Positions 1-64,000 of a DNA stretch of 64,000 nucleotides are shown here, piece by piece; the stretch's first letter is position 1, and the number at the start of each line of letters is the position of its first letter. The stretch covers positions 1-64,000 of the forward strand of contig NZ_FPAT01000003.1 of NCBI RefSeq assembly GCF_900116555.1, in the 5' to 3' direction. This DNA comes from Actinopolyspora lacussalsi subsp. righensis (GTDB lineage Bacteria > Actinomycetota > Actinomycetes > Mycobacteriales > Pseudonocardiaceae). The notes beneath the pieces were generated by a model. The model worked only from the letters and a program-made list of their open reading frames with translations. It searched no databases and had not been told where the DNA came from. A program made the position numbers and the translations under genes.

Positions 1-167
1 CCCCAGTTTCCCAGGGTTATCCCCACGCCCAGGGCAGGTTACTCACGTGTTACTCACCCGTCCGCCGCTCTGCACACCAATCCGAAAACCGGTGCCATCG
101 CTCGACTTGCATGTGTGAAGCGCGCCGTCAGCGTTCGTCCTGAGCCAGGATCAAACTCTCCAACAAT
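1..167 (-). rRNA. 16S ribosomal RNA, 5' end only
   Basis: The reverse complement contains the universal 16S start (GAGAGTTTGATCCTGG, then CTCAGGACGAACGCTG). The gene runs off the left edge, so only about 165 nt of the 5' domain are here. The mature 5' end is placed near 167 by analogy with other actinobacteria; the exact processing site is not visible. The 23S and 5S genes would lie outside the window to the left. Confidence 0.97.
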
Positions 168-298
168 GCATGGAAAAAATCAAACCCCAGCACAACCCAC
201 ACCACACCCGGCAACCCCTCACAGGGCCACCCAACCGTGATGCGCATTGATACTCAAAGCAAAAAAGACAAGAAACAAACACACACACGCGTGCACAA

Positions 299-325
299 AC
301 ACTGTTGAATTCTCAAAGAACACAC
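299..325 (-). promoter_or_regulatory. rrn leader boxA-like antitermination element
   Basis: On the minus strand the leader carries TTCTTTGAGAATTCAACAG, close to the leader sequence common to actinobacterial rRNA operons, which contains the boxA antitermination signal. It lies about 140 nt upstream of the 16S start, in transcribed leader between the promoter and the gene. Confidence 0.7.
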
Positions 326-513
326 CCACCACCCACGCGGCGGATCCGAACAATCAAGAGGACCGAAACTTTCCGGCTCTTCCCGATTGCTTCTGTTTTT
401 ACTCTAGCACCCGGCTGTTCACCCCGTAGACCGGGGGTCCGAATCCAAGCAGAACCCGGATCAGCCAAGCACCGGAGTCGCCCTCGACAGCTTTCCGTCG
501 GGAGCACCAAGTT

Positions 514-542
514 ACTTTACTCGGCCCGGCTAGCGGTGTCAA
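514..542 (-). promoter_or_regulatory. Strong sigma-70-type rrn promoter
   Basis: Read on the minus strand there is a perfect TTGACA -35 (537-542) and a TAAAGT -10 (514-519) separated by 17 nt. This puts the start site about 340 nt upstream of the 16S gene. A second, weaker -10-like TAGAGT lies at 401-406 without a clear -35, and could be a second rrn promoter. Confidence 0.75.
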
Positions 543-777
543 CCCGCCCGTTCCGGCCCGTTCGAAACCCTGCGGGCTCCTGTTCACTTGTTCTTACAGC
601 CTAGCCCACCACCACAGCTCACTCGAACAGGGGGTCACCCTTGTAGCGTGAACCGCGGTTCCCGAGGACACGACTCGCCCATGAGCCGCGGACACGACCG
701 CAACGTGCTCGACGTCGAGTTCATTCCCTTGACCCGGATTTACTCGATCGCCCGAGGCCACTCGATCGCCCCGGGCA

Positions 778-3700
778 TCATTCGGTGTTCGGCTCGGGTC
801 GCAGCCACAACTTGACGGTGCTCGTCTCCGAAGCACCGATCGCCCGCATCAACTGCTCCGGCGCCACCGGCTCGCTCCTGCCCACCGGCACGATGTCGTA
901 TCCCCAGGACGTGAACTCGTCCAACACACCGCTCGGTTCGTCGCCCAGTGCCCGTATTCCCGAGGGAGTGAACGAGCACACCACGGAAGGGCGGTGCTGC
1001 CGCAACAGTCCGTCCAGCCCGCGCAGGATCCGATGCACCCTGGATCCGACATCCACGTGCACCACGGAGAGGTTGCGCTCACCGATCCCGTGCTCGCTGC
1101 TGAGCTCCCCATCGAGACGCGCCCCCCGCAACCGGACGACTGAAGCACGCGCGTCCGGAACGGCCTGCCCACCCGCCCCCTCGGAAGCGGTCACTTCCAC
1201 TCCTCCGGTCCCCGCGGGCAACCCGAGCAGTTCACCGTCGTCGTCCCAGGCCGCGCCGTCCAATACGGTGAGCCGTTCCCTGAGCCGTTCGGTGACGTTG
1301 ACCTCCGCGTTGTGCTCCAGCAGTTCACGGGCTACCGCATCCGGCTCCACCGCGATCACACGCCCGGTGTGGTTGAGCCTGCCGAGCACGCGGACCGCCT
1401 GGTAACCGACGTAGGCACCCACGTCGAGGAAGACCCCACCCGGCTCCAGCAGGGAGTCGATCAGGGCGGAGACCTCGGCGTCCCAGCGGTGGTGCGAGGA
1501 CAGCCACGGCAGCATCACGGTGTCATCGGCGGGCAACCGCAGCAGTCCCGCCTCGCACACCACGGGAGTGCCGGGCAGGTGTGCCGTGTCGCTGTTGCGT
1601 TCGTGCTCCCGCAGCACGATGCGACGCAACGCGTCGGTACCGCGCAGCGCGTTGTCGATGTCCAGGGCGCTGCGGCGCAACCCGTTCTCCAGCTGTTCCT
1701 GCTGGCTCTTCTCCGACTCCTCGATCCGCTGTTCCAGCCGGTCGACCCGGTCCAGTGTCCGCTCCACCGCCCCGGTGAGGCTGTCGATGCGCTCGGCGAG
1801 CTCGGAGAGCTGTCGCTGACCGAGCGAATCGCCGGTTTCCTCCAGCCCGCGCAGCCTGCGGTCGTGCTCGGCCAGTTCGGTTCGGGCCTGCACCGTGCTG
1901 TCGTCGGCTCCCGCCACTCGGGAACCGAGCTGCTCCTGTCGCTGGGCGAGTTGCGTGAGCTCGGCGCGTACCGCGTTGATGTCGAGGTCGTCGGCGCGTT
2001 CCTGCTGCCTGCGAAGCAGTTCGGAGGAGGTTTTCTCCACCCCGTCCAGCAATGAGCGAATGATGTCGCGAATGTGCTCGTCGTAGTGGCCCAACGCCTT
2101 GAGCACGGCCTTGCGCAACGCGGGTGTGACGGCGTTGCGCCCACCCATCCCCACTTCCGGGGGGCGGTGCAGCGCGTGACGGGCGATCAGCAGCGGACGC
2201 AACGGGTCCTCGTCGGGGGCGTGCTGGTCGCGTGCCCACTTGGCCCGCCAGTTGCGGTAGGCCGCCTCCACGCGCTCCCGCAGCTGTTCGCCCGCCCTGC
2301 CCGGGGCGAGCTGTCGGGACAACCGTTCCCCCGCCCCGACGGCGAACCGCTGGAGTTCACTGGGATCGTCGGCGGCCGAGGTCAGCGCGGCAGCGGCGGA
2401 CTCCACGTCGGGTTCGCCACTGCCGTGGCATCCCACCAGCACCGCGCCGGACGAGCCGAACAGCTCACCGACCGCCCCCTGTTCCACCGTGATCACCGGA
2501 ATCCCGCACCCCGCGGCGTGCAGCATTCGCAACGCGTAGCGGTCGCCGCCGACACCGCCGTCCGCCCGGTGCAGGGAGACGGCGCAGTCGGCGACCGACA
2601 GGACCGTCTCCTCGGCGTCGTCTCGCTCCAGCAGCAGGATCCGGTGGTCGGTGGTGGTGGCCAACCGCAGGCGTTCCGCCGCCTCGGGATGCTCCGCGGC
2701 GCCGCTGACCGCCACGACCAGCCGCACGTCGGTGCGGCTGCCGAACGCGGCGCCGAAAGCGGTCACCAGGCCGAGCACGTTCGCGCGGTGCTCCTCGGCG
2801 TGGTCGGCGAAGGCTGCGAAGACGAATTCCTCGTCGATCCCGAGGCGCTCCCGCGCGGCCTGCCGAATGGCGGGCTCCGGTGGCTCCCGCTCCGGGAACG
2901 GCAGCGCGAGCACGCGGGCTTGCACTCCCACGTGGCGCGCCGCGTGCCTGCCTGCCTGCGAGAGCGCCCACAGTTCGGTGGGTTCGCCGGAAGCGGGAGT
3001 AGTGTCGGCCGGGTCGGCCCCACCGTCCGGCCGGATGTCGATGAGGTGGTGCCCGGCGGGTACGGGCACCGAGGGATCGCAGCGCAGCACGACGGGATAG
3101 CGCGCGTCGTCCGAGTTCGGGATGCCGGAGGTGCGCACGGCGAGCCGGACCAGTTCGGCGAGCCGTCCGGTACCGACGACCGCGACCCCCAGTTGGTCGG
3201 TCATCTCGGAGTCGTCGGTTCCCCTGCTCCGGGCCAACCGGGCGGGCACGCGCCCACTGGCCACCCCGACCCCGGCGCACCACTCGCGGAACGCGGCCGC
3301 GTCGTCGGTCAACGGGAGCGGATAGTCGCGCCGCAGCACCTGGTCGTCCTGCCACAGGGCGAAGTCCCACCGGGAGCACCCCGCAGCGCGCTGTTGCTCG
3401 TCGGCGGGGCTGCCCGCCCACTCCAGGAACTCGGCGAACGGGTCACGTTCCGGCCCGGCGGGTTCGAAGGGACTGGGCACGACGGGATCGCCCGAGGACT
3501 CGGCGGACAGCCACTGGGCCCGGTACGCGGCGCGCAGCGAAGTCGGCAGCACCGTACCATCGGGCAGTTCGTCGAACGGCGAGGCGCGTTCGCTCGTCAT
3601 TCCCCGCGAGACGAGCGCGTTTCGGTAACCGGCACACAACTGCGCCAGCGGCGGTGATTCGGAGAGCAGCACCCGGGGGCGATCGGAGTACTCCGCGGAG

Positions 3701-4581
3701 AACAACCAGGGGCGCTGCGGTTCGAACCCCTCGAAGTGGACGGTACGCAGCGGATAACCATCCACTGTGTATGCACCGTCGGAGGTTTCGAGCTCGCGCT
3801 GCCCGGCGTTGTACACCGACAGCCCCACACCCGGGTCGCGCAGCACCCGGTGTTCGACCATGGCGGGCAGCCCCTCGAAGAACTCGGCCGCGGCGTCCGG
3901 TTCGGCACGCACCCGCTGTGCCCACTCGTCGAGCACCCGTTCCGCGCCGTGAGTTACCGCGAGCAGGTTCGGATCGAACGAGCCCGCCCGAGCCAGATCC
4001 CTCGACCCGGGACGCAGCCCGTCGGCGGGCAACGGGCGAATCACCCGGGGAGCGAGGCCCAACGGCGCTTCGTCGTCGAGTGCGGCGAGCGGTTCCCCGA
4101 ACGAGCCGAACACCCGGACCACCGGCGACAAATACAGCACGAGTGGTTCGGAGCGCAGTAGACGGGCGAGCAGGCCGGGGAGCACGACCGAGTTGAGCGG
4201 TTCGCCGCCGCAGGCCGTGGCCAGCCGGGAGAACTCGACATCGTCGATACCGATGTCGGCGGGGGTGCTGACCTCCTCCCGCAGGTCGGCTTCGAGGTCG
4301 GTGCCGAAGTCCAGCAGCAGGATCGTGAACCGCCCGCCGGGGTGGCACCGCAGGAACGAGTCACGCAGCACCCGCGCCCCGGCGAGCTGACCGTGCCGGG
4401 CGACCGTGCAGCCGTGCGGGGCGGGGAACTCGTTCCCGTCACCGGCGGGCCGAGTCGATTCGTCCTCCGGCAGTTCGGCGGGCCAGGCAGGCTCATCGAC
4501 GAACTCGTCCGCCGAATCGAGCCCTTCCCGATCGGCGGACGGCCACTGGTTCGATTCGGAGTGGTCCAGGGGATCGTTCAC
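778..4581 (-). CDS. Giant glycosyltransferase / FkbM methyltransferase fusion
   Basis: This protein of about 1267 residues has several regions. An N-terminal glycosyltransferase-like region spans about residues 60-360 (HPGGRFTILLLDFGTD, then LVLYLSPVVRVFG). A GT-B-like, GT4-type region spans about 455-800, with VAVVGTGRLAEL and a C-terminal lobe giving YALRMLHAAGCGIPVI. A heptad-rich coiled coil lies at about 834-980. The C-terminus is an FkbM-type SAM methyltransferase (GGVFLDVGAYVGYQAV at about 1044). It probably builds and methylates a surface glycan, which is inference. The chosen start is the GTG at 4581, just after the upstream glnA2 stop region. The frame stays open to 4947, but that part lies entirely antiparallel-free inside glnA2 on the same strand and would overlap it by over 300 nt. 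The coiled coil suggests oligomerisation. Confidence 0.8.
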   Translation of the reverse strand: MNDPLDHSESNQWPSADREGLDSADEFVDEPAWPAELPEDESTRPAGDGNEFPAPHGCTVARHGQLAGARVLRDSFLRCHPGGRFTILLLDFGTDLEADLREEVSTPADIGIDDVEFSRLATACGGEPLNSVVLPGLLARLLRSEPLVLYLSPVVRVFGSFGEPLAALDDEAPLGLAPRVIRPLPADGLRPGSRDLARAGSFDPNLLAVTHGAERVLDEWAQRVRAEPDAAAEFFEGLPAMVEHRVLRDPGVGLSVYNAGQRELETSDGAYTVDGYPLRTVHFEGFEPQRPWLFSAEYSDRPRVLLSESPPLAQLCAGYRNALVSRGMTSERASPFDELPDGTVLPTSLRAAYRAQWLSAESSGDPVVPSPFEPAGPERDPFAEFLEWAGSPADEQQRAAGCSRWDFALWQDDQVLRRDYPLPLTDDAAAFREWCAGVGVASGRVPARLARSRGTDDSEMTDQLGVAVVGTGRLAELVRLAVRTSGIPNSDDARYPVVLRCDPSVPVPAGHHLIDIRPDGGADPADTTPASGEPTELWALSQAGRHAARHVGVQARVLALPFPEREPPEPAIRQAARERLGIDEEFVFAAFADHAEEHRANVLGLVTAFGAAFGSRTDVRLVVAVSGAAEHPEAAERLRLATTTDHRILLLERDDAEETVLSVADCAVSLHRADGGVGGDRYALRMLHAAGCGIPVITVEQGAVGELFGSSGAVLVGCHGSGEPDVESAAAALTSAADDPSELQRFAVGAGERLSRQLAPGRAGEQLRERVEAAYRNWRAKWARDQHAPDEDPLRPLLIARHALHRPPEVGMGGRNAVTPALRKAVLKALGHYDEHIRDIIRSLLDGVEKTSSELLRRQQERADDLDINAVRAELTQLAQRQEQLGSRVAGADDSTVQARTELAEHDRRLRGLEETGDSLGQRQLSELAERIDSLTGAVERTLDRVDRLEQRIEESEKSQQEQLENGLRRSALDIDNALRGTDALRRIVLREHERNSDTAHLPGTPVVCEAGLLRLPADDTVMLPWLSSHHRWDAEVSALIDSLLEPGGVFLDVGAYVGYQAVRVLGRLNHTGRVIAVEPDAVARELLEHNAEVNVTERLRERLTVLDGAAWDDDGELLGLPAGTGGVEVTASEGAGGQAVPDARASVVRLRGARLDGELSSEHGIGERNLSVVHVDVGSRVHRILRGLDGLLRQHRPSVVCSFTPSGIRALGDEPSGVLDEFTSWGYDIVPVGRSEPVAPEQLMRAIGASETSTVKLWLRPEPNTE

Positions 4582-4631
4582 GAGTCCTGAACCTACCGTC
4601 GAGGCTTCGAGGTCGGCACTCCCCGACCGGA

Positions 4632-5975
4632 TCACAGCATCGGCATCAGGGTGCGAAGCTCGTAAGGCGTGACGTGGCTGCGATAGGCGTTCCACTCGGC
4701 CCGCTTGTTGCGCAGGAAGAAGTCGAACACGTGCTCGCCGAGCGTCTCCGCCATGAGCTCCGAGTTCTCCATCTCGGACAGCGCCTCGTTGAGGTTCTGC
4801 GGCAGGCTGGGGTATCCGGCGGCCTTGCGTTCGCTCTCGGTCAGCGACCAGACGTCGTCCTCGGCCGCGGGGGGAAGTTCGTAGCCCTGTTCCACACCGC
4901 GCAGCCCCGCGGCGAGGATGGCCGCGTAAGCCAGGTAGGGGTTGCAAGCGGAGTCGAGGTTGCGCATCTCCACGCGCCGGGAGGAGGACTTGCCCGGCGA
5001 GTACATCGGCACCCGCACCAGTGCGGAGCGGTTCGCGTGGCCCCAGCAGACCGCCGTGGGCGCCTCACCGCCGACCACGAGGCGTTTGTAGGAATTCACC
5101 CATTGGTTGGTAACCGCGCTGATCTCCCTGGCGTGCCGCAGCAGCCCGGCCACGAAGGCCCGGCCGGTGTCGGAGAGCTCGTAGGGGTTCTCCGGGTGGT
5201 AGAAGGCGTTCTGGTCGCCCTCGAACAGGCTGATGTGGGTGTGCATCCCGGAACCGGGTTGCTCACTGAACGGTTTGGGCATGAACGAGGCCCGCACGTT
5301 CTGGGTGAGCGCGACCTCCTTGACCGTGTACCGGAAGGTCATCACGTTGTCGGCCATGGTCAGGGCGTCGGCGTAGCGCAGGTCGATCTCCTGCTGACCG
5401 GGGGCGCCCTCGTGATGGCTGAACTCGACGGAGATCCCCATCGCCTCCAGCGCCTCGATGGCGTTGCGCCGGAAGTGCGGGGCGGCGTCGTGGCTGGCCT
5501 GGTCGAAGTACCCGCCGGAATCAGCGGCCACGGGTTCGCTGCCGTCCACGGGCAGATCCTTGAGCAGGAAGAACTCGATCTCCGGGTGCACGTAGCAGGT
5601 GAACCCGGCCTCGGTCGCCTTCGAGAGGGTGCGCCGGAGCACGTGCCTGGGATCGGCCCAGCAGGGCGATCCGTCCGGCATCGTGATGTCGCAGTACATC
5701 CGCGCCGAGTAGTGTTCGCCGTCGGCGGTTTCCCAGGGCAGCACTTGGAAGGTCGCCGGATCGGGTTTGGCGACCATGTCCGACTCGTAGATGCGGGAGA
5801 ACCCCTCGATCGCGGATCCGTCGAAACCGATCCCCTCGGCGAAGGCACCTTCGAGCTCGGCGGGCGAGATGGCCACCGATTTGAGAATGCCGAGAACGTC
5901 GGTGAACCACAGCCGCACGAAGCGGATGTCGCGTTCTTCCAGAGTGCGGAGCACGAACTCCTGCTGACGATCCAT
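4632..5975 (-). CDS. glnA2: Glutamine synthetase, GlnA2 type (GSI-alpha)
   Basis: The 447-residue product makes glutamine from glutamate, ammonia and ATP. The N-terminus (MDRQQEFVLRTLEERDIRF) and the GFDGSAIEGF loop match mycobacterial GlnA2 very closely, and the length is typical. Active-site segments are visible: MHTHISLF, VGGEAPTAVCWG and the metal-binding region ending in FLRNKRAEWNAYR. It lacks the NLYDLPPE-like segment that carries the adenylylated tyrosine in GSI-beta enzymes, so GlnE control is unlikely. GlnA2 is usually the accessory synthetase. The upstream hydrolase gene and downstream FkbM gene are on the same strand. Two strong hairpins (6004-6098) lie just before the start, so it probably has its own promoter in or near that region or is controlled through its leader. 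Confidence 0.95.
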   Translation of the reverse strand: MDRQQEFVLRTLEERDIRFVRLWFTDVLGILKSVAISPAELEGAFAEGIGFDGSAIEGFSRIYESDMVAKPDPATFQVLPWETADGEHYSARMYCDITMPDGSPCWADPRHVLRRTLSKATEAGFTCYVHPEIEFFLLKDLPVDGSEPVAADSGGYFDQASHDAAPHFRRNAIEALEAMGISVEFSHHEGAPGQQEIDLRYADALTMADNVMTFRYTVKEVALTQNVRASFMPKPFSEQPGSGMHTHISLFEGDQNAFYHPENPYELSDTGRAFVAGLLRHAREISAVTNQWVNSYKRLVVGGEAPTAVCWGHANRSALVRVPMYSPGKSSSRRVEMRNLDSACNPYLAYAAILAAGLRGVEQGYELPPAAEDDVWSLTESERKAAGYPSLPQNLNEALSEMENSELMAETLGEHVFDFFLRNKRAEWNAYRSHVTPYELRTLMPML

Positions 5976-6003
5976 GCCCGCACCCTAAGCGTCCGGGAGG
6001 GTT

Positions 6004-6041
6004 CGTGCCCCACCCGCTCGGTCACGAGTGGGTGGGGCACG
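6004..6041 (-). terminator. 17-bp hairpin directly upstream of glnA2
   Basis: Arms 6004-6020 and 6025-6041 pair over 17 bp with a single G:T mismatch and a 4-nt loop. No T-run follows. It lies 28 nt before the glnA2 ATG on the same strand. It could terminate the upstream hydrolase transcript or be a structure in the glnA2 leader. Confidence 0.6.
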
Positions 6042-6045
6042 TCCG

Positions 6046-6098
6046 CCGACAGCGTGGCCGAGCCCCGCTCGGAGCGGGGGTCGGCGCGGGACTGTCGG
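6046..6098 (-). terminator. Nested GC-rich hairpin between hydrolase and glnA2
   Basis: An outer 7-bp stem (CCGACAG at 6046-6052 with CTGTCGG at 6092-6098) encloses an inner stem of about 12 bp (6057-6069 with 6073-6085). It lies about 50 nt past the hydrolase stop codon (6147), a normal place for a terminator. Confidence 0.6.
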
Positions 6099-6146
6099 TG
6101 CGGAGCTTCCGGCAAGGCGGGCACGGTCCCGACCGGAAAACCTCGA

Positions 6147-7724
6147 TCAGGCCGAGCAGCGCTTGCCCTGCTCGGGGACCCGCAGGTCGACCAGGTAGCG
6201 CGTCCCTGCCTTGTTCACGCAGTCGTTGTCGCCGAGGAAAACCGTGTGCCCCTCACCCTCGTAGGTCAGCAGCCGCCCGCCGAGCGCGTCGGCGAGCTCT
6301 CGCCCGTTCTCGTAGGGCGTGGCCGGGTCTCCGGTGGTCGAGATCACCATCGTGTCGGGCAGTTTCCCCGGGCGCGGTTCCGGCTTGTCACCTGTCTCCG
6401 GGACGGGCCAGAAGGCACAGCGGCCGCGGGCCGAGCTGACCGGCTGACCGTCGTCGGTGAAGGGGGCGGCCTGGCGGTACTTCCGGTTGAGTTCGCGCTG
6501 TTGCTGCCTGCCGCCGATGCGGTTGGCGTCCACGCAGACCACCGCCTGGTGCGCGGCCATCATGTTGGAGTAGGAACCGTCCTCGGCTCTGCCGTGGTAG
6601 AGGTCGGCCAGTCGCAGCAGCACCGAGCCGTCGCCGTTGGCCAGCCGGGACAGTCCCGCGTTGAGTGGCTTCCAGTACTGCTTCGTGTAGAGCGCCTGCA
6701 CGAGGCCGGTCTCGACATCCTCGTAGGACAGTTTCCTCCCGTCGAATCTCGTGGCGGCCGGACTGTCGATCAGGGGGCGGGTGATCTCGTGGAACCGCCG
6801 CACCGCACTGTTCGGATCGCCGCCCAGCGCGCAGCGCTGCTGCCTGGCGCACCACTGCGCGAAGGAGTCGAAGGCCTGCTGGAATCCGGCGGCCTGTTCC
6901 AGGTTGGTCTCGGTCTGGTCCCACTCGCCCGGCGCCACGGCGCCGTCCAGCACCATGGCCCGGACGTGGTCCGGGAACCGGGAGGCGTACTCGTTGCCGA
7001 GCAGCGTGCCGTAGGAGTAACCGAGATAGGTCAGTTTCTCGTCACCGAGCGCGGCCCGCAGCACGTCCATGTCCCTGGCGACGCTGGCGGTTCCCACGTT
7101 GGCCAGCAACTTCTCACCGCTGCGTTCGGCGCACTTCTCGGCGTAGCGGCGGTTCTCCTCCTCGATCCGTTCGACGGCTCCGTCGGAGGTGATCACCTCG
7201 GAGTTCAGTCGAGCGGTGTCCTTCTCCGCGGCGTTGAGGCACTCGACGCGAGGGGTGCTCGCCCCGACGCCGCGCGGGTCGAAGCCGACCAGGTCGAACT
7301 TCTCGCCGAGCTCGGTCCCCTTCACGCTGGAGATCCGCGCGGCGGCCGAGGCCATCCCGGAGGCGCCCGGCCCTCCCGGATTGGACACCAGCGAACCGAT
7401 GCGCGCCTGCTCGTCGGAGGCGGACCGGCGCAGCACCCCGATCTTCGCGGTCTCGCCGTCGGGCTGGTCGTAGTCCAGCGGCACGGTCAGCCGGGCGCAT
7501 TCCAGCCCCTCGGCACCGAAGAGCTTCTCCGTGCGGGGCGTGGTGGTGTAGGACTCGCAGCCCTCCCAGTCGAGTGACTGCTGGTAGTAGTGCCGCAGCT
7601 CGGCGGTGGAGCTCTGCTCACCGGATGGTTCGTTGTGCTGCTGTTGTGAATCCTGCGTGTTCGAGCACGCCGTCGTGACCCCCAGAAGAGCGACAGCGGC
7701 GACCACGATTCGTGGGCGAAGCAT
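6147..7724 (-). CDS. CaeA/Hip1-like secreted lipoprotein serine hydrolase
   Basis: This 525-residue alpha/beta hydrolase belongs to the tripeptidyl-aminopeptidase-like (TAP/SlpD) family. The start MLRPRIVVAAVALLGVTTAC gives a signal peptide ending in a lipobox-like cysteine at residue 20, so it is probably anchored outside the membrane. The nucleophile elbow is GYSYGTLLG, a candidate Asp is in STTGDPATP and the His is in EGEGHTVF. The C-terminal TAP-like domain contains paired cysteines. Its place next to glnA2 matches M. tuberculosis Rv2224c (CaeA/Hip1), a cell-envelope serine hydrolase that cleaves GroEL2, so orthology is likely but the substrate here is unknown. The ATG at 7724 was chosen because it opens the signal peptide directly. 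A GTG eight codons upstream is also possible. It is divergent from nadE. Confidence 0.88.
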   Translation of the reverse strand: MLRPRIVVAAVALLGVTTACSNTQDSQQQHNEPSGEQSSTAELRHYYQQSLDWEGCESYTTTPRTEKLFGAEGLECARLTVPLDYDQPDGETAKIGVLRRSASDEQARIGSLVSNPGGPGASGMASAAARISSVKGTELGEKFDLVGFDPRGVGASTPRVECLNAAEKDTARLNSEVITSDGAVERIEEENRRYAEKCAERSGEKLLANVGTASVARDMDVLRAALGDEKLTYLGYSYGTLLGNEYASRFPDHVRAMVLDGAVAPGEWDQTETNLEQAAGFQQAFDSFAQWCARQQRCALGGDPNSAVRRFHEITRPLIDSPAATRFDGRKLSYEDVETGLVQALYTKQYWKPLNAGLSRLANGDGSVLLRLADLYHGRAEDGSYSNMMAAHQAVVCVDANRIGGRQQQRELNRKYRQAAPFTDDGQPVSSARGRCAFWPVPETGDKPEPRPGKLPDTMVISTTGDPATPYENGRELADALGGRLLTYEGEGHTVFLGDNDCVNKAGTRYLVDLRVPEQGKRCSA

Positions 7725-7811
7725 GCGCGGAATCGTGACACGCGACACCGAAACCGCACGATGGGTCGCCCCGGCGAACGTGCGCGGCGTCACTGAGCGA
7801 GGATGGGGGAC

Positions 7812-9587
7812 ATGCCGCAGTTGCGCGTAGCTCTGGCCCAGGTAAACCCCTGCGTGGGCGATATCGCGGGTAACAGTTCGCTGGTCCTGGAACGCAGCGA
7901 GGAAGCCGTGGCGCAGGGGGCGCACGTCGTGGCGTTCCCGGAGATGGTGCTGTCCGGCTATCCGGTGGAGGACCTGGCGCTGCGCAAGTCGTTCGCGGCG
8001 GCCAACCGCGCCGAGTTGGAGTCGCTGGCGGTGCGGCTGCGGGACGCGGGCTGCGGCGAGGCGCTGGTGATCGTGGGGCATCTGGACCGCGATGACGAGG
8101 GGGTGCGCAACGCGGCTTCGCTGCTGCACGGCGGCGAGGTGGTCAGCACCTACTTCAAGCACCACCTGCCGAACTACGGGGTCTTCGACGAGGCGCGCTA
8201 CTTCGCCCCCGGCTACGACCTGCCGATCGTACGGTTCCACGGTCTCGACATCGGCGTGGTCATCTGCGAGGACATCTGGCAGAACGGCGGACCGATCGCG
8301 GCACTCGGCAAGGTCGGGGTGGACGCGGTGGTCTGCGTCAACGGCTCGCCGTACCAGCGGGCCAAGGACCACGAGCGCACCCAGCTTGTGGTGCGCCGCG
8401 CCGCCGAGGCCGGGGCGCCGATGGCCTACGTGAACATGGTGGGCGCGCAGGACGAGCTGGTCTTCGACGGCGACTCGATGATCGCCACGAACCACGGGGA
8501 ACTGCTGAGTCGCGCCCCTCGGTTCGCGGAGCACCTGCTGGTGCGCGACCTGGAGCTCAGCGCGGGCGGTCACACCTCCACCGATGTGTCCCCCGAACCG
8601 GTCGAGCAGGGAACACCGCTGCACTTCCGCCCGCGCGCGCTGCCCGCCTTCCACGTCGACCGGATCACGCTGAGTCCGGATCCGCTGCCCGCCTACGAGC
8701 CCGAGGAGAACGAGGGAATCACCGAGCCGCTGGCCGAGGAGGCCGAGGTGTGGTGGGCGCTGGTCACCGGACTGCGGGACTACCTGCGCAAGAACGGGTT
8801 CAAATCGGTGGCCTTCGGCTTCTCCGGTGGTATCGACTCGTCGGTGTGCGCGGCGCTGAGCGCGGACGCACTGGGAGCTGACGGGCTGTACGGCGTGTCG
8901 CTGCCCTCGCACTACTCCTCGGAGCACTCCCGTTCCGACGCGGCCGAGCTGGCCGAGCGGATCGGCTGCCACTTCGAGGTGCACCCGATCGAGGACATGG
9001 TCCGGGTGTTCGTCGACCAGCTGGGACTGTCCGGACTGGCCGAGGAGAACGTGCAGGCACGCTGCCGGGGCATCACGCTGATGGCGCTGTCCAACCAGCA
9101 CGGGCACCTGGTGCTGGCCCCGGGCAACAAGACCGAGCTGGCGGTGGGCTACTCCACGATCTACGGCGACGCGGTCGGCGGGTTCGCGCCGATCAAGGAC
9201 GTGCCCAAGACGCTGGTGTGGCGGCTGGCGCGTTGGCGCAACGCGGAGGCCGAGAAACGCGGTGAGACGCCGCCGATCCCGGAGAGCTCGATAACCAAGG
9301 AACCCTCGGCCGAGCTGCGACCCGGCCAGGTGGACACGGACTCGCTGCCACCGTACGAACTGCTCGACGAGGTACTCGACCGCTACGTCGAGGGCGACAA
9401 GAGCTACGACGACCTGCTGCGGGAGGGTTTCGACGCCGAGCTGGTGGAGCGGGTGCTGCGACTGGTGGACCGGGCGGAGTACAAGCGCAGGCAGTACCCA
9501 CCGGGCACCAAGATCACGCTGAAGGCGTTCGGGCGGGACCGGCGATTGCCCGTGACGAACCGGTGGCGCGAGGCGCGGCCCGAATGA
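7812..9587 (+). CDS. nadE: Glutamine-dependent NAD+ synthetase
   Basis: The product converts nicotinate adenine dinucleotide to NAD+, using glutamine as nitrogen donor. The N-terminal nitrilase-type amidase (about residues 1-270) shows the Glu-Lys-Cys triad in FPEMVLSGYP, FKHHLPNYG and VVICEDIW. The C-terminal synthetase has the ATP pyrophosphatase loop GFSGGIDSSVC. About 591 residues is shorter than the roughly 680 of mycobacterial NadE but normal for the shorter two-domain class. The ATG at 7812 has GAGG nine bases upstream. An in-frame ATG at 7803 sits right on that GAGG and is less likely. It is monocistronic, and two copies of the recurrent palindrome follow in the convergent gap. Confidence 0.95.
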   Translation: MPQLRVALAQVNPCVGDIAGNSSLVLERSEEAVAQGAHVVAFPEMVLSGYPVEDLALRKSFAAANRAELESLAVRLRDAGCGEALVIVGHLDRDDEGVRNAASLLHGGEVVSTYFKHHLPNYGVFDEARYFAPGYDLPIVRFHGLDIGVVICEDIWQNGGPIAALGKVGVDAVVCVNGSPYQRAKDHERTQLVVRRAAEAGAPMAYVNMVGAQDELVFDGDSMIATNHGELLSRAPRFAEHLLVRDLELSAGGHTSTDVSPEPVEQGTPLHFRPRALPAFHVDRITLSPDPLPAYEPEENEGITEPLAEEAEVWWALVTGLRDYLRKNGFKSVAFGFSGGIDSSVCAALSADALGADGLYGVSLPSHYSSEHSRSDAAELAERIGCHFEVHPIEDMVRVFVDQLGLSGLAEENVQARCRGITLMALSNQHGHLVLAPGNKTELAVGYSTIYGDAVGGFAPIKDVPKTLVWRLARWRNAEAEKRGETPPIPESSITKEPSAELRPGQVDTDSLPPYELLDEVLDRYVEGDKSYDDLLREGFDAELVERVLRLVDRAEYKRRQYPPGTKITLKAFGRDRRLPVTNRWREARPE

Positions 9588-9658
9588 CTCGGAGCCGTTC
9601 CGCTTGACGGGCCTCATCCTTGGCGGAACCTCTCGCACGGCTCTCGCCACCGTCCCGG

Positions 9659-9676
9659 CGATTTCGCGAGAAATTG
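9659..9676. repeat. Recurrent intergenic palindrome, copy 1
   Basis: CGATTTC-GCGA-GAAATTG: 7-bp arms (one imperfect pair) around a GCGA (GNRA) tetraloop on the plus strand. It lies in the convergent gap between nadE and the 9765 gene, 72 nt beyond the nadE stop. Confidence 0.75.
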
Positions 9677-9710
9677 ACACAGCCGGGGCCGCACCGCCGT
9701 ACTGGCGCGG

Positions 9711-9728
9711 CGATTTCTCGCGAAATCG
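9711..9728. repeat. Recurrent intergenic palindrome, copy 2
   Basis: CGATTTC-TCGC-GAAATCG: perfect 7-bp arms, inverted relative to copy 1, so the GCGA loop is on the minus-strand transcript. It lies 36 nt beyond the stop of the minus-strand gene at 9765. Copies 1 and 2 thus face the two converging genes in matching orientations. Confidence 0.78.
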
Positions 9729-9764
9729 ACGCCGACCGTAATCCCGTCGGGGGGTTTCCCGGCA

Positions 9765-10190
9765 TCATCCCACCGGGGCGGGCGATGCGGATGCCGTTCG
9801 CCGGTCGGCGCGGGATTCGGACCGTCGTTCGGTGGCGAGCAGCGATTCGAAGGCGTCGGCCTGCGCGGTCAGCAGCCGAACTCCGGCGAAGTTGACCGGG
9901 CTGTCCTCGGTGTACGAGGTGAGTACTTCCTCGCCGCTCCAGACCAGGTAGAGCACCCGCAGGTAGTGGCCGGTGCCGTTGGTGGCACGCCAGGCCCCGA
10001 ACTCGGCGGTGTAGAGGCCGAACTCGAAGTCGCCGTGCGCGAGCTCGGCGACCGCCCAGTCCCGTAGTTCCGCTCGCAGTGACTCGGGATCGCGGTTCGT
10101 GGTATCCACTTCGAGACTGGTGATCAGCGGGTCGTGAGCGCCGAGGGGTAGCGACGCGGGTCCGTGTTCGAGGGTGTAGCCGAAACGCAC
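9765..10190 (-). CDS. Conserved hypothetical protein beside XRE/DUF397 locus
   Basis: The product of about 141 residues has no family I recognise. It begins FGYTLEHGPASLPLGAHDPL and is rich in acidic and aromatic residues, with no signal peptide or membrane segment; it looks like a soluble single-domain protein. The GTG at 10190 was chosen because GAGAGGA lies seven bases before it. The frame is open farther upstream to 10334 but would overlap the divergent regulator gene. It is transcribed away from the helix-turn-helix gene across a 125-bp divergent gap, suggesting control by that regulator. Confidence 0.7.
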   Translation of the reverse strand: MRFGYTLEHGPASLPLGAHDPLITSLEVDTTNRDPESLRAELRDWAVAELAHGDFEFGLYTAEFGAWRATNGTGHYLRVLYLVWSGEEVLTSYTEDSPVNFAGVRLLTAQADAFESLLATERRSESRADRRTASASPAPVG

Positions 10191-10258
10191 GGAAATCCTC
10201 TCCTCACCGGCTGGATAGACTGCCCGTGTCGGACGGACAGTGTGTGGTTGATTACGTT

Positions 10259-10279
10259 TCAAATCTAGCTGACATTTGA
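10259..10279. promoter_or_regulatory. Inverted repeat in divergent promoter region
   Basis: TCAAAT-N9-ATTTGA (arms 10259-10264 and 10274-10279) stands in an AT-rich patch between the divergent 10190 and 10316 genes. It is a candidate binding site for the adjacent XRE-family regulator. No binding evidence is available. Confidence 0.4.
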
Positions 10280-10315
10280 CGACACCACATGGCCCTGAAT
10301 GGGTGATCTTCGGAG

Positions 10316-11191
10316 ATGGGCAAACCTCGGGCAACGATCGAACGCAGGCAGCTTGGGGCTGAACTGCGCAGGCTCCGCGAAGCCGCGGGCAAACAGCAGC
10401 GGGACGCCGCCGCGGCGATCGAGTGCGACGTCAGCCAGATAAGCCGCGTGGAGCGTGGTGAGCGGGCCTTCAAGGTGCTGGAGATAGAAGCGCTGCTCGA
10501 CTTCTACGACGCACCGGAGGAGTCACGAACGCAGATCGGCAAACTGGCGCAGCTCGCTCGCCAACGTCAACCGCGCAGGATGTACTCCGACACGCTTCCC
10601 GGTGCGTTTCGCAGGCTGAGCGATCACGAACAGGACGCCACCGAGATCTACTATTCGGACAGCGAATTGATCCCCGGCCTGCTGCAGACCGAGAGCTACG
10701 CCCGGGCCCTGATCCGGACGGCACGCTCGGCGAGTACCGGTGGTGAACCGGGAGATGTAGAAGCACGAGTCCAGTTCAGGCTGGACCGCCAGGAACTTCT
10801 GAAGCGATCAGACGCGCCCTACATGTGGTTCGTGATCGGCGAGGCCGCTCTACGGCGGCCCATCGGCCACAACGAGGTACTCCGTGAGCAACTCGGTCAC
10901 CTGCTCGACCTGATCGAGCGACACGAGCACCTCGTGATTCAGGTGGCACCGTTGGACATAGTGGACCATCCACTGCTTGGTGGGCCCTTGCAGATACTGC
11001 GCTTTGGTGGAATCGCACCGGATATAGTCCAGCAGCCGACCTTCATAGGTGCCGGGGTGTATCTCGTGGACGAAGAGGACATCGCTGAGTGCGCACGGGC
11101 ATTCGACCGCCTCAAAGCGGTAGCACTGGGACCTGAAGAATCACGAACGTACATCACAAAACGCCTGGAGGAGCTGGACAATGAACTCTGA
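10316..11191 (+). CDS. Helix-turn-helix (XRE) / DUF5753 regulator, WhiJ-like
   Basis: The 291-residue product has an N-terminal XRE helix-turn-helix (about residues 12-70: LGAELRRLREAAG, then QRDAAAAIECDVSQISRVE). This is followed by a DUF5753 domain (about 90-280) with the signature YSDSELIPGLLQTESYARAL. The same two-domain architecture is found in Streptomyces WhiJ and its many paralogues, which pair with small DUF397 proteins of the BldB type. Here it overlaps the first DUF397 gene by 11 nt, so the pair is translated together. Family members are developmental or antibiotic regulators, and some pairs have been described as toxin-antitoxin-like. The target here is not known; autoregulation is plausible because of the inverted repeat at 10259. 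Confidence 0.92.
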   Translation: MGKPRATIERRQLGAELRRLREAAGKQQRDAAAAIECDVSQISRVERGERAFKVLEIEALLDFYDAPEESRTQIGKLAQLARQRQPRRMYSDTLPGAFRRLSDHEQDATEIYYSDSELIPGLLQTESYARALIRTARSASTGGEPGDVEARVQFRLDRQELLKRSDAPYMWFVIGEAALRRPIGHNEVLREQLGHLLDLIERHEHLVIQVAPLDIVDHPLLGGPLQILRFGGIAPDIVQQPTFIGAGVYLVDEEDIAECARAFDRLKAVALGPEESRTYITKRLEELDNEL

Positions 11192-11378
11192 GCAGCACGA
11201 ATCAGGCTGGTTCGTCAGCAGCTACAGCGGTGGCAACAACAACAACTGTGTCGAGATCCGCTTCACCGGCCATAGTGCCGAGGTGCGCGACACCAAGAAC
11301 CGCGCGGCGGGAACACTCGCCTTCGAGCGCGGGCAGTGGAACTCCTTCGTGCGAACTCTGCCCGACAACATGGCGTGA
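11181..11378 (+). CDS. DUF397 protein, first copy (BldB-like)
   Basis: The 65-residue DUF397 protein has the family hallmarks W-F-x-S-S-Y-S-G near the start (residues 10-17), NNNCVE in the middle and a VRDTKNR segment near residue 36. GGAGGAG lies seven bases before the ATG, inside the 3' end of the regulator gene, so the two are translationally coupled. DUF397 proteins act as partners of XRE/DUF5753 regulators. It is about 75% identical by eye to the second copy over the core. Confidence 0.93.
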   Translation: MNSEQHESGWFVSSYSGGNNNNCVEIRFTGHSAEVRDTKNRAAGTLAFERGQWNSFVRTLPDNMA

Positions 11379-11440
11379 TCCCGAGCGGCCAGGTCATGCT
11401 TCGAAACGATCCCCATCAGGACCGTTCGAGGAGTTCGAGC

Positions 11441-11629
11441 ATGTCCACGAAACCGACCGCTTCCGACTGGTTCGTCAGCAGCTACAGCGGTGGCAACAAC
11501 AACAGCTGCGTCGAGGTCCGCTTCACCGGCCAGACCACCGAAGTACGCGACACCAAGAACCGCGCGGCGGGCACACTCGCCTTCGGATCGCACCGGTGGA
11601 ACGCCTTCCTTCGGGCACTGCGCGGCTGA
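11441..11629 (+). CDS. DUF397 protein, second copy
   Basis: The 62-residue DUF397 protein is a tandem duplicate of the preceding gene, with the cores DWFVSSYSGGNNNSCVEV and TKNRAAGTLAF. GAGGAG lies eight bases before the ATG at 11441. The frame is open upstream to 11336 but that overlaps the first copy and lacks a binding site. The copies differ mainly at the N-terminus and in the last 15 residues, the parts most likely to set partner specificity. Confidence 0.92.
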   Translation: MSTKPTASDWFVSSYSGGNNNSCVEVRFTGQTTEVRDTKNRAAGTLAFGSHRWNAFLRALRG

Positions 11630-11733
11630 TCACGGACAGGAGAACTCCGGCCGGGTCCGACCCGGCCGGTCACTCCCGGGAAAATCCGAAAACGCCTGCT
11701 CGAACGTTCTTCGGTACGCTACGGTGCCGAATC

Positions 11734-12360
11734 GTGGCATCCCAGCGACAACAACCGGACGGCCCGAACCCGCCCGCACCGGGGATCACTCCCGCCGTGT
11801 TCGACCTCGGCAAGCGGCTGCGCAGGAACGCACTGGTAGGCGCGCTGGTTCTGGGACCGTTCGGGGTGCTCGTGCTGCTCGGGAGCATCACGAACAACGT
11901 GGACGGTCCAGCGGCGGCGCGCGTGTTCTCCGGAATCTTCGGCGCCGCGCTGGTCTGTGTGGTCGTGCTCATAGCGTTGCTGTGGCCCGTGATTTCCCGA
12001 CCGCAGCAACTGGTGCTCGAACACACCGGCATCCGTTGGCACGACCCGCGCGGCCGACCCTTCACCATCCGCTGGCAGGAACTGGCCGGGGTCGAGGTGC
12101 ACCGGAAATGGACACCCTCGAGGTTCGGCCGCTCCTCGGCACGGGTGCGTGTGGACCTCTACCCCGCCGGGCACGACTTCCCGCGACGCCACCCGGAACT
12201 GGAACACCTCCTTCGGGGCGGGGAGACCCAACCGCACTACCGGCTCTCGCTCGGACCGAACAAGACGGCCGCCACGATCGTCGACGAGGGGCTGCAACGC
12301 TTCCAACCACGGCTGCGGCAGGAGATCCGGGAGGAGAACCAGCACCCCTCGGCCAGGTGA
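11734..12360 (+). CDS. Membrane protein with PH-like C-terminal domain
   Basis: The product of about 208 residues has two hydrophobic helices at about 32-53 and 65-90, followed by a soluble domain whose start (QQLVLEHTGIRWHDPRG, then FTIRWQELAGVEV) is typical of bacterial PH-like proteins. It probably sits in the cytoplasmic membrane with the domain inside. The GTG at 11734 gives a sensible start before the first helix. There is no strong ribosome binding site, so the start is uncertain. The function is unknown. It may be transcribed with the DUF397 genes. Confidence 0.75.
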   Translation: MASQRQQPDGPNPPAPGITPAVFDLGKRLRRNALVGALVLGPFGVLVLLGSITNNVDGPAAARVFSGIFGAALVCVVVLIALLWPVISRPQQLVLEHTGIRWHDPRGRPFTIRWQELAGVEVHRKWTPSRFGRSSARVRVDLYPAGHDFPRRHPELEHLLRGGETQPHYRLSLGPNKTAATIVDEGLQRFQPRLRQEIREENQHPSAR

Positions 12361-12396
12361 CTTCGGAACGGAGTGCCGTTTCCCTTCGGCCCGCGT

Positions 12397-12414
12397 CGAT
12401 TTCTCGCGAAATCG
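12397..12414. repeat. Recurrent intergenic palindrome, copy 3
   Basis: CGATTTC-TCGC-GAAATCG, identical to copy 2. It lies in the 93-bp convergent gap between the membrane protein (ends 12360) and the N-acetyltransferase (ends 12454), consistent with a shared bidirectional terminator. Confidence 0.78.
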
Positions 12415-12453
12415 CCGCGCACTCGGGGGTACCGCGAAGCGGTCGAACTCGGC

Positions 12454-13287
12454 TCACACCCCCAGTTTGGCCCGCAGTGCGGACAGCTCCCGCTCGGTGA
12501 GTTCGACGTCGAGCTCGCGCAGTCGCTTCCCCAGTTCGTGACCGGGAACAGGGGTCCGCTCCACCTCACCGGAAGCGTGTTCCACCACCAGCTCGTCGCC
12601 CAGCAGCTTGCGCGTCGCCTCGCGCTCCGGCCGCATCACCACGGGCTTGCCCACGAACGGCGAGTTCGGGTGGGTCGACGTGTGGTGATGGGCCACCTCG
12701 TAGTCCACGGCCCGGCTGGGAATCGGCTGGAAGGCGTGCAGCGACTCCCATCCCTCGGACGTCCACTTCTGCAGGTACCAGAACGCACCGTCGTGGCTCA
12801 GCCGGTGCGGGATGCCGTACTGGTCGACCTCGGCACCGTCGCGCAGCGGCATGGGGTGTGGAACTCCGGCGCCGAAACCGACATCGGCCAGATAGGCCCC
12901 CTCGTCGAACCAGACGAGCAGCATCATGTGGCTGTAGGGGCCGGGACGCTGCGGCTGCACCCGGGCCATGTTCCGGGAGACGGTGAACCCCAGGCGTTCG
13001 AGCACGGCGGCGAACAGCAGGGCGTGCTCGTAGCAGTAACCGCCACGGTTGCGGCCCACCAGCTTGTGCTGGATCTCCCGCAGCCCGAGCCCGGGATGGC
13101 TGCCCAACAGCACGTCGATGTTCTCGAACGGGATCGTGCGCACGTGCGCCTCGTGCAGGGCGTGCAACGCCGCCACCGAGGGGGTAGCGGGCTCGGACTG
13201 TCCGATCCTGGTCAGGTAGTCGTCCACCGAGACAGTGGCGACGCTCCACTCGTCGATATCGAGATGTTGCGCTTCGATCGTCGTCAT
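12454..13287 (-). CDS. nat: Arylamine N-acetyltransferase
   Basis: The 277-residue product transfers an acetyl group from acetyl-CoA to arylamines or hydrazines. The catalytic triad is clear: Cys85 in RGGYCYEH, His120 in YSHMMLLV and Asp135 in LADVGFG. The conserved IPFENIDVLLG segment is at residues 52-62. The length is standard for bacterial NAT. The ATG at 13287 was chosen; a GTG five codons upstream (13302) is also in frame and neither has a strong binding site. It is divergent from panB. In mycobacteria NAT lies in a sterol catabolism operon, but here the context gives no such link. Confidence 0.93.
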   Translation of the reverse strand: MTTIEAQHLDIDEWSVATVSVDDYLTRIGQSEPATPSVAALHALHEAHVRTIPFENIDVLLGSHPGLGLREIQHKLVGRNRGGYCYEHALLFAAVLERLGFTVSRNMARVQPQRPGPYSHMMLLVWFDEGAYLADVGFGAGVPHPMPLRDGAEVDQYGIPHRLSHDGAFWYLQKWTSEGWESLHAFQPIPSRAVDYEVAHHHTSTHPNSPFVGKPVVMRPEREATRKLLGDELVVEHASGEVERTPVPGHELGKRLRELDVELTERELSALRAKLGV

Positions 13288-13492
13288 GTCATCGAAACTC
13301 ACACTTCGAGCGTGCTGGAAGTCAACGAGTTTCGCCGCCCGGGAAAACCGCTCCGCGCCGGAATAGCGGCGGACCGGTGTGACGTGCGCCAGAAGTTGTC
13401 GAACCGGAACGGCAACCGTGCCACTGTTGGGGGACAAGCATCCGTTACGAGCCCGTGGACCCGCAGTGCGGGCCGCGAGGAAGAGGATGAAC

Positions 13493-14386
13493 ATGTCCGA
13501 ACAGAACACCCCGAGCGCCGCCGGGGCGCACACCGCCACCGGCGACGCCGCCGGTACCGAGACCTCGGCCCCTTACGGTGCTACCGCGCCGCGCCGCAGG
13601 ACCCGCATCCACCACCTGCGCGAGTACAAACGTCGTGGCGAGGCTTGGGCGATGCTGACCTCCTACGACACCTACACCGCGCGGATCTTCGACCAGGCGG
13701 GCATCCCGGTGCTGCTGGTCGGTGACTCGGCGGCCAACACCGTGTACGGCTACGAGTCCTCGCTGCCCATCACGGTCGACGAGCTGCTGCCGTTGGTTCG
13801 GGCCGTGGCCGGGGCCGCCGAGCACTCGCTGGTGGTGGCCGATCTGCCGTTCGGTTCCTACCAGGCGTCGCCGGAGCAGGCGCTGCACACCGCCGTGATG
13901 TTCATGAAGGCCGGGGCGCACGCGGTCAAGCTGGAAGGCGGGCGCCGTTACGCCTCGCACGTGGAGGCGCTGGTCTCCGCCGGGATACCGGTGATGGGCC
14001 ACCTCGGGTTCACTCCGCAGAGCGAGCACGGTCTCGGCGGTTACCGCGTGCAGGGGCGCGGCGACCAGGTGGAGAACCTGCTCGCCGACGCACGGGCGTT
14101 ACAGGACGTCGGGGCCTTCGCGGTGGTACTGGAGATGGTCTCCTCGGACGCCGCGAAGCGGGTCACCGGCGAGCTGGAGATTCCCACGGTGGGAATCGGG
14201 GCGGGCCCGGAGTGCGACGCCCAGGTGCTGGTGTGGACCGACATGGCCGGGCTCAACACCGGCCAGACCCCGCGCTTCGTCAAGCGCTACGCCGAGATCG
14301 GGAACGAGCTGGCACGGGCCGCGAGCGAGTTCGCCTCCGACGTGCGCAACGGGGAGTTCCCCACCTCCGAGCACAGCTTCGACTGA
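13493..14386 (+). CDS. panB: Ketopantoate hydroxymethyltransferase
   Basis: The product of about 297 residues catalyses the first committed step of pantothenate synthesis, adding a hydroxymethyl group from methylene-tetrahydrofolate to 2-oxoisovalerate. Family segments are present in order: [29 protein letters not shown] (metal-binding Asp), [21 protein letters not shown] and [16 protein letters not shown] Ser/Thr/Ala-rich extension of about 35 residues precedes the domain, as in other actinobacteria. The ATG at 13493 has AGAGG six bases upstream. An in-frame ATG at 13487 is equally possible. The gene stands near the CaeA-like gene as in M. tuberculosis (Rv2225). It is divergent from nat. Confidence 0.95.
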
Positions 14387-14392
14387 TTCGAG

Positions 14393-14419
14393 AACCACCC
14401 TCCCGGGCGAGAGGTGGTT
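14393..14419 (+). terminator. Stem-loop after panB
   Basis: AACCACC at 14393-14399 pairs with GGTGGTT at 14413-14419 around a GC-rich 13-nt centre, starting seven bases after the panB stop codon. It lies in a convergent gap and probably terminates panB. Confidence 0.6.
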
Positions 14420-14502
14420 GACCGGCCGGGACGCGAGTCGGCGCCCTGCCGCACCGGGCCGACTCCGTCGGCGGCGACCATCGAGCGATCCCGGAGGTCG
14501 GT

Positions 14503-15483
14503 TCAGTCGGCGGGCGGGGTGCCCGTGCCGAACGGGCTCCCGCCCAGTGCCGCCCTGCCGTGCGGGGTGTGCCACTCCGCCGACACGGGCCCGGCGGGAA
14601 CGATCCCGTTGGGATCGATCGCCGGGTGGGTGCGGTAGTAGTGGTTCTTGATGTGTTCGAAGTTCACCGTCTCGCCGAAACCGGGCGTCTGGAACAGGTC
14701 GCGGGCGTAGGCCCACAGCACCGGCAGCTCGGTGAGCTTGTGCCGATTGCACTTGAAGTGCCCGTGGTAGACGGCGTCGAACCGCACCAGCGTCGTGAAC
14801 AGCCTGATGTCGGCTTCGGTGATCGTCCCACCGACGAGGTAGCGCTGCCGTTCGAGCCGTTCGGAGAGCTGGTCGAGCCGCCGGAACAGCGCGTCGAAGG
14901 CCCGCTCGTAGGCACGCTGTGACGTGGCGAAACCGCAGCGGTATACGCCGTTGTTGACGTCGCGGTAGACGAGCTGGTCGATCTCGTCGATCTCCGTGCG
15001 CAGCTCCACCGGGTAGAGATCCGGGGCTCCGGGGCGGTGCAGCGCTTGCCACTCGGTCTCGAGGTCGAGGGTGAGCCGGTGGTAGTCGTTGCTGACGATC
15101 GTGCCGGACTCGACGTCGATCAGGGCTGGGACCGTGTAGCGCCCGCTGAACTCCGGATCGCTCGCCAGGTACGCCTCGGACAGCAGCCGGATCCCGGTGA
15201 CCGGATCACGTCCCTCCGGGTCGAGCGTGAATCGCCAGCCGCGCTCGTCCCGGAGCGGATCGACGACGCCGAGCGTGATCGCGTGCTCCAGCCCCAGCAG
15301 CCGTCGCACGATCAACGAGCGGTGCGCCCAGGGGCAGGCCAGACTCACCACCAGGTGGTACCGCCCCGGCAGGGCGGTCCAACCCGACGACCCGTCCGCG
15401 GTCACCCGCTCGGTGAACCGGTTGCGCTGCCGCACCCACTCACCGGTGGTGGCCGTTTCTGCCGGGAATTCGGCGGCGCTCAT
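14503..15483 (-). CDS. Glutathionyl-hydroquinone reductase-like GST family protein
   Basis: The 326-residue Xi-class glutathione transferase-like protein matches the YqjG/PcpF family. The thioredoxin-fold domain carries the active cysteine at residue 50 (SLACPWAHR), and the helical domain holds NNGVYRCGFATSQRAY. Such enzymes reduce thiol-conjugated hydroquinones. Actinomycetes usually make mycothiol rather than glutathione, so the natural substrate here may be a mycothiol conjugate, which is inference. The ATG at 15483 follows GGGAGA by four bases. The upstream F420 oxidoreductase is on the same strand but separated by 207 bp with a strong terminator. Confidence 0.88.
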   Translation of the reverse strand: MSAAEFPAETATTGEWVRQRNRFTERVTADGSSGWTALPGRYHLVVSLACPWAHRSLIVRRLLGLEHAITLGVVDPLRDERGWRFTLDPEGRDPVTGIRLLSEAYLASDPEFSGRYTVPALIDVESGTIVSNDYHRLTLDLETEWQALHRPGAPDLYPVELRTEIDEIDQLVYRDVNNGVYRCGFATSQRAYERAFDALFRRLDQLSERLERQRYLVGGTITEADIRLFTTLVRFDAVYHGHFKCNRHKLTELPVLWAYARDLFQTPGFGETVNFEHIKNHYYRTHPAIDPNGIVPAGPVSAEWHTPHGRAALGGSPFGTGTPPAD

Positions 15484-15534
15484 GCTGTCTCCCGCTCTCG
15501 GCCCCTCGCTCTCGGCCGGTCGAACCGAGCACAC

Positions 15535-15562
15535 CGCCCGGGGCCTCGCTCGGCCCCGGGCG
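15535..15562 (-). terminator. Perfect 11-bp hairpin after F420 oxidoreductase
   Basis: CGCCCGGGGCC (15535-15545) and GGCCCCGGGCG (15552-15562) form a perfect stem with a 6-nt loop, about 130 nt beyond the stop of the 15691 gene and about 50 nt before the next gene. Confidence 0.65.
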
Positions 15563-15690
15563 AGCGTGTTGGGCCGGGGCCGAGCGCGAACCACCGGACG
15601 CGTCCTCGCACGAGGCATTGTCGACCGGGTCCCGAGACGTCGCCAGTCGAGCGAGAAGCGGCGACGCGGGGACGGACGCGGCGGGCCCGG

Positions 15691-16359
15691 TCACACGTCG
15701 GTGATGCGCAGTCCCGCGTGTGCCTTGTAGCGCCGATTGATCGCGATGACGTTGGCGGTCAACGCCTCCACCTGGTGCGCGTTGCGCAGCCTGCCGCCGT
15801 ATATGCCGCGCACGCCGGGGATGACGTCGGCCAGCGACCTGACGAGATCGGTGGCTTCCCGGTCGTCCCCGAGGACCAGCACGTCCAGGTCCACGTGCGA
15901 GACGTCGGTGTCGGCCAGTGTCACGGCCGAGACGTGGTGGAACGCGGCGGTGACCCTGGAGTCCGGCAGCAGCGCCTCCGCCTGCTGGGCCGCGCTGCCC
16001 TCCTCGACCGGCAGTGCGTAGGGCCCCTTCTTGTCGAAACCGAGCGGGTTGACGCAGTCGATCACGATCTTGTCCGCCAGTTCCGAACGCAGCTCGCGCA
16101 GCGTGTCGGCGTGCGCCTCCCACGGCAGCGCCGCCAGCACCACGTCGGCCTCGGCGGCGCAGTCGGAGTTGCTCCTTCCCAGTACCGAACCGCCGCTGGT
16201 GGTGGCGATCTCCTCGGCCGCCTCGGCGGCCCGGTCGGCCGACCTGGAACCGATCAACACCTTCAACCCCGCCTGGGCCCACCGGATGGCCAGCCCCTTG
16301 CCCTGCGCACCGGTACCGCCCAGCACTCCGACGGTCAGTTCCCGAACGTCAACCACCAT
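15691..16359 (-). CDS. npdG: F420-dependent NADP oxidoreductase (NpdG/Fno-like)
   Basis: The 222-residue protein is a Rossmann-fold enzyme that exchanges hydride between NADPH and coenzyme F420. The nucleotide-binding motif is VGVLGGTGAQGKGLAIRWA, followed by LIGSRSADRAAE, the NADP phosphate-binding basic patch typical of Fno. Later segments VLAALPWEAHADTL and DCVNPLGFDKKGPY also fit. F420 use is common in actinomycetes. GGAG lies immediately upstream of the ATG at 16359. The second codon is GTG and could also start translation. It appears monocistronic. Confidence 0.88.
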   Translation of the reverse strand: MVVDVRELTVGVLGGTGAQGKGLAIRWAQAGLKVLIGSRSADRAAEAAEEIATTSGGSVLGRSNSDCAAEADVVLAALPWEAHADTLRELRSELADKIVIDCVNPLGFDKKGPYALPVEEGSAAQQAEALLPDSRVTAAFHHVSAVTLADTDVSHVDLDVLVLGDDREATDLVRSLADVIPGVRGIYGGRLRNAHQVEALTANVIAINRRYKAHAGLRITDV

Positions 16360-16517
16360 TACTCCTATCGACTCCGATCACGTGCCAGCACACTTTATTA
16401 CCCGGCGGTAACCAGAAGCGTCCCACCGGCACGGCGTGTTCGCGAACGCGGACGGAAGTTCGTCCGGCAACGGGCGGCCCGACTCGGAACGGGGCGATGC
16501 GAAAGTGCCCCCCGGAA

Positions 16518-18029
16518 TCAGCCGGATGGGGTGTCGGCGAGTTCGAAAAGGACCTCGCGATGAGCCGAGTCGACGTCGACGAGCCGTACGGAAACCCGCT
16601 GACCGCGAACCAGTTCGGCACCGCGGCAACGCGCTATCACCGGCGGCTCCGGCACGAACACCTCGCCCGTGCCCGCCTCGCCGTCGGTGCGCAGCACGGT
16701 CGCCGTGAAGACCTCACCGAGCCGATCCGCGAGTTCCCACGCCTGCACCTGCGCGATGCACGCCCGTTCCACGCGCGAGGCCAGCCGGTCGGAATTTCCC
16801 ATCGCCGAGGGCAGCTCCACGATGCCCTCCCGAACCCATTCCGGCACGGGCCGTCCGGCGACCACGGCGAGACAGATCTCGGTGCACAATCTGTCCACCA
16901 GCCGTCGCAGCGGAGCCGTGACGTGCGCGTAAGCGGCACCGATCCCCGCGTGACCGACCACGGCCGGTTTCCCGTCCCGAAAGGCGGTGTATCCCGCGCC
17001 GCGCAGCAGCCGGGTCCCAGCCACGTGCAGGGCCAACGACTCCGGACGCGACGGTTCCAGAGCCGACAGGAACTCCGCGGCTGACTGCTCCGGAGGCCAG
17101 TACACCCCGAGACGTTCCGCCGAACGCCGCAGCCCCAGCACGGCCTCCTCATCGGGGTCGGGCACCGTGCGCAGCACTCCCACCCCGGCCGCGAGCATGA
17201 TCTCGGCAGCGCACATGCCGGTGAGCAGGGAGATCTCGGCGTTGAACGCCTCGAGCCACATCCGGGGACGCAGACCCAGTCGCCAGCCGGAACTGTCCGA
17301 GAACTCCACCCGCTGTTCCGGGAGTCCGAGCTCGATCGCCCCACGGTGCGTCGTCTGCTCCCTGCGCAGCAGGCCGACTTCCGGTAACAGCTCCACCGCC
17401 GGGTGCGGCTCGCCCGCCTCGAAGGACCGCAGCAGCCCCCGATAGTCCAGCGCCGCCACGGAACGGACCACGGCGCGGCGAACGTCGACTCTTATCGGGG
17501 CACCGTGGCTGTCGAGATCGACGGTCCAGAGCACGGCCGGTCTGACCTGCTCGGGCAGCAGGCTGGCCGCTCCCTCGGAAAGCAACGGCGGGTGCAGCGG
17601 AATATTGCCGTCCGGCAGGTAGAGGGTCTGGCCACGGCGGAACGTCTCCCGGTCCAACGCGCCGCCAGGGGCAACGAAGGCGGCCGTGTCGGCGATCGCG
17701 TAGTGCACCCGGAAACCGCGGCGCCCCCGCCGCCGCAGCAGCACTGCCTGGTCGAGATCCTTGGAGCCCTCGGGATCGACGGTCACCAGCGGCAAACCCG
17801 TCGCGTCGGTGCGTTCGGCGGAGGACAGCGGCTCGGCCACGGCCTGCTCCGCCTCCGCCAGGGCGGCGGTGGGGAACTCGCCGGGCAGACCGAACTCGCG
17901 GCGGATACCGGCGAAAGCCGTCCCGACAGGGACAACGGCCTCCTCGGGGGCCACTTCCCCGACGTCCGGGGTCTCCGATTCGGCAGCAGCGGCGGAATCG
18001 ATCCGTTGGGAGGTCCGTGCCGCTGCCAT
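16518..18029 (-). CDS. RNase II/R-family (RNB domain) exoribonuclease
   Basis: The 503-residue protein is dominated by an RNB catalytic domain from about residue 65 to 430. The metal-binding motif is TVDPEGSKDLDQAV, followed by HYAIADTAAFV and LSEGAASLLPEQVRPA. The later conserved YAHVTAPLRRLVDR contains the arginine-rich 3' end of the active site. It lacks the cold-shock domains of RNase R, has an acidic N-terminus of about 60 residues, and ends with an OB-fold-like region. It should degrade single-stranded RNA 3' to 5'. Only six bases separate it from the small upstream gene at 18036-18239, so they are co-transcribed. Confidence 0.9.
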   Translation of the reverse strand: MAAARTSQRIDSAAAAESETPDVGEVAPEEAVVPVGTAFAGIRREFGLPGEFPTAALAEAEQAVAEPLSSAERTDATGLPLVTVDPEGSKDLDQAVLLRRRGRRGFRVHYAIADTAAFVAPGGALDRETFRRGQTLYLPDGNIPLHPPLLSEGAASLLPEQVRPAVLWTVDLDSHGAPIRVDVRRAVVRSVAALDYRGLLRSFEAGEPHPAVELLPEVGLLRREQTTHRGAIELGLPEQRVEFSDSSGWRLGLRPRMWLEAFNAEISLLTGMCAAEIMLAAGVGVLRTVPDPDEEAVLGLRRSAERLGVYWPPEQSAAEFLSALEPSRPESLALHVAGTRLLRGAGYTAFRDGKPAVVGHAGIGAAYAHVTAPLRRLVDRLCTEICLAVVAGRPVPEWVREGIVELPSAMGNSDRLASRVERACIAQVQAWELADRLGEVFTATVLRTDGEAGTGEVFVPEPPVIARCRGAELVRGQRVSVRLVDVDSAHREVLFELADTPSG

Positions 18030-18035
18030 CGGTGC

Positions 18036-18239
18036 TCAGCGCCCCTCGGCCCCTGGCTGCTGTTCCCAACGCAGATCGGCCTCGTCGGCCGCTTCGGTAC
18101 GCTGCCTGGCCAGTTCCAGCGCGTGCTCGGCCGAAGCGCGATCAGGGTATGGACCGAGACGGTTGAGCGAACGGCACACTTCACCCGGCGCTTCGACTCG
18201 TCGGTGCTTCAAGCAGAAGAACCAGCTGTTCGGGTCCAT
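18036..18239 (-). CDS. Small conserved actinobacterial protein (67 aa)
   Basis: The 67-residue protein begins MDPNSWFFCLKHRRVEAPG and contains two cysteines and a histidine in its first third (C9, H12, C22), then NRLGPYPDRASAEHALELA. Similar small proteins with a W-x-F-C-L-K-H start are common in actinobacteria, but no function is known to me. It sits six bases upstream of the RNB nuclease gene. The frame is open well upstream, but the ATG at 18239 gives the conserved start. Confidence 0.75.
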   Translation of the reverse strand: MDPNSWFFCLKHRRVEAPGEVCRSLNRLGPYPDRASAEHALELARQRTEAADEADLRWEQQPGAEGR

Positions 18240-18316
18240 GACACGAGCCTGGCACGCCGGAACAGGAATGTCACGTTCACGACGCCGAGCGCGGCCGACG
18301 ACACCCGCCCGGCGGA

Positions 18317-18748
18317 TCAGGTGCTTCCCCCGGAATCTCCGTGTCGGCGCGGGATGGGATCCAGGCAGGGCACGAGGACGCGCTGCTGTTCCGGATTCTC
18401 GATCGGCACGCCGTCCCGGGAGCGGTAATCCAGTTCGCCGGTGTCGTCGACCTCCATGGTGTATCCGATCTCGGCCAGTTGCTCCTCGTCCAGATCGACC
18501 AGTCGCTCGTACCTGGTGGGTACGACGCGGTAGACCGGCCATTTCAGATGTCCGAACGCCTGGTGGAACTCGGCCAGCAACTCCCGCATGTGCCGCTGCC
18601 AGGGCAGCGGCATGGACTCGGCCAGCGAACGCGGCAGCACGGCATAGGCATGATCGACGCCGTGGTGCTGTTCGGAGAGGTAGTCCCCCAGGGGAGTGCT
18701 GGAAGCGGGCGGACCGTTGGGCCGTGGAATCGGGTCGGGGGTGAACAT
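18317..18748 (-). CDS. Conserved hypothetical protein (143 aa)
   Basis: The 143-residue protein has no domain I can name. It is soluble and acidic, with LPRSLAESMPLPWQRHM, a central HLKWPVYRVVPTRYERL and VLVPCLDPIPRR near the end. GGAGG lies six bases before the ATG at 18748, a strong initiation site. It lies between the secretion-like operon and the nuclease pair on the same strand, with gaps of 131 and 77 bases, so it may belong to either transcript. Confidence 0.75.
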   Translation of the reverse strand: MFTPDPIPRPNGPPASSTPLGDYLSEQHHGVDHAYAVLPRSLAESMPLPWQRHMRELLAEFHQAFGHLKWPVYRVVPTRYERLVDLDEEQLAEIGYTMEVDDTGELDYRSRDGVPIENPEQQRVLVPCLDPIPRRHGDSGGST

Positions 18749-18879
18749 GCTGTTCCTCCTGGAGCGTGCGGCGAACCGTTTCGGTCACCGTTCGACCGAC
18801 CTGGACATTCTCGGCGCGATCGCGTCCGAGCGCCCGTCTCGCCTGCCGGTGCTGTCGTTCGGGGATCGCTCACGACAGT

Positions 18880-19866
18880 TCACCGCGACCTGGAAAGCGT
18901 GGGCCGCACCGCCGTCGGCAACAGCTCGCCGCCGTCCCAGAGCTTGGCGATCTGGACTTCCTCACCGGGCTGCGGGGCGTGCAGCACCTTGCTGTCACCG
19001 AGATAGAGCGCCACGTGGTGCACGTCGGTCGACTGTCGCCCGGTTCCCCAGAACACCAGGTCCCCGGCCCTCGCCTGGGACAGCTCCACCTTGGCTCCGC
19101 CGCTGTCGTACTGGTCCTGCGAGACCCGTGGGATCTGCACCCCGGCGGCGGCGTACGCCTGCTGCGTCAGACCGGAGCAGTCGAACGTGTCCGGCCCCTC
19201 GGCCGCCCATTCGTAGGGGGCGCCGAGCTGCCGCTTGGCGTAGTCGATCGCCTCGCGGACCAGGGAACCGGTGTTCGGCATCTCGTCGCAGCCGCTCAGC
19301 GCGGCGACGTCACCCTGGTTGCTGACCAGGTGTGCCGCCATGGCCTCGGCCTCGTGGTAGCGGTCGGGAAACGCCGAACGCTCCACCGCCTGTGCCGCGG
19401 CACCGGGCCGCATCCGCTTCCAGCCCTCGACGTCGAGCAGTACGTCGTAGAACTTGTTGATCGCGTACCCGAGGTCGGTCACCTGCCGCGGGGTCCCCCA
19501 GTTCATCGAGGGCCGCATCTGGAACACACCCAGCGAATCGGCGTGCCCGTAGTCGAGATTGCGCAGGTTCGACTCCGTCTTGCCCGCCTGGATCGCGATC
19601 TGCCAGGCGCGCGGCGGCAACTCGCGCTGCTTGCCGATCTCGATGATCCGAGCGGCTATCCTGCGCTGTTCGCGTTCGAGCCGGGCGGCCATGCGCTGCC
19701 CGCGCTGGGCGGAGTTCCCCGAGGTCGCCAACGCGGTGCTGCAACCCGACCAGGTGGAGTTGCCGCCGCCTCCTCCCATACCGGCCAGCAGGCCGGTGAC
19801 GGCACCGACACCGATCAGCCCCCCGAAACCGGTGAGCAGCACCAGGACAACAGCGATCTTGCGCAT
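18880..19866 (-). CDS. Transglycosylase-like / NlpC-P60 cell-wall hydrolase (VirB1-like)
   Basis: The 328-residue exported protein has an N-terminal membrane helix (about residues 3-28). A lysozyme-like region follows at about 75-185 (IAIQAGKTESNLRNLDYGHA, then LGVFQMRPSMNWG, where Glu in KTESN is a candidate acid). The C-terminal NlpC/P60 peptidase (about 215-328) has Cys in FDCSGL, His in VHHVALYLG and a third His in LHAPQPG. The two domains together can open peptidoglycan, the role VirB1 or TraG-type hydrolases play in conjugation machines. Only one base separates its ATG from the upstream VirB8-like stop. The start at 19866 was chosen for this reason, although the frame is open a little farther. 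Confidence 0.87.
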   Translation of the reverse strand: MRKIAVVLVLLTGFGGLIGVGAVTGLLAGMGGGGGNSTWSGCSTALATSGNSAQRGQRMAARLEREQRRIAARIIEIGKQRELPPRAWQIAIQAGKTESNLRNLDYGHADSLGVFQMRPSMNWGTPRQVTDLGYAINKFYDVLLDVEGWKRMRPGAAAQAVERSAFPDRYHEAEAMAAHLVSNQGDVAALSGCDEMPNTGSLVREAIDYAKRQLGAPYEWAAEGPDTFDCSGLTQQAYAAAGVQIPRVSQDQYDSGGAKVELSQARAGDLVFWGTGRQSTDVHHVALYLGDSKVLHAPQPGEEVQIAKLWDGGELLPTAVRPTLSRSR

Positions 19867-19867
19867 A

Positions 19868-20494
19868 TCAGTCCACCCTGTCGTAACCGGCAACGCGCCA
19901 GCCCTGCTCCGCCCGGACCACGTGCAACCGCAGCGTGGGCCCGTCGGTGGGCGCCAGTACCCGCATGGAGTTCTTCGTCGACTGTTGGGTTCGCAACTCG
20001 CCCGTCAGTTCGGTGGCGGGCACGTTGGCGGGTTCGACGGTCTCCAGCACACCGATGAACTCGGGGGTGGTGTGGGGCCGCAGCCGGTCGAGCCACTGCT
20101 GCCGCTGCTCACCGGTGGAGTGACGCACCCAGTTCGTCACCCAGGAACGCGCCACGTCGATGCCCGCCGGATCGGGCGCGGCGGACTCCGCCGTGACGGT
20201 GGGCACGGAGATCGTCGGCGGAGCTCCACCGAGCTCCTCCCGGTCGGTGCTCTCGTCGGAGCCATCGGAGGCACTCTCCCGCGTGCCGTTGTCGACGGTG
20301 TAGTCGACGGAATCGCCGTCGGTGCGGGGCGCGGCTCCACCCCGCGAGGAGAGCTCGGGGAGCAGCAGCCCGACGGCGCTGACCAACGCGACCAGCAACA
20401 CCAACGCCATGATCAGGTGTTTGGGGGAACGCAGCGGCCAGCCCCATAACCTGCGGTATACGGCGGCACGGCCGCGGTGTGTTCTGATCGGCAT
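19868..20494 (-). CDS. Bitopic membrane protein, VirB8/TcpC-like
   Basis: The 208-residue protein has a basic cytoplasmic N-terminus, one transmembrane helix (about 28-48: IMALVLLVALVSAVGLLLP), an acidic Ser/Asp/Glu-rich linker and a C-terminal NTF2-like region (about 100-208) beginning ARSWVTNWV and ending LRLHVVRAEQGWRVAGY. This plan is that of VirB8/TcpC scaffolds of conjugation systems. The assignment rests on architecture and operon position, since the sequence similarity is weak. Its stop lies one base before the next start. Confidence 0.68.
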   Translation of the reverse strand: MPIRTHRGRAAVYRRLWGWPLRSPKHLIMALVLLVALVSAVGLLLPELSSRGGAAPRTDGDSVDYTVDNGTRESASDGSDESTDREELGGAPPTISVPTVTAESAAPDPAGIDVARSWVTNWVRHSTGEQRQQWLDRLRPHTTPEFIGVLETVEPANVPATELTGELRTQQSTKNSMRVLAPTDGPTLRLHVVRAEQGWRVAGYDRVD

Positions 20495-20521
20495 CAGGAT
20501 CGACCCTCTCGAAACGATGCG

Positions 20522-22519
20522 TCACTCATCGGAGACCTCCAACCCACGCGAGGGGCGATAGACCACATTGACCGGTCGCCCCCGGACGAACTCGTTGTCG
20601 GGCCGCCGATCCGTGTCCGTCGACGTGCCCCGCACCGAACCGCTGCCGCCGACCCGCGAGGGAACCACCACCGGATCCTGGTCACGTTCGTTCCACGATC
20701 CGTCGCTGATCGGAGAGGTGTCCACCATGCGGCTGCTCTCGCCGCCGGCCCCGGCAGCGGGCAGCGCTCCCGTCGCCCGTTGCGTCGCCCCCGGTCGCTG
20801 CTGTCCGCCACCGGAGTTGTCCTCGGCCGAAGTGCCACCCGCGCGTGCGGCCGGGATCGCCGCCCCGGGCACGGCACCCTCCTGACCGCCGTCGCGCCGC
20901 GAGGCTGGCCGATCCACGCGTTCGGAGGTCACCGCCACCGGAGGCTCCACGGACTCGGGACGACCGTGTCCGGTGCGGCTGCCGCCCGATGCGGCGGAGT
21001 CCTCCTCGCCCCCGGAGGCACGCACCCGGTCCCAGAAGTCGTCCTGCGCACCACTCTGCTGCCCGTCGGAGCGCCCCCCGCGCGATCGGGAGAACAACGA
21101 GGGAGGGCTGGGCAGCGCCCCGCCCGCGAAACCGGCCGAGAGCTGGACCATCTGCCCCATCCGACGGATCGGTTTGCCGATCATCAGGAAGATGAGGGTC
21201 AGCAGCCCGGCCAGGGCTATCTGGGTCAGCAGGGCGAATCCGCTCTGGGGAGCGAAGATCAGGTTCAGCACCACGGTGTGCACACCCGCCATCGCCGAGA
21301 TGACCACCACGTTGAGCAGCGCGGAACCCGCGATACGACCGACACCGCGCAACACGTCGTGGTGCAGTATCGCGATGAGACCGATGAGCGGCCCCGTCAG
21401 GATCAGCACGCGCAGCAGCAACTGGGCCAGCAGGATGGCGGCCTTGGCCAGTAGTTGGAACGTGGTGTAGGCGAGCGCCTGGAGCATGCTCAGCATGCCC
21501 GCACCGATCCTGCTGCCGTCCACGCCCTGGAGGTAGCCGTAGGCTCCGCCCATCCGGGAGGCGACGTCCTCGAACTGCTGCTGCTTCTCCTGCGCGGAAC
21601 CGTCGGCGGCGCCGGACAGCACCTCCCGTTTGGTCCAGGCCTGCGCGTCGAGCAGCTCCATGCCCAGTTCCTCGGCCTTGGCCGAGTCGGGGTCACCGAA
21701 CTCGCCGCGTAACCATCCTCGGTAGACCACCTGGTCGTGCAGCAGGGTGGGCAGACCGTCCCGCTCGTCGAATCCGACCTCGCGCAGAAAGCCGCCCTGC
21801 ACAGCGGAGGTGCCGGTGATCACGACGTCGTCCAGCGCCTGGGTGTAGACCAGCGGGGTCAGATAGGTCGCGCTGGCAAGCCACAGTCCCGCGAGCGCCC
21901 AGGTTGTCCGCTTTCCGATACTGGCGAGGTCACCCCGCCAGATGTAGCGGAACAGCAGCACGGCGAGTATGACCGCGACCACCCCGAACCAGGGGGTGAA
22001 CACGCTGTCGTACAGCGCCACGGTGGCCTCGGCGATCATGTCGTCCAGCGGTTCCATGAGATCGCCGGACAGCAGCGAGTAGTGCAGCGCGTTGGTCACG
22101 CCCACCAGGTTCTTGGCGACGTTGAACAGCTGGTTGCCGATCCAGGTGTCGACCATCGCGTTGGGGTTGTTGACCCCCTGCGGCCCGCAACCGAGGTCGT
22201 AGGTGTGCCAGACCTGCCCGGCGTAGCCGTACTTGTCGTAGGCGCTGCCGCTCTGTCCCACGCCGATCGGCGCCGGATCCAGCGCGCCGACCATGCCGGT
22301 GCCGGGACGTCCCGGCGTCGGGGGTTCGGTGCAGTCCAACGGCTGCGCGTAGGCGGGAGCGCCGGCCAGGGCCTGCAGTCCCAGCAGCGCGATCACGATC
22401 GTCAACGCACCGCGACGGCCACGGCGGGGAACCGGGAAGCGACCGGAACCGCGTCCCGCACGTCGGAGTCCGGCGACCACCGCCGTGGTCGCCACCGCCA
22501 GGATCAACAGCAACCACAC
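20522..22519 (-). CDS. Polytopic membrane protein, VirB6/TrbL-like
   Basis: The 665-residue protein has a first hydrophobic helix at 1-16 and a second at about 37-57 ending at a possible signal cleavage (GAPAYAQ). A periplasmic region with conserved cysteines follows (LDCTEPPTPG, then DLGCGPQG), then helices at about 165-185, 195-215 and a cluster at about 340-460 (AKAAILLAQLLLRVLILTG). The last 190 residues are polar and disordered. This matches the TrbL/VirB6 channel components of actinobacterial secretion-like clusters. It starts with GTG three bases after the VirB4-like stop. Confidence 0.75.
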   Translation of the reverse strand: MWLLLILAVATTAVVAGLRRAGRGSGRFPVPRRGRRGALTIVIALLGLQALAGAPAYAQPLDCTEPPTPGRPGTGMVGALDPAPIGVGQSGSAYDKYGYAGQVWHTYDLGCGPQGVNNPNAMVDTWIGNQLFNVAKNLVGVTNALHYSLLSGDLMEPLDDMIAEATVALYDSVFTPWFGVVAVILAVLLFRYIWRGDLASIGKRTTWALAGLWLASATYLTPLVYTQALDDVVITGTSAVQGGFLREVGFDERDGLPTLLHDQVVYRGWLRGEFGDPDSAKAEELGMELLDAQAWTKREVLSGAADGSAQEKQQQFEDVASRMGGAYGYLQGVDGSRIGAGMLSMLQALAYTTFQLLAKAAILLAQLLLRVLILTGPLIGLIAILHHDVLRGVGRIAGSALLNVVVISAMAGVHTVVLNLIFAPQSGFALLTQIALAGLLTLIFLMIGKPIRRMGQMVQLSAGFAGGALPSPPSLFSRSRGGRSDGQQSGAQDDFWDRVRASGGEEDSAASGGSRTGHGRPESVEPPVAVTSERVDRPASRRDGGQEGAVPGAAIPAARAGGTSAEDNSGGGQQRPGATQRATGALPAAGAGGESSRMVDTSPISDGSWNERDQDPVVVPSRVGGSGSVRGTSTDTDRRPDNEFVRGRPVNVVYRPSRGLEVSDE

Positions 22520-22521
22520 GA

Positions 22522-25452
22522 TCAGGTAACACCTCGTGCTCGGTCCCCGCCCCGGTAACCGTTACTGCTCCCGGGCTCCTCGTCGGACTCGGTCTGATGG
22601 TCGTCGCGCCCCACCCCGGCAGCGGTGAGCTCCCACTCGGCGAAGTCCTCCAGCAACTCCTCGCTCTCCTCCGAGACCGGTTCTTCCTCGGAGTCGGCAC
22701 CGCCGATCTCGGCGATCGAGTCGGAGTTCGGCGTCAGCGCGTCGTTGCCGCCCGAGGTGTTCTCCTCGGACTCCTCCGCCACCGGCGTGGTGTCCAGCGA
22801 GTCGCGCAGGTGCTGCAGGTGCGGACCGCTGAAGTCGATCCTGATGCGTTCCACGCCGCCGTCACCGTCACCGAAGATGAACTGCCGCGGCGAACGGTCC
22901 CGTTCGGTGCTGTTGCGCGACGGTCCGGGGCGGCGCCCCAGCGCGGAGACGACCTGTTCGTAACCCGCGTCGACCGGAACCTTCAGCAGTCGCAGCGCGT
23001 CGGACTGGGCCTGCTCATCGTCGAGCCTGCCGATGAACACCGAGTCCAACAGCGACACGAAACCCTGGATGCGCAGGAAGTCGTCGGGGATCTGACTGGA
23101 CAGCAGCACACGTACGTTCCACTTCCGGGAGTCACGGGCGAAGCGGTTCATCAGCACCCGCCCGGTGGGAACCTCGGACAGGAAGAACGCCTCGTCGATC
23201 CAGACTCCCTTGCGTTCCTCCTTCGGACGCTCGTAGACGGTGCGCTGGGTCAGCCACGCGGCCAGGTTGAGCAGTTGGACCCCCAGGGCCTCGCTGTCGG
23301 TCCAGTGCTCGCGGCCGACGCCGTCCTTGGGGAGGGTCAACCCGGCCATGGTGAGCACGGTCAGCCGGTCCTCCCTGCGCTGCGAGTAGGGATCGGCGTC
23401 GGCTTCCGGGATCAGCAACGACATGCGTTCGCGGACCTCGTCGAGGAAGTCCGCGACCACCACGGCGTGCTCGTGGTGCTCACTGGCATCCCTGCGCAGC
23501 GCCTCGAACACCATGCCCGGGTGCGCGTCGGGCCTGCCGCCGACGGCCCGGACCGCGCGCAGCAGCACGATGCGGGTCTGCGGCATCCGGGCGACGTCGT
23601 AGGGCAGCAGGCCGGTGAGCACGTCGAGCACCAGTCGGCGTCTGGTGGCCGCGGCCAGCGCGCGTTCCCGCCGCCAGCTGCGCTCCGGGTCCTCCTCGTC
23701 CACGAAGTGTTCCAGCTCCGGCTCGGCGACGACCCGGTACGGATTGAGGATCCCCGGTTGCGCGTTGAGCAGGTTGATCGGACGCGCGTAGGGCCGCAGT
23801 TCGGGCAGTTCGCACAGTTCGGCCAACGGACCGGACGGGTCCAGCAACGTCCAGTACGCCCCGGCACGCAGCGTCTTGTACACCAAACCGCCGCCGAGGA
23901 AGGACTTGCCGCCGCCGAGACCGGCGACCATGGCGGTCAGCCCGGAGGCGTCGCGCACCTCCTGCGCCATCCACGGGTCCCAGGCCACCGGGCGCCGCGT
24001 GGCGGTGCAGGTCTCGCCCAGCAGCACCCCCCTGCGGTCCCCCACCTCGGCGGTGGCCTGCGGCACCGAGGAGGCGGCCCACACCACGGAGCCGCGACGC
24101 ATGTAGGCCCCCGAGGCGAGCGGCTCACCGGGGATGAACTCCCGCGCCATGGCGTACTGGGCCTCGGGGTGCTCGATCGCCACCTTGGGTTTGTAGAGAT
24201 CGAGCAACTGCTGGGCGAGCCGCAGCGCGTCACGCTCGGTCGGCCCGGAAACCGACATGCGCCACCAGGAACGCACCCGGGTGGCCAACGCGGTGAAGCC
24301 GGAGGTCATCTCGTCGTCGATCTCCAGCACCCTGCCCGCCTGCCGGGAGAGCGAGGTGGGCGGTTCCAGGCCGTGTTCCTCGGTGTAGTGGCGCACCTGG
24401 GAGCGCACCTTGTTCATCTGGCGCTGCAGCTCCCCACCGACGTCCTCCGGTCGACGGACGTAGATGCGGGCGGACCACTCGACCGGAGCGGGCAGCCGGT
24501 CGGAGTGCTGCAGCCAGGGATCGTCCACTTCGGGGATCTGCAGTCCGTGCGTCTGGCCGAGGGTCAGCACCGCCACCTGTCTGCTCACACCGGCATTGGA
24601 GCCGGTGCGTCCCCGGACGGTGACCGTGGGGGCGTAGGGCTCCTGGTGCATGTCGGCGGCGTCGGTGAAGGAGGCCAGGTCCTCGGGTTGCCAGTCGCTG
24701 CTCGGAGTCGCGGGCAGGTTGCGCGGGGCCGGCAGCCCGAGCGAGCACGAGCGGTGCATCAACCAGGAGACTTCCTCGGCGGTGACCGGCCTGCCGTCCA
24801 ACCCCGCCGAGCCGATCACCTGATCCAGGTGTTCGATCTCGCTGTCCAGGGCGACCAGTTCGGCGTCGACGGCCTCCGGGAACACTCGACGCAGCAACGG
24901 CGCGGCTCGCTCGACCGCGCGGTCGACCACGTTGCGGGTCTGGACCTGCACCCCCAGGTAGACCTCCTTCTCGGCCATCGAGCGCCCCATGAGCTGCTGC
25001 TGTTCCCCGACCATGTAGTCGTCGAAGCTCAACGCACCCGCTACATCGGGCATCGGGTTGTGCGCGTTACGTACGTGCGCCTCGGCCCACATCCGGATCG
25101 GATAGGGCCGGTTCGTCACGCGCAGGTGCAGCCAACGTCCCTGCAACTCGGCGTACTGCCCGGCGATGGCGGCGATGAGGTCCTGCCGTTGCGAATCGGA
25201 CCTGAACGACCAGCGCTGCGGGGAGAGCCGGTACCAGGCGAACACGTCCTGGCCGGTACGCAGCAGGTGACCGTCGATGGAGCGGGCCGCTATCGACGGC
25301 GTGTAGCTGGGCAGGGACTGTTCCCCGGAAGGTTTGCGGTCCTTGCCCTTGCCCCGCCGTCCGGTCTTCGACGCCTTCTGCGGCGCGGCACGGTACTGCT
25401 GTCCCGAGGCCCGCTTGGAATCGTTCTCACGACCTCGCCCGCGACCGAACAC
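22522..25452 (-). CDS. VirB4/TraC-like secretion ATPase
   Basis: The product of about 976 residues is a large P-loop ATPase. The Walker A motif is GLGGGKSFLGGG at about residue 510 and the Walker B motif is GVWIDEAFFLSE at about 749, with downstream LSSQIPDDFL as the sensor-like stretch. The N-terminal half (about 60-430) corresponds to the VirB4 N-terminal domain (RTGQDVFAWYRLSPQRWSF). VirB4 proteins energise pilus assembly and transfer. The GTG at 25452 has AGGAGG six bases upstream, which settles the start. It overlaps the preceding gene by 26 nt. The C-terminal 110 residues are acidic and probably disordered. Confidence 0.9.
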   Translation of the reverse strand: MFGRGRGRENDSKRASGQQYRAAPQKASKTGRRGKGKDRKPSGEQSLPSYTPSIAARSIDGHLLRTGQDVFAWYRLSPQRWSFRSDSQRQDLIAAIAGQYAELQGRWLHLRVTNRPYPIRMWAEAHVRNAHNPMPDVAGALSFDDYMVGEQQQLMGRSMAEKEVYLGVQVQTRNVVDRAVERAAPLLRRVFPEAVDAELVALDSEIEHLDQVIGSAGLDGRPVTAEEVSWLMHRSCSLGLPAPRNLPATPSSDWQPEDLASFTDAADMHQEPYAPTVTVRGRTGSNAGVSRQVAVLTLGQTHGLQIPEVDDPWLQHSDRLPAPVEWSARIYVRRPEDVGGELQRQMNKVRSQVRHYTEEHGLEPPTSLSRQAGRVLEIDDEMTSGFTALATRVRSWWRMSVSGPTERDALRLAQQLLDLYKPKVAIEHPEAQYAMAREFIPGEPLASGAYMRRGSVVWAASSVPQATAEVGDRRGVLLGETCTATRRPVAWDPWMAQEVRDASGLTAMVAGLGGGKSFLGGGLVYKTLRAGAYWTLLDPSGPLAELCELPELRPYARPINLLNAQPGILNPYRVVAEPELEHFVDEEDPERSWRRERALAAATRRRLVLDVLTGLLPYDVARMPQTRIVLLRAVRAVGGRPDAHPGMVFEALRRDASEHHEHAVVVADFLDEVRERMSLLIPEADADPYSQRREDRLTVLTMAGLTLPKDGVGREHWTDSEALGVQLLNLAAWLTQRTVYERPKEERKGVWIDEAFFLSEVPTGRVLMNRFARDSRKWNVRVLLSSQIPDDFLRIQGFVSLLDSVFIGRLDDEQAQSDALRLLKVPVDAGYEQVVSALGRRPGPSRNSTERDRSPRQFIFGDGDGGVERIRIDFSGPHLQHLRDSLDTTPVAEESEENTSGGNDALTPNSDSIAEIGGADSEEEPVSEESEELLEDFAEWELTAAGVGRDDHQTESDEEPGSSNGYRGGDRARGVT

Positions 25453-26017
25453 CGCGAACCTCCTTGCTACGCACACGACTGTTGGGGGCACTGGCTCGTC
25501 CGGCGGAACCGGACCGATCACGCGGCGGCCGGACCTCGCGCCCGGACCGGGGGGCCTCGCCCTGCCGAACGGGTCGGGCGGGTGCGGACCCGGCGGAGGC
25601 CCGGTTCCGGCGGGCGGCCCGTTTCCCACGTCCGGACTGTTTGGACCGCGCGGGGCGAGGACGTTGTGGACTGACCCGCACGGCTGCGGCGCTCGCGGCT
25701 CCTCCCCTGCCCTTCAGGGAACGGCGCGGCGCCGTCAGTTCACGCAACCACATCACCATCACGGCGCTCAGCGGTCGTTCGTGACTGATTCGGGAGCAGA
25801 TCAGCCGAGTCAGCGCGATCGTGATGACCACGGCCCACGCCGTGGAGAAGAAACCGAAGCCGATGTTCATCCGACGTTCCGCGGCGAGCACCAGCAGAAA
25901 GACCAGGATCCCCACGCCCCAGGCGACGTAGCGGGCACGCCACGGGAAGGTCGCTTTCGGAGGGCCCAGCCAAACGGCATCCACCCGGTAGATGTCGTCG
26001 TCGGTACGTACCTGCAT
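25427..26017 (-). CDS. Small membrane protein, VirB3/PrgI-like
   Basis: The 196-residue protein has a short soluble start (MQVRTDDDIYRVDAVWLGPP), two transmembrane helices at about 29-46 and 52-72, and a very basic C-terminal tail of about 110 residues with many Arg and Ser. Two closely spaced helices just upstream of a VirB4 gene is the arrangement of VirB3 or PrgI-family proteins. The basic tail is unusually long; it overlaps the VirB4-like start by 26 nt. Confidence 0.68.
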   Translation of the reverse strand: MQVRTDDDIYRVDAVWLGPPKATFPWRARYVAWGVGILVFLLVLAAERRMNIGFGFFSTAWAVVITIALTRLICSRISHERPLSAVMVMWLRELTAPRRSLKGRGGAASAAAVRVSPQRPRPARSKQSGRGKRAARRNRASAGSAPARPVRQGEAPRSGREVRPPRDRSGSAGRASAPNSRVRSKEVRGVRSRARS

Positions 26018-26055
26018 ATCCTTGCCACCTGCCCATCGGACCGAACTCTCGGTCG

Positions 26056-26376
26056 TTACCCACCGCTGGTGCTGAACAGGCCGGCTATGAAGGTTCCGAT
26101 GTCCACACCGGTACCGCTGACCGCGAGTCCGATGATCGCCAGGGCGACGAAGACGCCGCCGACGCGGCGCATCACACCCGCGTTGTCACCCTTGCCGCCA
26201 CCCAGCCACAGCAGCAGCAGTGCCACGGTCAACAGCAGCAGCGGGAGCAGATTGTTGAGAATCCATGCCCGGATGCCGTCGGTGTTCAGATCCGTCTGGG
26301 CGAGCACCGTGACCGGCGACCTCGTCATGACGAACACTGCGATCGGGTCCAGGGCTGCTAGTGGCACGGCGGTCAT
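26056..26376 (-). CDS. Two-helix pilin-like protein (VirB2-like)
   Basis: The 106-residue protein has two hydrophobic segments at about 38-60 (ILNNLLPLLLLTVALLLLWL) and 72-92, joined by a short basic loop (GGGKGDNAGVMRR), the layout of VirB2/TrbC pilin precursors. GAGG lies six bases before the ATG at 26376. It is the first gene of the secretion-like operon. The sequence is too short for a firm family call, so the name rests on layout and position. Confidence 0.65.
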   Translation of the reverse strand: MTAVPLAALDPIAVFVMTRSPVTVLAQTDLNTDGIRAWILNNLLPLLLLTVALLLLWLGGGKGDNAGVMRRVGGVFVALAIIGLAVSGTGVDIGTFIAGLFSTSGG

Positions 26377-26815
26377 TGTTACCTCTGTGTACGAGCGGTT
26401 GTCGGCTTTTTTCGACAAACCGGGGGATTCCCGGCACGCGGTATCGAGTAGAACATGGCACGTGTCCCGGAAGTAGTGGTAGCGCCCACCGGGTGTGGCG
26501 TCGAACGTGTCACTCTTACAGCATGCCCGCCGACCCTGAAAACCACTCGTACGGCGCAATTTCGTGTCGCACGATCCGGCGGGGATTCACCCGTTCGTCC
26601 ACGCCGAGCCGTGTTCCGTCCCGAGTGGAAGGTTCGACAGTGGCCAACCGAGGACCATCCTTTCGTGACTGGCGGAACTCCGACAACGGCCCCGGTGATC
26701 ACTCGGCGCTCACACCGATGATGCCGGATCTCACATCACACTTCCGTGAAGCCAGTGTCGATCATCGTCGCACGTACTCCCCGCTCGAGTGACAGCGGCG
26801 GAGAACGAGCACGAT
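26377..26815. other. Intergenic region upstream of the secretion-like operon
   Basis: The 439-bp gap between the VirB2-like start and the methyltransferase stop should hold the operon promoter. It has lower GC than its surroundings, with a T-run at 26407-26412. An open frame from an ATG at 26523 (90 codons, plus strand) has poor third-position GC and no clear binding site, so I do not call it. Confidence 0.4.
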
Positions 26816-27604
26816 TCACCGAATCCCGGAATTACCGACGAGCAGAAACCCGCGCATCGCGAAACGCCGGTCCGTCAGCAGTCGCATGGCGTGTCGCCAA
26901 TCGGCGAGGTCGATCCGCTCGTCGGCGAGCACGCGGTCCCGGAGCTGGGTGAAATTGGCCCGGATCAGCTCACATCCGGGCGAACCACCCCGCCACACCT
27001 CGGCGGTCGCCGTGGAATCGATCCGGCGTAGTTCCGTCCGACACAGCTCGCCGTAGAGGTGCCGCCCCCAGTGTATGTCGACCCCCACGGCGGACATGGC
27101 GTCCAGATAGGACCACAACACGCGGTCGAAGACCTCAGCGTCCGCCTCGGTGGGAGCGCAAACGGTTCCCGCTCCCTCGACGTCGAAGTCCTCGAGCAGC
27201 AGAACCCCGCCGGGCTTGAGTGCTCCCACGAGGTGCCGCAGCAGTTCGCGTCGTCCTTCGAGCAGGATCAGCAGCAGCCTGCCGTGCACCAGGTCATAAC
27301 CGCCCTCGGCGAGTCGGTCCACGGTGAGGTCGTGCTCGACGACTCGCAGGTTCCTCGCGGACACGTGCCGCAACCCACGGAGATCCACATCGGTGGCGAC
27401 GACTTCGCCGCGCCGGCCGACCCTGCCCGCCAACCACACGGCCAGCGAACCGCTCCCGGCTCCCACGTCGAGACACCGCCAGCCCTCCCGTACGCCGCAG
27501 TCGAGCAGCCGTCGGACGCTGATGTGGTCGAAGGCCCTGTCCAAGGCACCGAGATGGGCCGCGGTGAGCCGGTCGTCCGAGGCGAAGACATACCCTGCTG
27601 CCAA
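26816..27604 (-). CDS. Class I SAM-dependent methyltransferase
   Basis: The 262-residue protein has the SAM-binding motif I CLDVGAGSGSLAVWLA at about residue 45, acidic motif II VVATDVDLRGL, and the post-motif segments YDLVHGRLLLILL and LKPGGVLLLEDFDVEG. The substrate cannot be inferred. Related proteins include small-molecule methyltransferases of natural-product pathways. Translation starts at a TTG (27604) preceded by GGGAGA five bases upstream; no ATG is near. It is flanked by rnpB on the same strand but separated by two hairpins. Confidence 0.85.
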   Translation of the reverse strand: MAAGYVFASDDRLTAAHLGALDRAFDHISVRRLLDCGVREGWRCLDVGAGSGSLAVWLAGRVGRRGEVVATDVDLRGLRHVSARNLRVVEHDLTVDRLAEGGYDLVHGRLLLILLEGRRELLRHLVGALKPGGVLLLEDFDVEGAGTVCAPTEADAEVFDRVLWSYLDAMSAVGVDIHWGRHLYGELCRTELRRIDSTATAEVWRGGSPGCELIRANFTQLRDRVLADERIDLADWRHAMRLLTDRRFAMRGFLLVGNSGIR

Positions 27605-27699
27605 GCCGATCTCCCAATGTCACGGGCGGGACTGGATTCCGCTGCCCGGGTTGGTCGCCATCCCGTACGGGAGACGGCGGCAAGCGGCAGCGGTACGTC

Positions 27700-27730
27700 G
27701 TCGATCCGCCCTTCGCGGAGGCGGATCGAC
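27700..27730. repeat. Perfect 11-bp inverted repeat
   Basis: GTCGATCCGCC (27700-27710) and GGCGGATCGAC (27720-27730) are exact reverse complements with a 9-nt loop, about 95 bp upstream of the methyltransferase TTG. It could be a leader hairpin or an operator. Confidence 0.55.
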
Positions 27731-27939
27731 TAAACGTTTCGCCTGCTCTCGCTCCGGGTGGCTCGACATCGACTGGTTACCACGCCACCTCGGCTCCTCA
27801 TCCCGTAAAAGCGGCGCGTTGGAACCAACGAGTGATCGGACCGCGATCGAGATCGGTGTAGGGACTCTTCGCCGGAGCGCCGGAAGCACCGGCGGAATAC
27901 CAAGCAACGGGCGTTCGGCCCGGAAGAAGCACTGCCAGT

Positions 27940-27961
27940 GGGCGGTGTGGGAACACCGCCC
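27940..27961 (-). terminator. rnpB terminator hairpin
   Basis: GGGCGGTGT and ACACCGCCC form a perfect 9-bp stem with a 4-nt loop, seven bases beyond the predicted 3' end of the RNase P RNA. Confidence 0.7.
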
Positions 27962-27968
27962 GGGGAAA

Positions 27969-28377
27969 GCGGACGAGTCGACCTGTAAGCCGGATCCTGT
28001 ACGCGGAGAACACCCGAGGCGTTCCCGCGTGGCGACCATCCATCTAGGCCCGCCGTTACCGACGAGCTCCAGCGGTCTACCCGCGAGTCTCGGACGGGCC
28101 GCCCTCGAACACTCGCGCAGACACCGACAACGGTGCCCTCTTGACCTTGCTCCGGGTGGGGTTTACCGAGCCGTCCCCGTCACCGGGGACGCTGGTGGTC
28201 TCTTACACCACCCTTTCACCCTTACCCGACCGAACGGTACGGCCGGGCGGTTCGCTTTCTGTGGCACTTTCCCGAGGGTCACCCCTGGTTGCCGTTAGCA
28301 ACCACCCTGCCCTGTGGAGTCCGGACTTTCCTCGACGGGGCCGAACCCCGTCGCGGCCGCCCGGTCGACTCGTCCGC
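27969..28377 (-). ncRNA. rnpB: RNase P RNA (bacterial type A)
   Basis: The minus strand holds the diagnostic core GAGGAAAGTCCGGACTCC near the 5' end, then CAGGGTGGTTGCTAACGG, the AGTGCCACAGAAA segment, and GGTAAACCCCACCCGG. The GCGGGTAGACCGCTGG and TAGATGGATGGTCGCC segments follow near the 3' end. The P1 helix closes the molecule, because 15 nt at 28363-28377 pair with 27969-27983. The length of about 409 nt is normal for actinobacteria. The RNA is the catalytic subunit that trims tRNA 5' leaders. Confidence 0.97.
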
Positions 28378-28383
28378 ATTCTC

Positions 28384-28389
28384 ATTCTA
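28384..28389 (-). promoter_or_regulatory. rnpB promoter -10 box
   Basis: TAGAAT on the minus strand ends seven bases before the predicted RNase P RNA 5' end, an ideal -10 position. The -35 region is not close to consensus. Confidence 0.55.
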
Positions 28390-28573
28390 GTAGGAGTCGC
28401 TCGCCCCGTTCGCCCCAGGTGTCCGATTGGCGGAACCTCCCGTCCGCCCTCGCTCGCGAGTGGTGGCGAGGCCCAGGGGCACCCGCCACATCGGGTACCG
28501 CTCGCGGGGGCGGAGGCGGGAGGACTCCGGCGGCGAACCGACGACTCCGCCGACCGCCGGTCGGGCCGGTCGC

Positions 28574-30010
28574 TCAGGCCCGCGACGACACGGTGGTGCG
28601 ATCCATGTCCTCGAGTGTCCGTCCCTTGGTTTCGGGTATCCACTTGATCACGAACCACACCGACACGGCCGCGAACGCGGTGTACCCGAGGTAGGTCATC
28701 GACAGGCTGATGTCGGACAGCGGCGGGAAAGTGGCGGTGATGAGGAAGTTGGCCAACCACTGTGCGGCCGCGGCGACCGCCAGCGCCGGGGCGCGGAACC
28801 GGTTCGGGAACATCTCACCCAGCAGCACCCACACGACCGGACCCCACGAGATGGCGAAGAAGAACACGAACACGTGCGCGGCGACCAGCGCCATCGGCCC
28901 GTACGGGTTGGCCAGGTTCGGTTCGCCGTCCACGGTGTTCGCGTGGCTGAAGGCGAACGTCGCCAGCCCCAGCATGATCGTCATGCCCACCGAACCGGTC
29001 AGCAGCAACGGGCGTCGTCCGACCCTGTCGAGCAGCAGCAGGGCGATGACGGTTCCCAGCACGTTGAAGATCTGGGTGGACAGGCTCAGCAGCAGTGAGC
29101 TGGACTCGTCGATGCCGACCGACTGCCACAGCGCCGACGAGTAGTAGAAGATGACGTTGATCCCGCCGAACTGCTGTAACACGGACAGGACGATGCCGAT
29201 CCAGACGATCGGCAGCAGCCCGGAACGGGCGCTGCGCAGATCCCGCACCCGGGGCCGGTGGTCGTTCACCACGGAATCCCGGATCTCGGTGAGCCGTTCG
29301 TCGACGTCGCCCTCCTCGGTGGTGTCCAGGACCTGTCGAGCACGGTCGAAGTGACCCCGTGTGACCAGGTAGCGCGGTGACTCCGGGATGGTGAACGCCA
29401 GCGCCCCGTAGAGAACCGCGGGAACCGCCTCCACCGCCAACATCCACTGCCAGGCGTCGAGCCCCAGCAGTGGCTCCGCGGCGCCCCCGGCCGCACCCGC
29501 GATGGCCCAGTTGACCACCTGGGAGATCGCGATGCCGAGCACGATGGCCAGTTGTTGCAGGGTGCCGAGCCGCCCCCTGCGCCGGGCCGGGGCGATCTCG
29601 GCGATGTAGGCCGGTGCGATCACCGAGGCCATGCCGACCGCGACGCCGCCGACGAGCCGCCAGAACGTGAAGTCCCAGACGGTGAACGGCAGGGCGGAAC
29701 CGATCGCACTCAGCAGGAAAAGCACAGCGGCGGTGCGCATCGTGACCAGTCGGCCGTACCGGTCGGCGAGCGTTCCGGCGTTCCAGGCACCGAGGGCCGA
29801 CCCGATCAGAGCCATGGCGACGGCCAGCCCGGTGACGACCGAACCGACCCCGAAGGCTTCCCGAATCGAGGTGACGGCCCCGTTGATCACGGCGGTGTCG
29901 TAGCCGAAGAGGAACCCGCCGAGCGCCGCCACCGAGGCGAAGTGGGCTGTGCGCAGTGGGCGGGCGTGAGATCCGGCACCCGAGGTGCCGGTGGTGGAAT
30001 GGAAGGACAT
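28574..30010 (-). CDS. MFS sugar transporter (sugar porter family)
   Basis: The 478-residue protein has 12 predicted helices and the family signatures GGFLFGYDTAVINGA (helix 1), DRYGRLVTM (loop 2-3), PESPRYLVTRG in the central loop, DRVGRRPLL (loop 8-9) and the terminal PETKGRTLEDMD. These define proton-coupled sugar porters such as XylE or GlcP. Residues QQFGGINVIFYYSS in helix 7 are typical of hexose or pentose binding. GGAG lies five bases before the ATG at 30010. It is divergent from a ROK regulator with a palindrome between them, so it is probably a repressed sugar uptake gene. Confidence 0.93.
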   Translation of the reverse strand: MSFHSTTGTSGAGSHARPLRTAHFASVAALGGFLFGYDTAVINGAVTSIREAFGVGSVVTGLAVAMALIGSALGAWNAGTLADRYGRLVTMRTAAVLFLLSAIGSALPFTVWDFTFWRLVGGVAVGMASVIAPAYIAEIAPARRRGRLGTLQQLAIVLGIAISQVVNWAIAGAAGGAAEPLLGLDAWQWMLAVEAVPAVLYGALAFTIPESPRYLVTRGHFDRARQVLDTTEEGDVDERLTEIRDSVVNDHRPRVRDLRSARSGLLPIVWIGIVLSVLQQFGGINVIFYYSSALWQSVGIDESSSLLLSLSTQIFNVLGTVIALLLLDRVGRRPLLLTGSVGMTIMLGLATFAFSHANTVDGEPNLANPYGPMALVAAHVFVFFFAISWGPVVWVLLGEMFPNRFRAPALAVAAAAQWLANFLITATFPPLSDISLSMTYLGYTAFAAVSVWFVIKWIPETKGRTLEDMDRTTVSSRA

Positions 30011-30053
30011 CTATGCTCCATTGCACTCAAGGGGAAGTGTGACCCAGCAATGG

Positions 30054-30078
30054 TTGGTAAGGATCGTATCCTTACTAA
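30054..30078. promoter_or_regulatory. Palindromic operator between sugar porter and ROK gene
   Basis: GTAAGGAT-CGT-ATCCTTAC (30057-30075) is a perfect 8-bp inverted repeat, extended by flanking TT/AA pairs to 30054-30078. It is AT-rich in a GC-rich genome and lies 44 bp upstream of the porter ATG. It is the likely operator of the ROK protein encoded next door. Confidence 0.7.
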
Positions 30079-30189
30079 TGCGTGTCAATACGGTGAACGA
30101 CTGTTACTCCAGGTTTCGATCGATCACCGAGAGCTACAGCGCTCGCGGCCGGTGGTGCTCCGCGAGCCGTACGAGGAGGTTTTCGCGGC

Positions 30190-31353
30190 ATGGCCGACCC
30201 ACGGACGGTCCGGCAGCTGAACCGACAGCACATGATCGAGCTGTTCAGCGACGGCCAAGCGCGCTCACGCGCGGCTGTGGCCCGCACGACCGGTCTGACC
30301 AAGCCCTCGGTGTCCTCGATCATCGACTCGCTGCTCGAAGAGGAACTGCTCATCCCGGCCGGAGTCGGTGAGGCGGCCGTCGCGGGCGGTCGCAGGCCGA
30401 ACCTCGTGGTCTTCAACCCGGACGCGCGTGCCTACGTGGGTGTTCACCTCGGGGTGCGCGACAGTTCGGTGGCCGTGGCAGACGCACTCGGCAGGACGCT
30501 GGCGCAGGCATCGGCTCCCAGCTCGGTCGGCGACGCGGCGACAGGTGTGAACCGGCTGGATCCACTCGTCCGCGAAGCGGCGGAACGAGCGGGGGTTCCC
30601 GTCGAACGCATCTCCTCCGTCGGGGTGTCGGTCTCCGGGCTGGTCGACCACCGCAGCGGGCGCTGCCTGCTGGCCCCGAACCTGGATTGGCACGACGTGC
30701 CGCTTCGGGAGTGGGTCGAGGAGCTGTTCGGCGTCCCGGCGGTGATCTACAACGAGGCACACGCCGGAGCCTTGGCGGAACAACGCTTCGGCTGGGGCGA
30801 CGGTGTCGCCAACTTCGTCCGGATCATGGTCGACACGGGCATCGGCGCGGGTGTGGTGCTGGACTCGCGGTTGTTCTCGGGAGCCGCCGGAATCGGCGGC
30901 GAGATCGGGCACTGCCGCGTGGAGGACAACGGTCGGCAGTGCGCCTGCGGCAACTCGGGATGCCTGGAGAGCGTGGCCTCACGACCCGCGATTCTGCGGT
31001 CGGTGCGTGAGGCCGCCGAGGCCGGAACCCCGACCGCGCTCGCGCCCGACTGCGACATCGACGCCGTGCTCGACGCCGCCGAGAGCGGCGACGCCGGGGC
31101 GGTGGCAGCGCTGCGGCGTGCGGGCACCGCGCTGGGGCACGGGATCGCCTACCTCCGCAACGTGCTCAACCCGGATCTGGTCGTCATCGGAGGTGCGGTG
31201 ACCGGGGCGGGCGAGGTGCTGCGGTATCCGATGGAGCAGGCGGTACGGTGCTCCTCGCTACCGCACTCCGCCTGCCGCCTGGTGACGAGCTCGCTGCGCG
31301 ATGCCGAGCTCGACGGCGCCGTACTGTTGGCACACGAACAGCTCGCTCTCTGA
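30190..31353 (+). CDS. ROK-family transcriptional regulator
   Basis: The 387-residue protein has an N-terminal winged helix (about 8-60: RSRAAVARTTGLTKPSVSSI) and a sugar-kinase-like ROK domain. The zinc motif GEIGHCRVEDNG plus CACGNSGCLESVA lies at about 240-260. Kinase-active ROK proteins have a DIGGT-type phosphate loop; here the region reads VGVHLGVRDSSVAV, so it probably senses a sugar without phosphorylating it. GAGGAGG lies nine bases before the ATG. It likely represses the divergent sugar porter. The IS200/IS605 element lies just 15 bp after its stop codon. Confidence 0.93.
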   Translation: MADPRTVRQLNRQHMIELFSDGQARSRAAVARTTGLTKPSVSSIIDSLLEEELLIPAGVGEAAVAGGRRPNLVVFNPDARAYVGVHLGVRDSSVAVADALGRTLAQASAPSSVGDAATGVNRLDPLVREAAERAGVPVERISSVGVSVSGLVDHRSGRCLLAPNLDWHDVPLREWVEELFGVPAVIYNEAHAGALAEQRFGWGDGVANFVRIMVDTGIGAGVVLDSRLFSGAAGIGGEIGHCRVEDNGRQCACGNSGCLESVASRPAILRSVREAAEAGTPTALAPDCDIDAVLDAAESGDAGAVAALRRAGTALGHGIAYLRNVLNPDLVVIGGAVTGAGEVLRYPMEQAVRCSSLPHSACRLVTSSLRDAELDGAVLLAHEQLAL

Positions 31354-31480
31354 TCGGCGCCCGGAACATTGACGTGCTCCCCGACCTGGAGGGCGGGGAT
31401 TCCGGCGCGGCTATGCCGCGTGCGGAGCGGCGGCCCCTCGCGGGGTTCCGCTGCTTCCTGTTTCGTCCCCGTCTGCCCCG
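31350..31480 (-). ncRNA. Predicted omega RNA with guide beyond the right end
   Basis: TnpB proteins use an RNA made from the tnpB 3' end and the element's right end; the guide is the flanking DNA just past the right end. Here the scaffold would cover the tnpB 3' end and the right-end stem. The guide would begin TGTTCCGGGCGCCGATCA (31368 downward), reading into the ROK gene's last codons. The boundary positions are inferred. Confidence 0.4.
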
Positions 31481-32643
31481 GTGTGGGGTCTTACGTCGGG
31501 TCCACAGTCGTTTTGCCTCTCCGCCCGTCCAGCGGCGAGGATGTTGCGTGCTGCGTTGGTGTCGCGGTCGTGCACCGCCCCACACGGGCACTCCCACGTG
31601 CGCACGTCGAGCGACTTCGGGCCGTCGATGCGTCCGCACGAGCTACAGGTTCGCGAGGTGGGTAGCCACCGGTCGATGACGACCAGCTCGCGTCCGTACC
31701 GCGCGGCCTTTTCCGACAGGAGACGCCGGAACGTGCCCCAACTGGCGTCGTGCACGGACTTCGCCAGCCGGGTGCGGGCCAGGCCGGAGACGGCGAGGTC
31801 TTCCAGCACGATCGTTTGATTCTCACGAACGATGCTGGTCGTGGCCTTGTGTAGCCAGTCGGACCGAGTGTCGGTGACTTTGGTGTGTTGCCGGGCCAGA
31901 CGACGCCTGGCTTTGGCGCGGTTGTTGCTGCCCCGCTGCTTGCGGCTGAGTTCCCGCTGTGCCCGTTTGAGTTTGCGTTCGGCGCGGCGCAGGAAGCGCG
32001 GGTTGTCGAGCACTCGGCCGTGCTGGTCGACGGCGAACGCGGACAGGCCCAGGTCCAGGCCGAGTTCTACGTCCTGGCCTGCTTCGTCGACGGCAGCCGG
32101 CAGGGTTTCGTCGCCGACCTCGACCACGAACGACGCGAAATACCGCTCGTCGGCGGTCTTGACCACGGTGACCGACGACGGCGCCGAGGGCAGGTCCCGC
32201 GACCAGGCGACTTTCACGTCCCCGATGCGGGCCAGACGCAGTTTCCCGTTCGGTCGGATCGAGAACCCGCCGGTGTGCAGCCGGATGGCCTGCCGGTTGT
32301 CCTTGCGGGACTTGAAACGGGGCGCGCCCACCCGACGACCGGCGCGTTTGCCTTTGAGCGAGTCGAAGAAGTTCCGGTAGGCGGTGTCGCAGTCGCGGAT
32401 GGCCTGTTGCAGCACGATGTTCGAGCACTGGCCAAGCCAGCCACGCTCCTCGCTGTGCTTGGCGTCGGTGATCAGCCGCTTCTGCAGCACGGTTCCGGTC
32501 GGGAACTTCTCCCCCGCCGCGTGGGCATCCTGCCGAGCACGCACGGCGTCGTTATAGACCACACGGGCGTTACCGAACGCCTGTGCGAGTGCTTGGCGCT
32601 GGTCGTCGCTGGGATAAATCCGGTAGCGGTACCGCAGCTGCAT
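31411..32643 (-). CDS. tnpB: TnpB RNA-guided endonuclease
   Basis: The 410-residue protein has an N-terminal helical/OB region (MQLRYRYRIYPSDDQRQALA). Its RuvC-like nuclease has three acidic residues: Asp in LGLDLGLSAF (about 195), Glu in IVLEDLAVSG (about 281) and Asp in HDRDTNAARN (about 360). A four-cysteine zinc ribbon lies between the last two (SCSSCGRID, then ECPCGAVHDR). All catalytic parts are present, so it is probably active. TnpB cuts DNA next to the element's target motif and helps retain the element. The ATG at 32643 follows GGAGG by ten bases; a GTG seven codons earlier is less likely. It is divergent from tnpA. Confidence 0.93.
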   Translation of the reverse strand: MQLRYRYRIYPSDDQRQALAQAFGNARVVYNDAVRARQDAHAAGEKFPTGTVLQKRLITDAKHSEERGWLGQCSNIVLQQAIRDCDTAYRNFFDSLKGKRAGRRVGAPRFKSRKDNRQAIRLHTGGFSIRPNGKLRLARIGDVKVAWSRDLPSAPSSVTVVKTADERYFASFVVEVGDETLPAAVDEAGQDVELGLDLGLSAFAVDQHGRVLDNPRFLRRAERKLKRAQRELSRKQRGSNNRAKARRRLARQHTKVTDTRSDWLHKATTSIVRENQTIVLEDLAVSGLARTRLAKSVHDASWGTFRRLLSEKAARYGRELVVIDRWLPTSRTCSSCGRIDGPKSLDVRTWECPCGAVHDRDTNAARNILAAGRAERQNDCGPDVRPHTGADGDETGSSGTPRGAAAPHAA

Positions 32644-32688
32644 GAGCTGATCACCTCCCTTCACACGATCACTGTATCATGTTGGTCT

Positions 32689-33093
32689 ATGGCAAACACC
32701 GAGGACTATCGCACTGGCAGACACTGCGTTTTCGGAATGCACGTTCACTTGGTCTTCGTGACGAAGTACCGCAGGAACGTGCTCACCAACCAACACCACG
32801 ACTTCCTGCGCGAGGTATTCGCGAAGGTGTGCGCCGACTTCGGTGCCGAGCTGTCCGAATGTAACGGGGAAGACGACCACGTACACCTCCTCGTGGAATA
32901 CCCACCACAGATAGCGGTATCGAAGCTGGTGAACAGTCTGAAAGGCGTGGCCTCGCGACGACTGAAGCAGCACTTCCCGATGCGGACCTACCGGGGGCAT
33001 TTGTGGTCGCCGTCGTACTTCGCAGCCTCCTGCGGCGGAGCGCCGCTGAGCATCATCCAGCAGTACGTGGAAAACCAACGACGTCCTGCGTAG
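32689..33093 (+). CDS. tnpA: TnpA, Y1 HUH single-strand transposase
   Basis: The 134-residue protein is full-length for IS200-type transposases. The HUH metal site is HVHLLVEYPP at about residues 64-73, and the catalytic Tyr is in IIQQYVENQ near 125. The N-terminal strand GMHVHLVFVTKYRR is characteristic. It cuts and joins single-stranded ends at hairpins. The start codons of tnpA and tnpB are 45 bp apart, sharing a short divergent promoter region. Confidence 0.95.
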   Translation: MANTEDYRTGRHCVFGMHVHLVFVTKYRRNVLTNQHHDFLREVFAKVCADFGAELSECNGEDDHVHLLVEYPPQIAVSKLVNSLKGVASRRLKQHFPMRTYRGHLWSPSYFAASCGGAPLSIIQQYVENQRRPA

Positions 33094-33126
33094 CGTGCCC
33101 GACCACGAACACTCCGGATCGGCTTA

Positions 33127-33146
33127 CTCCGGCCCGAAGGCCGGAG
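33127..33146. repeat. IS left-end hairpin
   Basis: CTCCGGCC-CGAA-GGCCGGAG, a perfect 8-bp stem. It lies 9 bp from the TTGAT target motif, matching the foot hairpins that TnpA dimers recognise. Confidence 0.75.
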
Positions 33147-33167
33147 CTCGCTCCGATCAACACCGGG

Positions 33168-34379
33168 TCAGATTCCACGGAGGTGTGAAGTGTCGTTGAC
33201 CAACCGGACCGAGGCGTTCCCGTCGGGGTAGAACTCGGCCACCGACAACGATGCCAGATCGAGGTGGAGCCGGTAGAACAGTTCCGGGCCGACCCCCAGC
33301 GCCATGCGTAACAACGCCTTGATGGGGGTGACGTGAGTGACGAGCACGATCGTTCGTCCCGCGTAATCCCGCAGCAGCCGGTTCCGCACCTCGTCGATCC
33401 GCTCGAAGACCGCGTTCATGCTCTCGCCGTCCGGTGGTGTCACCGCGGGATCACCGAGCCAGCTGCGATGCAGCTCGGGATACCGCTGTGCCGCCTCCGT
33501 GAAGGTCAGTCCCTCCCAGGCACCGAAGTCGGTCTCCACCAACCCCTCGTGCGGCACCAGCTGTCCGCCGATGGCCGTGGCCACCGCCTCGGCGGTACCG
33601 CGAGCCCGCCTCAGCGGCGAGGAAAGTACCGGGACCGCTCCCTCCTCGGGAACGAGTTCGTCCATCGTCAGCAGTCGCCCGGCAGCGGCCCGCGCCTGTC
33701 GCCTCCCAAGCTCGGTGAGCGGCACGTCCCCGCGCCCGGAATAGCGCTTGTCCACCGACATGGGGGACTGCCCGTGCCGCAGCAGCAACAACCGTGTCGG
33801 AGCTCCCACGGCACCGCTCCAGCTGGCGACCCCACTCGGTGCGGAATCGGTCCCGGCCGTTCCAGTCACCGCGGCCGTTCCGGTCACCGTGGCCGGCTCG
33901 GTCGGTTCGGCCGGCGCCGCCGCCCCGGTGGGCACCGTCGATCCGGCTTCGGCCACCGAGTCCGCGCCGTCACCCTGCCGATCCATGGCCTCGTTGGCGA
34001 GCCGGTCGGCGTGCTTGTTGCGCTCCCGTGGAATCCACTCGAACCGCGCGGAGGTGAACCGGGACACGAGGCGCCGGGCCTCGGCGGCCAACGGTTGCAA
34101 CGCCGGGTTCTTGACCCGCCACCTGCCCGACATCTGCTCGACGACGAGTTTGGAGTCCAGCCTGATCTCGGCCTCCGCCGCACCGAGCTCCAGGGCCGCG
34201 TTCAGCCCGGCGATCATGCCGCGGTACTCGGCGACGTTGTTGGTCGTCTCCCCCAGCCCGTCGGAACATTCGGCCAACACACGTCCGTCCGCGGCGTCGC
34301 GAACCACCGCTCCGTAGCCCGCCGCGCCCGGATTACCGCGCGACCCGCCATCGGCCTCGACGATCACCCGTGTGCTCAC
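33168..34379 (-). CDS. Bifunctional RNase H / acid phosphatase (Rv2228c-like)
   Basis: The 403-residue fusion has an N-terminal type I RNase H domain (about 1-140) with VEADGGSRGNPGAAGYGAVV, TNNVAEYRGM and IRLDSKLVVEQM supplying acidic residues. A linker rich in Val/Thr/Ala/Pro follows. The C-terminal histidine phosphatase (about 205-403) has LLLRHGQSP and VTHVTPIKALL. The M. tuberculosis homologue Rv2228c removes RNA from hybrids and has phosphatase activity related to CobC. The GTG at 34379 follows AAGGAG by eight bases and overlaps the upstream stop by four, so it is translationally coupled. The IS element inserted just after its stop. Confidence 0.93.
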   Translation of the reverse strand: MSTRVIVEADGGSRGNPGAAGYGAVVRDAADGRVLAECSDGLGETTNNVAEYRGMIAGLNAALELGAAEAEIRLDSKLVVEQMSGRWRVKNPALQPLAAEARRLVSRFTSARFEWIPRERNKHADRLANEAMDRQGDGADSVAEAGSTVPTGAAAPAEPTEPATVTGTAAVTGTAGTDSAPSGVASWSGAVGAPTRLLLLRHGQSPMSVDKRYSGRGDVPLTELGRRQARAAAGRLLTMDELVPEEGAVPVLSSPLRRARGTAEAVATAIGGQLVPHEGLVETDFGAWEGLTFTEAAQRYPELHRSWLGDPAVTPPDGESMNAVFERIDEVRNRLLRDYAGRTIVLVTHVTPIKALLRMALGVGPELFYRLHLDLASLSVAEFYPDGNASVRLVNDTSHLRGI

Positions 34380-35110
34380 TGACCCGACTCCTTGGTACGC
34401 ACCATGATCGCGCCGCACTCCTCACAGCGCACCACGTCGTCCGCCGCGGCCTCCCGCACCGAGGCGAGCGCCGCCCGGTCCAGTTCGAGACGGCAGGCAC
34501 CGCACCTGTTCCCCTGCAGATATCCGGCACCCGAACCACGCTGCTGCCTGATCCGTTCGTAGAGGTCCAGAAGCTGCTGCGGTATGTCCGCGACCAGTGA
34601 CTCCCGTTCGGCCAGTCGCTTGGCCTCGTCACTTTCCAGGTCGGCCAACGCCTCGTCACGAGCGTGCCGCGCGTCCTCCAGCTCGGACTCCGCGGTGTTG
34701 ACCTCCTGCTGGGCGTGCGAAACGTCGGCCTCCTGGGCCTCGCGGCGCTCCATGACCTCCAGCATGTCGTCCTCCAGCGCGGCCTCGCGCCTGCTGAGGG
34801 TGCTCATCTCGTGCTGCAGGTCCTCCAACTGCTTGGAGGAGCCGGTGGAATCCATCATCTGGCGGTCGCGCTGTTGCCTCGACCGCACCTGATCGACCTC
34901 GTTCTCCAGCCGCTCGACCTCGCTGCGCAGATCGTCGAGTGTGGTCCGCGCTGCCACCAACGCGTCCTGCTTGGTCCGCACCTCGCGCTCGGCGGCGCCG
35001 ATCCGTTCCAGCTCCGGAAGCGACCGCCTGCGGTGGTTGATGCGGTTGAGCTCGGCATCGACGTTGGCGACTTCGAGCAACCTGCGTTGTGCGGCGGGAT
35101 CGGCTTTCAC
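34376..35110 (-). CDS. Coiled-coil C4 zinc-ribbon protein (Rv2229c-like)
   Basis: The 244-residue protein is almost wholly a long coiled coil (about 5-185), rich in Glu/Arg/Gln (RNHRRRSLPELERI-type heptads). It ends in a zinc ribbon with paired cysteines CGAC and CEEC (about 202 and 228). Homologues next to RNase H and NIF3 genes are conserved in actinobacteria; the role is unproven but may be nucleic acid binding. GTG at 35110 with GGAGG eight bases upstream. Four-base overlaps join it to both neighbours. Confidence 0.88.
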   Translation of the reverse strand: MKADPAAQRRLLEVANVDAELNRINHRRRSLPELERIGAAEREVRTKQDALVAARTTLDDLRSEVERLENEVDQVRSRQQRDRQMMDSTGSSKQLEDLQHEMSTLSRREAALEDDMLEVMERREAQEADVSHAQQEVNTAESELEDARHARDEALADLESDEAKRLAERESLVADIPQQLLDLYERIRQQRGSGAGYLQGNRCGACRLELDRAALASVREAAADDVVRCEECGAIMVRTKESGQ

Positions 35111-35967
35111 TCGGGCTTCCTCCCAGTATCGGTGTCCGTGGCGTGCGCGTGCACCGTCCATGGATCGGTGCGGCACGCGGAGACGAGGACTTCGACAGTA
35201 TCGGGCAACGCCGCGCCGAGGACATCGGCTGCCTGCTCGCACCAGGGCCACTCACTGGCCCAGTGCGCGACGTCGACGAGGTTGGGAACACGCGTGTCCG
35301 GCACATCGGCACGCGAGAGGTGCTCGGCCGCCGGGTGGTGCCGCAGATCCGCGGTGACGTAGGCGTCCACTCCGGCCTCGACGGCGGCATCCAGATTCGA
35401 GTCACCGGAACCGCCGCACACGGCGACCCGTCGCACGGTACGGCGCGGATCACCCGCCCCGCGCACCCCCCACGAGGTCACGGGCAACGCGTCGGCGACC
35501 CGGTGCACGAATCGTTCGAACGGTTCGGGCTCGGGCAGGGTTCCCAACCTGCCCAGCCCGGTTTCGGCCCCCTCCCGGTGCGGACTGAGCGGACCGGTGA
35601 CGGTCAGTCCGAGCCGCGCGGCGAGCGCATCGGAAACGCCGGGGCTGGCCGTGTCGGCGTTGGTGTGGGCGCAGTACAGCCCGATCCCGGCACGGATCAG
35701 CCGGTGTAGCAGGTGGCCCTTGGGATCGTCGGCAGGAAGGGCGTGCACCCCGCGCAGCAGCAGCGGATGGTGCGAGACGAGCAGCTGGGCGCCCTGCTCG
35801 ACGGCGGCGTCGACGGTCTCCTCGACCGGATCGACGCAGCACAGCACACGATCCACGGTCGCATCGGGATCGCCGCAGACCAACCCCACCGCATCCCACG
35901 ACTCGGCGTAACTCGGCGGGTAGGCGGCTTCGAGTACGTCGAGCACATCCCTGATCCGTGTGGTCAT
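35107..35967 (-). CDS. NIF3-family dinuclear metal-binding protein (YbgI-like)
   Basis: The 286-residue protein has metal-ligand segments LLVSHHPLLLRG (about 63-75), GIGLYCAHTNAD (about 95) and a C-terminal ADLRHHPAAEH with a distal His/Glu set. The family binds two metal ions and is often called a GTP cyclohydrolase I type 2-like protein, though its true activity is unclear. The ATG at 35967 overlaps the upstream stop by four bases (ATGA). It is the third gene of the conserved cobC to RNase H operon. Confidence 0.92.
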   Translation of the reverse strand: MTTRIRDVLDVLEAAYPPSYAESWDAVGLVCGDPDATVDRVLCCVDPVEETVDAAVEQGAQLLVSHHPLLLRGVHALPADDPKGHLLHRLIRAGIGLYCAHTNADTASPGVSDALAARLGLTVTGPLSPHREGAETGLGRLGTLPEPEPFERFVHRVADALPVTSWGVRGAGDPRRTVRRVAVCGGSGDSNLDAAVEAGVDAYVTADLRHHPAAEHLSRADVPDTRVPNLVDVAHWASEWPWCEQAADVLGAALPDTVEVLVSACRTDPWTVHAHATDTDTGRKPE

Positions 35968-37097
35968 CGAGTCGCTTCCCGTGTCGTGGATCGATTTTCG
36001 GTAACGGTGGCAACCGGCTCCTCGTCGGTGTGTTCCCACTCCGGCGAGGCCGGTGGCACGACGACTTCCCGCAACGCGGAGACCAGTCGGGCGTTCTCCG
36101 CGTCACCACGCACGGCCACCCGGATGTGGTCCTCGTCGAGTCCGGGGAAGGTGTCGGCCCGGCGTACCGCGATGCCGTGTTGTCGCAGCCCCGCGCGTAC
36201 CGAGGGACCGTTCGGCACCCGCAACAGCAGGAATGGGGCCGCTGCCGGCAGGGCGACGTGGATTCCCGGGATGTCGGCGAGCTCGGCCGCCAGTTCGTCA
36301 CGGCACCGGGCGAGCAGCTCCGCCGCGCGTCGCGACTCGGCGACGGCCTCGGGTTCACAGCACGCCAGCAGGGCTTCCAACCCGAGCGTGCTCACCGGCC
36401 AGTGCGGGCGGCGGTGCGTCAACCGCCGCAGCAGTTCCGGCTCTCCCAGCGCGTATCCGACCCGCAGCCCGGGCAGTCCCCACATCTTGGTCAGCGAACG
36501 CAGCACGAGCAGTCCGGGGATCCGTTCGGCGGCCAACGATTCCGGCTCGTCGACCACCGCGTCGGCGAAGGCCTCGTCCACGACCAGGACCCGTCCGGGA
36601 CGAGCCAGCGAGCGCAGGGTCTCGGCGGGGTGCAGCACCGAGGTCGGATTCGTGGGGTTGCCCAGCACCACCAGGTCGGCCCGCTCGGGTACGGCCTCCG
36701 GCCGGAGTCGGTATCCGTCGGCCGGGTCGAGCGGCACGCGGGTGACGTCGACGCCACCGTCGCGCAGCGCCAGTTCGGGCTCGGTGAACGAGGGATGCAC
36801 CACAGCGGCCAGCTCCGGTCGCAGGGTTGGCAACAACGCGAATCCCTCCGCCGCCCCGGCCAGGGGCAGCACTTCCTCGGGAGAACGGTCGTGCCGTCGA
36901 GCCACCGCGCACCGGGCCGCGAGGTCGTCCTCGGCGGACGGATAACCGCCCAGCCTGTCCAACGCGGCGATCAGCCGGTCGCGCAACCACTCCGGGGGTT
37001 GTCGCAGCCGGACGTTGACCGCGAAGTCGAGCAGCTCGCCAGCGGCGTCCACATCTCCGTGATGGCGCAGCATCTCCCTGTCGTCCCGGCGAGTCAT
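35964..37097 (-). CDS. cobC: CobC-like PLP aminotransferase (threonine-phosphate decarboxylase-like)
   Basis: The 377-residue fold type I PLP enzyme corresponds to M. tuberculosis Rv2231c. Segments visible include LAGAAEGFALLP, VVLGNPTNPTSV, VLVVDEAFADAVV and the PLP-lysine motif VLRSLTKMWGLPGLRVGY. Relatives are CobD/CobC L-threonine-phosphate decarboxylase or histidinol-phosphate aminotransferase-like enzymes. The later CobD/CbiB gene (39772) supports a link to cobalamin side-chain assembly. It begins the operon that runs to the RNase H gene. The ATG at 37097 lacks a strong binding site. Confidence 0.87.
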   Translation of the reverse strand: MTRRDDREMLRHHGDVDAAGELLDFAVNVRLRQPPEWLRDRLIAALDRLGGYPSAEDDLAARCAVARRHDRSPEEVLPLAGAAEGFALLPTLRPELAAVVHPSFTEPELALRDGGVDVTRVPLDPADGYRLRPEAVPERADLVVLGNPTNPTSVLHPAETLRSLARPGRVLVVDEAFADAVVDEPESLAAERIPGLLVLRSLTKMWGLPGLRVGYALGEPELLRRLTHRRPHWPVSTLGLEALLACCEPEAVAESRRAAELLARCRDELAAELADIPGIHVALPAAAPFLLLRVPNGPSVRAGLRQHGIAVRRADTFPGLDEDHIRVAVRGDAENARLVSALREVVVPPASPEWEHTDEEPVATVTENRSTTREATR

Positions 37098-37250
37098 CCC
37101 CGGCAGTCTAGCTACCGCGCGGCTCGGGCCGGACAGCGCCGGTGGTGCCGCCGGAACCACCGGACGCCGGGACTCGGGGGGGGGCGTCGGAAAGCGTCAC
37201 GAGGAAGAACCCGACGCCCGGGCGATGCCGTTCGACGGGACACTGGGGAT

Positions 37251-37808
37251 GTGACATTCGATTCCACCACCAAGGCCTTCCACGTTTCGTTCGTCTGCAC
37301 CGGCAACATCTGTCGCTCCCCCATGGCAGCGCTGGTGTTCGGCGAGCATCTGAGACGTGCCGGACTCTCCGACCGGGTCGAGGTGTCCAGCGCGGGCACC
37401 GGCCCCTGGCACGTCGGGGAGTCGGCCGATCCGCGCACCAACGCGGTGCTGGCGGACCACGGCTACCCCACCGAGCACACCGCCGCGCAGCTCGACGAGC
37501 ACCACCTCGGCGCGGACCTGCTGCTGGCCATGGACGCGGGGCACCTGCGCGTGCTCCGGGACGAGGTTCAGGACCACGAGCGGGTCAGGCTGCTGCGCTC
37601 GTTCGACCCGAAGTCCGACGAGTGGGCGGAGGTGCCGGACCCCTACTTCGGTGGCGAGCGCGGTTTCGACGGGGTGATGGAGATGATCGAGGCCGCTGTC
37701 CCCGGACTGCTCGACCGGGTCAGGACCGGACTGGGTCTGCCCGGTTCGGGAGAGCGGGGTTCCGCCTCCTCGGCCGAGACGACGTCCCCCTCCGAGACGG
37801 CGTCGTGA
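37251..37808 (+). CDS. ptpA: Low-molecular-weight protein tyrosine phosphatase (PtpA-like)
   Basis: The 185-residue protein has the phosphate loop C-T-G-N-I-C-R-S with catalytic Cys16 and Arg22, and the general acid Asp in VPDPYFGG. It hydrolyses phosphotyrosine. The C-terminal 25 residues are a Ser/Glu/Thr-rich tail not seen in M. tuberculosis PtpA. It is the Rv2234 equivalent in the conserved block. Translation starts at GTG 37251, preceded by GGGGA. The divergent promoter is shared with the CobC-like gene. Confidence 0.93.
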   Translation: MTFDSTTKAFHVSFVCTGNICRSPMAALVFGEHLRRAGLSDRVEVSSAGTGPWHVGESADPRTNAVLADHGYPTEHTAAQLDEHHLGADLLLAMDAGHLRVLRDEVQDHERVRLLRSFDPKSDEWAEVPDPYFGGERGFDGVMEMIEAAVPGLLDRVRTGLGLPGSGERGSASSAETTSPSETAS

Positions 37809-37890
37809 GCACTCGTCGCAGCGGTCGACAGCGAAAACGACCGGAGCTGACCGGAAATCACGACCCGACAACCCGATCGAGGGAGATGTC

Positions 37891-38784
37891 ATGAGCCATC
37901 CGGGGTTGGCCGAGGCAGTCGCGGAACTGACGGGTGCCGAAGCGGCGGAGCCTCGTCGTCTCGGCGGTGGTGACGCCTCGGCTGCCTACGAGGTCCGACT
38001 CGACGACGGACGCAGCGTGTTCGCCAAGGCAGCCCCGCTGAACATGCCGCACGCCCTGCGTGCGGAGGCGGCCTCGCTGCGGTGGCTGGCAGAGGCGGGC
38101 GCGGCCCGGGTGCCCGAGGTCTTCGGCGAGGACGAGCAGTGGCTGATCACCGAGCACGTGGCCGAGGGCTCCCCCACGGCCGAGGCGGCGGCGGAGTTCG
38201 GGCGCGCACTCGCGCGAACGCACGCCGCCGGGGCCACCGCGCACGGCTGCCCACCTCCGGGAGGCCCGCGCGACGCGTGGATCGGGCTGGCCCCGATGCG
38301 CAACGAACCCGTGGCGGACTGGCCGACCTTCTACGGCACACTGCGCGTGGAGCCCTACGTGCGGCGGTTGGTGGACGCGGGCACGCTGCACCGCTCGGAG
38401 GCGGAGCCGATAACCGAACTCTGCGAACGACTCGGTGAACTTCCCGGTGCCGACGAGGCGCCCGCCAGGCTGCACGGTGACCTGTGGAGCGGCAACGTGC
38501 ACTGGGGACGAGGCCCGGAGGACACGACTCACGTGTGGTTGATCGACCCGGCCGCGCACGGCGGGCACCGCGAGACCGACCTGGCGATGCTGCGGTTGTT
38601 CGGCTGTCCCCGGTTGGATCAGGTGCTGGCCGCCTACGAGGCGGAGACACCACTGGCGCCGGGCTGGCACGAGCGGGTGGGGATACACCAGCTGTTCCCG
38701 CTGCTGGTGCACGGCGTGTTGTTCGGCCGCGGCTTCGCCAGACAGGCACACTCGGTCGCGCGGGAGGCGCTGCGCTCGTTCTGA
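37891..38784 (+). CDS. Fructosamine kinase / ketosamine-3-kinase family protein
   Basis: The 297-residue aminoglycoside-kinase-like protein has the catalytic loop LHGDLWSGNVHW (about 190) and the metal-binding VWLIDPAAHGGHRETDLAM. It probably phosphorylates glycated lysine or a related sugar amine, helping repair sugar-damaged proteins. It follows ptpA by 82 bases, and GGGAG precedes the ATG. In many actinomycetes this gene sits beside ptpA. Confidence 0.92.
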   Translation: MSHPGLAEAVAELTGAEAAEPRRLGGGDASAAYEVRLDDGRSVFAKAAPLNMPHALRAEAASLRWLAEAGAARVPEVFGEDEQWLITEHVAEGSPTAEAAAEFGRALARTHAAGATAHGCPPPGGPRDAWIGLAPMRNEPVADWPTFYGTLRVEPYVRRLVDAGTLHRSEAEPITELCERLGELPGADEAPARLHGDLWSGNVHWGRGPEDTTHVWLIDPAAHGGHRETDLAMLRLFGCPRLDQVLAAYEAETPLAPGWHERVGIHQLFPLLVHGVLFGRGFARQAHSVAREALRSF

Positions 38785-38856
38785 GCGGGGAGACGGGGCC
38801 CACTACCGGGTGGACCCGTGCGGCGCACCGGCCATCGCCCGGCCTACCGTGGACCC

Positions 38857-39747
38857 GTGCGTTTCGGGTTTCTACTGCGCCCCGGCTGGCTCGCGTTGCT
38901 CCTGCTGGTGGCTGTTTTTTCCACGCTCTGCTTCACGGTGCTGGCACCGTGGCAGTTCAGCAGGCACAACGAGACGCAGGCGCGCAACGACGCGATCCGG
39001 GCGTCGATGCGGGCGGAGCCCAAGCCGTTGCGTGATGTGCTGCCCCGTGAGGAGGCGCCGAGCTCCTCGACCGAGTGGAAGCGGGTGACGTTCACCGGTC
39101 ACTACCTTTCCCGGGGCGAGACGCTGGCCTGGCAGCGCACCGTACTCGGCGAACCCGCTTTCGAGGTGCTGACCCCGTTCCGGCTGGAGAACGGTGGGAC
39201 GGTGCTGGTGGATCGCGGATTCATCCGCCCGGTGGAGTCGACCAGGGCACCGGAGTACGCGGCCCCTCCGGAGGGAACGGTGCGGTTGACGGCGCGGATC
39301 CGCGCGAACGAGTACGACGCCGAGCAGCGGTCGACGTTCCGCCACGACGACCACCGGTGGACGTACGCGATCAACGCGAACACGGTGGAGCGCGGCGTCG
39401 ACATCCCGATGCGCTCCGGTTACTTCACGCTGGTATCCGAGCAGCCCGGTGTGCTGCAGGCGGTGCCACTGCCGAGGCTGGAGTCCGGGCCCTACCTCTC
39501 GTACGCGATGCAGTGGATCATCTTCGGAGTCATGGCGCCGCTGGCGCTGGGGTATCTGGTTTACAGCGAAGCGCGTTCACCCCGCACCCCGAACGGCCGG
39601 ACCTCGACCGGAGGAACGCCGGACGCGGGTAGCCCCGGGACCGGCGGGCGGAAGCGGAAACCCCGCATGTCGGTCGCCGAGCTGATCGCGGCGGAGGAAC
39701 GCCGGGAGCAGGAGAACCGTGAGCAGCGGAACTCGGCGGGTACCTGA
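38857..39747 (+). CDS. SURF1-family cytochrome oxidase assembly protein
   Basis: The product of about 296 residues has two transmembrane helices, near residues 10-32 and 210-230, with the SURF1 periplasmic domain between (APWQFSRHNETQARND, then GEPAFEVLTPFRL, LVDRGFI). SURF1 proteins help insert heme into cytochrome c oxidase. The cytoplasmic C-terminal tail of about 65 residues is charged. I chose the GTG at 38857 because it starts RFGFLLRPGW, the usual beginning. A GTG 39 bases upstream lies in a nearly identical local sequence and is an alternative. Confidence 0.9.
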   Translation: MRFGFLLRPGWLALLLLVAVFSTLCFTVLAPWQFSRHNETQARNDAIRASMRAEPKPLRDVLPREEAPSSSTEWKRVTFTGHYLSRGETLAWQRTVLGEPAFEVLTPFRLENGGTVLVDRGFIRPVESTRAPEYAAPPEGTVRLTARIRANEYDAEQRSTFRHDDHRWTYAINANTVERGVDIPMRSGYFTLVSEQPGVLQAVPLPRLESGPYLSYAMQWIIFGVMAPLALGYLVYSEARSPRTPNGRTSTGGTPDAGSPGTGGRKRKPRMSVAELIAAEERREQENREQRNSAGT

Positions 39748-39771
39748 CCGGCGAGCCCTTCGCGGAACGGC

Positions 39772-40713
39772 TCACCTCCGTCTGCCGACGACCAGCGCCG
39801 TCACCGCGGCCAGCGCACCCCCGACGGTGCCGATCAGCCTGGACAGCTCGACACTCCGCGTGACGTCGCCACCGTCGGCGGTACGCCCCTCCCCCAGCAC
39901 GGGGCGGGTCTCGGCGGCGTGCTCGTAGTCGATCCGGCCTCCCAGCCTGATGCGCAGCGCACCGGCGAACGCCGCCTCGACCTGGCCCGCGTTGGGACTG
40001 GGGTGCGCCGAGGCGTCCCGTCGCCTGATCCGTCCGCTCTCGCGTGCCGAGCCACCGACCACCGGTGCGCACACCACGGTCAGCATCGCGGTGGTGCGTG
40101 CCGGGAGCAGGTTCAGCAGATCGTCCAGCCGCGCCGCGCCCCAGCCGAACGCGCGGTACCTGCTGCTCCGGTTCCCGATCATGGCGTCGAGCGTGTTGGC
40201 CGCCCGGTAACCGACGAGACCGGGAACTCCCGCGAGGGCTCCCCAGAACAGGGGGGCGATGACCGCGTCCGAGGTGTTCTCCGCCACCGATTCGACCGTG
40301 GCACGCGCCAGTCCCTGGTTGTCGAGGTCATCGGCGCGACGACCGCACAGTCCGCGCAGCCTGGAACGCGCCGCCGCCAACTCACCGGAGTCGAGATGAG
40401 CGGCCATCGCACTGCCCTCCCGCGCCAGGGAGGCGCCGCCGAGCACGCTCCAGGTGGTCAGGGCGGTCAACGTCGCTTCGGCGACCGGCGAACGCCGGAC
40501 CATCCGCTGGGAAATCACACCGAGTCCCACGGTCGCGCCGACCAACCCGGCGGTGTGCAGCACGCCGGCCGAACGGCTGTCGCGGTAGGTGACCGACTCG
40601 GCCCGTTGGGCGGTCCTGCCGAACGCCGCCACCGGATGTCCGCGTTTCGGATCCCCCAGAACCGCGTCAGCGGCTACGCCGAGTAGTAAACCGACCGCCC
40701 GCCCCGAGCTCAC
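39772..40713 (-). CDS. cobD: CobD/CbiB adenosylcobinamide-phosphate synthase
   Basis: The 313-residue membrane enzyme attaches aminopropanol (or its phosphate) to cobyric acid. Family signatures are ADAVLGDPKRGHPVAAFG near the start, ESVAENTSDAVIAPLFWG and LVGYRAANTLDAMIG. The GTG at 40713 follows GAGGAGG by seven bases. It matches Rv2236c. It converges with the SURF1 gene across 24 bp and is divergent from the Wadjet operon. Confidence 0.93.
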   Translation of the reverse strand: MSSGRAVGLLLGVAADAVLGDPKRGHPVAAFGRTAQRAESVTYRDSRSAGVLHTAGLVGATVGLGVISQRMVRRSPVAEATLTALTTWSVLGGASLAREGSAMAAHLDSGELAAARSRLRGLCGRRADDLDNQGLARATVESVAENTSDAVIAPLFWGALAGVPGLVGYRAANTLDAMIGNRSSRYRAFGWGAARLDDLLNLLPARTTAMLTVVCAPVVGGSARESGRIRRRDASAHPSPNAGQVEAAFAGALRIRLGGRIDYEHAAETRPVLGEGRTADGGDVTRSVELSRLIGTVGGALAAVTALVVGRRR

Positions 40714-40846
40714 GGCAATTCCTCCTCGCAAGGTCGACCACGTCCGTGGCGCACGCTACCTTTCCGTGACGACGCGAGGCACACCGAGGCCACGAGTAAC
40801 GGAGTGTTTTCGGTGGCGTCCGCGACCAGGGTTATCGTGGCTGACC

Positions 40847-42643
40847 GTGACCGCCGATCACGAAGCCGTCGAGCCGCGCTCCGGGGCGATACCGAACGCC
40901 GTGCCGCCCCGCGGTGCCCCGGTCGCACGTCCACCGGGACCGGAGCGGATCACCGGGACCGGAGCGGACGGCGCGGACCTCGCGAGAACCGCCTCCCCGA
41001 ACAGCGGGACAGCCGCCGCGGGCGACGAGGTCTCGGACAGCCCGACCGCCGAACGGGACCTTCCGGCGGGCGCGGAGGTCGAGTCCGGTGAACGACGCCT
41101 GCTGCTCTACCGTCATCTGCAGGTGAGCGGTCACCGCACCTACCTGACGATCATGCGGCTGTTCACCTCCACGCTGCTCGCGGACCTCTCCGCGGCGGAG
41201 GTCGCGGGAACGCTGGCGGTGGCCGAGCGCGAGGGCAGGATCGCCGAGGGCGAGTCCGAGCTGTCGACCGTGGTCGAACGGCTGCGCAAGCTCCGCGAGT
41301 GGGGCAACCTGACCCACGGCAGACGCGAGACGACCGCGTCCAGCATCGCGGAGTTCCAGCACGGCAGTGTCCGCTTCCAGGTGAGCAAGCTGGGTGTGCG
41401 GGTGCAGCGGGACGTGGACGCGCTGTTGCGGGTTCCCGAGGGCGCCCGGGAAGTCTCCAGGGAGTTGCTGCCTGCCATCGAACGCGGGCTGAGCGGGATC
41501 GTGGAGCTGCTTCCCGAGGAGACGAGCGCCGCAGCCCTGTCGGAGCAGACCAGGGAACGCATCTCGGAACAGGTCACCACGGTCTTCCTGCAGCACTCCG
41601 AGCTCGCCGACACCGTTCGCGATTTCTACGCCTACCTCGGTCAGGTGGTCACCAGGCATCACCTGAACGCGGGCGAGATATCCGGTTTCCGGAATCTGCT
41701 GGTGGAGTACATCCAGTCGGTGGTCGAGGACGTGATCCGCCACACCGAGCCGATCGCGGCGTCGTTGAGCGTGCTGGCGCGGCGTCGGGACCAACTGCTG
41801 GCGGCGCTGGGCCCCGTGGAGGACCTCGGTGACGAGGTGGAGCGGGCACGCGGCAGGACCGGGGCCGACTGGCAGGAACTCACCGACTGGTTCCTGGACT
41901 CGCCGGGCAGGCCGAGCCAGGTCTCGGCCCTGCGCGAGGCCACCGCACGCGCGATCGGCTCGTTGCTGGCCAGCGTCAAGCACGCCACCTCGGGCGGTGG
42001 GCCGGTACCGGGGCGTCGGAGCGATCTGCTCCACCTGGCGCGTTGGTTCGACGACTCGGACCAGGCCGGGGCGCATCGGCTCTACGCCGCCGCTTTCGGG
42101 CTGTACTCCTCCCGGTGTTTTCAGCCCGCCCCGCCGCACGACGGGGACGAGCACGCCACCAGTTGGCTGGCGGGAAACCGCGTCGAGATCCCGGTCAACG
42201 TCCGCAACCGCGCCGATCGGAGCGGCAGCGGCGGCACCTCGCGGGTACTGCACGACCCAATGACCGAGCGGCAACTGCTGGACGAACGCCGCGCCGAGCA
42301 GCAGCGACGTGCCGCTGCCGTGGCGGAGCTGGCCGCCGCGTCGGAGAACCCGGCGGGGAGCAGATTCTCCGCCGACGCGCTGGAAGTGCTGTGCGAACTG
42401 CTGACGCTGGCGATGGCCGATCGGGAGGATCCGGCCGAAACCCGCACGGCGCTGGAACCGGTTCACCGACTGCGGCTGCGGATCCGACACAGCCCGGAGG
42501 GACCGACCACGATCTCCAGCGTGCGCGGCGAGCTGACCCTGCGGGACACGGCGGTGGAGCTGGACGTCTCCGAGATGTCCGGGAGGTTCACCACGACCGG
42601 CGCCGCGAACCACGAGAACGTCACCGACGGAGCGATCCGATGA
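40847..42643 (+). CDS. jetA: Wadjet type III component JetA (DUF2397, TIGR02677)
   Basis: The product of about 598 residues is the kleisin-like subunit of a type III Wadjet anti-plasmid complex. The domain begins near residue 75 (RRLLLYRHLQVSGHRTYLTIM) and continues through VVERLRKLREWGNLT and VRDFYAYLGQVVTRHHLN. The N-terminal 75 residues are low-complexity (Gly/Ala/Pro/Arg/Glu) and lengthen it over typical members. No ribosome binding site precedes the GTG at 40847, but TATCGT (40833-40838) is a possible -10 box for a leaderless message. Its stop overlaps the jetB ATG. It works with JetB, C and D to recognise and cut circular plasmid DNA. Confidence 0.87.
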   Translation: MTADHEAVEPRSGAIPNAVPPRGAPVARPPGPERITGTGADGADLARTASPNSGTAAAGDEVSDSPTAERDLPAGAEVESGERRLLLYRHLQVSGHRTYLTIMRLFTSTLLADLSAAEVAGTLAVAEREGRIAEGESELSTVVERLRKLREWGNLTHGRRETTASSIAEFQHGSVRFQVSKLGVRVQRDVDALLRVPEGAREVSRELLPAIERGLSGIVELLPEETSAAALSEQTRERISEQVTTVFLQHSELADTVRDFYAYLGQVVTRHHLNAGEISGFRNLLVEYIQSVVEDVIRHTEPIAASLSVLARRRDQLLAALGPVEDLGDEVERARGRTGADWQELTDWFLDSPGRPSQVSALREATARAIGSLLASVKHATSGGGPVPGRRSDLLHLARWFDDSDQAGAHRLYAAAFGLYSSRCFQPAPPHDGDEHATSWLAGNRVEIPVNVRNRADRSGSGGTSRVLHDPMTERQLLDERRAEQQRRAAAVAELAAASENPAGSRFSADALEVLCELLTLAMADREDPAETRTALEPVHRLRLRIRHSPEGPTTISSVRGELTLRDTAVELDVSEMSGRFTTTGAANHENVTDGAIR

Positions 42644-43896
42644 GAACACGGGAGACCTCGGTTCCGGGGTTCGACCGACTCGGCGATATAGACGCGGCCA
42701 ACGTGGTGCGCTGTGCCAGGACGCTGCTGCGCCGCCCGTTACTGCACGCGGCGAGCCAGGACGGCGACCTGCTGGGCATGATCTACCGCCACCGCGAGGT
42801 GCTGCGGGAGCTGTTCGCCACGCTGCTCGGCTACCGGCTGGTGATCCGCAGGCGGTACGCGCGGTTGTACAAGTCCGGCCCCGGCCGGGACGCCACCAGG
42901 GCGGTTCCCACCCTCACCCCGCGTGGCTACGCCTACGTGGCGCTGACGCTGGCCGCTCTGACCGGGTGCGGAAAGCAGGTACTGCTGTCACGGCTGATCG
43001 ACGACGTTCGTGGAGCCGCCGTGGAAGCGGGGATCACGATCGACGACGAGCCCGGTGAACGCAGGGCGCTGGCCACCGCACTGCGCCATCTGGTCGTCCT
43101 CGGAGTGCTCACCGAGACCGAGGGCACGGTCGGCCCGCTCGCCGGCGACGCCACGGCGGAAGCACTGATCACCGTCGACACCGATCTGCTCGGTCAACTC
43201 GTGACCGGACCGCTGTCGGAGGCCGACGGGCCGCAACGGCTGGTGGAACTGGCGTCGGGCGATGCGGGCGTGCACGCGGCCACTGTGGAACAGGCCGTGC
43301 GGCGCAGGCTGGTGGAGGATCCGGTGGTGCACTACCGGGACCTCCCGGAGTCGCAGGCGAACTGGTTGCGCAGGCACCGTGCCGGTGAGACCCGGCTGCT
43401 GGAGCGGTACTTCGGCATCGTCGCCGAGTCACGTTCGGAGGGCATCGCCACGACCGACCCGCAGGACTACCTCAACGACACCTCGTTCCCCGGTAGCTCG
43501 ACGGTGGCGCGCGTGGCCCAGCTCGCGATTCCGCGGCTGCTGGACGGCTCGACGGCCAGGGAGGGCGACCACCGGCACCCGGTGACGCGGGAGGATTTCG
43601 GCAGGGTCTGCGAGGAGCTGCTGGAGAGGTATCCGGCCGCCTGGTCCCGCCGGGCGATCGAAGACCCGGAATCGCTGGTCACGATGGTGGTGGACCTGCT
43701 GCGGCGGGTGGGCGTGCTGATCCCGCACGAATCCGGGGATCCGGAGTGGTGGCTGCTCAGCCCCAGCGCGCACCGCTGGCTACCGATCCCCGACGGTGAA
43801 CCGGCTCCGGCGGAGCGGGAAACCGAACCCCCCGCCGAAACAGCGGTGCCCGACCTAGCGTTGTTCGACTATCCGGAAGGAGAACCCGCCCGGTGA
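42640..43896 (+). CDS. jetB: Wadjet type III component JetB (DUF2398, TIGR02678)
   Basis: The 418-residue protein belongs to the TIGR02678/DUF2398 family. Recognisable stretches are RRPLLHAASQDGDLLGMIYRH near the start, LVIRRRYARLYKSGPGRDA, and RRHRAGETRLLERYFG mid-protein. In structures of related systems JetB is a KITE-type winged-helix subunit bridging JetA and JetC. The ATG at 42640 overlaps the jetA stop by four bases, so it is translationally coupled. Confidence 0.88.
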   Translation: MRTRETSVPGFDRLGDIDAANVVRCARTLLRRPLLHAASQDGDLLGMIYRHREVLRELFATLLGYRLVIRRRYARLYKSGPGRDATRAVPTLTPRGYAYVALTLAALTGCGKQVLLSRLIDDVRGAAVEAGITIDDEPGERRALATALRHLVVLGVLTETEGTVGPLAGDATAEALITVDTDLLGQLVTGPLSEADGPQRLVELASGDAGVHAATVEQAVRRRLVEDPVVHYRDLPESQANWLRRHRAGETRLLERYFGIVAESRSEGIATTDPQDYLNDTSFPGSSTVARVAQLAIPRLLDGSTAREGDHRHPVTREDFGRVCEELLERYPAAWSRRAIEDPESLVTMVVDLLRRVGVLIPHESGDPEWWLLSPSAHRWLPIPDGEPAPAERETEPPAETAVPDLALFDYPEGEPAR

Positions 43897-46800
43897 GCAC
43901 GGAAGCGGTGACGCAGCCCGACGGTGCGGCAGCACAGCACCTTTCGACCGCTTCCGGCGGAGAACCCCCCGGAGGGGAGGGGATCGGCAGCCGGTGGCGC
44001 CTGCGGCGGGGCGGCGTGGTCAACATCTGGCAGTACGCCAACCAGACGTTCGACCTCAGCGGTGGACGCGCGATCTTCCAGGGGACCAACGGCTCCGGGA
44101 AGTCCCGGACCCTGGAGTTGCTGCTGCCGCTGTGCCTGGACGGTGATCTGCGGCAGATCGGGTCCAAGGGATTCGACACGGTCAGCATGAAGCGGCTGAT
44201 GCTCGACGAGCGCGAGAGCGGTGGCAACCGGCTCGGCTACGCCTGGGTGGAACTGTCCAGGATCTCGCACGACGGCTCCGAACGGTTTCTGACCTGTGGG
44301 ATCGGCGTGAAGGCCACCGCGACCTCGAACCAGATCAGCGATTCGTGGCGGTTCGTCACCGAACGCCGGGTCGAGCACGACCTGCGGCTGATCGGTCCGG
44401 GAGAGGTGCCGCTGAGCCAGCCCCAGCTGCGCGAGGAGCTGGGCGCGGAGTGCCTGCACGACGAGCAGTCCTTCCGGGCCAGAATCGCGGGCACGGTTTA
44501 CGGCATCACCCCGGAGCGCTACGGCGACCTACTGCACCTGCAACGCACGCTGCGCAACCCCGACGTCGGACTGCGGGTGCAGGAGGGACAGCTCGAACAG
44601 ATCCTGTCCGACGCGCTGCCGCCGCTGGACTCGACGCTGATACAGCGGCTGGCGACCTCGTTCGAGGACCTGGAGTCCATCCGCGAGAACATCCTGCGGC
44701 TGACCACGGCCGACAGCGCGCTGAGCTCGTTCCTGACCACCTATGCGGACTACGCGCTGACAGTGCTGCGCACACGTGCGAAGGCGTCCCGCGAGGCGGC
44801 CAGGCAGCACGACTCGTTGCACACCACGATCGACGAGCTGGCCGAGCGGTACCGATCCGAACTGGACAAACGTTCCGCGAGCGAGGAACGGGTCGGCGAG
44901 CTGGAGCGGCGTGACCGCGAGCTGGACTCCTCGCTGGGGGCGCTGCGACAGAGCCCGGCCTACACCGAGCTGCAGAACCTGCACGACCGCAGGGCACTGG
45001 TGGACAACGAGCGCTCCGCGGCGGAGGGCGCGCTGCGCACTGCCGAACGGCACCGTGACCAGGAACAGCGCTCGGTCTCCACGGTGCTGGGCATGCTGGA
45101 ACGACTGAGCTCGGACATCGACGCGGCCGAACAGCACCGCCAACAGGCCGATGCCGGGCTCAGGGCGTCGGGACTGGACGGTTCGCTGGCACCGGCGATA
45201 CCGACGATGCCTCCCACCGAGGCCACGGTCCGCTGGGAGGTCGTGCGCGGCACGGCCGACAGCGGTTCCGAATGGCTCGACGTGGCACGGCACATCCCCC
45301 CACAACCCGACACCGAGGAACTCGCCTCGCGGCTGCGTGAGGTCGACGAGCACGCCGCCGGGGCGGTCGAGGCCGCGCGGGAACGCGGTGCGTTGACCCT
45401 GGCACTGCGGCAGCAGGCCGAGGAGGCGGATCGGCAGCGGGCCGAGGTCTCCGACGCCGAACGGCAGGCCGAAGCGGCGAAGGTGACCGCCACGGAAGCC
45501 GCAGCACGGCGCAACCAGGTACGGCAGGACCTGTACGACACCGCCGTGGCATGGCTGGACCGGGTTCGACGCTGGTGGCACGACGGCGCGCTGGCGAGCG
45601 AGGCAGCGGGAACACCCCCGCCCCCGGAATCACCGACCCCGGAACAGCTGACAGCCGACCGCTTCGCGGCGCGCGGCGGTCGGGAGCGGATGCGCGAGTG
45701 GGCGCAGCCGGTGCTGCATCGCGTGCGGATGCGCGTCACCGAGCTGGACCGGAAGCTGGCGGAGACCCGTTCGGCGGTGTCGGAACGCGACACCGAACTC
45801 GCGGAACTGCGTTCCGGCGGCGAGCGGGTACCGGCCTCGCCCTCCTGGGCCACCGCGGAACGGGACCCGGGCTCTGGCGAGGCGTTCTACCGACTGGTGG
45901 ACTTCGCGGAATCGCTTTCCGAGTCCGAACGCGCCGCGCTGGAAGGTGCGCTGGAGGCCTGCGGACTGCTCAACGCGTGGGTGACGACCGACGGCACCGC
46001 CACCGACGTCGCCACCTCCGACGTGGTGGCGACCCCGGGCGAGCGGCTCACCGGGAGCTCCCTGTCCGAACTGCTGGTGCCCGCCGCCGAACCGGACTGC
46101 CCCGTCCCCGAGGCGCGGATCGAGGCGTTGCTGTGTTCGGTCGCCGTGGACGACACGGCGGAAACGGCGGTGCTCGCCGACGGCCGCTGGCGCAGCGGCG
46201 TGCTCTCCGGCGCGTGGCGCAAGGAGATGGCCGAGTACGTGGGCGCTGGGGCTCGCGGTGCCGCTCGGCAGCAGCGCATCACCGAGCTGGAGGCCGAGCT
46301 GACGGAACTTCGGGCGGAGCTCGGTGAGCTGGAGCGGCAGCGGGCCGACACGGGACGACGTGCCGAGTCGCTGGAGCGCGAGCTGGAGTCCTACCCGGAC
46401 GACGACGAACTGTTCAGCGCGCACGCGAGGCTGAGCAGCGCCGTCGACGACGCGGACGAGGCACAGCGCACCGCGAACCGGTTGCGGCAGGCCCACGAAC
46501 AGGCGGAGGCGCGCTGGCAGGCGATGCGTTCCGAGCTGTCCCGCGCGGCGGGCGGAGCGGGGTTGAAACCGGAGACCGAAGCGCTGCAGGAGGCCAACCG
46601 GTCCGCCACGGATGCCCGGCGGGCGTTGGAAACCCTGCGCGAGGCGATCGGATCCCGATGCCTCGGCACGTTGGAGCAGCTGGGCACCACGGTGCTGCAC
46701 CACGACGCGACGGTGGCCGACCGGATGGCGGCGGAGTCGCTGGCCGAGCAACACTGCGCGAACCACGCCGAGCAGGCCGCCGCGCTGGCGGAGTTGACCG

Positions 46801-48104
46801 CCTCCGTCGACGACGAGGGCAGGCGGGTCGCCGAACAGGTCGCGGAGCTGACGCGGGAGCAGGAACAGCTCCGAGACCTGCTCCCCGAGGTCAGGGAGCG
46901 GGTCTCGGCCGCCCGGGAGGAGGCCGGGAAGCTCGACGAGAAGCTGACGGCGGCTCGTGCCCGGTTGTCCGAGCGCGAGTCGGAGAGCAGCGAAGCGGCG
47001 AGCGCGCTGCGTCGGGCGATGGAACTACCGGGGCTGTGGGCAGCGGCCGTGGCCGCCACCGAGGGGGAACTGCCCGAAGAACCCGGTGGGGTCGAGGAGT
47101 CGGTGACCGCGCTGCTGTCCACCGCGGTGGCCCGGTCCTCACCGGGTAGCACGGCGGCCAAGGCGGTGCACGACAAACTGCACCCGCTGAAGCAGTCGCT
47201 GAGCGGTCACTTCGACGTCACCACGGCCGAGGAGGACGAGGTGCTGACCGTGACCGTGATCGGCGAGGAGGGTCCGCTGCCCGTCGCCGAGGCGGCCCTG
47301 CGGATAAACCGGCGGTTGGCCGAGCAGCGCGAGTACCTCAACGAACAGTACCGGTCGATCTTCGCCGACTACCTCATCCGCGATCTCGCGGAACGGCTGC
47401 GCGACCAGATCGCGGTGGCTCGGGATCTGTGCGACCGGATGAATCGGGTGCTGGAGGGGGCACGCTCCAGCCAGGGGGTACACGTGCAGCTGGACTGGCA
47501 GCCCGCCACCGCGCTGAGCGAGGACATGCGGCAGGCCATCGAGGTGGTCCGGAAACCGTTCGCGGAACGCGGGGAGCAGGAGGACGCCCTGCTGCGACGG
47601 GTCTTCACCGATCTGATCGAGTCACAGCGGGAGAGCGTTTCCGGCGGTTACGGTGAGATCCTGTCCAAGGCGCTGGACTACCGGGACTGGTACGAGTTCA
47701 CGGTGCGGGTCCGCGACTCCGGTCCCGACGACCAGCGGCGGGTGCGGCGACTGCGGCAGTTGTCCTCGGGGGAGACCCGGCTGGTGTCCTACGTGACCCT
47801 GTTCGCGGCGGCCGCTTCGTTCTACGACGCCATCGAGTCCGCGGCCCAGCAGCACGACCCGTTGCGGCTCGTACTGCTGGACGAGGCGTTCGAACGCCTG
47901 GACGACCCGACGGTGGCACGTATGCTGGGGTTGCTGGTGGATCTGGACATGGACTGGATGATCACCTGGCCGAGCGGTTGGGGAGTTTCCCCCAAGATCC
48001 CGAAGATGCACATCTACGACGTGCTGCGACCGCGCAGCGGGCACGGAATCGCCTGCACCCACACCGTGTGGAACGGTCGCGGTCTGGAGCGGACGGAACA
48101 TTGA
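43893..48104 (+). CDS. jetC: Wadjet type III component JetC, SMC-like ATPase (TIGR02680)
   Basis: The 1403-residue protein is an SMC/MukB-like motor. Walker A is GTNGSGKSRT at about residue 64; the ABC signature is QLSSGETRLVSY near 1290 and Walker B is LVLLDEAFERLDD at about 1326. Between them lie long coiled-coil arms, at about 280-560 and 780-1130, around a hinge region. It dimerises to extrude DNA loops. The C-terminal WMITWPSGWGVSPKI segment is conserved in the family. The GTG at 43893 overlaps the jetB stop (GTGA). The length is typical. Confidence 0.93.
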   Translation: MSTEAVTQPDGAAAQHLSTASGGEPPGGEGIGSRWRLRRGGVVNIWQYANQTFDLSGGRAIFQGTNGSGKSRTLELLLPLCLDGDLRQIGSKGFDTVSMKRLMLDERESGGNRLGYAWVELSRISHDGSERFLTCGIGVKATATSNQISDSWRFVTERRVEHDLRLIGPGEVPLSQPQLREELGAECLHDEQSFRARIAGTVYGITPERYGDLLHLQRTLRNPDVGLRVQEGQLEQILSDALPPLDSTLIQRLATSFEDLESIRENILRLTTADSALSSFLTTYADYALTVLRTRAKASREAARQHDSLHTTIDELAERYRSELDKRSASEERVGELERRDRELDSSLGALRQSPAYTELQNLHDRRALVDNERSAAEGALRTAERHRDQEQRSVSTVLGMLERLSSDIDAAEQHRQQADAGLRASGLDGSLAPAIPTMPPTEATVRWEVVRGTADSGSEWLDVARHIPPQPDTEELASRLREVDEHAAGAVEAARERGALTLALRQQAEEADRQRAEVSDAERQAEAAKVTATEAAARRNQVRQDLYDTAVAWLDRVRRWWHDGALASEAAGTPPPPESPTPEQLTADRFAARGGRERMREWAQPVLHRVRMRVTELDRKLAETRSAVSERDTELAELRSGGERVPASPSWATAERDPGSGEAFYRLVDFAESLSESERAALEGALEACGLLNAWVTTDGTATDVATSDVVATPGERLTGSSLSELLVPAAEPDCPVPEARIEALLCSVAVDDTAETAVLADGRWRSGVLSGAWRKEMAEYVGAGARGAARQQRITELEAELTELRAELGELERQRADTGRRAESLERELESYPDDDELFSAHARLSSAVDDADEAQRTANRLRQAHEQAEARWQAMRSELSRAAGGAGLKPETEALQEANRSATDARRALETLREAIGSRCLGTLEQLGTTVLHHDATVADRMAAESLAEQHCANHAEQAAALAELTASVDDEGRRVAEQVAELTREQEQLRDLLPEVRERVSAAREEAGKLDEKLTAARARLSERESESSEAASALRRAMELPGLWAAAVAATEGELPEEPGGVEESVTALLSTAVARSSPGSTAAKAVHDKLHPLKQSLSGHFDVTTAEEDEVLTVTVIGEEGPLPVAEAALRINRRLAEQREYLNEQYRSIFADYLIRDLAERLRDQIAVARDLCDRMNRVLEGARSSQGVHVQLDWQPATALSEDMRQAIEVVRKPFAERGEQEDALLRRVFTDLIESQRESVSGGYGEILSKALDYRDWYEFTVRVRDSGPDDQRRVRRLRQLSSGETRLVSYVTLFAAAASFYDAIESAAQQHDPLRLVLLDEAFERLDDPTVARMLGLLVDLDMDWMITWPSGWGVSPKIPKMHIYDVLRPRSGHGIACTHTVWNGRGLERTEH

Positions 48105-49384
48105 ACGATCCCGAGAGCATTCGTGCCGTCTGGGACCTGCCGGAGCTGCGGGGCCTCTGGGAACGCGCCAGGCAGGCGCTGGAGGCCGCCGACCGCCCCC
48201 CGACGTTCCGGCTGGAGCTGCCGGACGAACGGACCCGCCAGAAGGTGGGCGAGGTCTACGGCCGCCCCATGTGGGGGCAGGGAACCAGGATCAATGTGTC
48301 CAAGCTGGACGAATCGCTGCGTGCGGGCGCACACGGCGTCGATCTGGAACGGCTGCTGGAGATCCTGCACGAACGGCCGGTCACCCGGCAGGAGTCGGGT
48401 TCGCGACGCCGAGAGCATGAACAGGACCGGACCGTCGGGGTGCTGAACGCGGCGCTGGCCGAACACGGCCTGGCGGAACAGCCGTGGGCCGCGGCGTGGA
48501 CCGACTGGGTAAGGCAGTACGGACGGGTGGCCGACTCGGACCTGGACGCGACCGCGGAACGGGCCGCCGCGGTACTGGCACGTCTCGTGCTGGACCCGGA
48601 TCGACAGCCACGGGTCCGGTGGTCGCGCACCGAGCTGGCAGCGCGGTGCGCCGGGAACGAGTACGAGCTGGACAACGGAACCACGTTGAGCCGAGTGGTG
48701 CTGCGTGCCGCCTCGATGGCGCACGGCACGGACTCACCGGGCGGTGAACGCGAACGCCGGACCCTGTGGGAACGCTGCGGAGTCACACCGGACGGAATCT
48801 CGGCCACGGTGCCCTGCTGGGCGCTGCCACTTCCGGGAGAGGACGCGTGGTCGGGCACCGTGCGGGAACGCACCGAGCTGGGACTGCCGACGCACCTGAC
48901 ACTCCTCGATCTCCGGGCCGCCCCGGAACCCCTGGTCGAACCGGGCACGGTGATCGCGGTGTGCCAGCACACGCGGACGCTGGAAGCCGCCGTGACCGCC
49001 GGTGTCCGGCACCCGGTGGTGTGCCTCTCCGGACGTCCCGGAACCGTGGCGCTGGAACTGCTCGACCGGCTGCGGGCCGACGGAGCGATCCTGCGATTGC
49101 ACTGCGACTTCGACTGGACGGGGCTCTCCGTCGCAGGGGCGCTGTACGAGCGGCCGGGATTCGTGCCGTGGCGGATGTCGGCGGCGGACTACCGCGAGAC
49201 GGTGAACCGGGCCGCCGCCCGGCGCACCGACCTGCGGATCCTGGACGAGAACCCCACCGAGGCACCGTGGGACCCCGAGCTCGCCGAAGTCATGTCCAGC
49301 GCGGGGCGTGCCGTCGAGGAGGAGATAGTGCTCGACGATCTGCTGCACGACCTGCGGAACGGGCTCACCGGCCCGGTGGCCTGA
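48101..49384 (+). CDS. jetD: Wadjet type III nuclease JetD (DUF2399, TIGR02679)
   Basis: The 427-residue protein carries a Toprim-like nuclease domain in its last 130 residues: PVVCLSGRPGTVAL and the acidic DFDWTGLSVAG at about residue 335. JetD cleaves the plasmid after JetABC has finished loop extrusion. The N-terminal half (LPELRGLWERARQALE, then VYGRPMWGQGTRINV) fits TIGR02679. It starts with TTG 48101, overlapping the jetC stop (TTGA). A TTG start is unusual but the overlap makes it convincing. Three 15-bp direct repeats surround its stop. Confidence 0.9.
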   Translation: MNDPESIRAVWDLPELRGLWERARQALEAADRPPTFRLELPDERTRQKVGEVYGRPMWGQGTRINVSKLDESLRAGAHGVDLERLLEILHERPVTRQESGSRRREHEQDRTVGVLNAALAEHGLAEQPWAAAWTDWVRQYGRVADSDLDATAERAAAVLARLVLDPDRQPRVRWSRTELAARCAGNEYELDNGTTLSRVVLRAASMAHGTDSPGGERERRTLWERCGVTPDGISATVPCWALPLPGEDAWSGTVRERTELGLPTHLTLLDLRAAPEPLVEPGTVIAVCQHTRTLEAAVTAGVRHPVVCLSGRPGTVALELLDRLRADGAILRLHCDFDWTGLSVAGALYERPGFVPWRMSAADYRETVNRAAARRTDLRILDENPTEAPWDPELAEVMSSAGRAVEEEIVLDDLLHDLRNGLTGPVA

Positions 49385-49420
49385 GAGGCAGTGGCCTGAG
49401 AGGCAGTGGCCTGAGAGGCG
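49376..49420 (+). repeat. Three 15-bp direct repeats spanning the jetD stop
   Basis: GTGGCCTGAGAGGCA occurs at 49376-49390, again at 49391-49405, and once more with one change (final A to G) at 49406-49420; a partial GTGGCC follows. The first unit contains the jetD TGA. It could vary in number by slippage, but every unit carries the same in-frame TGA. Confidence 0.85.
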
Positions 49421-49427
49421 GTGGCCC

Positions 49428-49449
49428 GGCGATTTCGCGAGAAATCGCC
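49428..49449. repeat. Recurrent intergenic palindrome, copy 4
   Basis: GGCGATTTC-GCGA-GAAATCGCC, 9-bp perfect arms and GNRA-type loop, 44 bp past the jetD stop in the convergent gap with the GH3 gene. It is the strongest copy. Confidence 0.82.
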
Positions 49450-49530
49450 GCCGCGGGTGGCGACCACGACACCGGTTGCCACCACGCGACCAGCCGCGCT
49501 ACACGGCCGGGCTCCACGGCCGGGGAGAGC

Positions 49531-52011
49531 TCAAGCGTCGAGCGTGAGTTCGGCGCGCAGCGGAAGCTCGGCGACGCTGCGTCCGGCGAGCACGGTGAAG
49601 GTGCCGGGTTCGAAACTCCAGCCGCCCGCGGCTGGATCCCAGTGCCGGAACGCGGTGGCCTCCAGTCGCACCGGGACGCTCGCCTCCTCACCGGGAGCCG
49701 CCTCGATCGTGGCGAATCCCGCCAACCACAGTGCGGGACGGTCCACAGCCGACTCGGTCCGCCGCAGGTACAGCTGCACGACCTCCTTGCCGTGCCGATC
49801 ACCGGTGTTGCGCAACCGCACCCGGAACAGGGCGTCCTCTCCGGTACCGATCCGGTCCGGCCCCAGCAGCGCGGAGTACTCCCACTCGGTGTATCCCAGG
49901 CCGTGCCCGAAGGAGTACGCGGGCTGCCGCCCGGCTCGCTGCCACGCCCGGTAGCCGAGGTGCGGACCTTCGGTGTAGGCCAGCTTCCCGTGATCGGGTC
50001 GGGTCTCGAGCACGGGCACGTCGTCCTGGCGCAGCGGCCAACTGGTCGGCAGCCGACCACCCGGCTCGCTCTCACCCAGCAGGACGTCGGCCAGCGCGTT
50101 ACCGCCCTCCTGCCCCGGGAACCAGCTCAGCAGCACGGCGGGGACCTCCTCGTGCCACTCCAGCTCGACCGGTGCGCCCGAGTTCACCACCACGACGGTG
50201 CGCGGGTTCACCCGGGCGACGGCGCGGACGAGTTCGCGCTGCCTGCCGGGCAGCGCGAGCGTGTCCCGGTCGAAGCCCTCACTCTCGGTACGCGCGGTGG
50301 TACCGACCACGACGACGGCGGCATCGGCCTCGGAAGCGGCCGACACTGCCTCGGAGAACTCCCGCTCCTCGTCCGGTCGCTCCGGGAGCAGTCCCAGCGT
50401 CACGGCGCTGAGCGGCGCACCGGACACCCGGTGAGTGGCGAGCACGTCGAACGGACGCTCCGGTTCGAGCTCCACCGGCACCGTGGCGTACGGCGGGGCG
50501 AGAACGCCCGCCGCCGGATCGTCAACTTCCGGTTCGAGCGTTCGCTCCAGCACCACCGAACCGTCGACCGACAGGGTGTGCTGCCCCATACCCGCCACGC
50601 CGAGCTCGTACTCGCCGCCCACTGCCGGGTGAACCCTGGCGATGACCTCGACCGTATCCGCTCCGTGCAGTTCCGAGCCGGTCCACATCAGCTGGGCGGT
50701 GCCACGGTGCTCGGTGCCGAGCAGCTCTCCCCGCGCGCCGCGGAAGCGTACCCGCACTCCGCGTTCCGAGGTCTCCGGATCGGTCAGCATCTCGGCCGGA
50801 ACCGGTTCGAGTCCGTCCCGGACGGTCTCCCCTTCGCGATGGACCACCTCGGTCGTGGGTTCGAGCGCCGCGCGCAGTCCCTCCAGCGGTGAGACCGTGT
50901 ACTCCGGCACCACGCTGGAACTGCCACCTCCCTGGATTCGGGCGGCCGAGGCGTTGTGGCCGAGTACGGCCACCCTGCCCAGCTCGGAACGCCGCAGCGG
51001 CAGCAACGGACCCTCGTCGCGCAGCAACACCATCGAGTCGGCGGCGACCTCACGAAGGATTCGACTCCGGTCCGACGCTGTCGGCGGATCACCGAGCGGG
51101 ACCGGATCATCGAGTTGGGTTGGGTCGTCGAGTTGGTTCGGGTCGTCGAGCGCGCCGACGCGCGCGGCCAGCCGAATGATCCTGCGCACCTTCTCGTCGA
51201 CGGTGGATTCGGCGATCCGCCCGGCACGGATGGCTTCGAGCAACGGCCCGCCCCAGACCTCGGAAGGTCCCGGCATGGCGAGATCGTTGCCAGCCGCTGC
51301 TGACTCCGTGCTGCGCACGGCGGTCCAGTCCGAGACCACCACCCCGTCGAATCCCCACTCCGCGCGCAGTGGATCGGTCAGCAACGGGTGTTCGGTCATG
51401 GTGTGGCCGTTCACCCCGTTGTAAGCGGACATGACCAGCCAGGCGCCCGCGGCGACCACGCGTTCGAACGGCGCCAGGTAGACCTCGCGCAGCGTGCGCT
51501 CGTCCACCCGGACATCGACGGTGTAGCGCTCGGTCTCGGAGTCGTTGGCGACGTAGTGCTTCGGGGCCGCGGCCGTACCGGCTTTCCGCAGGGCGGTGAC
51601 ATAGGCCTCGGCCATCCGCCCGGTCAACAGCGGATCCTCGGAGAAGCACTCGAAATGCCTGCCGCCGAGCGGACTGCGGTGCAGGTTGATCGTCGGGCCG
51701 AGCACCACGTGCACCCCCTTGCGGCTCGCCTCGGCGGCGAGGATCCCGGCAGCTCGGGCAACCGTCGACTCGTCCCAGGTCGCCGCGAGGGCCGTGGGTG
51801 AGGGCAGGCAGCTCGACGGATCACGCTCGTCCCAGAACTCACCGCGCACTCCGGAAGGCCCGTCGGATAGGAACACGCTTCGCAACCCGATCACGTGTTC
51901 GGCGGGGATGTGCCAGAAATCGGCACCGCTGATCAGTCGGACCTTGCGTTCGACGTCGAGGCGCCCCAGCAGTTCCTCGATGCGCTCGTCCGTGATGTGC
52001 GGTGGTCTCAT
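49531..52011 (-). CDS. GH3-family beta-glucosidase
   Basis: The 826-residue glycoside hydrolase has an N-terminal barrel (about 1-300) with FLSDGPSGVRGEFW and the catalytic nucleophile Asp in VVVSDWTAVRST at about residue 227. An alpha/beta sandwich is interrupted by a PA14-like insert (about 385-510), and a fibronectin-like domain occupies the last 80 residues. It has no signal peptide, so it acts in the cytoplasm on imported beta-glucosides or similar sugars. A tandem LDDPNQLDDPTQLDDP stretch lies near 290. GAGGAGGAG is six bases before the ATG, and a perfect palindrome lies upstream. Confidence 0.94.
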   Translation of the reverse strand: MRPPHITDERIEELLGRLDVERKVRLISGADFWHIPAEHVIGLRSVFLSDGPSGVRGEFWDERDPSSCLPSPTALAATWDESTVARAAGILAAEASRKGVHVVLGPTINLHRSPLGGRHFECFSEDPLLTGRMAEAYVTALRKAGTAAAPKHYVANDSETERYTVDVRVDERTLREVYLAPFERVVAAGAWLVMSAYNGVNGHTMTEHPLLTDPLRAEWGFDGVVVSDWTAVRSTESAAAGNDLAMPGPSEVWGGPLLEAIRAGRIAESTVDEKVRRIIRLAARVGALDDPNQLDDPTQLDDPVPLGDPPTASDRSRILREVAADSMVLLRDEGPLLPLRRSELGRVAVLGHNASAARIQGGGSSSVVPEYTVSPLEGLRAALEPTTEVVHREGETVRDGLEPVPAEMLTDPETSERGVRVRFRGARGELLGTEHRGTAQLMWTGSELHGADTVEVIARVHPAVGGEYELGVAGMGQHTLSVDGSVVLERTLEPEVDDPAAGVLAPPYATVPVELEPERPFDVLATHRVSGAPLSAVTLGLLPERPDEEREFSEAVSAASEADAAVVVVGTTARTESEGFDRDTLALPGRQRELVRAVARVNPRTVVVVNSGAPVELEWHEEVPAVLLSWFPGQEGGNALADVLLGESEPGGRLPTSWPLRQDDVPVLETRPDHGKLAYTEGPHLGYRAWQRAGRQPAYSFGHGLGYTEWEYSALLGPDRIGTGEDALFRVRLRNTGDRHGKEVVQLYLRRTESAVDRPALWLAGFATIEAAPGEEASVPVRLEATAFRHWDPAAGGWSFEPGTFTVLAGRSVAELPLRAELTLDA

Positions 52012-52026
52012 GACGGACTCCTCCTC

Positions 52027-52044
52027 AGCGATTCCGGAATCGCT
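52027..52044. promoter_or_regulatory. Perfect 18-bp palindrome upstream of GH3 gene
   Basis: AGCGATTCCGGAATCGCT is fully self-complementary. It lies 15 bp upstream of the GH3 ATG, just above the ribosome binding site, an operator position. The repressor is not visible in the window. Confidence 0.6.
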
Positions 52045-52303
52045 CTCGGCCGGGAAGGCGTGATCAACGGAGCCTACGGCATCGGTCGCGTGGGAACCGA
52101 CAAACGGGACGAGCCCGCGAACGGCCCGTCGGTTCCCGACGGTGTCACGTTCCCAGCCGTGTCACGACTCCTGCCGTCGTCGGTAGCGCGCGGCGTCGAG
52201 ATCCGCCGGCACGCGGCTGCTCCCGTGGCAACCACGACCCCCGCGCTGCCGCTCAGGTGCGGCGGCCTTGAGCGGACGGGAGCGAAGTGAACGGCGCTGG
52301 TGC

Positions 52304-52687
52304 TCACTCCTCGTCGTAGCGGCGATAGAAGTCCTTGAGCAGCTGGTGCGCCTTACGTGTGGGGGAACCGGTTATCTCCACGCTGTCCGCGCCCAGCCGC
52401 AGGATCACGCTCTCCTGGTTGTTGCGTCGCAACCAGGACTGCACCAACGCGACGATCTTCCGGACGCCGGAGCCGGACAGCAGACCGCGCACCACGAACT
52501 CGCGGGTGCCCACCCGCTCGTCGTGGATGTCGCCGAGGCCGGGATCGCGGTCACGCCGTTGCAGGGATTCGATCCGCAGCCCGAGCAGTTCGTGTTCCAA
52601 CGAACAGGTGAGCCGGTCCAGCGCGGCACGGTCGGTCCCGGTCACCGGTACCAGTGTCAACTCGATCGAATCGGCGTGCTCGGTCAT
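52304..52687 (-). CDS. Small protein resembling effector-associated component EACC1
   Basis: The 127-residue protein has a ferredoxin-like pattern. The C-terminal half matches the layout I recall for EACC1 proteins: a strand, then VRKIVALVQSWLRRNNQES, an RLGADSVEITG strand and a final helix ending in DFYRRYDEE. EACC1 proteins usually sit beside peptidase- or TPR-type effector genes in conflict systems. No such partner is next to it here, which is odd. GGAAG precedes the ATG at 52687. The family assignment is from pattern only. Confidence 0.6.
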   Translation of the reverse strand: MTEHADSIELTLVPVTGTDRAALDRLTCSLEHELLGLRIESLQRRDRDPGLGDIHDERVGTREFVVRGLLSGSGVRKIVALVQSWLRRNNQESVILRLGADSVEITGSPTRKAHQLLKDFYRRYDEE

Positions 52688-52888
52688 GAACTTCCAACCA
52701 CGTTCGGGAGTGCGAGCTGCCGCGCGCCCGCCGGACTCGCGAACCGAGCGTACTGAAATCGATCACAGAACTGGCGCGACGCGCTCGAACATCATCCGTT
52801 CGGAGCACCTTGGGCACCCTTAACGGCTCCCGAACCGGCTCGATCGCGTCCGCCGGACATCCGAGTCACGACAGCATTCCGGCAGCCC

Positions 52889-53950
52889 CTATGCCGGAAA
52901 ATACCGGGGTTCCACCACACGCACCCCTTCGAGTGAACGCACGAAGTCGGCGCCGAGAGCCGTAGCGGGGGTGCGCGTACCGACCGGAACCTCACCCGCC
53001 TCGATCGCGGTGACGACACGCAGCACCGCGTCGGCGGTGAGGTCGTAGGTGTCCGGCCCGATCAGCGCGGCACTGACCGCGTTGCCCGCCGCGTCGCCCG
53101 CCTCGGCATAGACCTCCACACGGCTGGACGACCTGCTGCCGCGGCCCGGTCCCCGCACGAAGGCGTCGATCGCGGTGTTGGCGATGCGCCGAACCCGGGG
53201 GTTGCCGAACAGGTCTCGGGTGACACGCGCGGCGGTCGGATTCATCCGGTCGAGGCCGGGCAGCCCCGCGAAGGTCGTGATGTTGCCGATGCCGGTGGTG
53301 CGATAAGCCGTAGCCACATCCCCCCAGGGCAGCGAGGCCACGACTCGCTGTCCCCCGGGGAAGTCGACCGTACGTCTGCGCCAGCCGACGGGCACGTCAC
53401 GCAGGGCGCCTTCCAAGCGGACCCGACCACCCAACGACACGCCCTCCAACGCGCTCTTCAGCGTCCCCGGGCTGATCCCACCGGTGGTGGTGAACGCGAG
53501 ATCGAGATCGGTGGCACCGGGCAGTTCGGCAGCGACCATCGCGGCCAGGCAGTCGGTCGGCACCACGTCGAAACCGGCACCGGGCAACAGCGTCACACCA
53601 GCGGTCCTGCTCTCGGCGTCCCGCGCGAAGGCGGCCTCGAAAACGTCCACCTCGCCCGTGATGTCCAGGTAGTGGGTCCCGGTACGCAGACAGGCGTCGA
53701 CCATCGGAGCCGAGGTCGCGGAGAACGGACCGGCGCAGTGCGCCACGGTGTCGACCTCCCGCAGGCACGCGTCGAGCCGGTGGGTGTCCCGCAGGTCCAG
53801 CGTCCGGTACTCCAGCCCGAGCGGCACGGCGGTGGCGGCGAGTTTGCGGGGATCACGTCCGGCGAGCACCGGTCGGTGTCCGCGTCGCACGGCGAGCTCC
53901 GCGACCAACCGGCCGGTGTAACCGGTGGCGCCGTAGAGCATCCAGACCAT
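52889..53950 (-). CDS. Saccharopine dehydrogenase-like NAD(P)-binding oxidoreductase
   Basis: The 353-residue protein has an N-terminal Rossmann motif GATGYTGRLVAELAV and the follow-on segments VAHCAGPFSATSAPMVDACL and GTHYLDITGEVDVFE. These resemble actinobacterial trans-acting enoyl reductases and saccharopine dehydrogenase-like proteins. The substrate is unknown. GGAGG lies seven bases before the ATG at 53950. It shares strand with its neighbours but gaps of about 100-200 bp suggest separate units. Confidence 0.88.
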   Translation of the reverse strand: MVWMLYGATGYTGRLVAELAVRRGHRPVLAGRDPRKLAATAVPLGLEYRTLDLRDTHRLDACLREVDTVAHCAGPFSATSAPMVDACLRTGTHYLDITGEVDVFEAAFARDAESRTAGVTLLPGAGFDVVPTDCLAAMVAAELPGATDLDLAFTTTGGISPGTLKSALEGVSLGGRVRLEGALRDVPVGWRRRTVDFPGGQRVVASLPWGDVATAYRTTGIGNITTFAGLPGLDRMNPTAARVTRDLFGNPRVRRIANTAIDAFVRGPGRGSRSSSRVEVYAEAGDAAGNAVSAALIGPDTYDLTADAVLRVVTAIEAGEVPVGTRTPATALGADFVRSLEGVRVVEPRYFPA

Positions 53951-54057
53951 GGGCCAGCCTCCGCGATCGACGGTCGGGTATCACGCCGCGACGAGAGGCG
54001 CGCACCGTGTCGGACTCCGTGTCGGAACCCGGCACCGTATCGCGCCGAGCGACAAAC

Positions 54058-54639
54058 CTACCCGATCGAGGGAAGTGAGGAAATGATCATCCATCCCCCG
54101 AACACCGCGAACAGTGAAGCCGCTCCGTAGCGCACGGCGCGCGAGGACAGGCGCCGAGCCAGCAGCAGGCCGGCAACGATGGCCAGTGCGTCCGCCGCGA
54201 CCATCCCCAGTGTCGAGCCGAGCCACGTACCCAGCCAGTCGTGGCGAGTGGCCAGCGTGACGGTTGCCAGCATCGTCTTGTCGCCCAGTTCGGCGAGCAT
54301 GAATGCCACGGTCACCGCCAGCAGGGCGGCACGGACGCCGCGGCCGGACGCGGCGGCGTTGCCGGAATCGTCGAGTTCGTCGCCACGCAGTGTCCAGAGC
54401 GCGAACCCCAGGAAAGCCACGCCCGCGCAGAGTTCCACCCACCCGTTCGGCAGTGCGCTACCGATTCCGAAGCCCAACGCCACGGAAAGGGCGTGCACGA
54501 GCACCGTGGCCACGGTGATTCCCACCAGGACCTGCCAGGCACGGTATCTCGTCGCGAACGTCATGGCGAGCAGTTGCGATTTGTCACCCAGCTCCGCGAC
54601 GAAAATCGCGACGGAGCTGAGCGCGAAACTCACGAGCAC
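54058..54639 (-). CDS. GDT1/UPF0016 family cation transporter
   Basis: The 193-residue membrane protein of six helices has the two signature repeats VAELGDKSQLLAMTFATR (about residue 14) and LAELGDKTMLATVTLATR (about 117). Family members export manganese or calcium. No yybP-ykoY-like riboswitch is evident upstream. The GTG at 54639 and a second GTG two codons later are both possible starts. Confidence 0.92.
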   Translation of the reverse strand: MLVSFALSSVAIFVAELGDKSQLLAMTFATRYRAWQVLVGITVATVLVHALSVALGFGIGSALPNGWVELCAGVAFLGFALWTLRGDELDDSGNAAASGRGVRAALLAVTVAFMLAELGDKTMLATVTLATRHDWLGTWLGSTLGMVAADALAIVAGLLLARRLSSRAVRYGAASLFAVFGGWMIISSLPSIG

Positions 54640-55131
54640 GTGGGATCCAAACTTGTCGGGGCGGATCGAGCATCCCGCCGCTTCTCACCACCGAAACCGG
54701 AACGAAACCGTGCACAGGCATTTCGACACGACAGCGCCGCAGGGAACACCACTTCCGGTCGGCCTCGCCCACATTACCCAAATTCCCACGAAAATCAACG
54801 GCCAATGTCGTAAACCACAAATTGACCCGATTACGCAGAACGACCAAAAACCGATTTCGCCACCCCGAAACACTCGTTTCCCCGACTCCAGAAAAGAAAT
54901 ACGTGGCAGCACGACAACGAATACGGCACCCCAGCACCGCGACGTCGATTTCCCGCGAAATCGTCGGGAGCACGGCGGTTCACCGCGGTCGTGTTCGTGC
55001 TGCTCCCGCCGGGAGCGCGCCAGAATTCGACGGCTGCTTCGCGGACCGCGACCGGAACTGAGCCCCAAACTGAGACCAAAAGAAAACGAAGCGAGTCCTA
55101 CCGATCACGACAAGACTCGTTTTCGCAGCTG
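54640..55131. other. AT-richer intergenic region before the tRNA remnant
   Basis: The 492-bp stretch is lower in GC than its neighbours, especially 54740-54900. It holds palindrome copy 5. It probably contains the GDT1 promoter. The short open frames lack binding sites or recognisable families. Confidence 0.45.
54946..54963. repeat. Recurrent intergenic palindrome, copy 5
   Basis: CGATTTC-CCGC-GAAATCG, perfect 7-bp arms with a different loop. This is the only copy not found between converging genes. Confidence 0.72.
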
Positions 55132-55182
55132 ACAGAAGGTAGGCGCAGCTGGGATCGAACCAGCGACCCCTGCTTGTAAGGC
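55132..55182. repeat. Attachment-site copy (tRNA-Val 3' half)
   Basis: This copy matches 56798-56849 except for one substitution inside the acceptor stem (A for G), one deleted C and a few changes at the left edge. It includes the T-arm and anticodon loop but no 5' half, so it is not a functional tRNA. Confidence 0.8.
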
Positions 55183-55273
55183 TCATCACCAACACTGACA
55201 CCCGCCACGACCAACAACGACGGCCATACACGGCCCGCTACCCTGCTGCAGCCAACCGCGTTACCCCCATTTC

Positions 55274-55293
55274 ATGCCACGTGTAATGCCACG
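55274..55293. repeat. Direct repeats near the attachment site
   Basis: ATGCCACG occurs at 55274-55281 and 55286-55293, 12 bp apart, about 90 bp inside the attachment copy. Their spacing resembles integrase arm-type sites. Confidence 0.4.
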
Positions 55294-55510
55294 GGTGGGT
55301 TCGACGCTCGGCCACTGCACACGCCTTCAATGATGCGACCGAACGGATTCCGCACTCATCTACACGACCGCAGACATCCCGCCCCGCATGCGCGAGCTGC
55401 CCCGCATGCGCGAGGCACCGCCGAGCTCGACGTCTTGGGAGTGTCGCTCGAACGGTGTTTTCGGCCCGACACGCCGGACTTGGGTCCGGCGGGATTGGGC
55501 ACGATGAGTG

Positions 55511-55690
55511 ATGAAGTCCGATGCTGTGAATGAGCTGGAGCAGGTCGAGACGTCGGGACGGCAGTTGTTGCCCGAGCAAGCCGCTTCGGCGGCGATGGTG
55601 GACCAAATCCGGCAGCAGAGTCTGGAGCTGACTGGCCCGGACGGGTTGTTGAAGTGTTCACCAAGAATGAGCTTGAACTGGCCACACCCG
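55511..55690 (+). pseudogene. IS256-type transposase N-terminal fragment
   Basis: Codons from 55511 give AASAAMVDQIRQQSLELTGPDGLLK, like the start of IS256 transposases. A frameshift near 55653 continues it as FTKNELELA, after which the match is lost at the IS701 fragment junction. All catalytic residues are missing. Confidence 0.5.
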
Positions 55691-56009
55691 GCGAATCATG
55701 CCCGTCCTTGACGAACCCGGTGTCATCGACGACGAACACTCGCGAACCGACGAACTGCTCGGCCCAGCCAGCCGCCGCACCTGCCCAACGTCCCAGGTTG
55801 AGGAGGACACGAACTGCTGCAACCCCTGATGATCCACCCCGAGCCGCTCGGCCATGGGACGCATCGACTTACGCTGCCCATCCAGCAACAGCCCCCGCAG
55901 ATATGCCTCGTCCTTGGCCCGCTGATCCCGCCGCGGCAACCCCCGCCAGCATCCGTGCCGCGAACTCCTCCACTCGAGGGACCACGACCCGTATCTCCTC
56001 CGGTGTCAC
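55684..56009 (-). pseudogene. IS701-type transposase N-terminal fragment
   Basis: From a GTG at 56009 the reading VTPEEIRVVVPRVEEFAARM shifts frame to RRDQRAKDEAYLRGLLLDG, KSMRPMAERLGVDHQGLQQF, then shifts again to FVVDDTGFVKDGHDSPGV. This is the first quarter of an IS701-family DDE transposase, including the first catalytic Asp region. At least two frameshifts and the missing C-terminus show it is dead. Confidence 0.75.
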
Positions 56010-56089
56010 ACTCCTATCCTGCCAGCCACCCACCTCGAGTTAACAAAGCACTACTAGGACTGCCGGTGGACCGGACTTCTTCACCCGTA

Positions 56090-56275
56090 TCAACTATTGG
56101 CCGCGTCATCGTTGGGTAGGACCAGTGCCTGGCCGACGATCGTGGTCTTTCCGTCGTAGCTCATGCAGGGCGAACCGTGCAGAACGTAGTCCTCATCGAG
56201 GAGTGCGCTGATACGGCGGCAGAACTCAGCGTCGTCGGCGGAACCAGTGATGAAGCGATAGCGTAGCGACTGCAT
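56090..56275 (-). CDS. DUF1737 domain protein
   Basis: The 61-residue protein matches the DUF1737 pattern: YRFITGSADDAEFCRRISALL, then YVLHGSPCMSYD and a terminal VGQALVLPN. The function is unknown. AGGA lies about eight bases before the ATG at 56275. It lies inside the tRNA-Val element and is the only convincing complete gene there. Confidence 0.72.
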   Translation of the reverse strand: MQSLRYRFITGSADDAEFCRRISALLDEDYVLHGSPCMSYDGKTTIVGQALVLPNDDAANS

Positions 56276-56311
56276 GTCAGAGATCCTAACGAATCCCCAC
56301 GGAGAGGTTCG

Positions 56312-56473
56312 ATGGTTGAGTTGCGGCCCGAGGTGTGGCTGACAGCGTCAGTCGGTGCCGCTATTGCGGGGCCGTCGTGTTCACCGGATACGTGCCGCGC
56401 GGCAATGAACGGCTGGGTGATGGGAGAAGCCGGAGAAACCGCGATGGACGAATGGAACCCTCATGGCAATTAG
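56312..56473 (+). CDS. Possible small protein (53 aa)
   Basis: An ATG at 56312 with GGAGAGG four bases upstream opens 53 codons starting MVELRPEVWLTASVGAAIAG. I recognise no family, and the rest of the region is degenerate, so it may be a gene remnant. It is divergent from the DUF1737 gene. Confidence 0.3.
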   Translation: MVELRPEVWLTASVGAAIAGPSCSPDTCRAAMNGWVMGEAGETAMDEWNPHGN

Positions 56474-56805
56474 ATGTCCTTGGCGAACTCCGCACACTGC
56501 CCTCCAACGAGCGATGCCCACGACGCAGTCACAGTCTCAGTGGATTCGGCCAAGCCACGCACCGCGTATGCGGCGGACTAGCTGGCTCTCAAGCTGTCAT
56601 AGTGACGAAGGTGGTGAGGTGTTCGTCGTCAGGGCTGTGGACCTCGAGTTCTTAGTCGAGGACATCATCGGGGTCGCGGCGGGAGCAGACGGCGAAGGTG
56701 GTTGGGATTGTCCGCGCCAACCTCAGCGCTAAAAGTGCGAACCGGCTCTTCCAAACGCCGCATCTGAAACTACTGACCGAAATCGTTACCACAGGTCAGA
56801 GAAGG

Positions 56806-56877
56806 TGGGCGCAGCTGGGATCGAACCAGCGACCCCCTGCTTGTAAGGCAGGTGCTCTTCCGCTGAGCTATGCGCCC
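56806..56877 (-). tRNA. tRNA-Val (anticodon UAC)
   Basis: The minus strand folds into a full cloverleaf: acceptor GGGCGCA/TGCGCCC, D stem GCTC/GAGC, anticodon stem CCTGC/GCAGG with loop CTTACAA, and T arm GCTGG-TTCGATC-CCAGC. The anticodon TAC reads GUA. The discriminator is A, and CCA is not fully encoded. Confidence 0.96.
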
Positions 56878-56923
56878 TCGCCGATGGCCGACCCGTATCC
56901 TACAGGTCGGCCATCGTGAGATG

Positions 56924-57388
56924 TCACGCGGATACTTCCGCGAGCACCTTTCGCCAGGCGTCCTGGTCACGAGGCTCACCGGGCTGGTTCATCTCGGCGA
57001 ATCGAACCTTGCCCTCGGTGTCGATGAGGAAGGTTCCCCGATTGGCCATGCCCGCCTGCTCGTTGAAGACTCCGTAAGCCTTGGCGACTTCACCGTGCGG
57101 CCAGAAGTCGGACAGCAACGGGAAGGTGTAGCCCTCCTGCTCCGCCCACGCCTTCAGCGCGAACGAGGAGTCGACCGAGACTCCGAGCACCTGGACACGG
57201 TCGTTCTGGAAGTCACCGAGGTCGTCGCGGACCTGGCAGAGCTCGCCCTGGCAGACACCGCTGAAGGCGAACGGGTAGAAGACCAGCAACACGTTCTTGT
57301 CGCCGCGGAAATCCGACAGCGACACCTTCTCCTTGTTGTAATCCGGCAACGTGAAGTCCGGCGCTGTGGCACCGACCTCGAGCGTCAT
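56924..57388 (-). CDS. ahpE: AhpE-type peroxiredoxin
   Basis: The 154-residue thioredoxin-fold peroxidase has the peroxidatic Cys46 in PFAFSGVCQGELC and the AhpE hallmark SDFWPHGEVAKAYGVFNEQAG. The M. tuberculosis AhpE is a 1-Cys enzyme. Here a second cysteine, Cys51, lies five residues later (C-x4-C), the spacing seen in BCP/PrxQ peroxiredoxins, so a local disulfide is possible. It lies beside the DUF3052 and aceE genes as in M. tuberculosis (Rv2238c). Confidence 0.95.
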   Translation of the reverse strand: MTLEVGATAPDFTLPDYNKEKVSLSDFRGDKNVLLVFYPFAFSGVCQGELCQVRDDLGDFQNDRVQVLGVSVDSSFALKAWAEQEGYTFPLLSDFWPHGEVAKAYGVFNEQAGMANRGTFLIDTEGKVRFAEMNQPGEPRDQDAWRKVLAEVSA

Positions 57389-57491
57389 GCGCCCACCCTT
57401 CTGTTCGACGACAGCGTTCCGGCGCCGAACCTACACCGATCGGGACGACGAGCGCACCGGCAGCCATCCGGTTACCGGCGCGTAGGAGTCG

Positions 57492-57929
57492 TCACCGCTT
57501 GGTCTTGGCGGGCTTGCGATAGGCCAGCCTGGTTCCCGTCCACTTGTCGCCGAGACTCAGGTTGGAGGTCTGCGCGAGGTTGGAAGTGGCGGCTGCTTCG
57601 GCGATGTCGCTGGGTTCGACGTGTCCATCGAGGCCGGTCTTGGGCGTCATCACCCATATGACGCCTTCCTCGGCCAGCGGCGCCATGATGTCGAGAAGTG
57701 TGTCCGTGAGATCGCCGTCTTCGTCACGCCACCACAGCAAGACGACATCGACCACTTCGTCGGCATCCTCGTCGAGCAGTTCGCCTCCGCAACGCTGCTC
57801 GATCGCTTCTCGGACGGTGTCATCGACATCCTCGTCCCAGCCGATCTCCTGCACCACCATGTCTGGCTCGATATCGAGCTTCTCGGCGACGTCGGTTTCG
57901 TTCTTACCGGCGTCTTCCGCGGCGACCAC
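57492..57929 (-). CDS. DUF3052 family protein
   Basis: The 145-residue acidic protein contains the family core LDIEPDMVVQEIGWDEDVDD, VVLLWWRDEDGDLTDTLLD and VIWVMTPKTGLDGHVEPSDI. It matches Rv2239c in position. The biochemical role is unknown. The GTG at 57929 follows GGAGGAG at about ten bases. It is divergent from aceE across 419 bp. Confidence 0.92.
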   Translation of the reverse strand: MVAAEDAGKNETDVAEKLDIEPDMVVQEIGWDEDVDDTVREAIEQRCGGELLDEDADEVVDVVLLWWRDEDGDLTDTLLDIMAPLAEEGVIWVMTPKTGLDGHVEPSDIAEAAATSNLAQTSNLSLGDKWTGTRLAYRKPAKTKR

Positions 57930-58348
57930 GGCTTTCTCACTCCTCCAATTCTCATGTGCGCGGGTGGTTCACCCGACGCACGAGACAAGTTTGCACGATC
58001 TTGCCGTAAGCGAACACCGTCGACGGGCATCAACGCAACCGCAGATCGCACGATACGACGTATCAACACTGACAGTGACCGAACAGCGAACAGCATCCGC
58101 CCCCGCTTTCGGGGACGACACCGGCTTCCCGCGCGAGCGCGCGCCCGCGAAATCGAAGCGGTGTTCGCGTTGTCCGTTACGAGCCACGCCACGAGACTGA
58201 CGGTACTACGGCCACCACACAACCCGGGTCGTGTTCGTACCGAGTGGTAACTGTGTCGGTTCGCATCCGTGCAGCACGATGGGAGACGATGAGGCTGCCG
58301 GATCGCGAGCCTCCGGCGAGCACGCGCACGACGTCCCCAGGAGACCCC
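57930..58348. other. Divergent promoter region between DUF3052 and aceE
   Basis: The 419-bp gap has no convincing gene. Two short odd palindromes lie at 58052-58077. The aceE frame is open back to 58244, but the codons before 58349 lack a binding site or conserved sequence. Confidence 0.5.
58052..58077. promoter_or_regulatory. Two adjacent odd palindromes
   Basis: GATACG-A-CGTATC (58052-58064) and CACTG-A-CAGTG (58067-58077) are each perfect with a single central A, 14 bp centre to centre. They lie between the divergent starts and could be operators for the DUF3052 or aceE genes. Confidence 0.4.
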
Positions 58349-61126
58349 TTGACCCCGCACAACAACGAGACCGGTGGCGCGAACTCCCCACAACGTGTGC
58401 GGGTGATTCGAAACGGTCTGGCTTCGCACATCCCGGACATCGCTCCGGAGGAGACCGAGGAATGGCTGGAGTCGTTCAACTCGGTGCTGTCCGTCGCGGG
58501 TAAGGAGCGTGCCCGGTACCTGATGCTGCGGCTGCTCCAGCGCGCGGGCGAGACCGGCGTGGGCGTGCCCTCGCTGACCGGTACCGACTACGTCAACACG
58601 ATCCCGACCGAGCTGGAACCCTGGTTCCCCGGTGACGAGGAGACCGAGCGCCGCTACCGGGCCTGGATGCGCTGGAACGCCGCCATGATGGTGCATCGGG
58701 CCCAGCGCCCCGGCATCGGCGTGGGCGGGCACATCTCCTCCTTCGCCTCCTCCGCGAGTCTCTACGAGGTCGGGTTCAACTGGTTCTTCCGGGGCAAGGA
58801 CGCTCCCGGCGGCGGTGACCACCTCTACATCCAGGGGCACGCCTCCCCCGGCATCTACGCGCGGGCCTTCCTGGAGGGACGTCTGTCCGCCGACCAGCTC
58901 GACGGGTTCCGCCAGGAGTACTCCCACGCCGGCCCGGGAGGCGGGCTGCCCTCCTACCCCCATCCGCGCCTGATGCCGGGGTTCTGGGAGTTCCCCACGG
59001 TGTCGATGGGCCTCTCGCCTATGAACGCGATCTTCCAGGCGAGGTTCGACCGGTATCTGCGCGACCGCGGCATCAAGGACACCAGCGACCAGCACGTCTG
59101 GGCGTTCCTGGGCGACGGCGAGATGAACGAGCCGGAGTCACGCGGCATGCTGCAGGTGGCGGCGAACGAGGGGCTGGACAACCTGACGTTCGTGGTCAAC
59201 TGCAACCTCCAGCAGCTGGACGGCCCGGTCCGGGGCAACGGCAAGATCATCCAGGAGCTGGAGGCGTTCTTCCGCGGCGCCGGCTGGAACGTGATCAAGG
59301 TCGTCTGGGGACGCGAGTGGGACTCCCTGCTGCACGCCGACCGGGACGGCGCGCTGATCAACCTGATGAACACCACCCCGGACGGGGACTACCAGACCTA
59401 CAAGGCCAACGACGGCGCGTTCGTGCGCGAGCACTTCTTCGGGCGGGACCCGCGCACCAAGGAGATGGTCAAGAACTTCACGGACGACCAGATCTGGGGC
59501 CTGCGCCGGGGTGGGCACGACTACCGCAAGCTCTACGCGGCCTACAAGGCGGCGATGGAGCACCACGGTCAGCCCACGGTCATCCTGGCCAAGACCATCA
59601 AGGGATACGGGCTCGGAGCCCACTTCGAGGGACGCAACGCCACGCACCAGATGAAGAAGCTGGCGTTGGACGACCTGAAGCTGTTCCGGGACAGCCTGCG
59701 CATCCCGATCTCGGACGCCCAGCTCGAGCAGGATCCCTACCTGCCGCCCTACTACCACCCCGGGGAGGACGCCCCGGAGATCCAGTACCTGCGACAGCGC
59801 CGGAGCAGGCTGGGCGGCTACCTGCCGGAACGCCGCACACCGGCCAAACCGCTGGTGCTGCCCGGCGACAAGGTCTACGACGTGGTGCGCCAGGGCTCGG
59901 GCAAGCAGGAAGTGGCGACCACGATGGCGTTCGTGCGGTTGCTCAAGGACCTCGCCAAGGATCCCGAGGTCGGACCGCGGCTGGTGCCGATCATTCCGGA
60001 CGAGGCGCGCACCTTCGGGATGGACTCGATGTTCCCCTCCCAGAAGATCTACAACCCGGCGGGCCAGACCTACACCCCGGTGGATTACCAGCTGATGCTG
60101 GCCTACCGGGAGAGCGACCAGGGCCAGATCCTGCACGAGGGGATCAACGAGGCGGGCTCGGTCGCCTCGTTCACCGCGGCCGGAACGAGCTACGCCACCC
60201 ACGGCGAACCGATGATCCCGGTCTACATCTTCTACTCGATGTTCGGGTTCCAGCGCACCGGCGACGGCCTCTGGGCGGCGGGCGATCAGATGGCGCGGGG
60301 TTTCCTGCTCGGAGCCACCGCGGGACGTACCACCCTGGTCGGCGAGGGGCTGCAGCACGCTGACGGCCACTCGCAGCTGCTGGCGGCCACCAATCCGGGA
60401 GTGGTCTCCTACGACCCCGCCTGGGCGTTCGAGCTCGCCCACATCGTCCGCGACGGACTGCGCCGGATGTACGGGGAACAGCCGGAGAACGTCTTCTACT
60501 ACCTCACCGTCTACAACGAGCCCTACCAGCAGCCCGCCGAACCGGAGGGGATCGACGTCGACGGCCTGCTGCGCGGCCTGTACCGCTACAAGCGGGCCGA
60601 GAACGAGCAAGGCCCGAGGGCCCAGCTGCTGACCTCCGGGGTGGCCATGCCGGAGGTGCTGCGCGCACAGGAGATGCTCGCCACCGAGTGGGAGGTGGCG
60701 GCCGACGTGTGGTCGGCGACGTCCTGGACGGAACTCCGTCGTGAGGCGGAGGCGGTGGACCGGGACAACCTGCTTCATCCGGACGCCGAGCGGCGCGAGC
60801 CGTACGTCACCCGCGCACTGCGCCCCGCGGCGGGCCCGGTGGTGGCGGTCAGCGACTGGATGCGTGCGGTGCCGGATCTGATCCGCCCGTGGGTGCCGGG
60901 TGAGATGACCACGCTCGGCGCGGACGGCTTCGGCTTCTCCGACACTCGTCCGGCCGCGCGACGGGTCTTCCTGGTCGATGCCGAGTCCACCGTGGTGGCC
61001 ACGCTCGCGGCACTGGCACGCCGCGGCGAGATCGACCAGTCGAGGGTGAGTGAGGCGGCCGCCCGCTACCGGATCGACGACGTGCGGGCGGCCGGTCCGC
61101 AGACCTCGGAGTCCGGCGACGCTTGA
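58349..61126 (+). CDS. aceE: Pyruvate dehydrogenase E1 component, homodimeric
   Basis: The product of about 925 residues is the thiamine-diphosphate-dependent E1 that decarboxylates pyruvate. Thiamine site: [14 protein letters not shown] and [16 protein letters not shown]-terminal family block [21 protein letters not shown]-terminal [19 protein letters not shown]. The length is typical for AceE. AGGAGA precedes a TTG at 58349 by four bases, and no better start with a site lies near; a TTG start is therefore chosen. It matches Rv2241. Confidence 0.95.
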
Positions 61127-61136
61127 GCCGCGTGTG

Positions 61137-61171
61137 CACGGGCGGCGGTGCGGATCCGACCGCCGCCCGTG
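61137..61171. terminator. Bidirectional terminator between aceE and ribM
   Basis: CACGGGCGGCGGT (61137-61149) and ACCGCCGCCCGTG (61159-61171) form a perfect 13-bp stem; the loop contains a small CGGATCCG palindrome. The hairpin lies between converging genes, eleven bases after aceE. Confidence 0.78.
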
Positions 61172-61193
61172 GTACCCACCGGAGCACGACGAT

Positions 61194-61877
61194 TCACCCG
61201 ACCTCGTGGCGGCCGACTCCACCCGCGGGCAGGGCTCCGTGCTCGGTTTCCGATCGGTCGCGATGCCGCCGGGCGGTGCGCCGCCAGCTGAACCAGCCGT
61301 GCAGCACCAGCGCCGCGAACACCAGGTAGATCGCCGCGCTGAACCAGAGACCCGACGCCAGCTGCAACGGCACGCTGACCGCGTCCACGGCCAGCCAGAT
61401 CAGCCAGAACTCCAGCAGTCCCCGTCCCTGGGCCCAGAAGGCCACCACGGTGCCGACGAAGATCCAGGCATCCGGCCAGGGCGCCCAGGAGGCGTCCAGC
61501 ACCCGCAGCAACGCGCCGAACACGGTGGACCCCAGCAGCAGCGCCGCCAGGAGGCTCCACCGCTCACCGGTCGTGCCACGGCGCACGATCACGCCGTGCA
61601 CCGCGTCGCGGTGGCGGTACCAGGCAACCCAGCCGTACACCGAGATCAACATGATCACGACCTGCCGGAAGGCCATACCACCCAGCTCCGCGGCGGCGTA
61701 GACCGCGAACAGCAGCAGGGTGGCCAGGATCTGCACCGGCCACGTGGCCAGGGTGCGTCGCCGCGCGAGAAAGACCACCGCCAACGCACATATCTGACCG
61801 ACCAGCTCCGCCCAGGAAATCGACTGCCCGAGAACGACGACACCGTTGCTGAGCAACCACTCGGCGATCGCCCGCAC
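61194..61877 (-). CDS. ribM: PnuC-family vitamin transporter, probable riboflavin carrier RibM
   Basis: The 227-residue protein has about seven predicted helices and PnuC-family features, including ELGGMAFRQVVIMLISVYGWVAWYRHR. An FMN riboswitch directly upstream (61963-62094) points to riboflavin rather than nicotinamide riboside as substrate, as in actinobacterial RibM/PnuX. AAGGAG lies six bases before the GTG at 61877. Its C-terminal tail of about 25 residues is basic and cytoplasmic. Confidence 0.9.
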   Translation of the reverse strand: MRAIAEWLLSNGVVVLGQSISWAELVGQICALAVVFLARRRTLATWPVQILATLLLFAVYAAAELGGMAFRQVVIMLISVYGWVAWYRHRDAVHGVIVRRGTTGERWSLLAALLLGSTVFGALLRVLDASWAPWPDAWIFVGTVVAFWAQGRGLLEFWLIWLAVDAVSVPLQLASGLWFSAAIYLVFAALVLHGWFSWRRTARRHRDRSETEHGALPAGGVGRHEVG

Positions 61878-61962
61878 TGCCCACTCCTTCCGAGACGTCC
61901 TTCGGGGACGCGAAGGGCAGCGACACCGAGCCGCGCGGCGCCAGCGGCCGAACGCGGTCGGC

Positions 61963-62094
61963 GTGCGCTTCCTCCCATCCGGACTTTCACCGTCGGTTCC
62001 GGAGTTTCACCGGATCGGCCGGTCCACCAGGAGTGGAACACGGTTCGCGGACTCTCACCGCCGGTTCGGACTTTCACCGAGCCCCGGAGCGCAC
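61963..62094 (-). promoter_or_regulatory. FMN riboswitch (RFN element)
   Basis: The minus strand contains the core blocks in order: CGGTGAAAGTCCGAACCGG, CGGTGAGAGTCCGCGA, GGTGAAACTCCGGAACCG, ACGGTGAAAGTCCGGATGG and GAGGAAGCGCAC. The P1 stem GTGCGC/GCGCAC closes the element. It lies 85 bp upstream of the ribM GTG, so FMN should turn off transporter synthesis. No intrinsic terminator tail is obvious, so control may act on translation. Confidence 0.96.
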
Positions 62095-62359
62095 GTTTTG
62101 CTCTTCGCGATCAACAACAGCACTCCCGGGTCACTTCCACGATCGGACTGTGCGGTGGAACACGGCGAATCATTCGCGCTGTCGAGGTCACGTGCCCCCA
62201 CGCGTAGACTGACGGCGGACCGGTGCACCGCGCCCACCCGGTGATCCGTCGTGGCGACGGCACGTGAGCCGCCGGAGAAGACCCCCACGCTTCACTCCGC
62301 CCGTGGAACTCACCGGGCCCGTGGAGCTCGCCCGCGTCTCGTCTCCAGGGAGAGTCAGG

Positions 62360-62623
62360 TTGAACGACACCGACCGAGCGATTCTCGCCTTCGAGAACGA
62401 GTGGTGGCGGCACTCGGGAACCAAGGAACGGCTCATCCAGGAGCGGTTCGGGCTCTCCGCCATCCGCTACTACCAACGGCTGAATCGGCTGCTGGACGAC
62501 CCCGAGGCACTGGCCGCCTCCCCCGCCCTGGTCAACAGGTTGTTACGGGTGCGGGAGGGCCGAGCCTGGCAGCGGGAAGGGGCCGGCGGGACCGGCACGA
62601 GAGGCTCCGAAGCCCCTTCCTGA
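62360..62623 (+). CDS. DUF3263 family protein
   Basis: The product of about 87 residues has the family core TDRAILAFENEWWRHSGTKE and RFGLSAIRYYQRLNRLLDDP, a small helix-turn-helix-like domain common in actinobacteria. The function is unknown, possibly DNA binding. A TTG at 62360 with GGGAGAG about five bases upstream fits the family N-terminus; a GTG at 62264 would add 32 poorly conserved residues. Confidence 0.85.
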   Translation: MNDTDRAILAFENEWWRHSGTKERLIQERFGLSAIRYYQRLNRLLDDPEALAASPALVNRLLRVREGRAWQREGAGGTGTRGSEAPS

Positions 62624-62701
62624 CCGCTCTCCCGCGTCCGCCCCGGGAACGGGCCCACCTGACCACGTCGTGCGAACCGAGCGGTGTGCGAAGCTGGCGA
62701 C

Positions 62702-63931
62702 ATGGCGGGTGGCAGCGAACCGGAAGCCCACGACACGAACGTGTCGAGGACCGAACGCACCGAATTGTCGGGCAGGACCCTGCGCAAGCTGGAGCGTGCC
62801 TCCGGGGGTCTGGCCACCGCGAGTATCACCGCCATGGAGGATCGGCTGACGTGGTTCTCCCGGCTTCCCGCCGATCAGCGCTCCAACATACTGCTGGTGA
62901 CCCAGACCGGGGTGTCCAACTTCGTCTCCTGGCTGCAGGACCCTTCCGAGTCCATCAGGCTCACCGCCGAGGCGTTCCGGGCGGCCCCAAGGGATCTGTC
63001 CCGGTGGATCAGCCTGCGCCAGACGCTGGAGATGGTGCGCACCGCCATCGACGTCTTCGAACAACAGCTTCCCGACCTGGCCGAGGACGAGCGGGAACGG
63101 ATCCTGCTCACGGAGTCGATCCTGCGCTACACCCGGGAGATCGCGTTCGCCGCCGCGACCTCGTACGCGGCCGCGGCGGAAGCCCGCGGCGCCTGGGACG
63201 CGCGACTGGAAGCACTGGTGGTGGACGGGATCGTCCGGGGCGACACGGAGGAGTCGCTGCTCTCCCGCGCGGCGGCGCTGGGCTGGGAACCGTCCTCGGA
63301 GGCCACGGTGATGGTCGGTAGCGCGCCGTCGGACGACCCGCCGACGATCGTCTACCAGGTACGCAGCAGAGCCGCCCGCGCGGGCAGGTCGGTACTGCTC
63401 GTCGTGCAGGGCAGCAGACTGGTGGTGGTTTTCGGCGAGGCATCGGACGGACGCGCCGTGCGGGATCCGGCGAGCACCATCGCCGAGGCTTTCGAGGAGG
63501 GCCCGGTGGTGGTCGGGCCGACCGTGCCCAGTCTGGCCGAGGCGCACAGGTCGGCGGAGGACGCCATGTCGGGGCTGCGTGCCGTGGTCGCCTGGCCGGA
63601 GGCACCTCGACCGGTGGCTTCGGAGGATCTGCTTCCGGAGCGGGCGCTGGCGGGTGACCCGGAGGCGGAACGGCTGTTGGTGGAAACGATCGTGTCACCG
63701 CTGAACGAGGCGGGCGGCACGCTGCTGGAAACGCTGGACACCTACCTGGAGGTGGGAGGTGTGCTGGAGAGCTGCGCGCGGAAGCTGTACGTGCACCCCA
63801 ACACGGTTCGCTACCGGTTGCGCCGGATATCCGAGGTGACCGGGCGCAGCCCGTCCAATCCGCGCGGGGCGCACACCCTGCGGGTGGCGCTCGGGGTGGG
63901 CAGACTGGCCAGGTCGCGCGGGGTGGGATGA
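62702..63931 (+). CDS. fasR: PucR-family regulator, FasR-like (fatty acid synthesis)
   Basis: The 409-residue regulator has an N-terminal helical sensor (about 20-170) and a PucR C-terminal helix-turn-helix: LETLDTYLEVGGVLESCARK, then LYVHPNTVRYRLRRISEVTG. It corresponds to Rv2242 next to aceE and to Streptomyces FasR, which activates the fabD-fabH-acpP-fabF genes. Those genes would be expected just beyond the right edge. The ATG at 62702 is chosen; a GTG six codons upstream (62684) is possible. Confidence 0.88.
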   Translation: MAGGSEPEAHDTNVSRTERTELSGRTLRKLERASGGLATASITAMEDRLTWFSRLPADQRSNILLVTQTGVSNFVSWLQDPSESIRLTAEAFRAAPRDLSRWISLRQTLEMVRTAIDVFEQQLPDLAEDERERILLTESILRYTREIAFAAATSYAAAAEARGAWDARLEALVVDGIVRGDTEESLLSRAAALGWEPSSEATVMVGSAPSDDPPTIVYQVRSRAARAGRSVLLVVQGSRLVVVFGEASDGRAVRDPASTIAEAFEEGPVVVGPTVPSLAEAHRSAEDAMSGLRAVVAWPEAPRPVASEDLLPERALAGDPEAERLLVETIVSPLNEAGGTLLETLDTYLEVGGVLESCARKLYVHPNTVRYRLRRISEVTGRSPSNPRGAHTLRVALGVGRLARSRGVG

Positions 63932-64000
63932 GCCGCGCGGCGACGGGACCGGGGCCGCATTCGCCGCCGGGCGGAACGCACGGTTGATCCGGTTGTCACT

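Follow-up and report, generated by a model that had tools for sequence, protein, structure and literature searches.

A cobD-linked type II Wadjet operon of Actinopolyspora with a glutamine at the JetD Toprim glutamate position, in a lineage with repeated JetD loss

Operon layout and family assignment

The window, by which we mean the whole analyzed stretch of 64,000 nucleotides from Actinopolyspora lacussalsi subsp. righensis, carries on its plus strand four adjacent genes of the Wadjet families in the order jetA-jetB-jetC-jetD. This order, the coordinates, and the completeness of the operon, all proposed by a first-pass annotation, are borne out by the open reading frames and by profile matches. 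Each gene product is of type II: jetA (40847–42643, GTG start) encodes a kleisin-like DUF2397 protein of 598 aa with an N-terminal extension of about 65–75 aa ahead of the domain; jetB (42640–43896, ATG start) a KITE-like DUF2398 protein of 418 aa; jetC (43893–48104, GTG start) an SMC ATPase of 1403 aa; and jetD (48101–49384, TTG start) a CAP and Toprim nuclease of 427 aa (DUF3323 and DUF2399). In JetC, all three ATPase motifs could be located intact, as the annotation had asserted: Walker A (GTNGSGKS, 44082–44105), the signature (LSSGE, 47760–47774), and Walker B (VLLDEAFERL, 47871–47900), each on the plus strand. Likewise, the four-base overlaps it had described are present at jetA/jetB (ATGA), jetB/jetC (GTGA), and jetC/jetD (TTGA), and they make translational coupling of jetABCD plausible. 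The tight jetC–jetD junction is not universal, with a gap of about 0.3 kb in the related locus L065 and about 1.4 kb in L086. A promoter scan with the sigma-70 consensus, a poor guide for high-GC actinomycetes, found none. Upstream, cobD (39772–40731, minus strand; PF03186, 289.7 bits) diverges from jetA and marks the ancestral place of the operon; downstream of jetD lie a GH3 glycosidase gene and then others, including an AhpC/TSA-family gene that fits ahpE (56924–57388, minus strand), about 7.5 kb away.

We assessed the family and type of the four proteins with several profile collections. The four TIGRFAM models to which the genes had been assigned were all matched over most of the profile, but only two exceeded their curated NCBIfam cut-offs: TIGR02678 for JetB (132.7 bits, cut-off 124.65) and TIGR02680 for JetC (726.2 bits, cut-off 462.85), with TIGR02677 for JetA (133 bits, cut-off 165.85) and TIGR02679 for JetD (180.5 bits, cut-off 196) falling below. 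In Pfam, DUF2397, DUF2398, SbcC_Walker_B, and DUF3323 together with DUF2399 all scored above threshold. The best PADLOC models were JetA2 (PDLC00541, 584 bits), JetB2 (PDLC00543, 373.5 bits), JetC2 (PDLC00553, 1235.7 bits), and JetD2 (PDLC00557, 340 bits); only Jet2 models were listed, plus weaker JetC1 and other SMC-like models for JetC, and no type III model was among the matches of the four window proteins. Reading the digit 2 as type II, we discarded the earlier type III label, which these models do not support. JetA and JetC also matched the equally named chains of PDB entry 9qe0 (E 3e-11 and 3.4e-66), which we take for nvJET, the type II complex of N. vireti; the PDB search gave no match for JetB and, as a profile search, chance matches only for JetD. 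Because the AlphaFold model of JetD is modest (pLDDT 64.1, pTM 0.40), fold matches of this protein are treated as supportive at most. Judged from its sequence, the operon is thus best described as a type II Wadjet by descent, with a full-length jetD that sets it apart from a nuclease-free SMC complex; the sequence does not support counting it as an active nuclease system, the Toprim triad E...DxD being reduced to Q289 and the DxD pair.

Linkage to cobD and vertical descent

The closest named relatives of the operon belong to Actinopolyspora species, the JetB of A. alba being 98% identical. A JetC above the TIGR02680 cut-off is encoded in 10/10 searched genomes of the genus, the window included, and in each of them one copy adjoins cobD, from which the operon diverges. 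Named members of the family in the sense of our search grouping f1 (NCBI places A. alba in Actinopolysporaceae) that have the cobD-linked operon include Kibdelosporangium, Actinosynnema, Actinoalloteichus, and Halosaccharopolyspora. Our sample comprised 120 fetched regions and the window, that is, 121 stretches, of which 116 contain CobD. Forty regions were chosen for their JetC match and 80 for their CobD match from a search of 150 genomes, in all of which CobD was found; these 80 are mostly high-scoring matches, with 20 mostly lower-scoring ones, and one CobD match was examined per genome. JetABC, defined as a JetC at least 45% identical to that of the window together with JetA and JetB, is present at 80 of the 116 cobD loci (44 of the 80 CobD-chosen regions), a share that is no estimate of prevalence because the regions were chosen by JetC matches or by mostly high-scoring CobD matches, one per genome. 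The other 36 loci lack JetABC, eight of them being short stretches of 5.4–10 kb at contig ends.

On the CobD tree of the 116 loci, the presence of JetABC needs five changes versus a shuffled mean of 31, and the path lengths of JetC and CobD agree across 78 loci (Mantel r 0.82, Spearman 0.77; 0 of 2000 permutations as high), the partial loci L161 and L100 being omitted from this comparison. Farther afield, a search of the order matched JetB in 44/200 genomes, and among the 25 of these that lie outside the family its identity does not exceed 42%; a search of the class matched it in 39/197, with at most 48% identity in the 38 other matching genomes; and a scan of viral contigs found no relative. 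Because the linkage to cobD extends across much of the family and the JetC tree follows that of CobD, we regard the operon as an old, vertically inherited resident of this site with some losses. A recent horizontal insertion at cobD is rejected on the same grounds, and the earlier proposal that the operon was either gained at this spot or lost elsewhere gives way to this picture.

The JetD active site and JetD loss across the lineage

According to the first-pass annotation, JetD keeps its acidic motif. This is true of the DxD pair (D336 and D338, 49106–49114, plus strand), which is preceded by Cys335 where Gly is usual, but not of the glutamate ahead of it: the position of the Toprim glutamate in other JetD proteins is occupied by Gln289 (codon CAG, 48965–48967, plus strand). 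The residue is E in 30/30 JetD rows (27 distinct) from family operons away from cobD and in 22/26 members of the intact cobD-linked JetD clade; the four exceptions, all with Q, are the window and its close relatives G001, G005, and G007. A sequencing error is rejected as the source of E289Q because Q is present in four genomes. Records of A. alba and A. mzabensis also show Q and are probably the same assemblies as G001 and G007, not extra evidence. A second TIGR02680 operon with E-D-D is present in two of the four Q genomes (G005 and G007); a second JetD copy elsewhere in the window genome is not supported, as the second DUF2399 match there reaches just 25.5 bits over 40 residues.

The JetD proteins of the Q clade are full length, retain DxD and the C-terminal EE, and evolve at a dN/dS of 0.10–0.21 (five pairs), similar to JetA–C and to their E-bearing relatives (0.11–0.25, four pairs), which argues that they are not drifting and still have a selected role. 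Along the branch leading to the Q clade, 17 changes were fixed in JetD, versus 5 on the sister branch; the 17 include two active-site changes, E289Q and G335C, and the neighboring Y333L. The other four genes acquired 35 and 30, respectively. This excess (Fisher p 0.078; p 0.124 versus JetA–C alone) is only suggestive of a faster change in JetD.

We then scored JetD, by an iterated JetD HMM and residue alignment, in the 79 scorable cobD-linked operons, L161 being left out of the 80 since its contig ends inside jetC: 22 have a full-length protein with E-D-D, 4 have Q, 12 have another residue (R, H, M, S, or A) at the glutamate position, 7 have N-terminal pieces without the Toprim active site, and in 34 none was found. 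Of the 12 proteins with another residue, six have also lost the second D; they persist in other genera, ten in one piece and two matched in two pieces. A lineage-specific JetD HMM found nothing in the 34 JetD-less loci, where at least 4.4 kb after jetC was covered in the loci checked; 33 of these genomes fall within a 150-genome DUF2399 search, and 15 of the 33 are absent from its 85 matching genomes. For comparison we examined 37 loci (34 distinct) whose operons lie away from cobD; drawn mostly from the best-scoring family matches, they are biased toward well-kept copies. All 30 rows with JetD in the stretch have E-D-D; in the other seven, JetD was not within it, five of these showing a DUF2399 match some 3 kb upstream of jetC and two belonging to genomes outside the DUF2399 search. 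One cobD locus, L097, has an E-D-D JetD without JetABC.

In the JetD tree, the 46 cobD-linked proteins form one clade (support 97), within which the 19 glutamate-less or truncated ones form one sub-clade (support 97). Rooted on 11 outgroups, the JetC tree places the 26 loci with E or Q (support 98) apart from 52 loci whose JetD is absent, truncated, or glutamate-less (support 69), a division subject to a long-branch warning; under midpoint rooting, four JetD-less loci group with the intact side. These topologies point to at least two, perhaps three, inactivations of JetD, one deep in the family and one being E289Q in Actinopolyspora, and for this reason the locus counts are not independent. 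Two further candidates were rejected. As a shared replacement effector we considered the sole recurring plus-strand ORF family found after JetC (11 of the 52 loci), other large clusters being left aside for their mixed strands. It encodes a zinc carboxypeptidase (Peptidase_M14) and looks like a neighbor because it also follows a remaining JetD in two loci. The N-terminal residue of JetB is F in 26/26 intact-or-Q rows and L in 44/52 others, yet as a JetD-docking motif it rests on one independent pair and is absent from the JetB of operons away from cobD.

The motor, in turn, is well kept. Across the 80 cobD-linked loci, the JetC Walker A motif is present in all, the signature in 79 (it is cut by the contig end in L161), and Walker B in 78, being missing in L161 for the same reason and in L109, where the 3' end of jetC is gone; the JetC of L100 matches in two pieces. 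In 11 pairs that lack an E-bearing JetD (absent, truncated, or glutamate-less), dN/dS amounts to 0.03–0.18 for JetA, 0.03–0.35 for JetB, and 0.07–0.26 for JetC, values by which JetABC of the cobD-linked operons is judged to be under purifying selection. An ordinary SMC is also encoded in the window genome (G000:C18, 983.9 bits).

Interpretation and comparison with known systems

Two studies describe how Wadjet works: its JetABC motor, a dimer, extrudes the plasmid, and completion of extrusion activates JetD (PMC12647877, PMC10586767). Our preferred reading, to which we assign a probability of roughly 0.6, is that the window operon belongs to a type II Wadjet lineage, inherited vertically, that is losing its nuclease and keeping its SMC motor, with a window JetD that cuts poorly or not at all; the operon would then stand at an early step of nuclease loss. 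The metal-binding glutamate would have been lost deep in the family, followed by erosion or deletion of JetD in most descendants of that branch, and E289 would have changed to Q independently in the common ancestor of the window species and its nearest relatives. JetABC, with its kleisin, KITE protein, and SMC ATPase, most likely continues to load onto DNA and to use ATP for loop extrusion, and the window JetD, kept folded, may still dock. A motor that persists after its cutter has been disabled or lost would most likely give a complex that extrudes DNA and does not cut it; such a complex might compact, sense, or silence circular DNA or organize the chromosome in the manner of MukBEF/MksBEF. 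Because JetD is so often broken or missing in an inherited lineage, the motor may have been repurposed.

A special case of this reading, and compatible with it, gives JetD a positive task: as a non-cutting partner that bends or clamps DNA, it would hold JetABC on fully extruded circular DNA and thereby silence or mark plasmids. The continued constraint on Q-clade JetD after the loss of the glutamate and the persistence of the 12 other glutamate-less proteins would fit such a role, as would a catalytically inactive JetD mutant that is reported to be bound with JetABC to bent plasmid DNA (PMC13040014). However, this role cannot be general because 34/79 loci keep JetABC with no JetD found beside it, and we consider it unlikely, if worth keeping in view.

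We rate somewhat lower, as doubtful, the reading that this is a normally functioning anti-plasmid Wadjet of type II, in which JetABC extrudes and JetD cuts, Gln289 being tolerated and the metal held by DxD and other acidic residues. The full operon, the intact JetC motifs, the retained DxD, and the purifying selection on JetD are what one would see in such a system. Moreover, the literature reports that the type II nvJET cuts naked circular DNA (PMC12647877), that the visible metal in a DNA-bound Spo11 structure is held by two Asp and not by Glu (PMC11746154), and that an E-to-Q exchange at another glutamate of topoisomerase VI (E342) raised cleavage (PMC13040014); in the listed literature we came across no assay of E-to-Q at the position in question. 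Against this stand the strict conservation of the glutamate away from cobD and in the other 22/26 members of its own clade, the loss of the nuclease in the wider lineage, and the effect of exchanges in the equivalent active sites: the glutamate is essential in yeast Spo11 and SPO11 E224A does not cut (PMC11746154, PMC11922745), and MksG is drastically impaired as a nuclease by E236A and by D279A (PMC10123090), so that replacing the equivalent Glu by Ala abolishes cleavage or reduces it strongly in both. We infer that E289Q stops cutting. Finally, that the operon is a decaying relic which lost its nuclease first and its motor later is improbable: the damaged JetC of L109 and L100 and the 36/116 cobD loci without JetABC would suit it, but JetA–C show low dN/dS even in pairs without an E-bearing JetD, and the JetC motifs are kept in 78–80 of 80 loci over a divergence to about 50% identity.

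Returning to nuclease loss with motor retention, the lineage may represent a natural and traceable conversion of a plasmid-cutting defense into an SMC complex that lacks a nuclease and has a resident role in the cell, its proposed living intermediates being the full triad, Glu-to-Gln as in the window, loss of the glutamate and an Asp, an N-terminal remnant, and JetABC alone; we advance this joint claim tentatively, at a little under even odds. A common Wadjet in an actinobacterial genus is in itself not new, because a survey of Actinobacteria already reports Wadjet in 42% of genomes and, for Rhodococcus, 73% of genomes that combine a Wadjet with an RM system and one of two other systems (PMC10482375). 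Among the matches listed for the open-access literature (PMC open subset), we found no description of a cobD-linked Wadjet, of a natural JetD glutamate loss, or of a graded loss of the nuclease, the last of which is what we regard as the new element. Cultivable actinomycetes of this lineage provide JetABC complexes with increasing degrees of nuclease loss, which makes the idea testable. The lineage also carries a warning: annotation by gene content would label such loci, the window included, complete defense systems.

Among known systems, type I Wadjet/MksBEFG (C. glutamicum, E. coli GF4-3, P. aeruginosa), whose MksG needs its metal-binding Glu and Asp for activity (PMC10123090), differs in its protein families, and a search of the window genome for JetD_C (PF09983) found none. 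Type II Wadjet, as in nvJET of N. vireti, resembles the window operon in its four genes, its JetA2–JetD2 best models, and the matches of JetA and JetC to 9qe0 chains; the window lineage differs from it by its cobD linkage and vertical descent, by the Gln in place of the JetD Toprim glutamate, and by many relatives without JetD. Compared with MksBEF/MukBEF, the proteins of the lineage are of type II, the window keeps a full-length JetD, and a chromosome role is here conjectural only, yet the JetABC-only loci of the lineage share the same composition of SMC, kleisin, and KITE proteins with no nuclease.

Terminal segments of JetB and JetA

Within the N-terminal stretch of JetB (window 42640-42720, plus relatives), one residue follows the state of JetD: it is phenylalanine in all 26 loci whose JetD is intact or carries Gln289 in place of the Toprim glutamate and leucine in 44 of the 52 others, a contrast that amounts to a single independent pair when set against JetD state. 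This position would be a candidate docking site for JetD. At the start of the operon, JetA carries an N-terminal extension (window 40847-41075), which among 13 named loci compared is common to the five Actinopolyspora records and mostly present in Halosaccharopolyspora; in the remaining seven, the JetA match starts no earlier than residue 69-84.

Neighboring genes and additional operons

A Peptidase_M14 family gene follows jetC or jetD in 11 of the 52 loci in which JetD is lost or glutamate-less (e.g., L070, L080, and L078); it appears to be a neighbor rather than a new effector. Two genomes with the Gln289 form, G007 and G005, the latter of the same species as the window, possess an additional TIGR02680 operon at another site, whose JetD has the full E-D-D Toprim triad (loci L004 and L005). 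The window genome encodes only one JetC.

Departures from the common arrangement

JetC of locus L109 (genome G065) is missing Walker B together with the 3′ end, and in L100 (G132) the JetC match is in two pieces; both possibly reflect motor decay confined to single lineages. A further cobD-linked operon, L171, is filed under the name Rhodococcus rhodnii NRRL B-16535; its JetC apparently groups with that of Kibdelosporangium aridum, and the strain label may be wrong. Finally, the cobD locus L097 of genome G044 is devoid of JetABC and harbors, immediately next to cobD, a lone JetD with the E-D-D triad (2528-3775 of the locus, oriented with cobD on the − strand). This retention of JetD with JetABC absent is the opposite of the common loss pattern.
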